A DNA stretch of 34,780 nt from the NCBI GenBank assembly GCA_016781105.1, contig JADDRA010000068.1, positions 1 to 34,780 of the forward strand, given 5' to 3'. Position 1 is the stretch's first letter. Every line of letters starts with the position of its first letter. Source of the DNA: Actinomycetota bacterium (GTDB lineage: Bacteria; Actinomycetota; Acidimicrobiia; Acidimicrobiales; CADCSY01). A program made the position numbers and the translations under genes. Of this stretch, positions 1 to 34,780 are shown one piece after another. The notes under the pieces were generated by a model. The model saw nothing but the letters and a program-made list of their open reading frames with translations, made no database searches and was not told the DNA's origin.

Positions 1-1422
<1,422 letters not shown>

Positions 1423-1545
1423 GATGTCTCCTTGTGATGGTCGTGGTGATCGGGGGTCGGGGTCGTGGTCGTGGACTCGGTCCGCCGCTCGTGGCATGGT
1501 CCGGCTGGGCCGGGCGCCACCTTGGCGGGAGGCGATTTCCCTCCT

Positions 1546-1573
1546 GTTGCCGAAGTGTGAACGTCGTATGAAC
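1546..1573. promoter_or_regulatory. Candidate GlnR-type operator between the two glutamine synthetase genes
   Basis: The 244-bp divergent spacer contains GTGTGAAC (1555-1562) and GTATGAAC (1566-1573), a direct repeat exactly 11 bp apart, preceded by GTTGC at 1546-1550. Actinobacterial GlnR boxes are alternating GTNAC and GAAAC half-sites on an 11-bp period. The period fits and the sequence fits loosely. A GlnR-like gene lies 1.4 kb away. The assignment is inference. Confidence 0.4.
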
Positions 1574-1666
1574 TACCGGGTCCGGCGGAGGCGTGTCGAA
1601 CCGGACCGGTGGGGCCAGCGCGAAGATAGGCGACGGGACCGTCCCCCGCCCCCTTGGAGGCACACG

Positions 1667-3001
1667 ATGGAGCGTCAGCAGGACTACGTCATGCGCATGG
1701 TGGAGGAGCGGGGCGTGCGCTTCGTCCAGCTCTGGTTCACCGACGTGCTGGGCACCCCCAAGTCCTTCAGCATCACCCCCGTCGAGCTGGAGACGGCGCT
1801 GGAGGAGGGGATGACCTTCGACGGTTCGGCCATCGAGGGCTTCAGCCGGGTCCAGGAGAGCGACGTGCTGGCCAAGCCCGACCCCAAGACCTTCCAGATC
1901 CTGCCCCTGCACAACGGCAACGCGCCCATGGCCCGGGTCTTCTGCGACGTCATCAACCTCGACGGCACCCCCTTCGAGGGCGACCCCCGCAACGTGTTGC
2001 GCCGCACCCTGGAGCGGGCCCGCGAGCGGGGCTTCTCCTTTTACGCCGCGCCCGAGGTCGAGTTCTTCTACTTCGGCGACGACGACCCGGGCCGGCCCCC
2101 CAAGCTGCTCGACCGGGGCTCGTACTTCGAGCTGTCGGTGGCCGACCTGACCACCGACCTGCGCAAGCAGACCGTGCTCACCCTCGAGGAGATGGGCGTG
2201 CCGGTGGAGTACTCCCAGCACGAGGACAGCCCCAGCCAGCACGAGATCGACCTGCGCCACACCGACGCCCTGACCATGGCCGACACGGTCATGACCCTGC
2301 GCCTCATGGTCAAGGAGATCGCCCGCGAGCGGGGCGTCTACGCCAGCTTCATGCCCAAGCCCATCGCCGGAGTGCAGGGATCGGGCATGCACACCCACTT
2401 CTCGCTCTTCGAGGGCGACGTGAACGCCTTCCACGACCCGGGCGACGAGCACGGCTTGTCCAAGGTGGGGAAGGGCTTCATCGCCGGACTGCTGCGCCAC
2501 GCCTTCGAGATCACCGCCGTGACCAACCAGTGGGTGAACTCCTACAAGCGCCTGGTGGTGGGCTACGAGGCGCCGGTGTACATGTCCTGGGCCCGCAACA
2601 ACCGCTCGGTGGTGGTCAACGTCCCCCACTCCAAGCGGGGCAAGGCCGACTCCACCCGCATCGAGTACCGGGCCCCCGACCCGGCCTGCAACCCCTACCT
2701 CGCCTTCGCCATGGTCCTGGCCGCCGGGCTACGGGGCGTCGAGGAGGGCTACGAGCTGCCGCCCGAGACCCAGGCCAACCTCTACGAGCTCACGCCCGAG
2801 GAGCTGCTGGCCGAGGGCATCCGGCCCCTGCCCGGCAACCTCAGCGAGGCCATCGCCGCCATGGAGGGCTCCGAGCTGGCGGCGGAGACCCTCGGGGAGC
2901 ACGTCTTCGAGTGGTTCATCCGCAACAAGCGGGCCGAGTGGGCCGACTACAAGACCCAGGTGAGCCAGTTCGAGCTCGACCGCTACCTCCCCCGGCTGTA
3001 G
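1667..3001 (+). CDS. Second type I glutamine synthetase (GS-I-alpha-like)
   Basis: A 444-residue glutamine synthetase paralogue. Motifs include FDGSAIEGFSR near residues 55-65, the AAPEVEFFYF metal-binding stretch, MPKPIAGVQGSGMHTH, NSYKRLVVGYEAPVY and RIEYRAPDPACNPYLAF, so the beta-grasp and catalytic domains are complete. It is shorter than the divergent paralogue, and the loop reads NLYELTPEE instead of the NLYDLPPEE-type adenylylation loop, resembling GS-I-alpha enzymes such as mycobacterial GlnA2. It probably escapes adenylylation and may have a specialised role; some actinobacterial paralogues act on polyamines, which cannot be decided here. The ATG at 1667 is preceded by TTGGAGG at good spacing, and the N-terminus MERQQDYVMRMVEE aligns with the family. 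The regulator gene begins 3 nt after the stop, implying one transcript. Confidence 0.95.
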   Translation: MERQQDYVMRMVEERGVRFVQLWFTDVLGTPKSFSITPVELETALEEGMTFDGSAIEGFSRVQESDVLAKPDPKTFQILPLHNGNAPMARVFCDVINLDGTPFEGDPRNVLRRTLERARERGFSFYAAPEVEFFYFGDDDPGRPPKLLDRGSYFELSVADLTTDLRKQTVLTLEEMGVPVEYSQHEDSPSQHEIDLRHTDALTMADTVMTLRLMVKEIARERGVYASFMPKPIAGVQGSGMHTHFSLFEGDVNAFHDPGDEHGLSKVGKGFIAGLLRHAFEITAVTNQWVNSYKRLVVGYEAPVYMSWARNNRSVVVNVPHSKRGKADSTRIEYRAPDPACNPYLAFAMVLAAGLRGVEEGYELPPETQANLYELTPEELLAEGIRPLPGNLSEAIAAMEGSELAAETLGEHVFEWFIRNKRAEWADYKTQVSQFELDRYLPRL

Positions 3002-3004
3002 CCC

Positions 3005-3685
3005 GTGGAGCCGCTGCTGATCTACCCCGACCCCCCCGCTCCCGAGCTGGCCCAGGCCCTCGACCTCGGGGGCTACCCCTGGAAGGCGGTGAGCGACGGC
3101 GAGGTGGCCGCCCGCCTCGAGCCCGACGACGGCTGGGCCGGCGCGGTGGTGGGCGCCGAGCGCGACCCCGAGGGCGCCTTCGGCCTGTGCCGGACGCTGC
3201 GCAAGCGCGACCTGCCCCTCGAGCCGCTGCTGGTCCTGCTCAGCAGCTCCCAGCTCGCCGACCTCGAGCTGCGCGATGACCTCTTCGACGACTTCTGCCT
3301 GACGCCCGTACGACCCCGGGAGCTCGAGGCCCGGCTCAAGCACCTGTTCTGGCGCACCGGGCAGGGCACCCGGCCCGAGCTGGTCGAGTACGGCGACCTG
3401 GTGCTCAACCTCGAGACCTACCAGGCGGCCATCGCCGGTCGTCCCCTCGACCTCACGTACATGGAGTACGAGCTGCTGAAGTTCCTCTCGTCGCACCCGG
3501 GCAAGGTGTTCACGCGGGAGACGCTGCTCAGCCGGGTGTGGGGCTACGACTACTACGGCGGCGCACGCACCGTCGACGTCCACGTACGCCGGTTGCGGGC
3601 CAAGCTGGGCGAGGAGCGGGCCGGCCTCATCCACACGGTCCGCTCCGTCGGCTACCGCTTCGGCGAGACCCGCTGGGGGACGTAG
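3005..3685 (+). CDS. glnR: GlnR-like OmpR/PhoB-type regulator with Gly at the phospho-acceptor position
   Basis: A 226-residue DNA-binding protein: receiver-like domain about 1-115 and winged-helix OmpR/PhoB domain about 128-222. The C-terminal half (GRPLDLTYMEYELLKFL, HPGKVFTRETLLSRVWGYDY, TVDVHVRRLRAKLG, TVRSVGYRF) closely resembles Streptomyces GlnR, the global nitrogen regulator, as I recall that sequence. The receiver half is degenerate: residues 47-54 read AVVGAERD, so Gly50 takes the place of the Asp50 that GlnR keeps but does not use in classical phosphotransfer. The GTG start lies 3 nt after the glutamine synthetase stop, indicating translational coupling, and there is no partner kinase gene nearby. 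The last 34 nt overlap the convergent ridA gene. It probably regulates both adjacent glutamine synthetase genes. Confidence 0.85.
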   Translation: MEPLLIYPDPPAPELAQALDLGGYPWKAVSDGEVAARLEPDDGWAGAVVGAERDPEGAFGLCRTLRKRDLPLEPLLVLLSSSQLADLELRDDLFDDFCLTPVRPRELEARLKHLFWRTGQGTRPELVEYGDLVLNLETYQAAIAGRPLDLTYMEYELLKFLSSHPGKVFTRETLLSRVWGYDYYGGARTVDVHVRRLRAKLGEERAGLIHTVRSVGYRFGETRWGT

Positions 3686-4020
3686 GCCCAGGCTTCGATC
3701 TCCACCAGGGCGCCGAGGGGCAGCTCGGACACTCCCACCGCCGAGCGGGCCGGGCGGTGGTCGCCGAAGGCGGCCACGTAGACCTCGTTCATGGCCCCGT
3801 AGTCGCCCAGGTGGCGGAGGAACACCGTGGTCTTGACCACGTCGGACAACTCCGCCCCCTCGACGTCGAGGAGCAGCGCGAGGTTCTCCAGCGCCTGGGC
3901 CAACTGGGCGCCCGTCCCCCCTTCGACCAGCTCGCCGTCCCGGAGGCCGACCTGGCCGGACACCACCAGCCAGTCGCCTGCGCGCAGGATGGGGGTGTAG
4001 GGGCCGATGGGCGTGCTCAT
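3652..4020 (-). CDS. RidA-family reactive enamine/imine deaminase
   Basis: A 122-residue protein of the RidA/YjgF/YER057c family, trimeric enzymes that hydrolyse reactive 2-aminoacrylate and other enamines made by PLP enzymes. Family features visible are IGPYTPILRAGDWLVVSGQV at the N-terminus, VVKTTVFLRHLGDYGAMNEVY in the middle and HRPARSAVGVSELPLGALVE near the C-terminus; the Arg of RSAVGV corresponds to the substrate-carboxylate arginine. The ATG at 4020 overlaps the stop of the upstream gene (ATGA), so translation is probably coupled to the 2Fe-2S fusion protein. The 3' end overlaps glnR by 34 bp on the opposite strand. No signal peptide is seen; cytosolic. Confidence 0.88.
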   Translation of the reverse strand: MSTPIGPYTPILRAGDWLVVSGQVGLRDGELVEGGTGAQLAQALENLALLLDVEGAELSDVVKTTVFLRHLGDYGAMNEVYVAAFGDHRPARSAVGVSELPLGALVEIEAWAYVPQRVSPKR

Positions 4021-5657
4021 GGTCGTCTCCTCGACGCTCGTTCGACGGGCCAGTCCTGGGCACAACCCTGGCGCAACCACTCGGCCGCCGCCACCGCCGC
4101 GAACACCGCATCGGAGCCGTTCACCGGGGGGCCGTCCGACGGGACCACCTCGACGTCCACGGGAGGCGTCTCGGCCGCCCGCAGTATCCCGAACGAGCGG
4201 ATGGTGAGGTCCTGGACCTCGCCGGCCTCGTCGACGGCGATGCCCTCCCGGCGGACCCATCCCAGGGCCATGTGGGCCGCCCCGATGCAATAGGAGCGCA
4301 GCACCACCGCGTCGAGGACCCGACCGCACTCGACCCGGACGGCCACGCCGTCGTCACCCACGTCGGCGGCCGCGCTCGCCCCGGCCGGGGTGGTGACGCT
4401 GACCGGCAGGCGTGCGCGTGCCGCCGCGGCCAGGACCAGGGCCTCGACCCACCCGGCCCCCCGCAGGTCGCTCGAGGTGGGAGGACCGGCGACGTCGACC
4501 TCGACCACCTCCAGCTGGGGCGCCACCGAGGCCACGGCGGCGGCGACGCCGGGCGTGCGGACCACGCGCAGCACGCCGGACAGCGCGCCCGACGAGTCGA
4601 CCCGTACCCCGGCGGCCACGGGCGGCCGCTTGGGGCCGAGCCGGACCGTGTCCTCCCGGGACAGCAGCACCCGCACCGGCCGCCCATGCTCGTCGGCCAG
4701 ACGCCGGGCGACCGGCGGGGCCAACGACGTGGTCTTGCCCCCGAAGGCACCACCGTTGGCCAACGGCGAGGCCGGCTCACCTCCGGGCACGCACCAGGAG
4801 GCATCGGTCTCCAGGTACGCGGGCTCCACCCAGGTGGTGCGCAGACGCAGGTCCCAGTCGCCCTCAGGCACCTCTAGGGGGTGGCGCAGGTCGGTGGTGC
4901 TCCGCCGGCCCTGGACCTTGCCCGCCTCGGCCCGGGCCTCGGCCAGGGTCTCCCCCAGGGCCCACTCGCCCGGACGGGTGGCGTGGGGCACGGCGACGAG
5001 CGCATCGAGGGGGGCGAGGTCGTCGGCGAAGCCGCCACCGCCCAGCGCGACCTCGGCGCCGACGGCCTGGGCGACACCGCCCTCTAACGCCGCTCGGACC
5101 GCGGCCGCCTCCTGGTCGCGCCCTGCCCCCCGGTGGCGCGACGTCCCCACATTCCCCGAGGTCGCCTCCTCCGGGCGCTCCAGCGGCCCGGGCTGACCGT
5201 CACCGTGCGCCCGGTTCCAGGCCTCCACGATGGTGCGCCAGCCGGTGCAGCGACAGAGGTGGGCGGCCAGGGCCCGCTCGACCGCAGGCACGTCGTCCGC
5301 CCGGGTCCCTCGGGCCGCCAGGGCCGACAGGCGCACGACGATGCCGGGAGTGCAGAACCCGCACTGGCTGGCCCCGGTTGCGACGAAGGCGTCGGACCAG
5401 CACCGGCGCTCGTCGTCGGCCAGGCCGTCCGCCGTGGTCACCCGACGTCCGGCCACCCGAGCGACGGGGGTGACGCAGGCCACGCGCGGCGCGCCGTCGA
5501 TCAGCACCGTGCAGCAACCGCACTGGCCCTGGGGACTGCAGCCGTCCTTGGGGGCGCGCCGGCCGAGCCGGTCCCGAAGCGCCTCCAGCAGCGACGCGCC
5601 GTCGTCGCCCACGATGACCGCCCGCCCGTCGACCTCGAAGCTGATCTGCCGGGGCAC
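4017..5657 (-). CDS. 2Fe-2S ferredoxin domain fused to a shortened xanthine-dehydrogenase-type molybdopterin domain
   Basis: A 546-residue fusion. Residues 1-155 form the small subunit of xanthine dehydrogenase/CO dehydrogenase-type enzymes: a plant-type 2Fe-2S site (Cys40, Cys46, Cys48/49, Cys61) followed by the helical 2Fe-2S domain (QCGFCTPGIV and HLCRCTGWRTIVEAW). The remainder resembles pieces of the molybdopterin large subunit: VEPAYLETDASW, the cofactor-loop motif GGAFGGK, VRVLLSREDTVRLGPKRPPV and a C-terminal stretch IGAAHMALGW, RSFGILRAAETPPVDVEVV. Normal large subunits exceed 700 residues; here only about 350 remain, and the GEP-type motif bearing the catalytic Glu reads NGSDAVFAA. 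It may be a streamlined or non-catalytic homologue. The GTG at 5657 starts 2 nt after the LtrA-like stop; the stop overlaps the ridA start. An upstream start is possible. Confidence 0.75.
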   Translation of the reverse strand: MPRQISFEVDGRAVIVGDDGASLLEALRDRLGRRAPKDGCSPQGQCGCCTVLIDGAPRVACVTPVARVAGRRVTTADGLADDERRCWSDAFVATGASQCGFCTPGIVVRLSALAARGTRADDVPAVERALAAHLCRCTGWRTIVEAWNRAHGDGQPGPLERPEEATSGNVGTSRHRGAGRDQEAAAVRAALEGGVAQAVGAEVALGGGGFADDLAPLDALVAVPHATRPGEWALGETLAEARAEAGKVQGRRSTTDLRHPLEVPEGDWDLRLRTTWVEPAYLETDASWCVPGGEPASPLANGGAFGGKTTSLAPPVARRLADEHGRPVRVLLSREDTVRLGPKRPPVAAGVRVDSSGALSGVLRVVRTPGVAAAVASVAPQLEVVEVDVAGPPTSSDLRGAGWVEALVLAAAARARLPVSVTTPAGASAAADVGDDGVAVRVECGRVLDAVVLRSYCIGAAHMALGWVRREGIAVDEAGEVQDLTIRSFGILRAAETPPVDVEVVPSDGPPVNGSDAVFAAVAAAEWLRQGCAQDWPVERASRRRP

Positions 5658-5659
5658 GA

Positions 5660-6834
5660 TCAGGCACCAGCGCTGGACGCCGCCCCGCGGATCCGTCTGC
5701 GGTCGTCCCGGCGTTGGACCGACTCGACGACGAGGACGGCCCACAGGACGGCCGCCACCACGGTGATCGTGACGAGGGCGTCGACCCGCGGGGCGACAAG
5801 GAGGAAGGCGGCCAGCAGGAAGGCGCCCACCATCCGGTGGCCGCTCAGGGCGGCGAGGGCCCTGAGCTTGAAGGCCACGTGGGCCAGCAGGTACAGCGCG
5901 GCCCCGCCCACCAGGGCGGCGGCCGTCTCGGTTCGCAGCGGATCACCGACGGAGGCGAGGGTGTCCTTCATGCCGAGGGCGACGAGCACGACGGCGCCCA
6001 CCATGGCCAGGTGCAGGTAGGAGTACGCGTCGCCGCGAGCTCGTTGCGGGCCTGGACCGGCTCGATCTCCGCCAGCCACCGGCCGGCGGCGGTGGCGGCC
6101 GCGTCGAAGTACGCCCACCAGAAGGCGCAGGTCACGGCGATGCCGAGGACGGCGGCACCACCCCTGCGCCCACGCCGGCCTCGGCTCCCACCCCGATGGC
6201 CACGATCGACTCGCCCAGGGCCACGATCATGATGAGCCCGTGGTGCTCGGCGAAGTGCTCGGCGACGAAGCGCCACCCGCGGGTGTCGATGAACAGCGGC
6301 CCGGCCATGTCGAGGACGAGGGCCGTCGCCCACACGGCCAGACGAGCGTCGCCGTCGAGCTGGGCCCCGGCCACCAGGATGGCGACGCCGATCGAGGTGC
6401 TCGTCGCCAACCCGACGACGGAGTGGCGCAGGCCCGGTCGCTGCGGCTGGCGAGGAGGAACAACGTGATGTGGCCGGCCCGCACGGCACCGTAGGCGAGG
6501 GCCAGGGTGAGACCGAGATCAGCGAAGGCGCCGGGCACGCACAGGGCGGTGACGAGCAGCGCGGCCATGGCCGCGAAGAGCACGAGGCGCACCCGCCCTC
6601 GTAAGGATCGACCACGCTGGTCAGACAGGCGTAGCCCACCCACGACCGCAGCAGCCCGAGGACGACGAGACCCCGCCCGATGCCCCTCCAGGTCGGGTCG
6701 GCGGCCATCAGAGCCGTGCACTGGGTGATGGCCAGGACGAAGACGAGATCGAAGAAGAGCTCCAGCGGGCTGGCCTGCGTTCCGTCGCGCCGGGCCACCC
6801 CGACTCGAGGCAGGTGGGCGCGAGGCCGGCTCAC
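5660..6834 (-). pseudogene. LtrA-type membrane protein broken by four frameshifts
   Basis: Five consecutive reading-frame segments add up to one low-temperature-requirement A (LtrA) family multi-pass membrane protein. In order they read SPLELFFDLVFVLAITQC and WRGIGRGLVVLGLLRSWVGY; then RLVLFAAMAALLVTALCVPG; then GVAILVAGAQLDGDARLAVW and EHHGLIMIVALGESIVAIGV; then VTCAFWWAYFDAAATAAGRW; then AYSYLHLAMVGAVVLVALGM to the end. Switches lie near 6595, 6430, 6165 and 6035. Every switch has the sign of a one-base loss. The family function is unknown. The gene would start at GTG 6834 and ends 2 nt before the downstream 2Fe-2S fusion start. Real decay and base-call errors both fit. Confidence 0.8.
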
Positions 6835-6877
6835 CCGGCCATTCTGCTCCCGGTGCCTGCCGCGGGGCCACGCCTCG

Positions 6878-6883
6878 TAGAGT
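6878..6883 (+). promoter_or_regulatory. -10 box TAGAGT for the lipoprotein gene
   Basis: TAGAGT ends 6 nt before the GTG start at 6890, the spacing expected when transcription begins at or next to the start codon. No Shine-Dalgarno sequence fits in the space. Confidence 0.45.
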
Positions 6884-6889
6884 CGGCCC

Positions 6890-7777
6890 GTGCCCAGCCA
6901 TGGTCCTCTCGTCTCCCGGCGCGGGCTTCTCCTGGCCGGTGCAGGAGGGCTGCTCGCCGCCGCCTGCGGGAGCAGGGAGGCGCCCGAGCAGGCCGGGCCG
7001 TCGGTCCCGGCGGCCGAGGGGCTCAGCCTGGCGCCGGTGTTCCTCACCCAGCAACCGGCCGGGGTCGAGGTCCGCCTGCCCCTGGCGTTGGCCGACGGCG
7101 TGGGGGTGCTGGTCGACGACCCGCCTCCCGAGCTCTCGGTCCGGCTGGGCAGGGCGGGCACCGGCGAGCTGGGCGATCCCGTGGTGGTCCAGCGCCACGA
7201 CCAGTCGGTCCCCCGCCCCTACTTCCCCTTCACCACCACGTTTCCCGAGCCCGGGAACTGGCGCATCGCCACCGAGGTGGACGGCACGCCGGCCGAGGTC
7301 GTGGTCGCCGCCCTCCCGCCGGGCCAGGCCCCGGCCGTGCCCGTGGTGGGCGAGCGGCTCATCTCGCTGCCCACCCCCACCCTCGACGACGCCCGGGGTG
7401 TCGATCCCATCTGCACCGCCGAGCCCCCGTGCCCGCTCCACGCCACCAGCCTCGACGCCGCCATCGGCGCCGATCGCGCGATCGCCCTGCTGATCGCCAC
7501 CCCGGCCTACTGCCAGACCGCCATCTGCGGCCCGGTCCTCGACCTCCTGGTGGCCCGCCAACCGCAGTCCGCCGAGGTCATCACCATGATCCACGCGGAG
7601 GTCTACCCCGACGAAGCCCGAGCCGGCCGTGACACCACCGACGTGGTCAAGGCCTTCGGCCTGGCCTGGGAACCCTCCCTCTTCCTCGCCCTCCCCGACG
7701 GCACCATCACCCACCGCCTCGACTACACCTACGACGACCGAGAGCTCGACGCCGCCCTGTCAAGCCTTGTGCAGTGA
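6890..7777 (+). CDS. Tat/lipoprotein-signal exported protein with thioredoxin-like fold
   Basis: A 295-residue exported protein. The N-terminus VSRRGLLLAGAGGLLAAACG has a twin-arginine-like SRRGLLL motif and a lipobox-like LAAAC, with Cys near residue 26 as the probable lipidated residue. The middle (about 40-150) is rich in Pro and beta-prone sequence and resembles an Ig-like domain (FTTTFPEPGNWRIATEV). The C-terminal half has a thioredoxin-like core: ALLIATPAYCQTAICGPVLD, with two cysteines spaced CxxxxC, then HAEVYPDE and a WEPSLFLALPDGTI strand. A CxxxxC spacing is unlike the usual CxxC of thioredoxins, so redox function is uncertain; a Sco1-like metal or thiol role is an alternative. GTG at 6890 is chosen for its fit to the signal peptide and the -10 box. 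Divergent from the LtrA remnant. Confidence 0.75.
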   Translation: MPSHGPLVSRRGLLLAGAGGLLAAACGSREAPEQAGPSVPAAEGLSLAPVFLTQQPAGVEVRLPLALADGVGVLVDDPPPELSVRLGRAGTGELGDPVVVQRHDQSVPRPYFPFTTTFPEPGNWRIATEVDGTPAEVVVAALPPGQAPAVPVVGERLISLPTPTLDDARGVDPICTAEPPCPLHATSLDAAIGADRAIALLIATPAYCQTAICGPVLDLLVARQPQSAEVITMIHAEVYPDEARAGRDTTDVVKAFGLAWEPSLFLALPDGTITHRLDYTYDDRELDAALSSLVQ

Positions 7778-7799
7778 CGCAGCTCACGGCCGTCACTAC

Positions 7800-7836
7800 G
7801 CGACACCGCCCGCCCTCGACGGGCGGGCAGTGTCGC
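7800..7836. terminator. Strong bidirectional hairpin after the lipoprotein gene
   Basis: Arms 7800-7815 and 7821-7836 pair over 16 bp with a single C-A mismatch (7807/7829) around the five-base loop TCGAC. It lies 23 bp past the stop of the lipoprotein gene and between convergent genes. There is no U-tract, as is usual for actinobacterial terminators. Confidence 0.65.
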
Positions 7837-7893
7837 CAGCGGAGTGGCGGCGACGCTCAGGCGTAGCCGAGCGGGTGGCACCGAGGGGAGGGG

Positions 7894-7967
7894 CCCACGG
7901 GTCCGAGCGCAGCGAGGCGCCCGTGGGAGGGGTCCCGCTCGGTGACAGGACCCGCTCGGCGGGACCC
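7894..7967. repeat. Two further inverted repeats in the same convergent intergenic block
   Basis: CCCACGGG (7894-7901) pairs with CCCGTGGG (7920-7927). GGGTCCCGC (7930-7938) pairs with GCGGGACCC (7959-7967). The nonamer CCCGCTCGG occurs twice here (7934-7942 and 7951-7959). Together with the 7800-7836 hairpin, the 210-bp gap is almost entirely stem-forming, more than a simple terminator needs. Confidence 0.6.
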
Positions 7968-7987
7968 ACCCCCAGCGTCGCAAAGGG

Positions 7988-8365
7988 TCAGGAGAAGGAC
8001 TGCCCGCAGCCGCACGTCCGCTGGGCGTTGGGGTTGTTGATGGAGAACCCGGCTCCCTGCAGGCCGTCCTTGTACTCCAGCGTCGCCCCGGCCAGCAGGC
8101 GGGCGCTGCCGGGATCGGTGACCACGCGTACGCCGGCCACGTCGTGCTTGATGTCGTCGGCCGCCAGCTCGCCGTCGAAGTACATCTCGTAGCTGAAGCC
8201 CGAGCACCCCCCGGGGCGGACCGCCACCCGCAGGGCCAGCTCGCTGTCGCCCTCCTCCTCCAGGAGCTGCTTGACCTTGGCCGCGGCGGCGTCGCTGATG
8301 TTGATCGTCAGCGAGGGGCCGCGCCCCACCGTCGGCTGCACCTGCTCGGTTGCGATGTCGCTCAT
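7988..8365 (-). CDS. erpA: A-type iron-sulfur carrier (HesB/IscA/ErpA family)
   Basis: A 125-residue A-type carrier that accepts or delivers Fe-S clusters to apo-proteins. The three ligand cysteines are present: Cys54 in GGCSGF, and Cys118 and Cys120 in the C-terminal CGCG motif. The core ISDAAAAKVKQLL and YKDGLQGAGFSINNPNAQ are characteristic. About 20 extra N-terminal residues precede the domain. The ATG at 8365 has GGAGG 9 nt upstream. It lies just downstream of the SufR-like repressor on the same strand, 85 bp apart, so an Fe-S responsive unit is likely. Symbol assigned by family; IscA or SufA-like naming is equally possible. Confidence 0.88.
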   Translation of the reverse strand: MSDIATEQVQPTVGRGPSLTINISDAAAAKVKQLLEEEGDSELALRVAVRPGGCSGFSYEMYFDGELAADDIKHDVAGVRVVTDPGSARLLAGATLEYKDGLQGAGFSINNPNAQRTCGCGQSFS

Positions 8366-8450
8366 GGTTGGACTCCTCCACCTCGGGAAGCGGGGCCGCC
8401 ACGGCGGCAGGCCCCGGTCGACCGGCTCACCCCAGCCTACCGGCGCGAGC

Positions 8451-9179
8451 TCACACCCCCGACAGCTCGACCCGGCACGGCTGGCGGTCGAGCAGCGTGG
8501 CGAAGCGCCCGACGGTGGCACCCCCCCTGGCCTCCACGAAGCCTTCGACCATGCCCCGGTGGAGCTGGCACACGATCTCGGGATGGGCCTGGGCCAGCTC
8601 GGCGAAGGGGCAGTGGGTGAAGGCCACGCTGGCCGCCTCCGCGTCGCCGGCCACCGCCGGGTCGAAGCCGAGCCGGGCCAGCTCGGCCACCAGGGCCTCC
8701 ACGCAGGGCGCCAGCGTGCCATCGCCGCCGTCGCCCTCGCCGCTGGCGGCGGCGTCGGCTCGTCCTTCGTCGCGCCCCAGGACGCGCTCGCCGACCGACC
8801 GGCGACCCTGCTCCCGGCCCACCTCGGCCGCTTCCTCGGCCTGCACCCCCGCGGCGGCCGCCACCTGGGCCAGGAGGCGGGCGAGCAGGGGCATGGGCGG
8901 CGGCTCCAGGCCCAGCGACGGGGCGTCGGGCGCGAGCGAATAGAGGTGCTGGGGCCGGCCCACGTCGCCCCGGCTCTCGGTCTCGACCGACAGCAGACCC
9001 ACGTCGCGCATGCGCTCGAGGTGGGGCCGCACGGTGTTGGGGTGCAGCTCCAGCGACTCGGCCACCTCGGCGGTCGACCGGGGCCTCGGGGAGCGGGCCA
9101 GCTCCAGGTAGATGGCGTAGCGGGTGTTGTCGCCCAGGGCCTTGAGCAGGGCGAGACGGTGCCGGCCCCTGTCGTCCAT
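8451..9179 (-). CDS. sufR: SufR-like iron-sulfur-sensing transcriptional repressor
   Basis: A 242-residue winged-helix regulator. Residues 5-80 are an ArsR/DeoR-like DNA-binding domain (LLKALGDNTRYAIYLELA, STAEVAESLELHPNTVRPHL, GRPQHLYSLA). The C-terminal domain has FTHCPFAELAQAHPEIVCQL and RQPCRVEL, giving Cys190, Cys204 and Cys235, placed like the Fe-S ligands of SufR repressors, which control suf genes according to cluster status. An acidic, Ala/Gly-rich linker lies at 135-158. The ATG at 9179 has no Shine-Dalgarno but a TAAACT box 8 nt upstream, suggesting a leaderless mRNA. The gene diverges from the Fe-S ATPase mrp over 41 bp, and erpA follows on the same strand. No sufBCD operon is present in the window. 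Confidence 0.82.
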   Translation of the reverse strand: MDDRGRHRLALLKALGDNTRYAIYLELARSPRPRSTAEVAESLELHPNTVRPHLERMRDVGLLSVETESRGDVGRPQHLYSLAPDAPSLGLEPPPMPLLARLLAQVAAAAGVQAEEAAEVGREQGRRSVGERVLGRDEGRADAAASGEGDGGDGTLAPCVEALVAELARLGFDPAVAGDAEAASVAFTHCPFAELAQAHPEIVCQLHRGMVEGFVEARGGATVGRFATLLDRQPCRVELSGV

Positions 9180-9187
9180 CGTCGCCG

Positions 9188-9214
9188 AGTTTACACGGCC
9201 TTCTCCGTTAGAAT
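9188..9214. promoter_or_regulatory. Overlapping divergent promoters of sufR and mrp
   Basis: In the 41-bp divergent spacer, TAAACT on the minus strand (9193-9188) ends 8 nt before the sufR ATG, and TAGAAT on the plus strand (9209-9214) ends 6 nt before the mrp ATG. The two boxes are only 15 bp apart. Imperfect inverted halves ACACGG and CCGTTA lie between them and could hold SufR, which would then repress both genes at once. Confidence 0.5.
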
Positions 9215-9220
9215 GCGGGC

Positions 9221-10390
9221 ATGGCCGGCCCCGCCACCACCCTGCCCACGGCCGAGGACGTGATGTCCCTGCTCCGGGGCGTCATCGACCCCGAGCTGGG
9301 CAGCGACATCGTGGAGCTGGGCATGGCCCAGGGGGCCAGCGTCGACCGCGAGGGGGTCGTCATCGTCACCGTGGCCCTGACCACGGCGGGCTGCCCGCTG
9401 CGGGCCCAGCTCCAGAAGGACGTGCGGGCCCGGGTGGGCAGCGCCCCCGGCGTCACCGGGGTCGAGATCCGCTGGACCGAGATGACCCAGGAGCAGCGGT
9501 CCTCGGCCATGGCCAAGGCCCGCTGGAACGCCCGGGACCGGGCACCCGAGACGGAGATTCCGGCCACCACCCGGGTCGTCACCATCGCCTCGGGCAAGGG
9601 CGGCGTGGGCAAGTCGTCGGTCACGGTCAACCTGGCCGTGGCCCTGGCCGCCCAGGGGTTCACCGTCGGGGTGATGGACGCCGACATCGGCGGGCACTCG
9701 GTGCCCCGCATGCTCGGGCTGGGTGGGCGCCTGGCCGGGGTGGAGGGCGAGAAGAAGATCGTCCCCCACGAGAAGCAGGTGGGCCCGGGCCTGCTCAAGG
9801 TCGTGTCCATGCGCTTCCTGGTCGACGACGAGGACTCGGCCGTGATGTGGCGCGGCTTCATGCTCAACCGGGCGGTCCAGCACTTCGTGGAGGACGTGCG
9901 CTGGGGCGCCATGGACTACCTCCTCATCGACATGCCCCCGGGGACGGGCGACGTCCAGATGGGGCTCGCCCGGATGCTGCCCCGGGCGGAGATGCTCATC
10001 GTCACCACCCCTGCGGTGGGGGCGCAGAAGGTGGCGGCCCGGGCCGCCGACATGGCCCGCAAGAGCTACCTGCGCGTCGCCGGGGTCATCGAGAACATGT
10101 CCAGCTTCACCTGCGACCACGGCCAGACCTACGCCCTGTTCGGTGCCGGTGGCGGGGAGGCCCTGGCCGCCGACATCGGCAGCCCTTTGCTCGGCTCAGT
10201 GCCGCTGGAGCCCTCGGTGGGATCCGGGGGTGACGCCGGGGTCCCTGTCGCCCTGGGCCAGGGCTTGGCGGCCGAGGCCTTCCGGGCCATCGCCCGGCGC
10301 ATCGTCGAGGAGGCCATCCCTCCCGTCGACATGGCCGGCTGCAGTGCCCGCCTCCTCCACGACGTCGAGGCGGCCCTGGGCCCGAAGTAG
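9221..10390 (+). CDS. mrp: Mrp/NBP35-family iron-sulfur ATPase with N-terminal MIP18 domain
   Basis: A 389-residue ApbC/Mrp-type carrier. Residues 10-90 form a MIP18/DUF59 domain (VIDPELGSDIVELG, TTAGCPLRAQL). The SIMIBI ATPase follows: deviant Walker A GKGGVGKSS at 125-133, MDADIGGHSVPRMLG switch region, DYLLIDMPPGTGD Walker B. It is thought to assemble or transfer Fe-S clusters in the cytosol. The C-terminal CxxC bridging-cluster motif of E. coli-type Mrp is absent here: the site reads SSFTCDHGQTYALFG with a single Cys. Loss of the pair is, as I recall, common among actinobacterial homologues. The start at 9221 is supported by MIP18 domain position and the TAGAAT box 6 nt upstream. Ends 9 bp from the convergent ABC permease. 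Confidence 0.9.
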   Translation: MAGPATTLPTAEDVMSLLRGVIDPELGSDIVELGMAQGASVDREGVVIVTVALTTAGCPLRAQLQKDVRARVGSAPGVTGVEIRWTEMTQEQRSSAMAKARWNARDRAPETEIPATTRVVTIASGKGGVGKSSVTVNLAVALAAQGFTVGVMDADIGGHSVPRMLGLGGRLAGVEGEKKIVPHEKQVGPGLLKVVSMRFLVDDEDSAVMWRGFMLNRAVQHFVEDVRWGAMDYLLIDMPPGTGDVQMGLARMLPRAEMLIVTTPAVGAQKVAARAADMARKSYLRVAGVIENMSSFTCDHGQTYALFGAGGGEALAADIGSPLLGSVPLEPSVGSGGDAGVPVALGQGLAAEAFRAIARRIVEEAIPPVDMAGCSARLLHDVEAALGPK

Positions 10391-10399
10391 ACCGGACCT

Positions 10400-13291
10400 T
10401 CAGTCGGCCAGGCGCAGGGCGACCGCCGGGCGGATCCGGGAGGCCTGCTGGGCGGGGGCGGCGGTGGCCAGCAGCGACACCACGAAGGTGACCGCCACCA
10501 GCAGCGCCACCTCGCCCCAGGGCACGGCGAAGGACAGGTCGTCGCCGAAGGTGTCGTTGCTGACGATCTCCCACGCGGTGGCCAGGGCCAGGGCGGTCCC
10601 GATGAGGATGCCCTCGGCGGCCACGAAGGCCGACTCGACCACGAAGGCCCGTCGCACCGCCGCCGACGGATAGCCGAGGGCCCGCAGCACGCCCACCTGG
10701 CGCCGGCGCTCGCGCACTGCCCGCACCATGACGACGCCCAGCCCGGCGATGCCGACGACCAGACCCAGGGCCAGGTAGCCCTGCATGAGCCGGAAGAACT
10801 GGGTCTGGCCGGCCAGGTTGGTGGCCACCAGCTCCCGGAAGGTCTCGGCCTCGGCGCCGTTGGCCAGGTAGGCGGCGTTGAGCTCGGCGGCCACGTCCTC
10901 GGGCACGGCCGCCTCCTCGGTAGCGACCAGGAGCCGGTTGGACGTGGCCCGAGGCCCGTACAGCTCGTCCAGCGAGGCCCGGGAGACGTAGGCGCCGGCG
11001 TTGGCGAAGGAGCTGTCGGCCAGGGCGGCGATGGTGAGCTCCCGGGTGACCCCCGAGACCGGGTCACGCAAGGTGATGCGCTCTCCCGGGGCCAGGGGCG
11101 CCTCGGGCGGCCCGCCTCCCTCCTGGAGGAAGAACTCGCTGAGGATGACCAGCCCGGGGTCGGCCAGCACAGCTCGGTAGGCGGCGTCGGCATCGGGGTA
11201 CGACCCCAGGTCGCTCAGGCCCGTGGGTCCCTGCTCGACGAACACCTCGTCGATCCCGGTCACGAACCAGTCCTCGAACTGGCCCCCGGTGCGGGGGGTG
11301 CGGAACTGGGCCCCGGCGTCGGCGAGGGCGGCGGCGGCCACCACGTCGTCGCGGCCCCGCACCTCCTCGACGGAGACGGGGTTGGCCGCGTTGGACGAGA
11401 CCTGGAGGTCGAACCCGCCGGCCACGTCGGCGGTGAAGCGGTCGATCTGGCTGGAGAACAGGTTGCTCAGCACCACGATGAACACCAGGGTGAAGACCAC
11501 CAGGCTGTACATGGCCAGGATCATCCCCGTGCGGAAGCGCCGGGCCAGGGGGTAGGCCAGGCCCAGGCGCACGGCCATGGAGCGGCCGCCGCTCAGCCGG
11601 CGCAGGGCGGCGCCGAGCGCCTCCTGGTTCTGGGTAGCCAGGGCAACCGCCGCGGCGGTGAGGACGATGCCCTGGACCACGAAGATGGGGATGTCGACGT
11701 TCTCGAAGGCCTCGGGCAGCAGCCCGAAGACGCCGATGGCCCAGGCCAGGACCCCCACCGACGCCACCGAGACCAGCAGGCGCCGGGAGAGGAACCGCGA
11801 CAGGAGGGGTACCAGGCCGGCCAGCACCAGCACGGGGCCGGCCAGGGTGGCGTAGGGCTCGTCGGCGGGGATGCGCGACGCGCTCCACGCCCCGGCCAGC
11901 ACCACCACCACGGCGCCGGCCACCAGGGAGCGCACCCGGGTGCGGGGGGCCGGCGGCTCGGGCAGGTCGCGAATGGCGCGGATGACGTTGACCCGGGCGA
12001 TCGACAGCGAGGTGAGCGCCACCGTGAGCAACGAGATGGTGAAGCCGATGGCCAACCCCGACTCGACGCTGGCGGCGTCGACGGCGAAGGTCAGCTCGAG
12101 CGCCTCCTCGGCCCCGCCGAAGATGTCGGCCGCCACCCCGGCCACCACCCGCCCGATCCCGATGCCCACCAGGGCGCCGAGCACCGCCGACGCCAGGGCG
12201 TACATCCACCCCTCGAGGCTGAAGGACCCCACCAGGCTGGCTCGGCACAGGCCCACCGCCCGCAGCATCCCCATCTCCGACTTCCGCTCCTGGGCCAGCA
12301 TCACGAAGATGTTGACCAGCAGCAGGATCCCGGCGATGACGCTGAAGAAGCCGATCGAGCCGAACAGCTCGGTGAACTCCGCCCCCACCGCCTCGGCGTC
12401 GGCCAGCAGGTCGGCCTTGGCCGTCGAGAGCCCGGCCGGCGCCGCCCCCTGGTGGGCCGTGATGGCGGCGATGACCGCCTCGGTCGCCTCTGCTCCCTCC
12501 ACCGGACCGCCCCGGTTGGACACGGCCACGAAGGTCGACGGTGGAGCCGCGATGGTGGGCTGCTCGTCGGCCGAGGCGCCGCGCCCCCCCGTAGAGTCGG
12601 CCAGGCCGGCCAGCGTGCCCGGAGCCACGAACAGGTTGGGCGAGCGGCTGCCGAACCCGGGCGAGAACCCGGCGACGCCCCGCTGGGCCAGGACCCGCTC
12701 GACCACCAGCTCGCGCCCCTGGCTGCCGGAGGCGTACAGGATGAGGACGTCTCCGGAGCGCAGACCCAGCTCCTCGGCCAGGTCCTCGCCCACGACGGTA
12801 CGACCGGGCGCCGGCGTCGGCCCCTCGATGCCGGCAGCGGCCGGATCGGAGCCAAAGGCCCGGGCGGCGTCGAAGTCGACCTCGACCACGGTGGCCGAGG
12901 GCTCGGCCCGGGCCGGCCCACCACCGGGGCCGGGGGCCGCCACCGCCGCCGGCAGGGTGGTCAGGGCGAGCACGCCGTCGAGGAGGTCGTCACCGCCGTC
13001 GAGCGCCCGAAGGGAGTCAGCCAGCTCGGCCTGCTCGGCCGCCGACGAGGTGCTGATGAGCTCGTCGATGGGACCGAGCTTGGTCAGGGCCCCCTGGCGC
13101 AAGGAGGCGTCGAGGGTGTCGCCCACGACCAGGGACCCGGTGATGATGGCGGTGCCCAGCAGGGAGCCGAGCACGACCAGGGCGGTCTCGCGTGGGCGCC
13201 GGACGGCGTTGCGCAGGGCCAGCCGGCGCAGGACCGGCCGGCGCCCGGCGAGGAACAGGAACGGCAGCGAGGCCACGACGAGGACGGTCAC
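10400..13291 (-). CDS. FtsX/MacB-type ABC transporter permease (duplicated)
   Basis: A 963-residue integral membrane permease with two FtsX-type cores. The first has an N-terminal membrane segment, a large extracellular MacB-like periplasmic-core domain (about 60-300), then FSVIAGILLLVNIFVMLAQE, ERKSEMGMLRAVGL and further helices. After a central hydrophobic stretch near 460-560 the second half repeats: GMILAMYSLVVFTLVFIVVL, an extracellular domain, then ERRRQVGVLRALGYPSAAVR and three helices to the C-terminus. This architecture moves lipids, lipoproteins or peptides using mechanotransmission. The GTG start at 13291 overlaps the stop of the ATPase gene (GTGA), so the two are translationally coupled. 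The substrate cannot be read from the sequence. Confidence 0.9.
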   Translation of the reverse strand: MTVLVVASLPFLFLAGRRPVLRRLALRNAVRRPRETALVVLGSLLGTAIITGSLVVGDTLDASLRQGALTKLGPIDELISTSSAAEQAELADSLRALDGGDDLLDGVLALTTLPAAVAAPGPGGGPARAEPSATVVEVDFDAARAFGSDPAAAGIEGPTPAPGRTVVGEDLAEELGLRSGDVLILYASGSQGRELVVERVLAQRGVAGFSPGFGSRSPNLFVAPGTLAGLADSTGGRGASADEQPTIAAPPSTFVAVSNRGGPVEGAEATEAVIAAITAHQGAAPAGLSTAKADLLADAEAVGAEFTELFGSIGFFSVIAGILLLVNIFVMLAQERKSEMGMLRAVGLCRASLVGSFSLEGWMYALASAVLGALVGIGIGRVVAGVAADIFGGAEEALELTFAVDAASVESGLAIGFTISLLTVALTSLSIARVNVIRAIRDLPEPPAPRTRVRSLVAGAVVVVLAGAWSASRIPADEPYATLAGPVLVLAGLVPLLSRFLSRRLLVSVASVGVLAWAIGVFGLLPEAFENVDIPIFVVQGIVLTAAAVALATQNQEALGAALRRLSGGRSMAVRLGLAYPLARRFRTGMILAMYSLVVFTLVFIVVLSNLFSSQIDRFTADVAGGFDLQVSSNAANPVSVEEVRGRDDVVAAAALADAGAQFRTPRTGGQFEDWFVTGIDEVFVEQGPTGLSDLGSYPDADAAYRAVLADPGLVILSEFFLQEGGGPPEAPLAPGERITLRDPVSGVTRELTIAALADSSFANAGAYVSRASLDELYGPRATSNRLLVATEEAAVPEDVAAELNAAYLANGAEAETFRELVATNLAGQTQFFRLMQGYLALGLVVGIAGLGVVMVRAVRERRRQVGVLRALGYPSAAVRRAFVVESAFVAAEGILIGTALALATAWEIVSNDTFGDDLSFAVPWGEVALLVAVTFVVSLLATAAPAQQASRIRPAVALRLAD

Positions 13292-14031
13292 GCCGGCGCG
13301 CTCCCCTGGCGCTCGTCCTGCACGATGCGGCCGTCGCGCACCACCACCCGGCGCCCGGCCGCGGCGCCGATGGCCTCGTCGTGGGTGACCAGCAACAGGG
13401 TGAGCCCCTCGCGGTGCAGGTCGGTGAGCAGGCTCATCACGCCGGCGGCCGTCTCGGTGTCGAGGTTGCCGGTGGGTTCGTCGGCCCAGACCACCTTGGG
13501 TGCACCGGCGATGGCCCGGGCGACGGTGACCCGCTGCTGCTCACCGCCGGAGAGCTCGGGCGGGCGGTGGCGCAAGCGGTGGCCCAGGCCCAGGCGCTCG
13601 AGGGTCTCCTGGGCTCGGGCCCGGGCCTGGCGTGGGCTGCGACCGGCCAGCAACAGGGGGAGCTCGACGTTCTCCACCGCGGTGAACACCGGGATCAGGT
13701 TGAAGGCCTGGAACACGAAGCCCATGGACGCGGCCCGGTGGCGGGTGCGCCGGACGTCGCTCAGCTCGTGGATGGCCTCGCCGTCGACCACGACGGTCCC
13801 CTCGTCGATCTCGTCGAGGCCCGAGAGGCAGTTGAGCAAGGTGGTCTTGCCCGAGCCCGAGGGACCCATGACGGCCACGAACTCACCCGGGGCCACCTCG
13901 AGGTCGACGCCGTCGAGGGCCTCGACGGACTCGACCCCGCTGCGGTAGGTCTTGCGCACGCCCCGAGCGGACAGGATGGGTGGAGGCGGGCCGGTCCCGG
14001 CTCCCGGATCATCGGCGGTGACGGCGGTCAT
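13288..14031 (-). CDS. ABC transporter ATP-binding protein (LolD/MacB-type)
   Basis: A 247-residue ABC ATPase. Walker A GPSGSGKT at 56-63, Q-loop FVFQAFNLIPVFTAVENVEL around Gln108, signature LSGGEQQR from residue 160, Walker B VVWADEP with catalytic Glu185, D-loop GNLD and switch His217 in VTHDEA. The FNLIPVFTAVENVELP stretch is typical of LolD/MacB-type ATPases that pair with FtsX-like permeases. An extra 15-20 residues rich in Pro and Gly precede the domain. The ATG at 14031 has AGGAGG 7 nt upstream. The stop overlaps the permease start by the GTGA overlap, so stoichiometric synthesis is expected. Confidence 0.95.
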   Translation of the reverse strand: MTAVTADDPGAGTGPPPPILSARGVRKTYRSGVESVEALDGVDLEVAPGEFVAVMGPSGSGKTTLLNCLSGLDEIDEGTVVVDGEAIHELSDVRRTRHRAASMGFVFQAFNLIPVFTAVENVELPLLLAGRSPRQARARAQETLERLGLGHRLRHRPPELSGGEQQRVTVARAIAGAPKVVWADEPTGNLDTETAAGVMSLLTDLHREGLTLLLVTHDEAIGAAAGRRVVVRDGRIVQDERQGSAPA

Positions 14032-14102
14032 GGGAGCCTCCTGGGGTGCGAGGGTGATCCCTCCGAGCCGGCCCGGCCCTGGCGTGGCCGTGGCGGGAAT
14101 GG

Positions 14103-14108
14103 TAGGAT
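14103..14108 (+). promoter_or_regulatory. -10 box TAGGAT for the small ORF at 14115
   Basis: TAGGAT ends 6 nt before the ATG at 14115, the same arrangement as at mrp and the lipoprotein gene. It supports a leaderless transcript for the short gene. Confidence 0.45.
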
Positions 14109-14114
14109 CACCGC

Positions 14115-14357
14115 ATGTTGTATGCCATGGAATCAGCGTGGGACTCGCCCGCTCGCACCAGGGGCACCAAGCGCATGTCGGTGATGCCGGCGCTCACCCA
14201 GACCGAGGACGGCGGCTACGCCGAACTCTCGACCTCGGGCGACCAGGAGCTCGAGGGCGGCGGGGCCCAGACCGTCCAGGGGGAGGGTTCTCCCAAGCAG
14301 TCCCACTCCGACGGCGACGGGACCCGCGGCGTGCGGGGCCGCCTCCGCCGCCGCTGA
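14115..14357 (+). CDS. Small hypothetical protein, 80 residues
   Basis: Not recognised. The frame has about 90% G or C in third codon positions and a TAGGAT box 6 nt before the ATG, which together favour a real gene. The protein is hydrophilic: a mixed N-terminus (MLYAMESAWDSPARTRG), a Gly, Glu, Ser and Gln-rich middle, and a basic end (RGVRGRLRRR). No membrane segment, cysteine pair or known motif is seen; it is probably disordered. An internal start (ATG at 14127 or 14175) is possible. It lies between the divergent ABC ATPase and the convergent fxsA. Confidence 0.5.
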   Translation: MLYAMESAWDSPARTRGTKRMSVMPALTQTEDGGYAELSTSGDQELEGGGAQTVQGEGSPKQSHSDGDGTRGVRGRLRRR

Positions 14358-14414
14358 CCAACCAGGGCAGCGACGGAACGCCGCTGCCCGTTAGTCGCCC
14401 GCCTGGTCCTCGCG

Positions 14415-14852
14415 TCAGACGTCGAGGGAGCCCGGGCCGTCCCGCCCACTGGCTCGCCGGCTCCACGCCGCGTGCCGCGGCTGGGGACCGAGCACCCGGA
14501 CCCGCAGGCGTCGGGCGAGGCCGGCCCGCACCAGCGCGCGCACCGGGGGGATCAGCAGGGCGAGGCCCAGGGCGTCGCTGAGGAAGCCGGGGGTGAGCAT
14601 GAGCGCGCCCCCGAAGAGGATGAGGAAGCCGTCGACCACCTCGGTGGTCGGTACCCGCCCGGCTCGGAGCTGCGCCTGGACCCGCCGCACAACCCCGAGG
14701 CCCTCCCGCTTCATCAGCCAGCCGCCGACCACCCCCATGAGGACGAGCAGGGCGATGGTCTTGAGCGCGCCGATGGCCGAGCCCACCTGGATGAGCACGG
14801 CGAGCTCCACCAGGGGGACCACCAGGAACACCACGACGAAGAGCGCGGCCAC
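14415..14852 (-). CDS. fxsA: FxsA-family membrane protein
   Basis: A 145-residue cytoplasmic-membrane protein of the FxsA family (E. coli FxsA suppresses F exclusion of phage T7). Hydrophobic segments are at 3-22 (LFVVVFLVVPLVELAVLIQV), 26-45 (IGALKTIALLVLMGVVGGWL) and about 76-104 (FLILFGGALMLTPGFLSDAL), the last with the family's GGALMLTPGFLSD signature. The C-terminal 30 residues are basic and probably cytoplasmic. The GTG at 14852 is used because the first hydrophobic segment starts immediately after it. A TAGCCT box (14864-14859) ends 6 nt upstream, again suggesting a leaderless transcript. Confidence 0.85.
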   Translation of the reverse strand: MAALFVVVFLVVPLVELAVLIQVGSAIGALKTIALLVLMGVVGGWLMKREGLGVVRRVQAQLRAGRVPTTEVVDGFLILFGGALMLTPGFLSDALGLALLIPPVRALVRAGLARRLRVRVLGPQPRHAAWSRRASGRDGPGSLDV

Positions 14853-14936
14853 GCTCCAAGGCTACCCATGGCCTCCTGCGCCACCGCCGCTCCCGCCACC
14901 GCCGCGTCCCGAGCCTGCGCCGGCGAGCGGACCCTC

Positions 14937-14942
14937 TAGCCT
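14937..14942 (+). promoter_or_regulatory. -10 box TAGCCT for the membrane-anchored protease-like gene
   Basis: TAGCCT ends 8 nt before the ATG at 14951. There is no Shine-Dalgarno sequence between them. Confidence 0.4.
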
Positions 14943-14950
14943 TCGGGACC

Positions 14951-15889
14951 ATGTCCGCCGAGGAGCGCCCTCCCCCTCGCCGTGCCCTACCCCTCGGCGA
15001 GCCCCTCGCCGAGCCCCTCGCCGAGCGTGGCTGGCGGGCCCCCCGCTCGCTGCTCGGGACCTGCGCCCTGATGCTCGCCGCCTCCGTGGGCGCCGCGTTC
15101 AGCGGTGCGGTCCTCTACGCCTACTACGCCTACCGCCTCGACCAGGGCCTCGAGTACGCCTCCACCTTCGACGAGCGCCTCGACACGGCCGTGGCCATCA
15201 TCGACACCGAGCAGGAGGAGGCCAAGGCCGCGGTGCGGGCCGAGCTCGAGCCCCTGCAGCGCCTGGGAGCCACCGGCGACACCCTCGAGCAGCTCGTCGA
15301 GCGCGTCTCGCCGTCGACCTTCTTCGTCACCACGCTCGACGAGGACGGCGCACCCTCGGTGGGCAGCGCCTTTGTGGTGTTCTCCGACGCCGAGCAGAGC
15401 TTCCTGCTCACCTCCTTTGCCACCGTGCGGGCCGCCACCCGTGCCCCCGGCCCCGAGGTGCGGGTCCGCCAGGGCGACGAGGAGCTCGTGGCCACCCTGG
15501 TGAGCTGGGAGGAGGCCCGCGACCTGGCCCTGCTGACGATCCCCCGGGGCGGGGTCGAGCGCCTGGCCTGGGCCGGCGGCACCCAGACCGGTGAGCGGGT
15601 GTTCTCCATCTCGGGCCTCGGAGGGGCGGGCGGATCGGCCAGCCAGGGGCTCGTGGGCGACGTGAGCGCGGCGGGCATCCAGCACGACACACCCGTGGGC
15701 ATGCAGTTCCAGGGCGCGCCCCTGGTCAACGCCAGCGGTGAGGTGGTGGGCGTCAGCTCCCGGACCTACGCGCCCCTGGGCTTCACGCCCCAGGCCGTGT
15801 ACTTCGCCCCCCCCATCGGCGACGCCTGCATCGAGCTGCTGGCCTGTCCCGATGACCGGGGCCGGGCCGAGGGGGTCGGCGGGGGCTGA
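14951..15889 (+). CDS. Membrane-anchored trypsin-fold (HtrA-like) protein lacking catalytic His and Ser
   Basis: A 312-residue protein: a short cytoplasmic N-terminus with the repeat GEPLAEPLAE, one membrane segment at about 33-58, an acidic coiled-coil-prone stretch (85-115), then a chymotrypsin-fold domain. The fold is visible from SPSTFFVTTLDEDGAPSVGS, LLTSFATVRAA, EEARDLALLTIP, VFSISGLGG and FQGAPLVNASGEVVGVSS. In active HtrA proteases the corresponding sites read TNAHV, DLAVL and GNSGGPL. Here the His site reads TSFATV and the Ser site QFQGAPL, while the Asp is kept. The protein is therefore probably a non-enzymatic envelope sensor or scaffold. No PDZ domain follows. It is convergent with the PBP gene, 35 bp apart. 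Confidence 0.75.
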   Translation: MSAEERPPPRRALPLGEPLAEPLAERGWRAPRSLLGTCALMLAASVGAAFSGAVLYAYYAYRLDQGLEYASTFDERLDTAVAIIDTEQEEAKAAVRAELEPLQRLGATGDTLEQLVERVSPSTFFVTTLDEDGAPSVGSAFVVFSDAEQSFLLTSFATVRAATRAPGPEVRVRQGDEELVATLVSWEEARDLALLTIPRGGVERLAWAGGTQTGERVFSISGLGGAGGSASQGLVGDVSAAGIQHDTPVGMQFQGAPLVNASGEVVGVSSRTYAPLGFTPQAVYFAPPIGDACIELLACPDDRGRAEGVGGG

Positions 15890-15924
15890 CCCGCCGGCCA
15901 GCGGGCGCGCGGCTGGGCGAGGAA

Positions 15925-18195
15925 TCAGCCCGAGTCGCGGTCGTCGTCCCGGTCTCGGCCGGACTCCCGGTCGTCGGCCCGGTCGTCGTCGGCCCGGTCG
16001 TCGTCCTCGTCGGACTCGTCGGCGTCCTCGTCGGCCCGGTCGTCGTCCTCGTCGGCGTCCTCTTTGCGGTCACGTTCCCGGCGCAGTCGGTCGAACAGCT
16101 CGTCGAGGTCGGTGCCAGCCTGGTCGTCGCGGCCGGGGCGCAGGGTCGTGGTGGTGGCCGGGGGTGGGTCGGCCACCGGGGCGGGAAGCTCCTCCACGTA
16201 GGCGCCGGAGTCGGTGCCCCGGGGCTCGCGCAGGGCACGCACGTCGAAGCCGCCCCGGGCCCGGCGGCGCAGGATCTCGGCCAGGTCGGTGATGGGGGCC
16301 GGCTCGGTGAAGTCGGTCACGGCCACGTCGGCCAGCGCACCCCGCATGAAGGACTCCCACGTGGCGGCGGGCAGGCTTCCTCCGGTCATGGCCCGCACCC
16401 CCTTGATCCCCACCAGGGGGCGGGGGGCATCGGCGTAGCCCATCCACACCGACGTCGACAGTGTGGGGGTGTAGCCCACGAACCAGGCGTCGCTGTGGCC
16501 CTGGGCCGTGCCCGTCTTGCCTGCGGCGGGACGGTCGATCCCGTTGTCGCCGGCGGTGCCGCCGGCCTGGAGCACGCCCTCGAGGATCTCGTTGACGTTG
16601 TCGGCGGTGATCTCCTCGAGGACCCGTGTGCGCTCGGGCTCGGCGTTGTCCTCCAACACGTTGCCCTCGGCGTCGAGGACGCGCACCACCGGGGTGGGCT
16701 CGGCCCGCTCCCCCCTGGCGGCGAAGACCCCGAAGGCCGAGGACATGTCGAGGGGGGACACGCTCAGGGAGCCGAGGGCGACCGACAGCGCGTGCACCCC
16801 CTCCTGGTAGTCGGAGCTGGAGATGCCCATGCGCTTGGCCAGCGCCATCGTCTCGGGCACCCCCACGTCCTGGAGGAGTTGCACGTAGGCGGTGTTGACC
16901 GACTGGCGGGTGGCGCTGCGCAGGTCGATGCGCCCGTAGGACGACCCCCCGAAGTTCTGGAACGACGTGCCGCCGACCTCCATGGGGCTGGCGCCCGAGT
17001 AGGTGCGGGTGGGGGCGATGCCCTCCTCCAGGGCCTGGGCCAGGACGAAGGGCTTGAAGGCCGAGCCGGGCTGGCGGCCGGTGCCGCCGCCGGACGCCCC
17101 GAGGGCGAGGTTGACCCGGGACGACGCGAAGTCGCGCCCGCCGACCAGGGCCTTGACGAAGCCCGTGAGCGGCTCGACCGCCACCAGGGACGCCTCCAGT
17201 GGTGGGTCGGTGCCGTCCAGCGTCTCGCCCACCGACCGCTCCGCCTCCTCCTGCAGGCGGCGGTCGAGCGTGGTGTAGATGCGCAGCCCCTGCTGGTAGA
17301 CGGCGTCCTCCCCGTAGCGCTCGGCCAGGTGGCGCTGGAGGTAGTCGAGGAAGTACGGGTAGGCCGTCTCGGCTTGCTCCCGGGGATGGACCACGGTGGC
17401 GCCCCCCTCGGGCGGCACGGCGCCGGGGGTGGCCAGCCACACCGGCTGGGCCAGGGCCTCGGCGTGCTGGTCGGGCGTGATCATGCCCTCGCCCAGCATG
17501 GCGTCGAGGATGAAGCGCCGGCGCTCCTCGGCCAGCGCCGGGTTGCCTCGGGGCTCGTAGCGACTGGGAGCGGGGATGAGGCCGGCGAGCAGGGCCGACT
17601 CGGACAGGCTGAGGTCGCTGACCGGCTTGTGGAAGTAGGTCTCGGCCGCCGCCCCCACCCCGTAGGCACCTTCGCCCAGGTAGATCCGCTCCAGGTAGCG
17701 GAACAGGATCTCGTCCTTGTCGACCTGGCGGTCGAGCTGGCTGGCCAGGATCGCCTCGCGCACCTTGCGGGTGAAGCTGCGCTCGCTGCCGACGTAGGCG
17801 TTCTTCACGTACTGCTGGGTGATGGTGGAGCCGCCCTGGACCAGCTCCTGGTTGCGCACGTCGGCCCACAGCGCCCGGAAGGTCCCCCACACGTCGACCC
17901 CGCTGTGGGAGTAGAAGCGCCGGTCCTCCCCCGCCACCACCGCCTGCTTCAGCACCTCGGGGATGTCGGCCCGCTCGATGGGCTTGGTGCTGTCGAACTG
18001 GCGGAACACGCCGATCTCGTTGCCGTTGATGTCGTAGATGCGGCTGATGGCGGCCTCGACGCCGGGCTTGGCCGCCGGGAGGCTCGCCGGCAGGGGCAGG
18101 AAGAGCAGCGCGGCCAGGATCGTGCCCGTCGCCACGAGGGGGACCACCGCGGCGCTGACGACGAGGAGGGCGAACGACCGGCCGACGACGCGCAT
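15925..18195 (-). CDS. Class A penicillin-binding protein (bifunctional peptidoglycan synthase)
   Basis: A 756-residue cell-wall enzyme. A membrane anchor lies at 8-36. The GT51 glycosyltransferase domain has catalytic Glu90 in AGEDRRFYSHSGVD, GGSTITQQYVKNAY (121-134) and IYLGEGAYGVGAAAETYF. The transpeptidase domain has SAFK (Ser378-Lys381), SVN (432-434) and KTGT (560-563). It polymerises glycan strands and crosslinks stem peptides outside the membrane. No PASTA domain is seen, unlike some actinobacterial PBPs. The last 50 or so residues are an Asp-rich tail built of DDDRAD-like repeats. The ATG at 18195 gives a short cytoplasmic start; TACACT lies 9 nt upstream (18210-18205). Divergent from selA. 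Confidence 0.95.
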   Translation of the reverse strand: MRVVGRSFALLVVSAAVVPLVATGTILAALLFLPLPASLPAAKPGVEAAISRIYDINGNEIGVFRQFDSTKPIERADIPEVLKQAVVAGEDRRFYSHSGVDVWGTFRALWADVRNQELVQGGSTITQQYVKNAYVGSERSFTRKVREAILASQLDRQVDKDEILFRYLERIYLGEGAYGVGAAAETYFHKPVSDLSLSESALLAGLIPAPSRYEPRGNPALAEERRRFILDAMLGEGMITPDQHAEALAQPVWLATPGAVPPEGGATVVHPREQAETAYPYFLDYLQRHLAERYGEDAVYQQGLRIYTTLDRRLQEEAERSVGETLDGTDPPLEASLVAVEPLTGFVKALVGGRDFASSRVNLALGASGGGTGRQPGSAFKPFVLAQALEEGIAPTRTYSGASPMEVGGTSFQNFGGSSYGRIDLRSATRQSVNTAYVQLLQDVGVPETMALAKRMGISSSDYQEGVHALSVALGSLSVSPLDMSSAFGVFAARGERAEPTPVVRVLDAEGNVLEDNAEPERTRVLEEITADNVNEILEGVLQAGGTAGDNGIDRPAAGKTGTAQGHSDAWFVGYTPTLSTSVWMGYADAPRPLVGIKGVRAMTGGSLPAATWESFMRGALADVAVTDFTEPAPITDLAEILRRRARGGFDVRALREPRGTDSGAYVEELPAPVADPPPATTTTLRPGRDDQAGTDLDELFDRLRRERDRKEDADEDDDRADEDADESDEDDDRADDDRADDRESGRDRDDDRDSG
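15943..16072. repeat. Imperfect repeats encoding the acidic tail of the PBP
   Basis: Plus-strand units based on GTCGGCCCGGTCGTCGTC recur, the longer form with a following CTCGTCGG appearing twice about 42 bp apart. They encode DDDRAD and DEDADE-type peptides. The period is a multiple of three, so copy-number change would keep the frame. Confidence 0.6.
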
Positions 18196-18204
18196 GGCGA
18201 AGCG

Positions 18205-18210
18205 AGTGTA
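18205..18210 (-). promoter_or_regulatory. -10 box TACACT for the penicillin-binding protein gene
   Basis: On the minus strand TACACT ends 9 nt before the ATG at 18195. No Shine-Dalgarno sequence is seen in between. Confidence 0.4.
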
Positions 18211-18290
18211 CGGCTGGCACCGCGGTGGCCACGGGTCGGCGGGCGGGTGCCAGTCGGGCACACCGCCATCCCGGACGGCAGTATGGGCTC

Positions 18291-19559
18291 GTGAGCGAGA
18301 CCGCCCGGCCGCCCTCGGTCGACGCCCTGGCCCGGTCGCTCGCCGGCACCGGCCTGCCGCAACCCATGCTGGTGGAGGTGGCGCGTGCGGCCATCGCCGC
18401 CGGTGACCCCGCGTCGGCCCTCCGGCGAGCCGCGGCCGCAGGACGGTCCCTGCTCCAGCCGGTCATCAACGCCACCGGGGTCCTGCTCCACACCAACCTC
18501 GGCCGGGCCCCGGTGCCCGGTGCCTCCGACGGCACCCGCTACTCCAACCTCGAGCTCGACCTCGAGGATGGTCGGCGAGGCTCGCGCCAGGATCGGGCCG
18601 GGCCACTGCTGGCCCGGGCGTGCGGCGCCGAGCGAGCCCTGGTGGTGAACAACTGCGCGGCGGCGGTGGTCCTGGTCCTCGCCGCCCTGGCCCGCGATCG
18701 CGACGTGGTGGTGAGCCGGGGGGAGCTGGTCGAGATCGGCGGCGGGTTCCGCATCCCCGAGGTCCTGGCCCAGTCCGGTGCGCGCCTGGTCGAGGTGGGC
18801 ACCACCAACCGCACTCGCCTGGCCGACTACCGGGCTGCCGTGCAGGCCCCGGGTGCCGACGTGGGCCTCGTCCTCAAGGTCCACGCCTCCAACTACCGCA
18901 TCAGCGGCTTCACCGAGACGGTCGAGGTCGCCGCCCTGGCCGGCGTGGGCCCACCGGTGGTGGCCGACATCGGCTCGGGCCTGCTCGACGCCGCCACCCC
19001 CTGGCTGGCCGACGGTCCCCCACCGTGGCTGGCCAACGAGCCCGCCGCCCGCCAGACCCTGGCCGGGGGTGCCGCCCTGGTCACCTTCTCGGGCGACAAG
19101 CTGCTCGGCGGGCCCCAAGCCGGCATCGTCGCCGGCCGGGCCGACCTGGTGGCCGCCTGCGCCTCGCATCCCCTGGCCCGAGCCCTGCGGCCCGGGAGCC
19201 TGGTCCTGGGCGCCCTCCAGGAGACGGCGCTGGCCTACCTGCGCCGGGACGGGGCGGCCATCGGCTTCTGGCGCATGGCCACTCTGCCCGTCGCCGACCT
19301 GGAGGCCCGGGCCGCGGCGCTCGGCGTAGGCCGGCCGGTGGCCTGCGCCTCGGTCACCGGGGGCGGCACCCTGCCCGGGGTGGAGATCCCCTCGGCCGGG
19401 GTGGCGGTGGAGGGCGACCACCGCGCCGCCCTGCGGGCCCGGACCCCGCCCGTCGTCGCCCGGGTGGCCGAGGGCGTGACCGTGTGCGACCTGCGCACGG
19501 TCGCCCCCGCCGACGATGCCGAGCTGTCCGCCGCCCTGGCCGCGGTGGCGAGACCCTGA
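18291..19559 (+). CDS. selA: L-seryl-tRNA(Sec) selenium transferase
   Basis: A 422-residue PLP enzyme that converts seryl-tRNA(Sec) to selenocysteyl-tRNA(Sec) with selenophosphate. Characteristic stretches are PVINATGVLLHTNLGRAP, LVVNNCAAAVVLVLAALA, RGELVEIGGGFRIPEVL, EVGTTNRTRLADYRAA and TFSGDKLLGGPQAGI, with Lys270 the Schiff-base lysine. It is shorter than the roughly 460-residue E. coli enzyme: a deletion sits near SDGTRYSNLELDLEDGRRGS. GTG 18291 is preferred because it begins directly before the helical N-terminal domain; an upstream ATG at 18225 would overlap the PBP promoter region. selB follows about 0.9 kb downstream on the same strand. No selD or tRNA(Sec) gene was recognised in the window. 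Confidence 0.92.
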   Translation: MSETARPPSVDALARSLAGTGLPQPMLVEVARAAIAAGDPASALRRAAAAGRSLLQPVINATGVLLHTNLGRAPVPGASDGTRYSNLELDLEDGRRGSRQDRAGPLLARACGAERALVVNNCAAAVVLVLAALARDRDVVVSRGELVEIGGGFRIPEVLAQSGARLVEVGTTNRTRLADYRAAVQAPGADVGLVLKVHASNYRISGFTETVEVAALAGVGPPVVADIGSGLLDAATPWLADGPPPWLANEPAARQTLAGGAALVTFSGDKLLGGPQAGIVAGRADLVAACASHPLARALRPGSLVLGALQETALAYLRRDGAAIGFWRMATLPVADLEARAAALGVGRPVACASVTGGGTLPGVEIPSAGVAVEGDHRAALRARTPPVVARVAEGVTVCDLRTVAPADDAELSAALAAVARP

Positions 19560-19632
19560 CACGGGGCTCAGCAGCGGGGGCGGGCGCCGGCTCGCGCGGC
19601 GTCCCCGGTCAGGTCGTCCAGGGCGGCGCCAG

Positions 19633-19992
19633 TCAGGGCGGATCAGGCCCGGAGCGGACCAGTTCTTCGGGCGCCTCGTCGGTGACCACCGTGCCGTCTG
19701 GGGCGATCCAGCGCCAGCGTCCGGAGCCGCCCTGGTAGCTCCATCCCTCGTAGGTCTTGAGCCGATGGTGGTAGGCGCACACGCGGGCCAGGGCCGACAG
19801 CTCCGTGCGCCGGGTCAACGCCCAGCCGTCGCGATGGTCGATCTCGAGGTGGCGGGACACCCCACAGCCGGGGACGACGCAGGTGGGGTCGCGGGCCTCG
19901 AGCGCCCGGCGCTGCTGGGCGGTCACCCCTCTTGGATTTCGAGCAATCTTGCCGCTCCTGTCGAGGACACCTGGTCGCCATCGTCGTTCCGA
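19633..19992 (-). pseudogene. C-terminal remnant of a DUF222/HNH endonuclease-like protein
   Basis: The frame ending at the TGA at 19633 encodes the HNH end of the DUF222-HNH proteins abundant in actinobacteria: ALEARDPTCVVPGCGVSRHL, EIDHRDGWAL, LARVCAYHHRLKTYEGW, then GRWRWIAPDGTVVTD. The zinc-binding and His residues of the HNH core (CVVPGC, EIDH, YHHRLKT) are intact. The roughly 300-residue N-terminal DUF222 domain is missing; upstream of about 19990 the frame carries no recognisable family sequence. I read it as a fragment left by deletion between selA and selB. Confidence 0.7.
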
Positions 19993-20295
19993 GGAAACTC
20001 GGATCGGCGGAGCAGGCCGCGCCACGATGACAGCTGATCGAAGCTGCGGTGGGCCCGCCCGAGCGCGTCCCTGAACCCGGCGCAGCGCCATGCAGCCAAG
20101 TGCCGAAGAGACGCCCGGCCCGTCGCCATGATGCCCTTCCCGTCGTGCTGGCCCGAGTGACACCCCCATCCCCCGTGCGGAGCTGACCGGGCCTCTGCTC
20201 GTGCCGTCGCCCTGATCTGTCCGCCCCTCTGGAGCGCCTGGTCAGCTCGGCCGTGGTCGACTCCGCCGGGGTGGTCCTGGGCGAGGTCGTCACCC
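19993..20295. other. Intergenic stretch between the HNH remnant and the repeats; no confident gene
   Basis: No ORF here has convincing family sequence. A plus-strand frame from 20214 to a TGA at 20337 reads APLERLVSSAVVDSAG and VVLGEVVTRL, faintly like a PRC-barrel strand pattern, but it has no start codon or promoter and runs into the 19-bp repeats. It may be another fragment. Confidence 0.4.
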
Positions 20296-20333
20296 GGCTG
20301 GACTGCTGTTGGCCGGCTGGACTGCTGTTGGCC
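20296..20333. repeat. Two tandem copies of a 19-bp unit
   Basis: GGCTGGACTGCTGTTGGCC is repeated perfectly at 20296-20314 and 20315-20333, followed by a partial third copy GGCTG. No function is assigned. Confidence 0.85.
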
Positions 20334-20360
20334 GGCTGAACACCCGGTGCCGGGCTCCGT

Positions 20361-20450
20361 ACCCAGGCTGCGATGATCCGCCGGGCTGCCTACCCACCTG
20401 CGATGATCCACCGGGTTCCTCTACGTCCGGCGATAATCCGTCGGTGCATG
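20361..20450. repeat. Three 30-bp tandem repeats running into the selB start
   Basis: The units start at 20361, 20391 and 20421. Each carries CGATGATCCGCCGG or a close variant at the same offset (20371, 20401, 20431). The third copy (CGATAATCCGTCGG) supplies the putative -10 GATAAT and the GTG start codon of selB. They could be operator copies or duplicated promoter cores. Confidence 0.75.
20432..20437 (+). promoter_or_regulatory. -10 box GATAAT for selB
   Basis: GATAAT ends 6 nt before the GTG at 20444 and lies in the third 30-bp repeat. The equivalent positions in the first two repeats read GATGAT. Confidence 0.45.
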
Positions 20451-22174
20451 TCGTCGCCACCGCTGGCCACGTCGATCACGGCAAATCGACGCTCGTCCAC
20501 GCCCTGACCGGCATCGACCCCGACCGGTTCGGCGAGGAGAAGGCCCGGGGGCTCACCATCGACCTGGGCTTCGCCTGGACCACCCTGCCCTCGGGCCGGG
20601 GCCTGGCCTTCGTCGACGTCCCCGGCCACATCCGCTTCATCAAGAACATGCTGGCCGGGGTGGGGGCGGTGGACGCCTGCCTGTTCGTGGTCGCGGCCAC
20701 CGAGGGCTGGAAGCCCCAGTCCGAGGAGCACCTGCGCATCCTCGAGCTGCTCGGGGTCAGCCACGGCCTGGTGGCGCTGACCAAGGTGGCGGTGGTCGAC
20801 GACGACCACCGGGAGCTGGCCGGCATGGACGTGGCCGACCACCTGGCCGGTACCTTCCTCGAAGGGGCCGAGGTGGTCGAGGTGGACGCCCCCAGCGGCG
20901 CCGGCATCGAGGAGCTGCAGGCGGCGCTCGACCGGCTGCTGGCCACCACGCCCCCCGCCGCCGACCTCGGCCGGCCCCGCCTGTGGGTCGACCGCAGCTT
21001 CGCGGCCAAGGGCTCGGGCACGGTGGTGACCGGGACCCTCACCGGGGGGCGCATAGCGGTGGACGACGAGCTCGTCGTCGTCCCCGGCGAACGCTCGGTG
21101 CGGGTCCGGGCCCTGCAGAGCCACCAGGAGTCCCTGCCCGCCGTGGGACCGGGCCGGCGGGTGGCGGTGAACCTCGTCGGTGTGGGCCACGACGAGGTCC
21201 AGCGGGGCGACGCCCTGGTGCGATCGGCGCAGTGGCACCTCACCCGACGCCTCGACGCCAGCCTGGCCGTGCTCGACTCGCTCGACCACGAGGTGTCGCG
21301 GCGGGGCGCCTACGTGGCCTACCTGGGCTCGGGCGAGCGCCCGGCGCGCCTGCGGGTGCTCGGCACCTCGGCCCTCGGACCCGGGGAGTCCGGGCTGGTG
21401 CGCCTCCACCTGGCCGATCCCCTGCCCCTCGTCCCCGGTGACCGCTACGTGCTGCGGGAGACGGGACGGGCCGAGACCGTTGGCGGCGGCGAGGTGCTCG
21501 ACGTCGATCCCGTCCTGCCCGCGGCCCGGGCCCGGCCCGACCGCTCGGTCGCCCGGGTGGTGGCCGAGCGGGGCTGGGTGGAGGCCGACCTGCTCCAGCG
21601 CCTCACCGGCGAGACCCAGGCGCCCCAGGTCGGCCCCTGGGTGGTCGACCCCTCGGCCCTGGCCCAGACCCGCCAGGCGGTCGAGGAGGCGGTCGACGGC
21701 GCCGGCCCCCTCGGGCTCGACGTGGCCGGGCTCGATCCCCGCCAGCGGGCCGTGCTCGCCACCCTCGACGACGTCGTCATCGAGGCCGGACGGGCCCGCC
21801 GGCCCGACGTGGTCGACCCGCTGCTCGACCACCCCTACCTCGCGACCCTGGAGGCCGCTCCGTTCACCCCTCCCCCGCCCGACGGCGTCGACCGGGGCGA
21901 GCTGCGGGAGCTGGTGCGCCGGGGGCTGGTGCTCGAGAGCGACGGCACCTGGTTCTCCCCCGGCGCGGTGGAGCGGGCGGCCGCCATCCTCGTCCCCCTG
22001 TTCGACGCCCACCCGCGCGGGGTCACCGTGGCCCAGATTCGCGACGCGCTGGGGACCAGCCGCAAGTTCCTGCTCCCTCTGCTGGGCCTGCTCGACGGGC
22101 GGGGCATCACCCGGCGGCGAGGTGACCTGCGCATCGCCGGCCCGCGCCTGCCCGGGCCTTCACGCCAGCCCTGA
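20444..22174 (+). CDS. selB: Selenocysteine-specific translation elongation factor
   Basis: A 576-residue GTPase that brings selenocysteyl-tRNA(Sec) to UGA codons marked by a SECIS element. G1 motif GHVDHGKST at residues 8-16, G2 region GLTIDLGFAW, G3 DVPGHIRFIKNML and a TKVAVVD G4-like motif (TKxx instead of NKxD, as in other SelB proteins). EF-Tu-like domains II and III follow (RSFAAKGSGTVVTGTLTGG), then C-terminal winged-helix repeats, the last with AQIRDALGTSRKFLLPLLGL, which bind SECIS RNA. GTG 20444 is chosen because the G1 motif lies 5-10 residues from the N-terminus in this family. The frame is open upstream to 20309 through the repeats. Ends 9 bp from the convergent nfeD-like gene. 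Confidence 0.92.
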   Translation: MHVVATAGHVDHGKSTLVHALTGIDPDRFGEEKARGLTIDLGFAWTTLPSGRGLAFVDVPGHIRFIKNMLAGVGAVDACLFVVAATEGWKPQSEEHLRILELLGVSHGLVALTKVAVVDDDHRELAGMDVADHLAGTFLEGAEVVEVDAPSGAGIEELQAALDRLLATTPPAADLGRPRLWVDRSFAAKGSGTVVTGTLTGGRIAVDDELVVVPGERSVRVRALQSHQESLPAVGPGRRVAVNLVGVGHDEVQRGDALVRSAQWHLTRRLDASLAVLDSLDHEVSRRGAYVAYLGSGERPARLRVLGTSALGPGESGLVRLHLADPLPLVPGDRYVLRETGRAETVGGGEVLDVDPVLPAARARPDRSVARVVAERGWVEADLLQRLTGETQAPQVGPWVVDPSALAQTRQAVEEAVDGAGPLGLDVAGLDPRQRAVLATLDDVVIEAGRARRPDVVDPLLDHPYLATLEAAPFTPPPPDGVDRGELRELVRRGLVLESDGTWFSPGAVERAAAILVPLFDAHPRGVTVAQIRDALGTSRKFLLPLLGLLDGRGITRRRGDLRIAGPRLPGPSRQP

Positions 22175-22183
22175 GACGGAACG

Positions 22184-23530
22184 TCAGCCGGCGGAGCCCT
22201 CCGGCGTGCCACCTTCCGGCTGGCCGGTCCCGCTGCGGGAGGACCGGCGCTCTCGGTAGTCCCGGGCGCCTCCCTCCTCGGGCTCCACCTCGAGGGCCAG
22301 GCCGTCGATCCCCGTCACCCGCACCCGCTGCCCGGCGGCGATGGGTGTGGCCCGGTTGGTCCGGGCCGACCACAGCGCGTCGCGCACCCGCACCACGCCG
22401 TCCGGCGCGGTCTCGGCCACCGCCTCGCCCATCTCGCCGATCATCGACTCCCGCCCGATGGTGGGTGTCGAGAACCGGCTGCGCACGGTGGCGGGAAGAC
22501 CGGCGAGCATCATGAGCACCATGCCGACCACCCCGGCGACCAGCGGCAGCCAGCCGATCGACACCCCGTCGAAGAGCACGAGCGAGCCCAGGGCGAAGGC
22601 GACGACGCCGATCCCGGTCCACACCCGGGGCACCCCGATCTGCACGTCCACCGCGAAGCCGAAGGTGGCCAGGCCCAGCAGGGCGAGGCCGACCGGCGAG
22701 GTGGGCAGCACGGCCAGGCCGTAGGCGGCCAGCACGCCGGCCAGGGCGCCCACCACGCCCGCCACGCCCACGCCGGCGGTGAACAGCTCGAAGACGACCA
22801 GGGCCAGCGCCACCACCAACAGGAGGTAGGCGACGGGAGGGCTGGCCACGGTGTGCAGGAGCCGGGGGACCAGGTCGAGCTTGGCCAGGCGGGCGTCGAC
22901 CGTCAGCGTCGCCTCCGGAGGTCCCCCCTCGACCGGCTCGAAGGCCGCCGTCTCCAGGGGCGCACCGGCCACCTCCCGCCCGTCCAGAGCGGCCACGAAG
23001 CTGCCGAGGACGGCGGACTCCTCCCGGTTGAGCTCGACCAGCCCGAGCTCCAGGGCCTGCTCGGGGCCGACCGTGCCCCGGCGCACGGCCTGGGGCAGCT
23101 CGCCGAAGATCGGGGCCGGCACCTCGCCGAGGCGGGCCTGGGGGGCCATGCCCGCCAGCGGGGCGGCGAGGACCAGGCGAGCCGCGCCCCCGAGCGCCTG
23201 GGCCCCGCTCTCGCCCACCCACACGGCGAGGGGCACCCGGGCGTGGCCGACCCGGAAGACCAGGGCATCGAGCTCGGCGGTATCGAGGACCGAGCCGGGA
23301 CTGTCGAGCTGGAGGATCAGCGCCTCGGCACCGTCGCGCTCGCTCTCGGCGATGGCCTCCTGGACGAAGTCGGCCATAACCGGATCGAGGTAGCCGTTGA
23401 CCTGGACGACGTTGACGAAGGGCCGGGACCCGGCCTGGCCCTGCGCCCCGGCAGCGGGCGTGGCCACCGCCCCGAGCCCGAGCAGGAGCACGAGGGCGAC
23501 GAGGAGCGGGCCCACGACGGCCCCCAGCAC
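22184..23530 (-). CDS. NfeD-like membrane protein with ClpP-type domain lacking the catalytic Ser
   Basis: A 448-residue NfeD-family protein. A signal peptide covers 1-30 (LLVALVLLLGLGAVATPAAG). A ClpP-like domain occupies about 38-190 (QVNGYLDPVMADFVQEAIAE, LILQLDSPGS, GMAPQARLGEVPAP), four or five membrane segments about 235-370, and an OB-fold NfeD C-terminal domain (IGEMGEAVAETAPDGVVRVR, ITGIDGLALEVEPEEGG). In proteolytic NfeD proteins the active-site Ser lies in an AASAG stretch; here the aligned sequence SGAQALGGA has Gly114. The protein may act in membrane organisation, as the family works with stomatins. GTG 23530 fits the signal peptide; the ATG at 23593 would overlap the divergent ATPase gene. 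Confidence 0.82.
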   Translation of the reverse strand: MLGAVVGPLLVALVLLLGLGAVATPAAGAQGQAGSRPFVNVVQVNGYLDPVMADFVQEAIAESERDGAEALILQLDSPGSVLDTAELDALVFRVGHARVPLAVWVGESGAQALGGAARLVLAAPLAGMAPQARLGEVPAPIFGELPQAVRRGTVGPEQALELGLVELNREESAVLGSFVAALDGREVAGAPLETAAFEPVEGGPPEATLTVDARLAKLDLVPRLLHTVASPPVAYLLLVVALALVVFELFTAGVGVAGVVGALAGVLAAYGLAVLPTSPVGLALLGLATFGFAVDVQIGVPRVWTGIGVVAFALGSLVLFDGVSIGWLPLVAGVVGMVLMMLAGLPATVRSRFSTPTIGRESMIGEMGEAVAETAPDGVVRVRDALWSARTNRATPIAAGQRVRVTGIDGLALEVEPEEGGARDYRERRSSRSGTGQPEGGTPEGSAG

Positions 23531-23565
23531 TAGCCTGCCCGGGGACCGCCCCCGGAGAGGAAGCT

Positions 23566-24570
23566 GTGGACCCCCGCCAGTTCCTGCGTGCATCCCGAGT
23601 GGTCATCGTGGCCGGGAAGGGCGGTGTGGGCAAGACGACCGTGGCCGCCGCCCTGGCCCGCATGGCTGCCCGCCAGGGGCTGAGCACCCTGGTGGTGCAG
23701 GTGGAGCGGGCGTCGGGGCTGGCCCGGCTGTTCGGCCGCCCGCCCCTGACCTACGTGGAGTCGACCCTGGCGCCCGCGGCCGGGACCATCGCCGAGGTGC
23801 GGGGCCGCACCATCACCCCCGACGATGCCCTGCTCGAGTACCTCGAGGACCACGGCCTGCGGCGCATCTCCCGGCGCCTGGTCTCCACCGGCGCCATGGA
23901 CGTGGTGTCGACGGCCGCCCCGGGCATCAAGGACATCCTCATCCTCGGCAAGGTCAAGGCCCTGGAACGCAGCGAGGCCGCCGATCTCATCGTGGTCGAC
24001 GCCCCCGCCGCGGGCCACGCCATCACCTTCCTGCTCTCGGTGCGGGGCCTGCTCGACGCGGTACGGGTGGGCCCCATCAACGCCCAGGCCCGGGACGTCC
24101 TGGAGCTGTTGAGCGACCCGGCCCGATGCTCGGTCGTGCTCGTCACCCTGCCCGAGGAGACGCCGGTCAACGAGGCGGTGGAGACCGCCTTCACCCTCGA
24201 GGACCGGGTGGGCGTGAGCCTGGGGCCCGTGGTGGTCAACGGGCTGTACCCCCTGCTGCCCGGGCTCGACATCGACCCCGTCGAGGCCGCCGAGGCGGCG
24301 GGCACGTCGCTGCGCCCGGGCGAGGCCGAGGCCCTGGCCGAGGCAGCCGCCTTCCGGCGGGACCGCCAGGCGCTCCAGCAGGCCCAGCTCGAGCGCCTCG
24401 ACGAGCGCCTTCCCATCCCCCGCCTGGGCCTGCCCTTCGTGTTCAGCGCCGAGCTCGGACCCTCCCACGTCGACCTCCTGGCCGCCGCCCTGCTCGACGG
24501 CGTCGTCGGGCTGGCTGACGGTCCGACCGAGAGTCCGGTGCGCGCGCCGGCGGAGGGGTCTCCATCGTGA
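23566..24570 (+). CDS. ArsA/GET3-family ATPase (first of a pair)
   Basis: A 334-residue SIMIBI ATPase. Deviant Walker A AGKGGVGKTT at 16-25, then a VQVERASGLARLFG switch-like region, LIVVDAPAAGHAITFL as the Walker B/switch II equivalent and VVVNGLYPLLPG near the nucleotide-base site. It resembles the first protein of the Rv3679/Rv3680-type pairs of actinobacteria (anion-transporting ATPase family, GET3-like), thought to act as a heteromer on membrane or envelope processes. No metal-binding CxxC of arsenite pumps or of GET3 is seen. GTG 23566 has a GAGAGGAAG sequence upstream. The TGA overlaps the GTG of the second ATPase (GTGA). Confidence 0.85.
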   Translation: MDPRQFLRASRVVIVAGKGGVGKTTVAAALARMAARQGLSTLVVQVERASGLARLFGRPPLTYVESTLAPAAGTIAEVRGRTITPDDALLEYLEDHGLRRISRRLVSTGAMDVVSTAAPGIKDILILGKVKALERSEAADLIVVDAPAAGHAITFLLSVRGLLDAVRVGPINAQARDVLELLSDPARCSVVLVTLPEETPVNEAVETAFTLEDRVGVSLGPVVVNGLYPLLPGLDIDPVEAAEAAGTSLRPGEAEALAEAAAFRRDRQALQQAQLERLDERLPIPRLGLPFVFSAELGPSHVDLLAAALLDGVVGLADGPTESPVRAPAEGSPS

Positions 24571-25658
24571 GCGGTGGCGCCGGGCTGGCCGAGCTGGTCG
24601 AGGGGGCCGGGATCCTGGTGTGCTGCGGCTCGGGCGGGGTGGGCAAGACCACCACGGCCGCCGCCCTGGCCCTGCGGGGCGCCCGGCTCGGTCGCCGCGC
24701 CGTGGTGGTGACCATCGACCCGGCTAAGCGCCTGGCCGACACCCTCGGGCTGGGGTCGCTCACCAATACGCCGAGGCGCATCGACGGTGACTGGGACGGT
24801 GAGCTGTGGGCGATGATGCTCGACACCAAGTCGACCTTCGACGACCTGGTGGCCAAGCACAGCGCCGACGCCGAGCAGGCCCGGCGCATCCTGTCCAACC
24901 GCTTCTACCGCAACATCTCCAGCGCCTTGTCGGGCACCCAGGAGTACATGGCCGGCGAGAAGCTCTACGAGCTGCACGAGGAGGCCGACTTCGACCTGGT
25001 GGTGGTCGACACCCCGCCCACGCGCAACGCCCTGGACTTCATCGACGCCTCCCGGCGCCTCACCAACTTCCTCGACCACCGCCTCTACCGGATGCTCATG
25101 AGCCCCACCCGGGCCTACCTGCGGGCCGTCAACCTGGCGGCCCAGGCCTTCGTGCGCACGGTGTCCAAGGTGGTCGGCGGCGAGGTGCTCGACGACGCCC
25201 TGGCCTTCTTCGGCGCCTTCGAGGGCATGGAGGAGGGCTTCCGGGACCGGGCCACCCGGGTGCAGGCCCTGCTGGTCGACCCGGCCACCGCCTTCGTGCT
25301 GGTGGCCTCCCCCCGGACCGACACGGTCGCCGAGGCGTCGTTCTTCGCCGACAAGCTGGCCGAGTCGGGGATCTCGGTGGCGGCCCTGATCGTCAACCGC
25401 CTGCACCCACGGTTCGGCAAGGGGCGACCCGAAGCCGACCGGGCCCGGGGCCGGACCCTGGCCGGCAGCGCCCTGGGCTCGCTGTTCACCAACCTGGGCG
25501 ACCTGCGGGCCATGGCCGAGGCGGAGGAGGCCACCCTGGTCGAGCTCAGTGCCCAGGTGGTGCCCGCCCCGGTGGTGCGGGTGCCCCTCCTGGTCGACGA
25601 CGTGCACGACCTCGACACCCTGGCCCGCATCACCGGCCACCTGTTCCCGACCGGCTGA
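24567..25658 (+). CDS. ArsA/GET3-family ATPase (second of a pair)
   Basis: A 363-residue ATPase. Walker A GSGGVGKTT at 21-29, VVVTIDPAKRLADTLGL as the A-loop/switch I equivalent, FDLVVVDTPPTRNALDF as switch II. The central helical region (AGEKLYELHEEADF, FFGAFEGMEEGFRDRA) is larger than that of its partner and fits the Rv3680-type subunit. The C-terminal AALIVNRLHPRF contains the usual Asn of the adenine pocket. Start GTG 24567 overlaps the previous stop and has GGAGG 11 nt upstream. A strong hairpin 4 bp after the stop probably ends the operon. Confidence 0.88.
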   Translation: MSGGAGLAELVEGAGILVCCGSGGVGKTTTAAALALRGARLGRRAVVVTIDPAKRLADTLGLGSLTNTPRRIDGDWDGELWAMMLDTKSTFDDLVAKHSADAEQARRILSNRFYRNISSALSGTQEYMAGEKLYELHEEADFDLVVVDTPPTRNALDFIDASRRLTNFLDHRLYRMLMSPTRAYLRAVNLAAQAFVRTVSKVVGGEVLDDALAFFGAFEGMEEGFRDRATRVQALLVDPATAFVLVASPRTDTVAEASFFADKLAESGISVAALIVNRLHPRFGKGRPEADRARGRTLAGSALGSLFTNLGDLRAMAEAEEATLVELSAQVVPAPVVRVPLLVDDVHDLDTLARITGHLFPTG

Positions 25659-25661
25659 CGC

Positions 25662-25704
25662 GCGCCCCCTGGTTTTGGCCGCAGGCCACCTCTGGAGGGG
25701 GCGC
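25662..25704. terminator. Bidirectional terminator hairpin between convergent genes
   Basis: GCGCCCCCT (25662-25670) pairs with AGGGGGCGC (25696-25704), 9 bp, and encloses a smaller stem TGGCC (25676-25680) with GGCCA (25684-25688). It fills the whole gap between the ATPase stop and the STAS gene's stop. Confidence 0.7.
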
Positions 25705-26064
25705 TCAGCTCCCCGTGTCGGAGGGGGCGCCGTTGGCGAGGGCCGCAGCGGCGCTGGCCTCATCGTCGGAGACCGACGCCACCCGGTCGAAGCCGGTGGT
25801 GTGGAGCAGGCGGGCCACCGCCGGGCGGGCGCCGTAGACGGCGACGTCGCCTCCCGCCTCGCGGGCCCGGCGGACCCCCCCGATGAGTGCGCCCAGGCCG
25901 GCGGAGTCGAGGAAAGGGACGCCCGAGAGGTCGATGACCAGGCGCTGGCTGCCCCCGAGCTCGGTGAGGACCTCCCGGAACTGGCCCACGGTGAAGGCGT
26001 CGAGCTCACCCACGGGACGGCACACGGTGTACTCGCCGGTCTCGTCGACGTTGATCTCGAGCAC
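25705..26064 (-). CDS. STAS-domain anti-anti-sigma factor-like protein
   Basis: A 119-residue single-domain STAS protein (SpoIIAA/RsbV type). In this family an anti-sigma kinase phosphorylates a conserved Ser, and the unphosphorylated form binds that kinase to release a sigma factor. The core RLVIDLSGVPFLDSAGLGAL contains the expected D-S-A-G with the target Ser, preceded by PVGELDAFTVGQFREVL. The C-terminal 15 residues are an Ala/Ser-rich tail. The GTG at 26064 has GGAGG 8 nt upstream. It is divergent from a lone receiver protein over 95 bp. No cognate kinase or sigma gene is in the window. Confidence 0.88.
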   Translation of the reverse strand: MLEINVDETGEYTVCRPVGELDAFTVGQFREVLTELGGSQRLVIDLSGVPFLDSAGLGALIGGVRRAREAGGDVAVYGARPAVARLLHTTGFDRVASVSDDEASAAAALANGAPSDTGS

Positions 26065-26145
26065 GGGACCTCCAGGGGTGGCGGGGACGAGGGCAGGGAG
26101 CGCCGGGGCGACACCCTACTCGCCGGGGCCTGGCGAACCGACGGG

Positions 26146-26151
26146 TACGAT
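26146..26151 (+). promoter_or_regulatory. -10 box TACGAT for the receiver-domain gene
   Basis: TACGAT ends 8 nt before the ATG at 26160. No Shine-Dalgarno sequence is visible between them. Confidence 0.4.
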
Positions 26152-26159
26152 CGCCTGCC

Positions 26160-26588
26160 ATGGCCGACCTCCTCGTAGCCAGCGATGCCGACTGGATCAT
26201 CAACGAGGTCACGGCCGGCGTCGGCGGGCCCGACATCGAGGTGCGCAGCGTGAACGCCGGCCTCGACGTGCTCCCCGCCGTTCTGGAGCGCCTCCCCGAC
26301 CTGGTCGTGCTCGACCTGCAGATCGGCAACATGGGCGGCATGGCGGCCTGCCTCCACCTCCGCCTGGAGGAGGGGGCCGGGCGGGTGGGCCACGTTCCCG
26401 TGCTCATGCTCCTCGATCGCCGGGCCGACGTCTTCCTGGCCCGGCGCTCCGGCGCCGAGGGGTGGTTGATCAAGCCGCTCGACCCCCTCCGCCTGCGCCG
26501 GGCGGTGCGAGCCCTGCTGGCCGGCGACACCTACTTCGACCCCACCGACGCGCCGAGCGCCCGCGCCGCCCCGGTGGTGCCCGGGTAG
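26160..26588 (+). CDS. Stand-alone response-regulator receiver protein
   Basis: A 142-residue CheY-like protein without an output domain. The phosphorylation site lies in DLVVLDLQIGNMGG; the N-terminal acidic positions are in ASDADW; the conserved Lys is in EGWLIKPLDPLRLRRAV. Position 84-88 reads VLMLLDRRAD, where the usual Thr/Ser of the T-loop is Leu, so the switch may be atypical. The C-terminal 20 residues are Pro/Ala-rich. It is divergent from the STAS gene and ends 12 bp before tRNA-Pro. A role with the STAS protein in a partner-switching pathway is plausible from position but not shown. Confidence 0.8.
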   Translation: MADLLVASDADWIINEVTAGVGGPDIEVRSVNAGLDVLPAVLERLPDLVVLDLQIGNMGGMAACLHLRLEEGAGRVGHVPVLMLLDRRADVFLARRSGAEGWLIKPLDPLRLRRAVRALLAGDTYFDPTDAPSARAAPVVPG

Positions 26589-26600
26589 GCTCGGCGGCTC

Positions 26601-26678
26601 CGGGAAGTGGCGCAGCTTGGTTAGCGCGCAGCGTTCGGGACGCTGAGGTCGCGGGTTCGAATCCCGCCTTCCCGACCA
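26601..26678 (+). tRNA. tRNA-Pro (anticodon CGG)
   Basis: A complete cloverleaf. The acceptor stem CGGGAAG (26601-26607) pairs with CTTCCCG (26668-26674). The anticodon stem CAGCG/CGCTG encloses the loop TTCGGGA, giving anticodon CGG for codon CCG. The T-arm GCGGG-TTCGAAT-CCCGC is perfect. Discriminator A and an encoded CCA (26676-26678) follow. Accessory genes begin right after it, so its 3' end is a likely integration target. Confidence 0.97.
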
Positions 26679-26735
26679 GAAAGCCGCTGGTCACGGCGGT
26701 GCGCCACCGAGCGTGCTGGCCGAGAAGTCGGATTC

Positions 26736-26755
26736 AGACCACAGATAGACCACAG
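26736..26755. repeat. Short direct repeat downstream of tRNA-Pro
   Basis: AGACCACAG occurs at 26736-26744 and 26747-26755, an 11-bp period. It lies in the 214-bp gap between tRNA-Pro and the antitoxin gene, which otherwise shows no gene. It could be an integrase arm site, an unproven suggestion. Confidence 0.35.
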
Positions 26756-26880
26756 CCGTTGCGGCCACATGCGGGCATGAACGGTGACTGACGGACATTC
26801 GTGGACCGTCGCCAGGTGCAATGAACCCGGCGGCAAGCGGCAGCGTGGAGGAAAGAGGAGAGGTCGTCACAGACCCTCCC

Positions 26881-26886
26881 TATGCT
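26881..26886 (+). promoter_or_regulatory. -10 box TATGCT for the antitoxin-like gene
   Basis: TATGCT ends 6 nt before the ATG at 26893. This favours that ATG over the in-frame ATG at 26821. Confidence 0.5.
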
Positions 26887-26892
26887 CGTACG

Positions 26893-27555
26893 ATGGCCAA
26901 CGTGACGAGTTCGCTGATCGGGCGGGGCATCTACGACCCGACCGAAGCGGCACGCCTCGTCAGGGTTCACCCCGACACGCTTGATCGCTGGACTACCGGC
27001 AAGCGCCCCTTGGTGACGCCCGCCTTTGAGCGATTCTTCGACTTCGAAGACCTCGTGAGTCTGCTTGTGATCGCAGAACTGTGGAGGCGCGGCGTGCAAA
27101 CGAGTGAGATCCGCCGGGGTGTCGAGGTTCTCGCGGAGGTGCTGGATGTCGATCGCCCGCTCGCCCATATCGATGCGCCCAAGCGCCTTGCGACCGTTGG
27201 ACGATCGTTTTTCGCCAACATCGACCAGTGGGCTGATGCCGGCAGAGGGTTTCAGCTGGCTTTCCAGCCGATGATTGAGCCAGTCCTGCGACCGCTCGAG
27301 TACGACACTCACGGCATGGCGCACCTGTGGCGACCGCTCGACCGTGTGGCCGTGACGCCTGAGGTCCAGGCAGGCACTCCTTGCGTCGAGGCGACCCGTG
27401 TGCCGACCACGACCATCGATGGCTTGGTTCGCGTCGGCGAGGACGTCGAGGACATCGCCTTCGACCTCGATCTGGAGATCGACCAGATCGAAGCCGCCCT
27501 GAGATTCGAGGCCGCCCTGGGCAACCGGCTTCTCGGCCAGAAGACATTCGCCTAG
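26893..27555 (+). CDS. DUF433-type antitoxin with N-terminal HTH domain
   Basis: A 220-residue protein. The N-terminus (IYDPTEAARLVRVHPDTLDR, WTTGKRPLVTP) looks like a MerR/excisionase-type helix-turn-helix. The C-terminus (PEVQAGTPCVEATRVPTTTI, DGLVRVGEDVEDIAFDLDLE) is a DUF433 domain, a winged helix found in antitoxins of PIN-like toxin pairs. It probably represses its own operon and neutralises the PIN-like protein downstream. Codon use is less GC-biased than that of flanking chromosomal genes, consistent with acquisition. The TAG is followed 1 nt later by an AGGAGG Shine-Dalgarno for the next gene. The start is set by the TATGCT box. Confidence 0.75.
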   Translation: MANVTSSLIGRGIYDPTEAARLVRVHPDTLDRWTTGKRPLVTPAFERFFDFEDLVSLLVIAELWRRGVQTSEIRRGVEVLAEVLDVDRPLAHIDAPKRLATVGRSFFANIDQWADAGRGFQLAFQPMIEPVLRPLEYDTHGMAHLWRPLDRVAVTPEVQAGTPCVEATRVPTTTIDGLVRVGEDVEDIAFDLDLEIDQIEAALRFEAALGNRLLGQKTFA

Positions 27556-27570
27556 CAGGAGGGTCGCACC

Positions 27571-28065
27571 ACGCCGGCGCGACCAGCGATCAGGCTCCTT
27601 TTCGACGAACTGCTCTCATGGCGTGTCGCCAGCGCTCTTCGGGAGCTTGGCATCCGAGCCAGCCACGTCGGTCACGAGGGGGACAAGGCACCTCCGCGAG
27701 GTTCCAGTGACGCCGTCGTGCTGGAGCACGCACGGACGACGAATCAGGTCGTCGTCACGTCGAACCACGACATGATCCTGCTCTGCGCGGAGGAGAACGA
27801 GTCGGTCATCTGGATCGACCCGCGGGGCCGTCAGCTCAAGCGCACGGAGTTCGTGCCGCTCGTGTTCGGGCGCGTCGAGGAGTGGCAGGAGCTGCTCGCC
27901 GCCGCAGATGGCCCGATCTGCGTTCACGTCATGCGCACGAGGACGGAGGTGCTCGAACTCGATCGAGCCCGGCAACTGGTCCTGCAACGGATGCGGCGCC
28001 TACAAGCGCGCAAGCGAGCTCAGGCGCGCAAGCAGTCACCAGGACCGAGTCTCGAAGGGACATGA
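27571..28065 (+). CDS. PIN-like (DUF5615-type) toxin with no ATG/GTG/TTG start; likely ACG start
   Basis: The frame after the antitoxin stop encodes a PIN-like protein: IRLLFDELLSWRVASALREL, GIRASHVGHEGDKAP, SSDAVVLEHARTTNQVVVTS and NHDMILL. These match the DUF5615 pattern (RLLFDENLS, ALRELG, LVTxDxDF-like), including the first catalytic Asp. No ATG, GTG or TTG lies upstream of IRLLFDE in frame. AGGAGGG (27557-27563) is positioned 8 nt before an in-frame ACG at 27571. An ATG-to-ACG change would give this arrangement; translation from ACG would be weak, or the toxin is dead. A later in-frame GTG at 27718 would lose the catalytic N-terminus. 164 residues if started at 27571; the tail is Arg/Lys/Gln-rich. 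Confidence 0.65.
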   Translation, partial: TPARPAIRLLFDELLSWRVASALRELGIRASHVGHEGDKAPPRGSSDAVVLEHARTTNQVVVTSNHDMILLCAEENESVIWIDPRGRQLKRTEFVPLVFGRVEEWQELLAAADGPICVHVMRTRTEVLELDRARQLVLQRMRRLQARKRAQARKQSPGPSLEGT

Positions 28066-28123
28066 GCGTCGATTACCGGTCGTAGCGAGCTTCGTCGTAA
28101 CCAAGGTCCAGCGACCGGGACAC

Positions 28124-28180
28124 GAATCTTGAGATTCCTCGCGAAATTTTCCCCCGCTCGTCGGCCTAGTAAGGCATAGG
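28124..28180. other. Candidate origin of transfer upstream of the relaxase
   Basis: The 172-bp gap before the relaxase is the most AT-rich stretch around. It holds a perfect 6-bp inverted repeat GAATCT/AGATTC (28124-28129, 28132-28137), an A/T run GCGAAATTTTCCCCC (28141-28155), and a second small repeat CCTA/TAGG (28165-28168, 28177-28180). MobF relaxases usually nick next to such repeats close to their own gene. No nic consensus was identified. Confidence 0.35.
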
Positions 28181-28237
28181 ACAGGACCGAACCCACTCCG
28201 TACAGACGAGTGCATTGCCGCCGGAGGGTCGCCGGCG

Positions 28238-30934
28238 GTGATGCGGGTGACGACTATCAAGTCCCGCGGGCACGGGGTGGAGGCCACCGTCGCCTACTAC
28301 GCCGGGCTGGCCGCCGACCAGGCCCGCCAGGGTGGCCGCAGCCGGGGACCGATCGACTACTACCTCGACCCAGCCGAACCGCCCGGGCGGTGGTGGGGCG
28401 ACGGCCGGGACGGCCTGGGCCTGGGTGCCGAGGTGGCGCCCGAGGAGCTGGAGGCCTTGCTCACCGCGCGCCACCCGGTCACCCGCGAGCGCCTGGGTCG
28501 GGGCTACGGCCCTGACTCGGCCCGGGGCTTCGACGCCACCTTCTCGGCCCCCAAGTCGGTGTCGGTGCTGTGGGCCCTGGCCGACGACCCCTTCGTGCGC
28601 GCCGAGGTCGCCGCCGCCCACGACAGCGCGGTGGACGCCGCCCTGTCCTGGTTCGCCGGTCACGGCTCGGTGACCCGCCGGGGCACCGACGGCGTCCTCC
28701 AGCTCGACACCAAGGGTCTTGTCGTGGCGGTCTTCCGACAGCACACCAGCAGAAGCGCGGATCCACAGCTGCACACCCACGCCCTCGTCATGGCCAAGGT
28801 CCAGGACGCCGCTGGCGACTGGCTGGCCCTCGACGCCCGGTTCCTGAAGAACCAGCAATGCGGCATCGGCTGGGTCTACGCCTCGGCGCTGCGCTCCGAG
28901 CTCACGGCGCGCCTCGGGCTGGGGTGGGGCGAAGTCGCCAAGGGCCACGCCGACCTCACCGGCGTCCCTGCGCATTTGCTCAAGGTGTTCTCGGCCCGGG
29001 CCGCCCAGGTCAACGCCACCCTGGCCCACTACGTGGCACGCTGGGTCGAGGACCACGACGGGGCCGAGCCCGATGCCCGCACCCTCTACCGCCTGGAGCG
29101 CCGGGCCGCCTTCGACAGCCGCCCGCCCAAGGGGCCGGTGGGCGAGGCCGAGGCCCTGCGGGCCGACTGGCGGGCCCAGGCCGCCGCGGTCGGCGTGGAC
29201 GGCATCACCGTCGACACCACCACCCCCGAGCTACCGGGAATGGCCGCCATTGACCGGGAGGCCGTGGTGGCCGAGGCCCTGGTCCGCGTGAGTACCGAGT
29301 CGAGCACCTGGCTGCACGCCGACGTCTCCCGCCACGTCGCCACCCTGCTCCCCGCCGGCGCCGCTGGCTCGGGCAAGGGCCTCGTAGCCCTGGTCGACGA
29401 GCTGACCGCCCTCGCCGCCGGCCGCTGCGTGGAGCTGCAGCCGGACGTGCCGGCCCACCTGGCCCGGCGCCGGGACGGGCGACCGGTGACCGAGGCGGTA
29501 ACGGAGCGTTGGCTGACCACCGCCGCCGTGCTGGACCAGGAGTCCCGGCTCCTGTCCTGGGCCCACGGCGCCGCCGGACCGGCGCCGGCTGAGCGCGCCG
29601 ACGCCCACGCCGCCGTCGTCGAGGCGATCGCCGGGCACGAGCGTCTGGTGCTGGTGGTGGGCCCGGCCGGAGCAGGCAAGACCACCGCAGTGGGCTCCGC
29701 CGCCCGCCGGCTGGCCCGCCAGGGCCGCCAAGTGCTCGGCCTCGCGCCATCGGGCAAGGCGGCCGACGTGCTGGCAAAGGAGACAGGCTGGCCGGCCACC
29801 ACGCTGGCCAAGCTGCGGGCCGACGCTGGGCGACCGGGCTGGCGGGCGCCTCCGGACGGCACCACGGTGGTGGTGGACGAGGCCGGCATGGCCGGCACCG
29901 ACGACCTCGACGCCCTGGTGACTCTGGTCGAGCGCCATTGCTGGCGCCTGGTGTGCGTGGGCGACCCGGCCCAGCTGCCGGCCGTGGGCCGGGGTGGGAT
30001 GTTCGAGCTGTGGTGCGAGCGCCTGGGAGCCCACCACCTCGGCGAGGTCAGGCGCTTCAACGAACCGTGGCAGGCCCGGGCCAGCCTGGCCCTGCGCCGG
30101 GGGGAACGAGCGGCGGCCGCCGCCTACGCCGCCCACGGGCGCCTCGACACCGTGCATCCGGCCCTGGTGGCCGAGCGGGTGGCCCGGCTCCACCAGGCTG
30201 AGGAGCGCGAGGGCCGCAGCCTGTCGGTCACCACCGCCTCGGCCGGCGTCGCCCAGGACGTCAACGTGGCCATCCAGCGCAAGCGCAACCCCCGTCGGGA
30301 GGGGCCCTGGGTGGCCCTGGCCGACGGCACGGTGTCCTTCGCCGGCGACCGCGTGGCCAGCCGCCGCAACGACCGCATCCGCACCGACGCCGGCACGCCG
30401 GTGCGAAACCGTCACACCTGGGCGGTGGAGGCGGTGGGGGCCGACGGCTCGCTGGTGGTCTCCCATCCCGTCCGGGGCCGGGTTCGGCTGCCGGCGGCCT
30501 ACGTGGCCCGCCACGTGGAGTTGGGCTGGGCCGTGACCGGCTACGGCACGCAGGGCGACACCACCGACACCGGGATCTGCGTGGTGGAGCCCTCGAGCTC
30601 CCGCTCGGGGGTCTACGTGGGCATGACCAGGGGCCGGGGCACCAACCTCGGCCTGGTGCTCGACCCGACCGGCTTGGCTGACCCGGAGGAGGCCTTCGTC
30701 GCCGTCATCGCCCGCCCACCCAACGCCCGCACCGCCCTGGCCGTGCGGGAACGCCTCCGGGGCACGAGGGCTCCCGATTGGGAGGTGCCGGGCCCTGAAG
30801 GCCCGCCCGCGCCGGCCGGGAAGGCGCCCCCGGTGCCCGAACCGGTGCTGGAGGACGATGCGGCCGAGCGCATGCGCCGAAGGCTGCAGCAGCTCACGAG
30901 CCACCGGCCGCGGAGGAGATCGCTCCGGCGCTGA
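28238..30934 (+). CDS. MobF (TrwC-type) conjugative relaxase-helicase
   Basis: An 898-residue protein that would nick and unwind mobilised DNA. The relaxase domain (1-300) has an N-terminal TVAYYAG tyrosine motif, the FDATFSAPKSVSVLWAL core and the metal-binding histidines in QHTSRSADPQLHTHALV (His169, His179, His181). A RecD/TraI-like SF1 helicase follows: Walker A GPAGAGKTT near 475, VVVDEAGM, GDPAQLPAVGRGGMFEL and GYGTQGDTTDTGICVV, YVGMTRGRG. The extreme C-terminus is Pro-rich, then basic. GTG 28238, with GGAGG 9-10 nt upstream, or the adjacent ATG 28241 may start it. No coupling protein, TraG/VirD4 or secretion gene is near, so the element would need a helper to transfer. The gene is fully open, unlike the excisionase that follows. 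Confidence 0.93.
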   Translation: MMRVTTIKSRGHGVEATVAYYAGLAADQARQGGRSRGPIDYYLDPAEPPGRWWGDGRDGLGLGAEVAPEELEALLTARHPVTRERLGRGYGPDSARGFDATFSAPKSVSVLWALADDPFVRAEVAAAHDSAVDAALSWFAGHGSVTRRGTDGVLQLDTKGLVVAVFRQHTSRSADPQLHTHALVMAKVQDAAGDWLALDARFLKNQQCGIGWVYASALRSELTARLGLGWGEVAKGHADLTGVPAHLLKVFSARAAQVNATLAHYVARWVEDHDGAEPDARTLYRLERRAAFDSRPPKGPVGEAEALRADWRAQAAAVGVDGITVDTTTPELPGMAAIDREAVVAEALVRVSTESSTWLHADVSRHVATLLPAGAAGSGKGLVALVDELTALAAGRCVELQPDVPAHLARRRDGRPVTEAVTERWLTTAAVLDQESRLLSWAHGAAGPAPAERADAHAAVVEAIAGHERLVLVVGPAGAGKTTAVGSAARRLARQGRQVLGLAPSGKAADVLAKETGWPATTLAKLRADAGRPGWRAPPDGTTVVVDEAGMAGTDDLDALVTLVERHCWRLVCVGDPAQLPAVGRGGMFELWCERLGAHHLGEVRRFNEPWQARASLALRRGERAAAAAYAAHGRLDTVHPALVAERVARLHQAEEREGRSLSVTTASAGVAQDVNVAIQRKRNPRREGPWVALADGTVSFAGDRVASRRNDRIRTDAGTPVRNRHTWAVEAVGADGSLVVSHPVRGRVRLPAAYVARHVELGWAVTGYGTQGDTTDTGICVVEPSSSRSGVYVGMTRGRGTNLGLVLDPTGLADPEEAFVAVIARPPNARTALAVRERLRGTRAPDWEVPGPEGPPAPAGKAPPVPEPVLEDDAAERMRRRLQQLTSHRPRRRSLRR

Positions 30935-31002
30935 GGAGATACGTCGCGAGATTCATGGTCCTCGACGGCATAGCCAGGGCAACCACCGACCAAGGAGGAG
31001 AC

Positions 31003-31192
31003 ATGCCCCAGCGCACGACCGACCGGCCGCCCTCATCGACCTGCCCGCCGTGGCCGAGCGCCTCGCGTGAACCAGCGCTACGTCCGGCGGCTGGTCGCAG
31101 ACAGGCGCATCCCCGTCATCAAGCTCGGCCGCCTGCTCCGGTTCGACCCCGCTAACATCGAGGAGTTGATCGGCAGGGCCAAGCGTCCCTGA
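31003..31192 (+). pseudogene. Excisionase-like HTH protein with two apparent frameshifts
   Basis: AAGGAGGAGAC precedes an ATG at 31003. Read through two frame changes, the sequence gives MPQRTTDRP, then LIDLPAVAERLA, then VNQRYVRRLVADRRIPVIKL and GRLLRFDPANIEELIGRA, a typical MerR-like excisionase (HTH_17) of about 63 residues. The changes lie near 31030 and 31067. Each has the sign of one lost base. The second is at GCGTGA, where GTG overlaps the TGA, so a coupled restart at 31067 (41 residues) could still express the recognition helix. The integrase follows 87 bp later, the normal xis-int order. Confidence 0.65.
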
Positions 31193-31278
31193 CCACCGGT
31201 ACCCTTCGGCACACGCACTCGGGGCTGGTGCGTTCTCGCAGTCCTCCTCAAGCCATCAGGGTCAGAGGAGGCACGTCC

Positions 31279-32430
31279 GTGGCGTCGATCCGCAAGAAGC
31301 CGAGTGGGGCGTGGGAGGCGCGCTATCGCGATGCCGCCGGCGTGATGCACGCTCGCACGTTCCCGACCAAGTCGGCTGCCAGCCGGTGGTCCAAGGAGAT
31401 GGAGACCGACCTCAGCCGGGGGGACTGGGTCGACCCCCGCATGGCCCGGACGACGTTCGGCGCGTGGGCGAAGGAGTACCTGGCCACGATCGTCCATCTC
31501 CGAGCCGTCACGCGCGGGGACTACGAGCGTCAGCTTCGGGTCCACATCCTGCCGGCCTTCCAGGACGCGGGGATCGCGCAGATTTCTCAGGTCGACGTCC
31601 GCCGCTTCATCGCGGAGCTGCGGGCCGCCGGGCTGGCGCCCAAGACGCTCCAGAAGATCCGGCTCGTGCTCCGCCAGGTGCTCGAGACGGCCAGGTCGTC
31701 TGGTGCCATCCGAGCCAACCCGTGTGACGGCGTCCGGATCCCGCGAGCCCAGCCGAAAGAACCGCTCTTCCTCACCGCCGGCGAGGTGGAGGCATTGGCC
31801 CAGGCAACCCGGCCGCCGTACGACGTACTGGTGAGGTTCGCTGCCGCCACCGGGCTGCGGCCGAGTGAGCTCTGCGGGCTTCGGGTCGGGCGCCTGAACC
31901 TGGACCGGGGCTCCGTCGAGGTCTCGGAGGCACTCACCGTCGTGGCCGGACGGACGGAGCTGGGCCCGATCAAGAACGGCGTGCGCCGCACCGTGCAGCT
32001 GTCGCGGTCGCTGTGTGACCAGCTCGGGCGACACCTGGCGGAGCGGGCACGTCAGGTCGGACGTCCGCTCCAGCCGGACGATTTCGTGTTCGTCGCTCCG
32101 GAGGGCGGCCCGCTCCGCCGGGACCTGCTGCACAAGCGCATCTTCCGGCCGGCTGTCGAGCTGGCTGGCCTCGCGCCCGGCCTGCGGGTCCACGACCTGC
32201 GCCACACCTGTGCGTCGCTACTGATCGGCCTCGGAGCCCACCCGAAGGTCATCCAGGAGTGGCTGGGTCACAAGTCGATCACGGTCACCATCGACGTCTA
32301 CGGCCACCTGTTCCCGTCGCTCAGCGAGGCCTTGGCCGAACGCCTCGACGAGGTTTTTCGCCAGGCCGACGTTCCGCCGGCGCCGCAGCCGTCAACTGTC
32401 ATCGACCTGAGCTCGGTACGGCGGACGTGA
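31279..32430 (+). CDS. Tyrosine site-specific integrase
   Basis: A 383-residue phage/ICE-type integrase. The N-terminal arm-binding domain is at 1-55 (IRKKPSGAWEARYRDAAGVM), the SAM-like core-binding domain at 58-145 (TTFGAWAKEYLATIV, VDVRRFIAELRAAGLAPKTL), and the catalytic domain follows. Catalytic residues: Arg194 (ATGLRPSELCGLR), Lys232 (PIKNGVRRTV), His305 and Arg308 (VHDLRHTCASLL), His331 (WLGHKSITVT) and nucleophile Tyr341 (DVYGHLFPS). GTG 31279 has AGGAGG 8 nt upstream. It would recombine the element with a chromosomal attachment site; the nearby tRNA-Pro is the obvious candidate, though no second copy of the tRNA 3' end was found in the window. Confidence 0.95.
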   Translation: MASIRKKPSGAWEARYRDAAGVMHARTFPTKSAASRWSKEMETDLSRGDWVDPRMARTTFGAWAKEYLATIVHLRAVTRGDYERQLRVHILPAFQDAGIAQISQVDVRRFIAELRAAGLAPKTLQKIRLVLRQVLETARSSGAIRANPCDGVRIPRAQPKEPLFLTAGEVEALAQATRPPYDVLVRFAAATGLRPSELCGLRVGRLNLDRGSVEVSEALTVVAGRTELGPIKNGVRRTVQLSRSLCDQLGRHLAERARQVGRPLQPDDFVFVAPEGGPLRRDLLHKRIFRPAVELAGLAPGLRVHDLRHTCASLLIGLGAHPKVIQEWLGHKSITVTIDVYGHLFPSLSEALAERLDEVFRQADVPPAPQPSTVIDLSSVRRT

Positions 32431-33260
32431 CGACCGGCCCAGCGGACCTGCGGTCTGGCGACCTGTTCGAGTGGGCCGTCCTGGCGGCAGGGGTGCGGGT
32501 GGAGCTCCAAGGCGACGGTCGAGCAGCTACGCCTGCCGCTCACGGACGCCAAGCGCATCGTCCACGAAGAGCACGGCGTGGTCGGACGTCCGCCAAGACG
32601 ACGACCGTTGGCACGACCAGCTGGCCGGCGACGTCGAGGTCGCTCAGGCCGGGCCCGAAGGCGGCCAGGAATAGTGCGCCTTGCGCAACGAGCACCGATC
32701 TGGATGTTCGGTCCGCTCGGGCGCTCGAGGGGTCGGGCAGCGAGCACGTCAAATACCCGGCAATAGGAGCGGCTTGACGCGTCGTCGTGGCCGGAGCCGA
32801 TCAGACCCGCGGCCATGGCTGAGATCAGCTCCGGCCGGGGCACCGTCATCGCTGTCGCCATCGCCGCCCGTACCTCTACGTCGGCGCCGGACCGCTTCTT
32901 TCATAGGCATCGCCAAGCCTTTCGTTTGTGCCATGGCCCCAGCAGCCAGCTCGGAAATCCGGTTGGGTCCCATAGCCGGCACTCGTACGAGGCTCCCGCC
33001 CGGCGACCCGCCGGCCAAACGCTGACGGGAGGCGCCCTGGGGCCGCACACGGGGCTCAGGGGCCGCACCGCTCCCGGGATCCCCCCGTCATCGCCCTCGC
33101 AGGCCCGGAGACTCGAAACGAAGGGCCACCCATCGCCCGTCAAGAAGTCCGGTCCTGCATCCCGGAGCTTGGTCCCATCCCTGGTCGACCGTGGGCCCGT
33201 GCCTAAGAGCGTGGACGACTGGTGGCGGCCCGAAAGCGCTGTTCGACGGGTCCCCTCCGC
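32431..33260. other. 830 bp without a convincing gene downstream of the integrase
   Basis: Both strands hold short GC-rich frames. Plus-strand pieces RQDDDRWHDQLAGDVEVAQA (stop near 32674) and ATVEQLRLPLTDAKRIVHEE lie in different frames; the minus strand reads AVLFVDDALGVRERQA and LVAQGALFLAAFGPGLSDLD. They may be decayed coding fragments, but no start, promoter or family supports them. No tRNA 3'-end duplicate was seen here. Confidence 0.4.
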
Positions 33261-33488
33261 TCATCCGCCGCGTCTCCGGCGTGAGAACATGACTGAGCCG
33301 ACCACGAATCCGACAACGCTGAGACCAATCAATGCCGCACCCAGGGCCCGGCTGGCAGCTCCCGACTCGAGAATCAAGAAGGCACCGACCAAGAGAGGTA
33401 GTGACATGGCGGGAAGAAACAGCCCCAGGAAGAGAACCCACTCAGCTCCAGAACTGACCAGTGGCTTCGGCCCTGTCCGTTTGCTCAT
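33261..33488 (-). CDS. Small two-helix membrane protein
   Basis: A 75-residue protein, not recognised as a named family. Two hydrophobic segments, WVLFLGLFLPAMSLPLLVGA (about 17-40) and LGAALIGLSVVGFVVGSVMF (about 49-68), are separated by a short loop and followed by the basic RRRRGG end, so N- and C-termini are probably both cytoplasmic. The ATG at 33488 has an AGGAGGAG sequence about 15 nt upstream. Located beyond the integrase, with no clear partner. Confidence 0.6.
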   Translation of the reverse strand: MSKRTGPKPLVSSGAEWVLFLGLFLPAMSLPLLVGAFLILESGAASRALGAALIGLSVVGFVVGSVMFSRRRRGG

Positions 33489-33700
33489 AGCCCTTGCACT
33501 CCTCCTCCTACGCCGAGGACCTCCTCGCCCGGGCCGCCATCCTCGGGTGAATGGACGTCGCTACCGGTGCCGTTTTCCCCTGCGGTTACCTGACAGGATT
33601 CCAGGCCGCCAAGGCCAGCGCGACCCCACTCGTTATCCCGGCAGCGGACGGGAGGGTCGCCTGAGGCCGCTGGCGACCCCTTCTCGGCCCAGCCGTCGTA

Positions 33701-34030
33701 TCACAAGCAAAAGATCAGGGTCGGCGCTGCGAGTAGTCCGGCGATCAGCACCGCGGCACCAAGCACCGGCAACGTCGGTGCCCTGCCTCGGCGGACCGCG
33801 ACGCGCATGTGGTCCGCCGAGAAGGCAACCACCACGGCCAGGTCAATTAGCCACAGCCACCGCGGCCCCGCGACGTCAACCGCTCCGCTGGCGAAGATGA
33901 CGGAAAGGACGATGGCGGCGATGGCGACACCGAGGATCGCGGTGTAGACGGCGGGGCGCTGTCGGAGCAGGAACGAGTGGAGCGGTTGGATGCCCGACTC
34001 GCGCTGCTCTGCGGCTGGTGAGGGAACCAT
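33701..34030 (-). CDS. Small three-helix membrane protein
   Basis: A 109-residue protein, unrecognised. Three hydrophobic segments are visible: AVYTAILGVAIAAIVLSVIF, LWLIDLAVVVAFSADHM and LPVLGAAVLIAGLLAAPTLI, the last ending at the C-terminus. A basic loop (RVAVRRGRAPT) lies between the second and third. ATG 34030 is chosen; a TTG at 34060 would add ten residues. It lies immediately downstream of the frameshifted AlbA_2 gene on the same strand and could have been part of its operon. Confidence 0.55.
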   Translation of the reverse strand: MVPSPAAEQRESGIQPLHSFLLRQRPAVYTAILGVAIAAIVLSVIFASGAVDVAGPRWLWLIDLAVVVAFSADHMRVAVRRGRAPTLPVLGAAVLIAGLLAAPTLIFCL

Positions 34031-34104
34031 GCACCAAGTATCGGCAGGAAGCTGCACCAACTGAAAGCCGAGAGAACGGGGAGCCGTACCGGTGCCGTTG
34101 CGGT

Positions 34105-34780
34105 GCGGTCGAGGAAGTGCCGCATCGGGATGTCGTCCCCTCGTCGGAAGAGCTCGACGGTCGCCGCGTCGCAGCGAGCCGGCGGTTCAGCGCCTGCTGA
34201 CGGACGCCGGCATGCGTGAGGTCATCTTCAGCGGCGGTGAGATCGGCAAGGTCCTCCCGTAGCTCGCTGCGCCACTGTTCCTTGCGGGCCGCGACCACCC
34301 GCTCCCAGATGTCGGCGATGTCTCCTTGGTTCCACCTCTCGCTTGATGTGCCGTGGCGGGCGTACACCTCGCCCTTCCGGAAGACAAACTTCTGCTTACC
34401 GCCGTCGTCGTGGATGCCGTCCTTCTCGAGGACGCAGAAGCCGTCAGATTTGGGGGCGACGTAGACGATCACGAACCGGCAGCCGTCGAGCTCATGAACG
34501 GCGGTCATGATCTGGAGCGGCTCCGGTAGCCACCTCAACAGCTTCGGCCGCAAGCGGGACTCGTCGTACAGTTGGCCCAGGTTCACCGACACACCCGGCG
34601 GAACGGGTCGGCCGTTGTCGTCGGCGCCGATCACGATGTAGCCGCCGCGGACCGCCATCGCCGCGACGTCCTTGGCCAGTTCGAGGCATGACCTCAGGTC
34701 GGTGATGTCGCACGCGGACTTGTAGTCGAGGGTCTCCGATTCGCCCGCTAGGCGGAGCAGGTGCGTAGCTGCTCAAGCGA
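34105..34780 (-). pseudogene. AlbA_2 (Schlafen-type) DNA-binding domain protein, frameshifted and running off the window
   Basis: Minus-strand reading gives an AlbA_2 domain: LLRLAGESETLDYKSACDIT, DLRSCLELAKDVAAMAVRGG, YIVIGADDNGRPVPPGVSVN, then FVIVYVAPKSDGFCVLEKDG and VFRKGEVYARHGTSSERWNQ. This domain occurs in putative regulators and in defence-related NTPases. Two frame changes are needed: near 34762, between SLEQLR and LLRLAGES, and near 34165, between QALNRRLAA and ATVELFRRGDDIPMRHFLDR. Both have the sign of one missing base. The true N-terminus is outside the window, and the C-terminal end given here is approximate. Confidence 0.6.

Follow-up and report, generated by a model that had tools for sequence, protein, structure and literature searches.

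Why would an actinobacterium keep an intact gene for a protease whose catalytic residues are gone, and keep it beside the gene for a cell-wall synthase? The question is raised by a stretch of 34,780 nucleotides from a member of the Acidimicrobiales, the whole of which is called the window here. A preliminary description of this DNA had proposed that a membrane-anchored, HtrA-like protein with its His and Ser sites lost has a binding or sensing role in the envelope.

The gene and its protein

The locus is arranged as follows. Coordinates are window positions, and near rows are the aligned sequences of the near family, the orthologues from 35 genomes of the class, the window's included.

14415..14852, - strand: FxsA-family membrane protein gene, divergent neighbour (PF04186, 122.8 bits)
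14951..15889, + strand: pseudoprotease gene, membrane-anchored, HtrA-fold, 312 residues (open reading frame, Trypsin_2 domain, orthologues)
15047..15124, + strand: predicted membrane helix, residues ~33-58, with a GAxxSG motif at residues 47-52 (hydropathy, conservation)
15137..15283, + strand: helical stalk, residues 63-111, of lower conservation, probably coiled-coil (low-confidence model; coiled coil judged by eye)
15284..15853, + strand: Trypsin_2-like domain, residues 112-301 (Pfam, profile matches)
15410..15427, + strand: TSFATV, residues 154-159, the lost catalytic His site, with Ala157 at 15419-15421 (alignment to active paralogues)
15521..15523, + strand: Asp191, the kept catalytic Asp, within RDLAL, residues 190-194 (Asp in 34/34 readable near rows)
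15704..15724, + strand: QFQGAPL, residues 252-258, the lost Ser and oxyanion-hole Gly site, with Gln254 at 15710-15712 (alignment)
15827..15847, + strand: terminal Cys pair, Cys293 and Cys299 (35/35 near rows; active short paralogues too)
15925..18261, - strand: class A PBP gene, convergent, with GTG at 18261 and an alternative ATG at 18192 (Pfam, tree)

The open reading frame starts with ATG, has 312 codons and a GC3 of 0.94, and Pfam places a Trypsin_2 domain on residues 138-268 of its product (48.3 bits, where the cut-off is 27.6). When a profile of the family is compared with the PDB, the top matches among the 60 listed are all HtrA-type proteins, including a DegP-like protein (22kg, E 5.2e-15) and DegS (3lgt, E 4.5e-9). 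From its N terminus the protein runs through a variable N-tail, a single hydrophobic helix and a helical stalk into the protease domain, ending about 11 residues past it. The best 19-residue segment in the hydropathy profile starts at residue 37 and none exceeds 1.3 after residue 70, which predicts one membrane helix; the protease domain would lie outside the membrane. The fold and the position first described, exactly 14951-15889 on the forward strand, are thus borne out. The same cannot be said of the 'promoter-bearing' gene, since a scan for sigma-70-like promoters found none in 14700-16100, a scan that is blind to other promoter types, which may be present.

By sequence profile the domain is that of the HtrA/Deg proteases (S1C; DegP, DegQ, DegS and mycobacterial HtrA), and the DegS layout likewise includes a membrane anchor. 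Unlike these proteases, the window protein lacks the His, the Ser, the oxyanion Gly and a detectable PDZ domain, for which Pfam gave no match at E values up to 10. Its genome holds six other Trypsin_2 matches, among them two HtrAs with PDZ. Two AlphaFold models built on seven close rows reached pLDDT values of 37.8 and 43.5; the C-terminal lobe failed in both, which leaves some of the N-lobe in the second model as the usable part. With such a poor model as query, the best Foldseek matches were HtrA proteases (E 4.6e-4, TM-score ~0.31).

MarP (the Rv3671c family) is also membrane-anchored, trypsin-like and actinobacterial, but it carries a triad and a membrane domain of the Colicin_V type, as can be seen in the MarP of the window genome. 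The window protein was rejected as a MarP: its score for NCBIfam MarP_fam_protase is 19.8 bits, far below the cut-off of 250, while a separate, true MarP is found at G000:C32 with 283.9 bits. No Colicin_V-type multi-helix membrane domain is present in the window protein, which has one hydrophobic peak and no Pfam match to such a domain.

Loss of the catalytic residues across the family

Orthologues were sought at three depths. Among 59 genomes, the window's own included, 36 gave matches and 33 were counted as having an orthologue, that of G047 being a fragment that stops at a contig end; the weak matches in G013, G028 and G045 were left out, the first two of which keep active-site residues. 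When 198 genomes of the class were searched, G240, from another order, and G091 joined them, giving the 35 near genomes. In 296 genomes of the phylum searched at 1e-10, 16 had matches: three of the order (G000, G024, G091), eleven deep members of the family and two active short forms (G247, G338). The eleven deep relatives share 26-42% identity over the best match and belong to classes other than the window's, at least two in number, as the class of G413 (24 genomes) excludes G447, G369 and G456, which are also outside the window's class. A membrane helix is present in all deep relatives with a readable N terminus.

Aligned with active paralogues from the same genome and order, whose motifs read TN(F/Y)HV, D(L/V)A and G(N/S)SGGP, the window protein reads TSFATV, RDLAL and QFQGAPL. 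The catalytic His has become Ala157, the Asp stays as Asp191 and the Ser has become Gln254, in line with the lost His and Ser and the kept Asp of the initial reading of the DNA; two residues before the Ser column, the oxyanion Gly is replaced by Gln252. The near orthologues share these losses. His is found at its site in 0/34 readable rows and Ser in 0/35 (Gln in 28, Arg in 5, Ala in 2), the Asp column is Asp in 34/34 readable rows, and column 252 is Gly in 2/34 readable rows. No other residues that could complete a triad are visible in the sequence, and no His or Lys is invariant across the 35 near genomes.

By simple counting, uncorrected for base composition, dN/dS between the window gene and five close relatives is 0.14-0.18 in the protease domain and 0.4-1.1 in the N-tail, and the distant relative L036 gives 0.44 for the protease domain against the window. 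Chance can be discounted as an explanation, since none of the near orthologues examined has the His or the Ser and purifying selection acts on the gene. As judged from these sequences, the window protein is confirmed to be a conserved, catalytically dead protease. The gene was rightly called intact: decay is ruled out by the purifying selection and by a triad loss that is fixed in the 35 near genomes. The relative in G012 was also rejected as a broken gene, its apparent in-frame stop preceding a plausible ATG start and the membrane helix.

An intact triad in orthologues, named at the outset as evidence against a dead protease, is found in none of the near family and in one deep relative, G413 (L200:7927-8859). 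This protein, which is PBP-linked, keeps His, Asp and Ser (TNYHL, HDLAL, ARASGGPL) without the oxyanion Gly. G325, from the same family-level group and 53-63% identical to G413 over two matched pieces, has Gln, Asn and Thr in the triad columns. In the remaining deep members the His site is Lys, Arg or Ser and the Ser site is Leu, Ile, Ala or Thr; the sequence from G374 does not reach the His site, and that from G481 has Gly in the Asp column. The Asp that is invariant in the near family has thus been lost in two deep members, G325 and G481. Taken together, the kept Asp191 and the full triad of G413 could be read as signs of a protease that still cuts through other residues. We regard this as very improbable, given a near family with no invariant His or Lys, a Ser site occupied by Gln, Arg or Ala, and an oxyanion Gly that is replaced in the window protein and most relatives.

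Two further features might point to an HtrA-fold protein that senses redox state or metals: the terminal Cys pair, Cys293 and Cys299, found in 35/35 near rows and 11/11 deep relatives (with spacing one residue wider in G447), and His245, found in 29/34 readable near rows. The Cys pair also occurs in the active short paralogues, which makes a structural disulfide the more likely explanation, and His245 is not invariant; a sensor of this type is accordingly doubtful.

A first protease tree included long-branched MarP and other rows, and the position of the dead clade in it was unclear (89/99, long branches meeting). A second tree, built with the active-site columns omitted, without those rows and with the deep relatives, is clearer. 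Its rows, picked after the first, comprise 24 of 31 near rows, 8 of 17 other HtrAs, the 11 deep relatives and 6 active short forms. Here the 24 near and 11 deep rows, all of them dead or PBP-linked and G413 among them, form one clade (99/97), in a tree whose bootstrap is not fully settled. The active short HtrAs form a separate clade (97/89), and so do the PDZ HtrAs. Parsimony requires five losses as long as the triad was never regained: in the near clade; in G447, G369 and G456; in G374; in G325; and in G335, G354, G393, G471 and G481. The count of five depends on weak branches (the deep group, 86/63; G374 with its neighbours, 89/69), and the starred branches alone give three losses, namely G325, the G335-G354-G393-G471-G481 group and the rest. 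With a regain in G413 two changes suffice, but the regain of both His and Ser in place is unlikely. Repeated triad loss is what this tree implies in the absence of regain. The PBP-linked family may go back to a protease whose catalysis was later lost repeatedly; the case for such an active ancestor comes from one genome, G413. The differing replacement residues fit either separate losses or drift after loss.

The active short membrane HtrAs of the order (G000:C35, G051:C6, G024:C23, G028:C14) have the membrane segment, stalk, Trypsin_2-type domain and Cys pair in common with the window protein, and differ in their full triad, in lacking a conserved GAxxSG helix motif and in forming their own clade. 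One of them, G000:C35, is encoded in the window genome itself, with a similar layout, the terminal Cys pair and a full triad. It is conceivable that the dead protein regulates an active HtrA, through mixed oligomers or by holding substrates, as the magnetosome pseudoprotease MamO activates MamE (PMC4794232). A strong match to the active short form (E 2.1e-36 or better) is found in only 8/59 genomes, 7 of which also have the pseudoprotease, compared with 33 genomes for the pseudoprotease; a query with the short form at 1e-6 finds some match in 57/59, mostly weaker, which leaves room for regulation of other HtrAs. Since strong matches are so few, the pseudoprotease mostly lives without the active short form. 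Nor was a second gene matched by the family queries in the gene-bearing loci L044-L074, L133 and L134. Regulation of an active HtrA is improbable on this evidence, if less so than the sensor above.

MamO is also a close parallel in kind. As described in PMC4794232, it has an HtrA-type domain with a degenerate active site, a non-Gly oxyanion position and non-catalytic work, and the window protein is alike in these respects. It differs in its organisms and setting and in having a TauE domain, which is absent from the window protein (Pfam; the reading frame ends after the protease domain). As for the pair of metal-binding residues of MamO, the window family offers His245 in most rows and no invariant His.

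Conservation in the membrane helix can be set against that of the protease domain. Chance-corrected conservation (kappa) is 0.52 for region 28-62, 0.50 for the protease domain, 0.31 for the stalk and 0.23 for the PBP's own anchor. In 24 near rows Gly52 is found 24 times, Gly47 22 times and Ala48 18 times, and all three are present in 8/8 deep rows counted; none of six active short forms has a GAxxSG-like pattern. A single-pass anchor conserved to this degree suggests a partner in the membrane.

Association with a class A PBP lineage

The neighbour of the window gene is a class A PBP (Pfam: Transgly 213.5 bits, Transpeptidase 98.7 bits). The two genes are convergent, with stop codons 35 bp apart. 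A class A PBP gene adjoins the pseudoprotease gene in 39/46 gene-bearing genomes (35 near, 11 deep), in two arrangements and at least three classes, so that the cell-wall synthase first noted at this locus proves to be a widespread companion. Much of the preliminary interpretation can be kept, both the conserved dead protease and its link to a cell-wall synthase; the promoter is not supported, and a binding or sensing activity is a conjecture. These counts come from assemblies many of which are fragmented, and they ignore species phylogeny.

In 33 genomes the arrangement is convergent: 24 near (the window, 22 others of the order and G240) and 9 deep, with gaps of up to 125 bp in eight of the deep loci and 1152 bp in G447. 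In G012 the gene match ends ~170 bp from the PBP match, and a gap of 929 bp reflects the stop upstream of the likely start. Being convergent with the PBP, the gene is not co-transcribed with it in 33/39 genomes. In the other six (G016, G050, G052, G022, G027, G091) the PBP lies upstream and co-directional, and in G016 and G027 the two frames overlap by 4 bp, taking the earliest possible start. Elsewhere, two ABC transporter genes separate the pseudoprotease gene from the PBP in G047, and in G007, G369 and G456 the contig stops less than 200 bp from the gene. In G011 no PBP match is found in the 1.0 kb downstream of the gene to the contig end, and a PBP is at the edge of another contig. In G015 and G057 (L063, L066, L126, L127) the gene is beside NUDIX and the PBP is apart, on a contig with selA.

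By itself, the convergent adjacency says little about a functional tie, because much of the surrounding neighbourhood is conserved as well. Beyond the PBP, 18/24 near convergent loci have SelA, which SelB, NfeD and ArsA often accompany, and in many of these loci NUDIX and MBL genes lie at the opposite flank; SelA is also there in 3/9 deep convergent loci. This broad synteny, which extends to other classes, can be used to argue that the adjacency is simply an old conserved neighbourhood, and that the protein has no particular relation to the PBP but acts as a holdase chaperone or envelope sensor whose ligands are misfolded proteins, peptides or wall polymers. The loci of G015 and G057, where the NUDIX neighbour is kept and the PBP is not, favour this view, as does an S1C-like domain in RsgI9 that is said to bind polysaccharide (PMC12203970). 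The co-directional loci speak against it. There the PBP and the gene stand together, and FxsA, NUDIX, MBL, SelA, SelB, NfeD and ArsA were not found in the fetched stretch of any of the six; in G052 a 34% match to another window gene lies 4.6 kb away. The PBP lineage also travels with the gene, as described below. A general holdase or sensor is a possibility that we rate well below a dedicated PBP partner, at perhaps one chance in four.

The co-directional loci have a further regularity. A CarboxypepD_reg-like gene precedes the PBP in 6/6 of them by tblastn and in 3/3 where full genes were scanned by Pfam; the fragment in G016, scanned alone, gave no Pfam match. Genes with this domain lie directly upstream of the PBP at L069:4764-5660, L070:3579-4997 and L071:4939-5919. 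Their product is perhaps a third member of the PBP/pseudoprotease unit.

The window genome encodes five transglycosylase-domain proteins, and the question is whether a particular one goes with the gene. In a PBP tree, a branch with SH-aLRT 99 separates off a side of 34 rows that holds 31/31 tested PBPs of gene-bearing genomes, together with three paralogues (G000:C100, G020:C45, G040:C26), beside which no pseudoprotease gene was found in the fetched stretches. The PBPs of G002 and G007, which have the gene, are partial and were left out. From genomes without the gene, 0/10 PBPs fall on that side. These ten come from 26 such genomes, of which 5 gave weak matches that were not placed (best E 1.5e-54 to 2.1e-80) and 11 gave none at E 1e-40. 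In a second PBP tree, from which four long-branched rows were dropped (the G000:C66 paralogue and the PBPs of G037, G030 and G045, leaving 7/10 rows from gene-less genomes), nine deep PBPs join the gene-bearing side with an SH-aLRT of 93, which is not strong.

Other observations concern the surroundings. Of 16 loci around MarP genes elsewhere in the phylum, three (L181, L182, L183) have MBL and ArsA genes nearby, two of them with a PBP and one with a NUDIX gene, partly like the pseudoprotease neighbourhood; the pseudoprotease gene may conceivably have taken over the place of MarP. In the window itself, selA and selB (Pfam) lie beyond the PBP at 18225-22174; ARAGORN reports a tRNA-Pro only, and a selenocysteine tRNA was not found. 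That tRNA-Pro (26601-26678), a TrwC-type relaxase/helicase gene (28238-30934) and a phage-type integrase gene (31228-32430) make the region 26601-32430 look like an integrated mobile element; GC is lower at 26-28 and 32-34 kb.

A proposed role and its precedents

With the locus, the anchor and the PBP tree in hand, a role can be proposed. We see an even chance that the window protein serves the adjacent class A PBP as a partner that is anchored in the membrane and does not catalyse. Its helix would pack against the anchor of the PBP or against itself, the stalk would set its reach, and the dead protease domain would bind the folded or folding PBP and thereby stabilise, position or activate it. 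Such a partner probably arose from a membrane HtrA that could still cut and was already at work next to the PBP, cutting being lost several times and the partnership kept. That a dead HtrA could be retained as a helper is plausible because HtrA-type proteins do meet PBPs. For example, pneumococcal HtrA reportedly degrades altered PBP2x. The loss of HtrA1 together with PrsA is reported to impair the folding of PBP2a (PMC6858329).

The nearest functional precedent is CofA, a small single-helix (bitopic) membrane protein described as binding the membrane domain of a corynebacterial class A PBP (PMC7205459). Its authors stated in 2020 that, to their knowledge, a class A PBP cofactor had previously been undescribed in actinobacteria (PMC7205459). 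Like CofA, the window protein has a single helix and a link to one class A PBP; for CofA that link is a demonstrated interaction, for the window protein a genetic association. CofA is not known to have a protease fold. The window gene has a genetic association with one class A PBP, which is supportive of a cofactor, not required for one, the CofA gene lying near a DNA gyrase gene (PMC7205459). Among the papers listed in literature searches, which covered few subscription journals and were judged by title or start of abstract, none dealt with a pair of HtrA-fold pseudoprotease and class A PBP.

The same reading can be extended, with confidence falling somewhat short of even, from the window to the family: across several actinobacterial classes, these HtrA-fold proteins would be dedicated partners of one class A PBP lineage, descended from an active protease, with catalysis discarded independently in several lineages (five on the tree) and the partnership kept. 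Conservation would then rest with the binding domain and the face of the membrane helix rather than with the active site. G413, with its full triad, and G325, with none, offer a natural comparison of whether proteolysis matters for the PBP. There are known examples of HtrA pseudoproteases and of class A PBP cofactors, and the two kinds would be brought together by an HtrA-fold pseudoprotease that goes with a PBP lineage in several classes.
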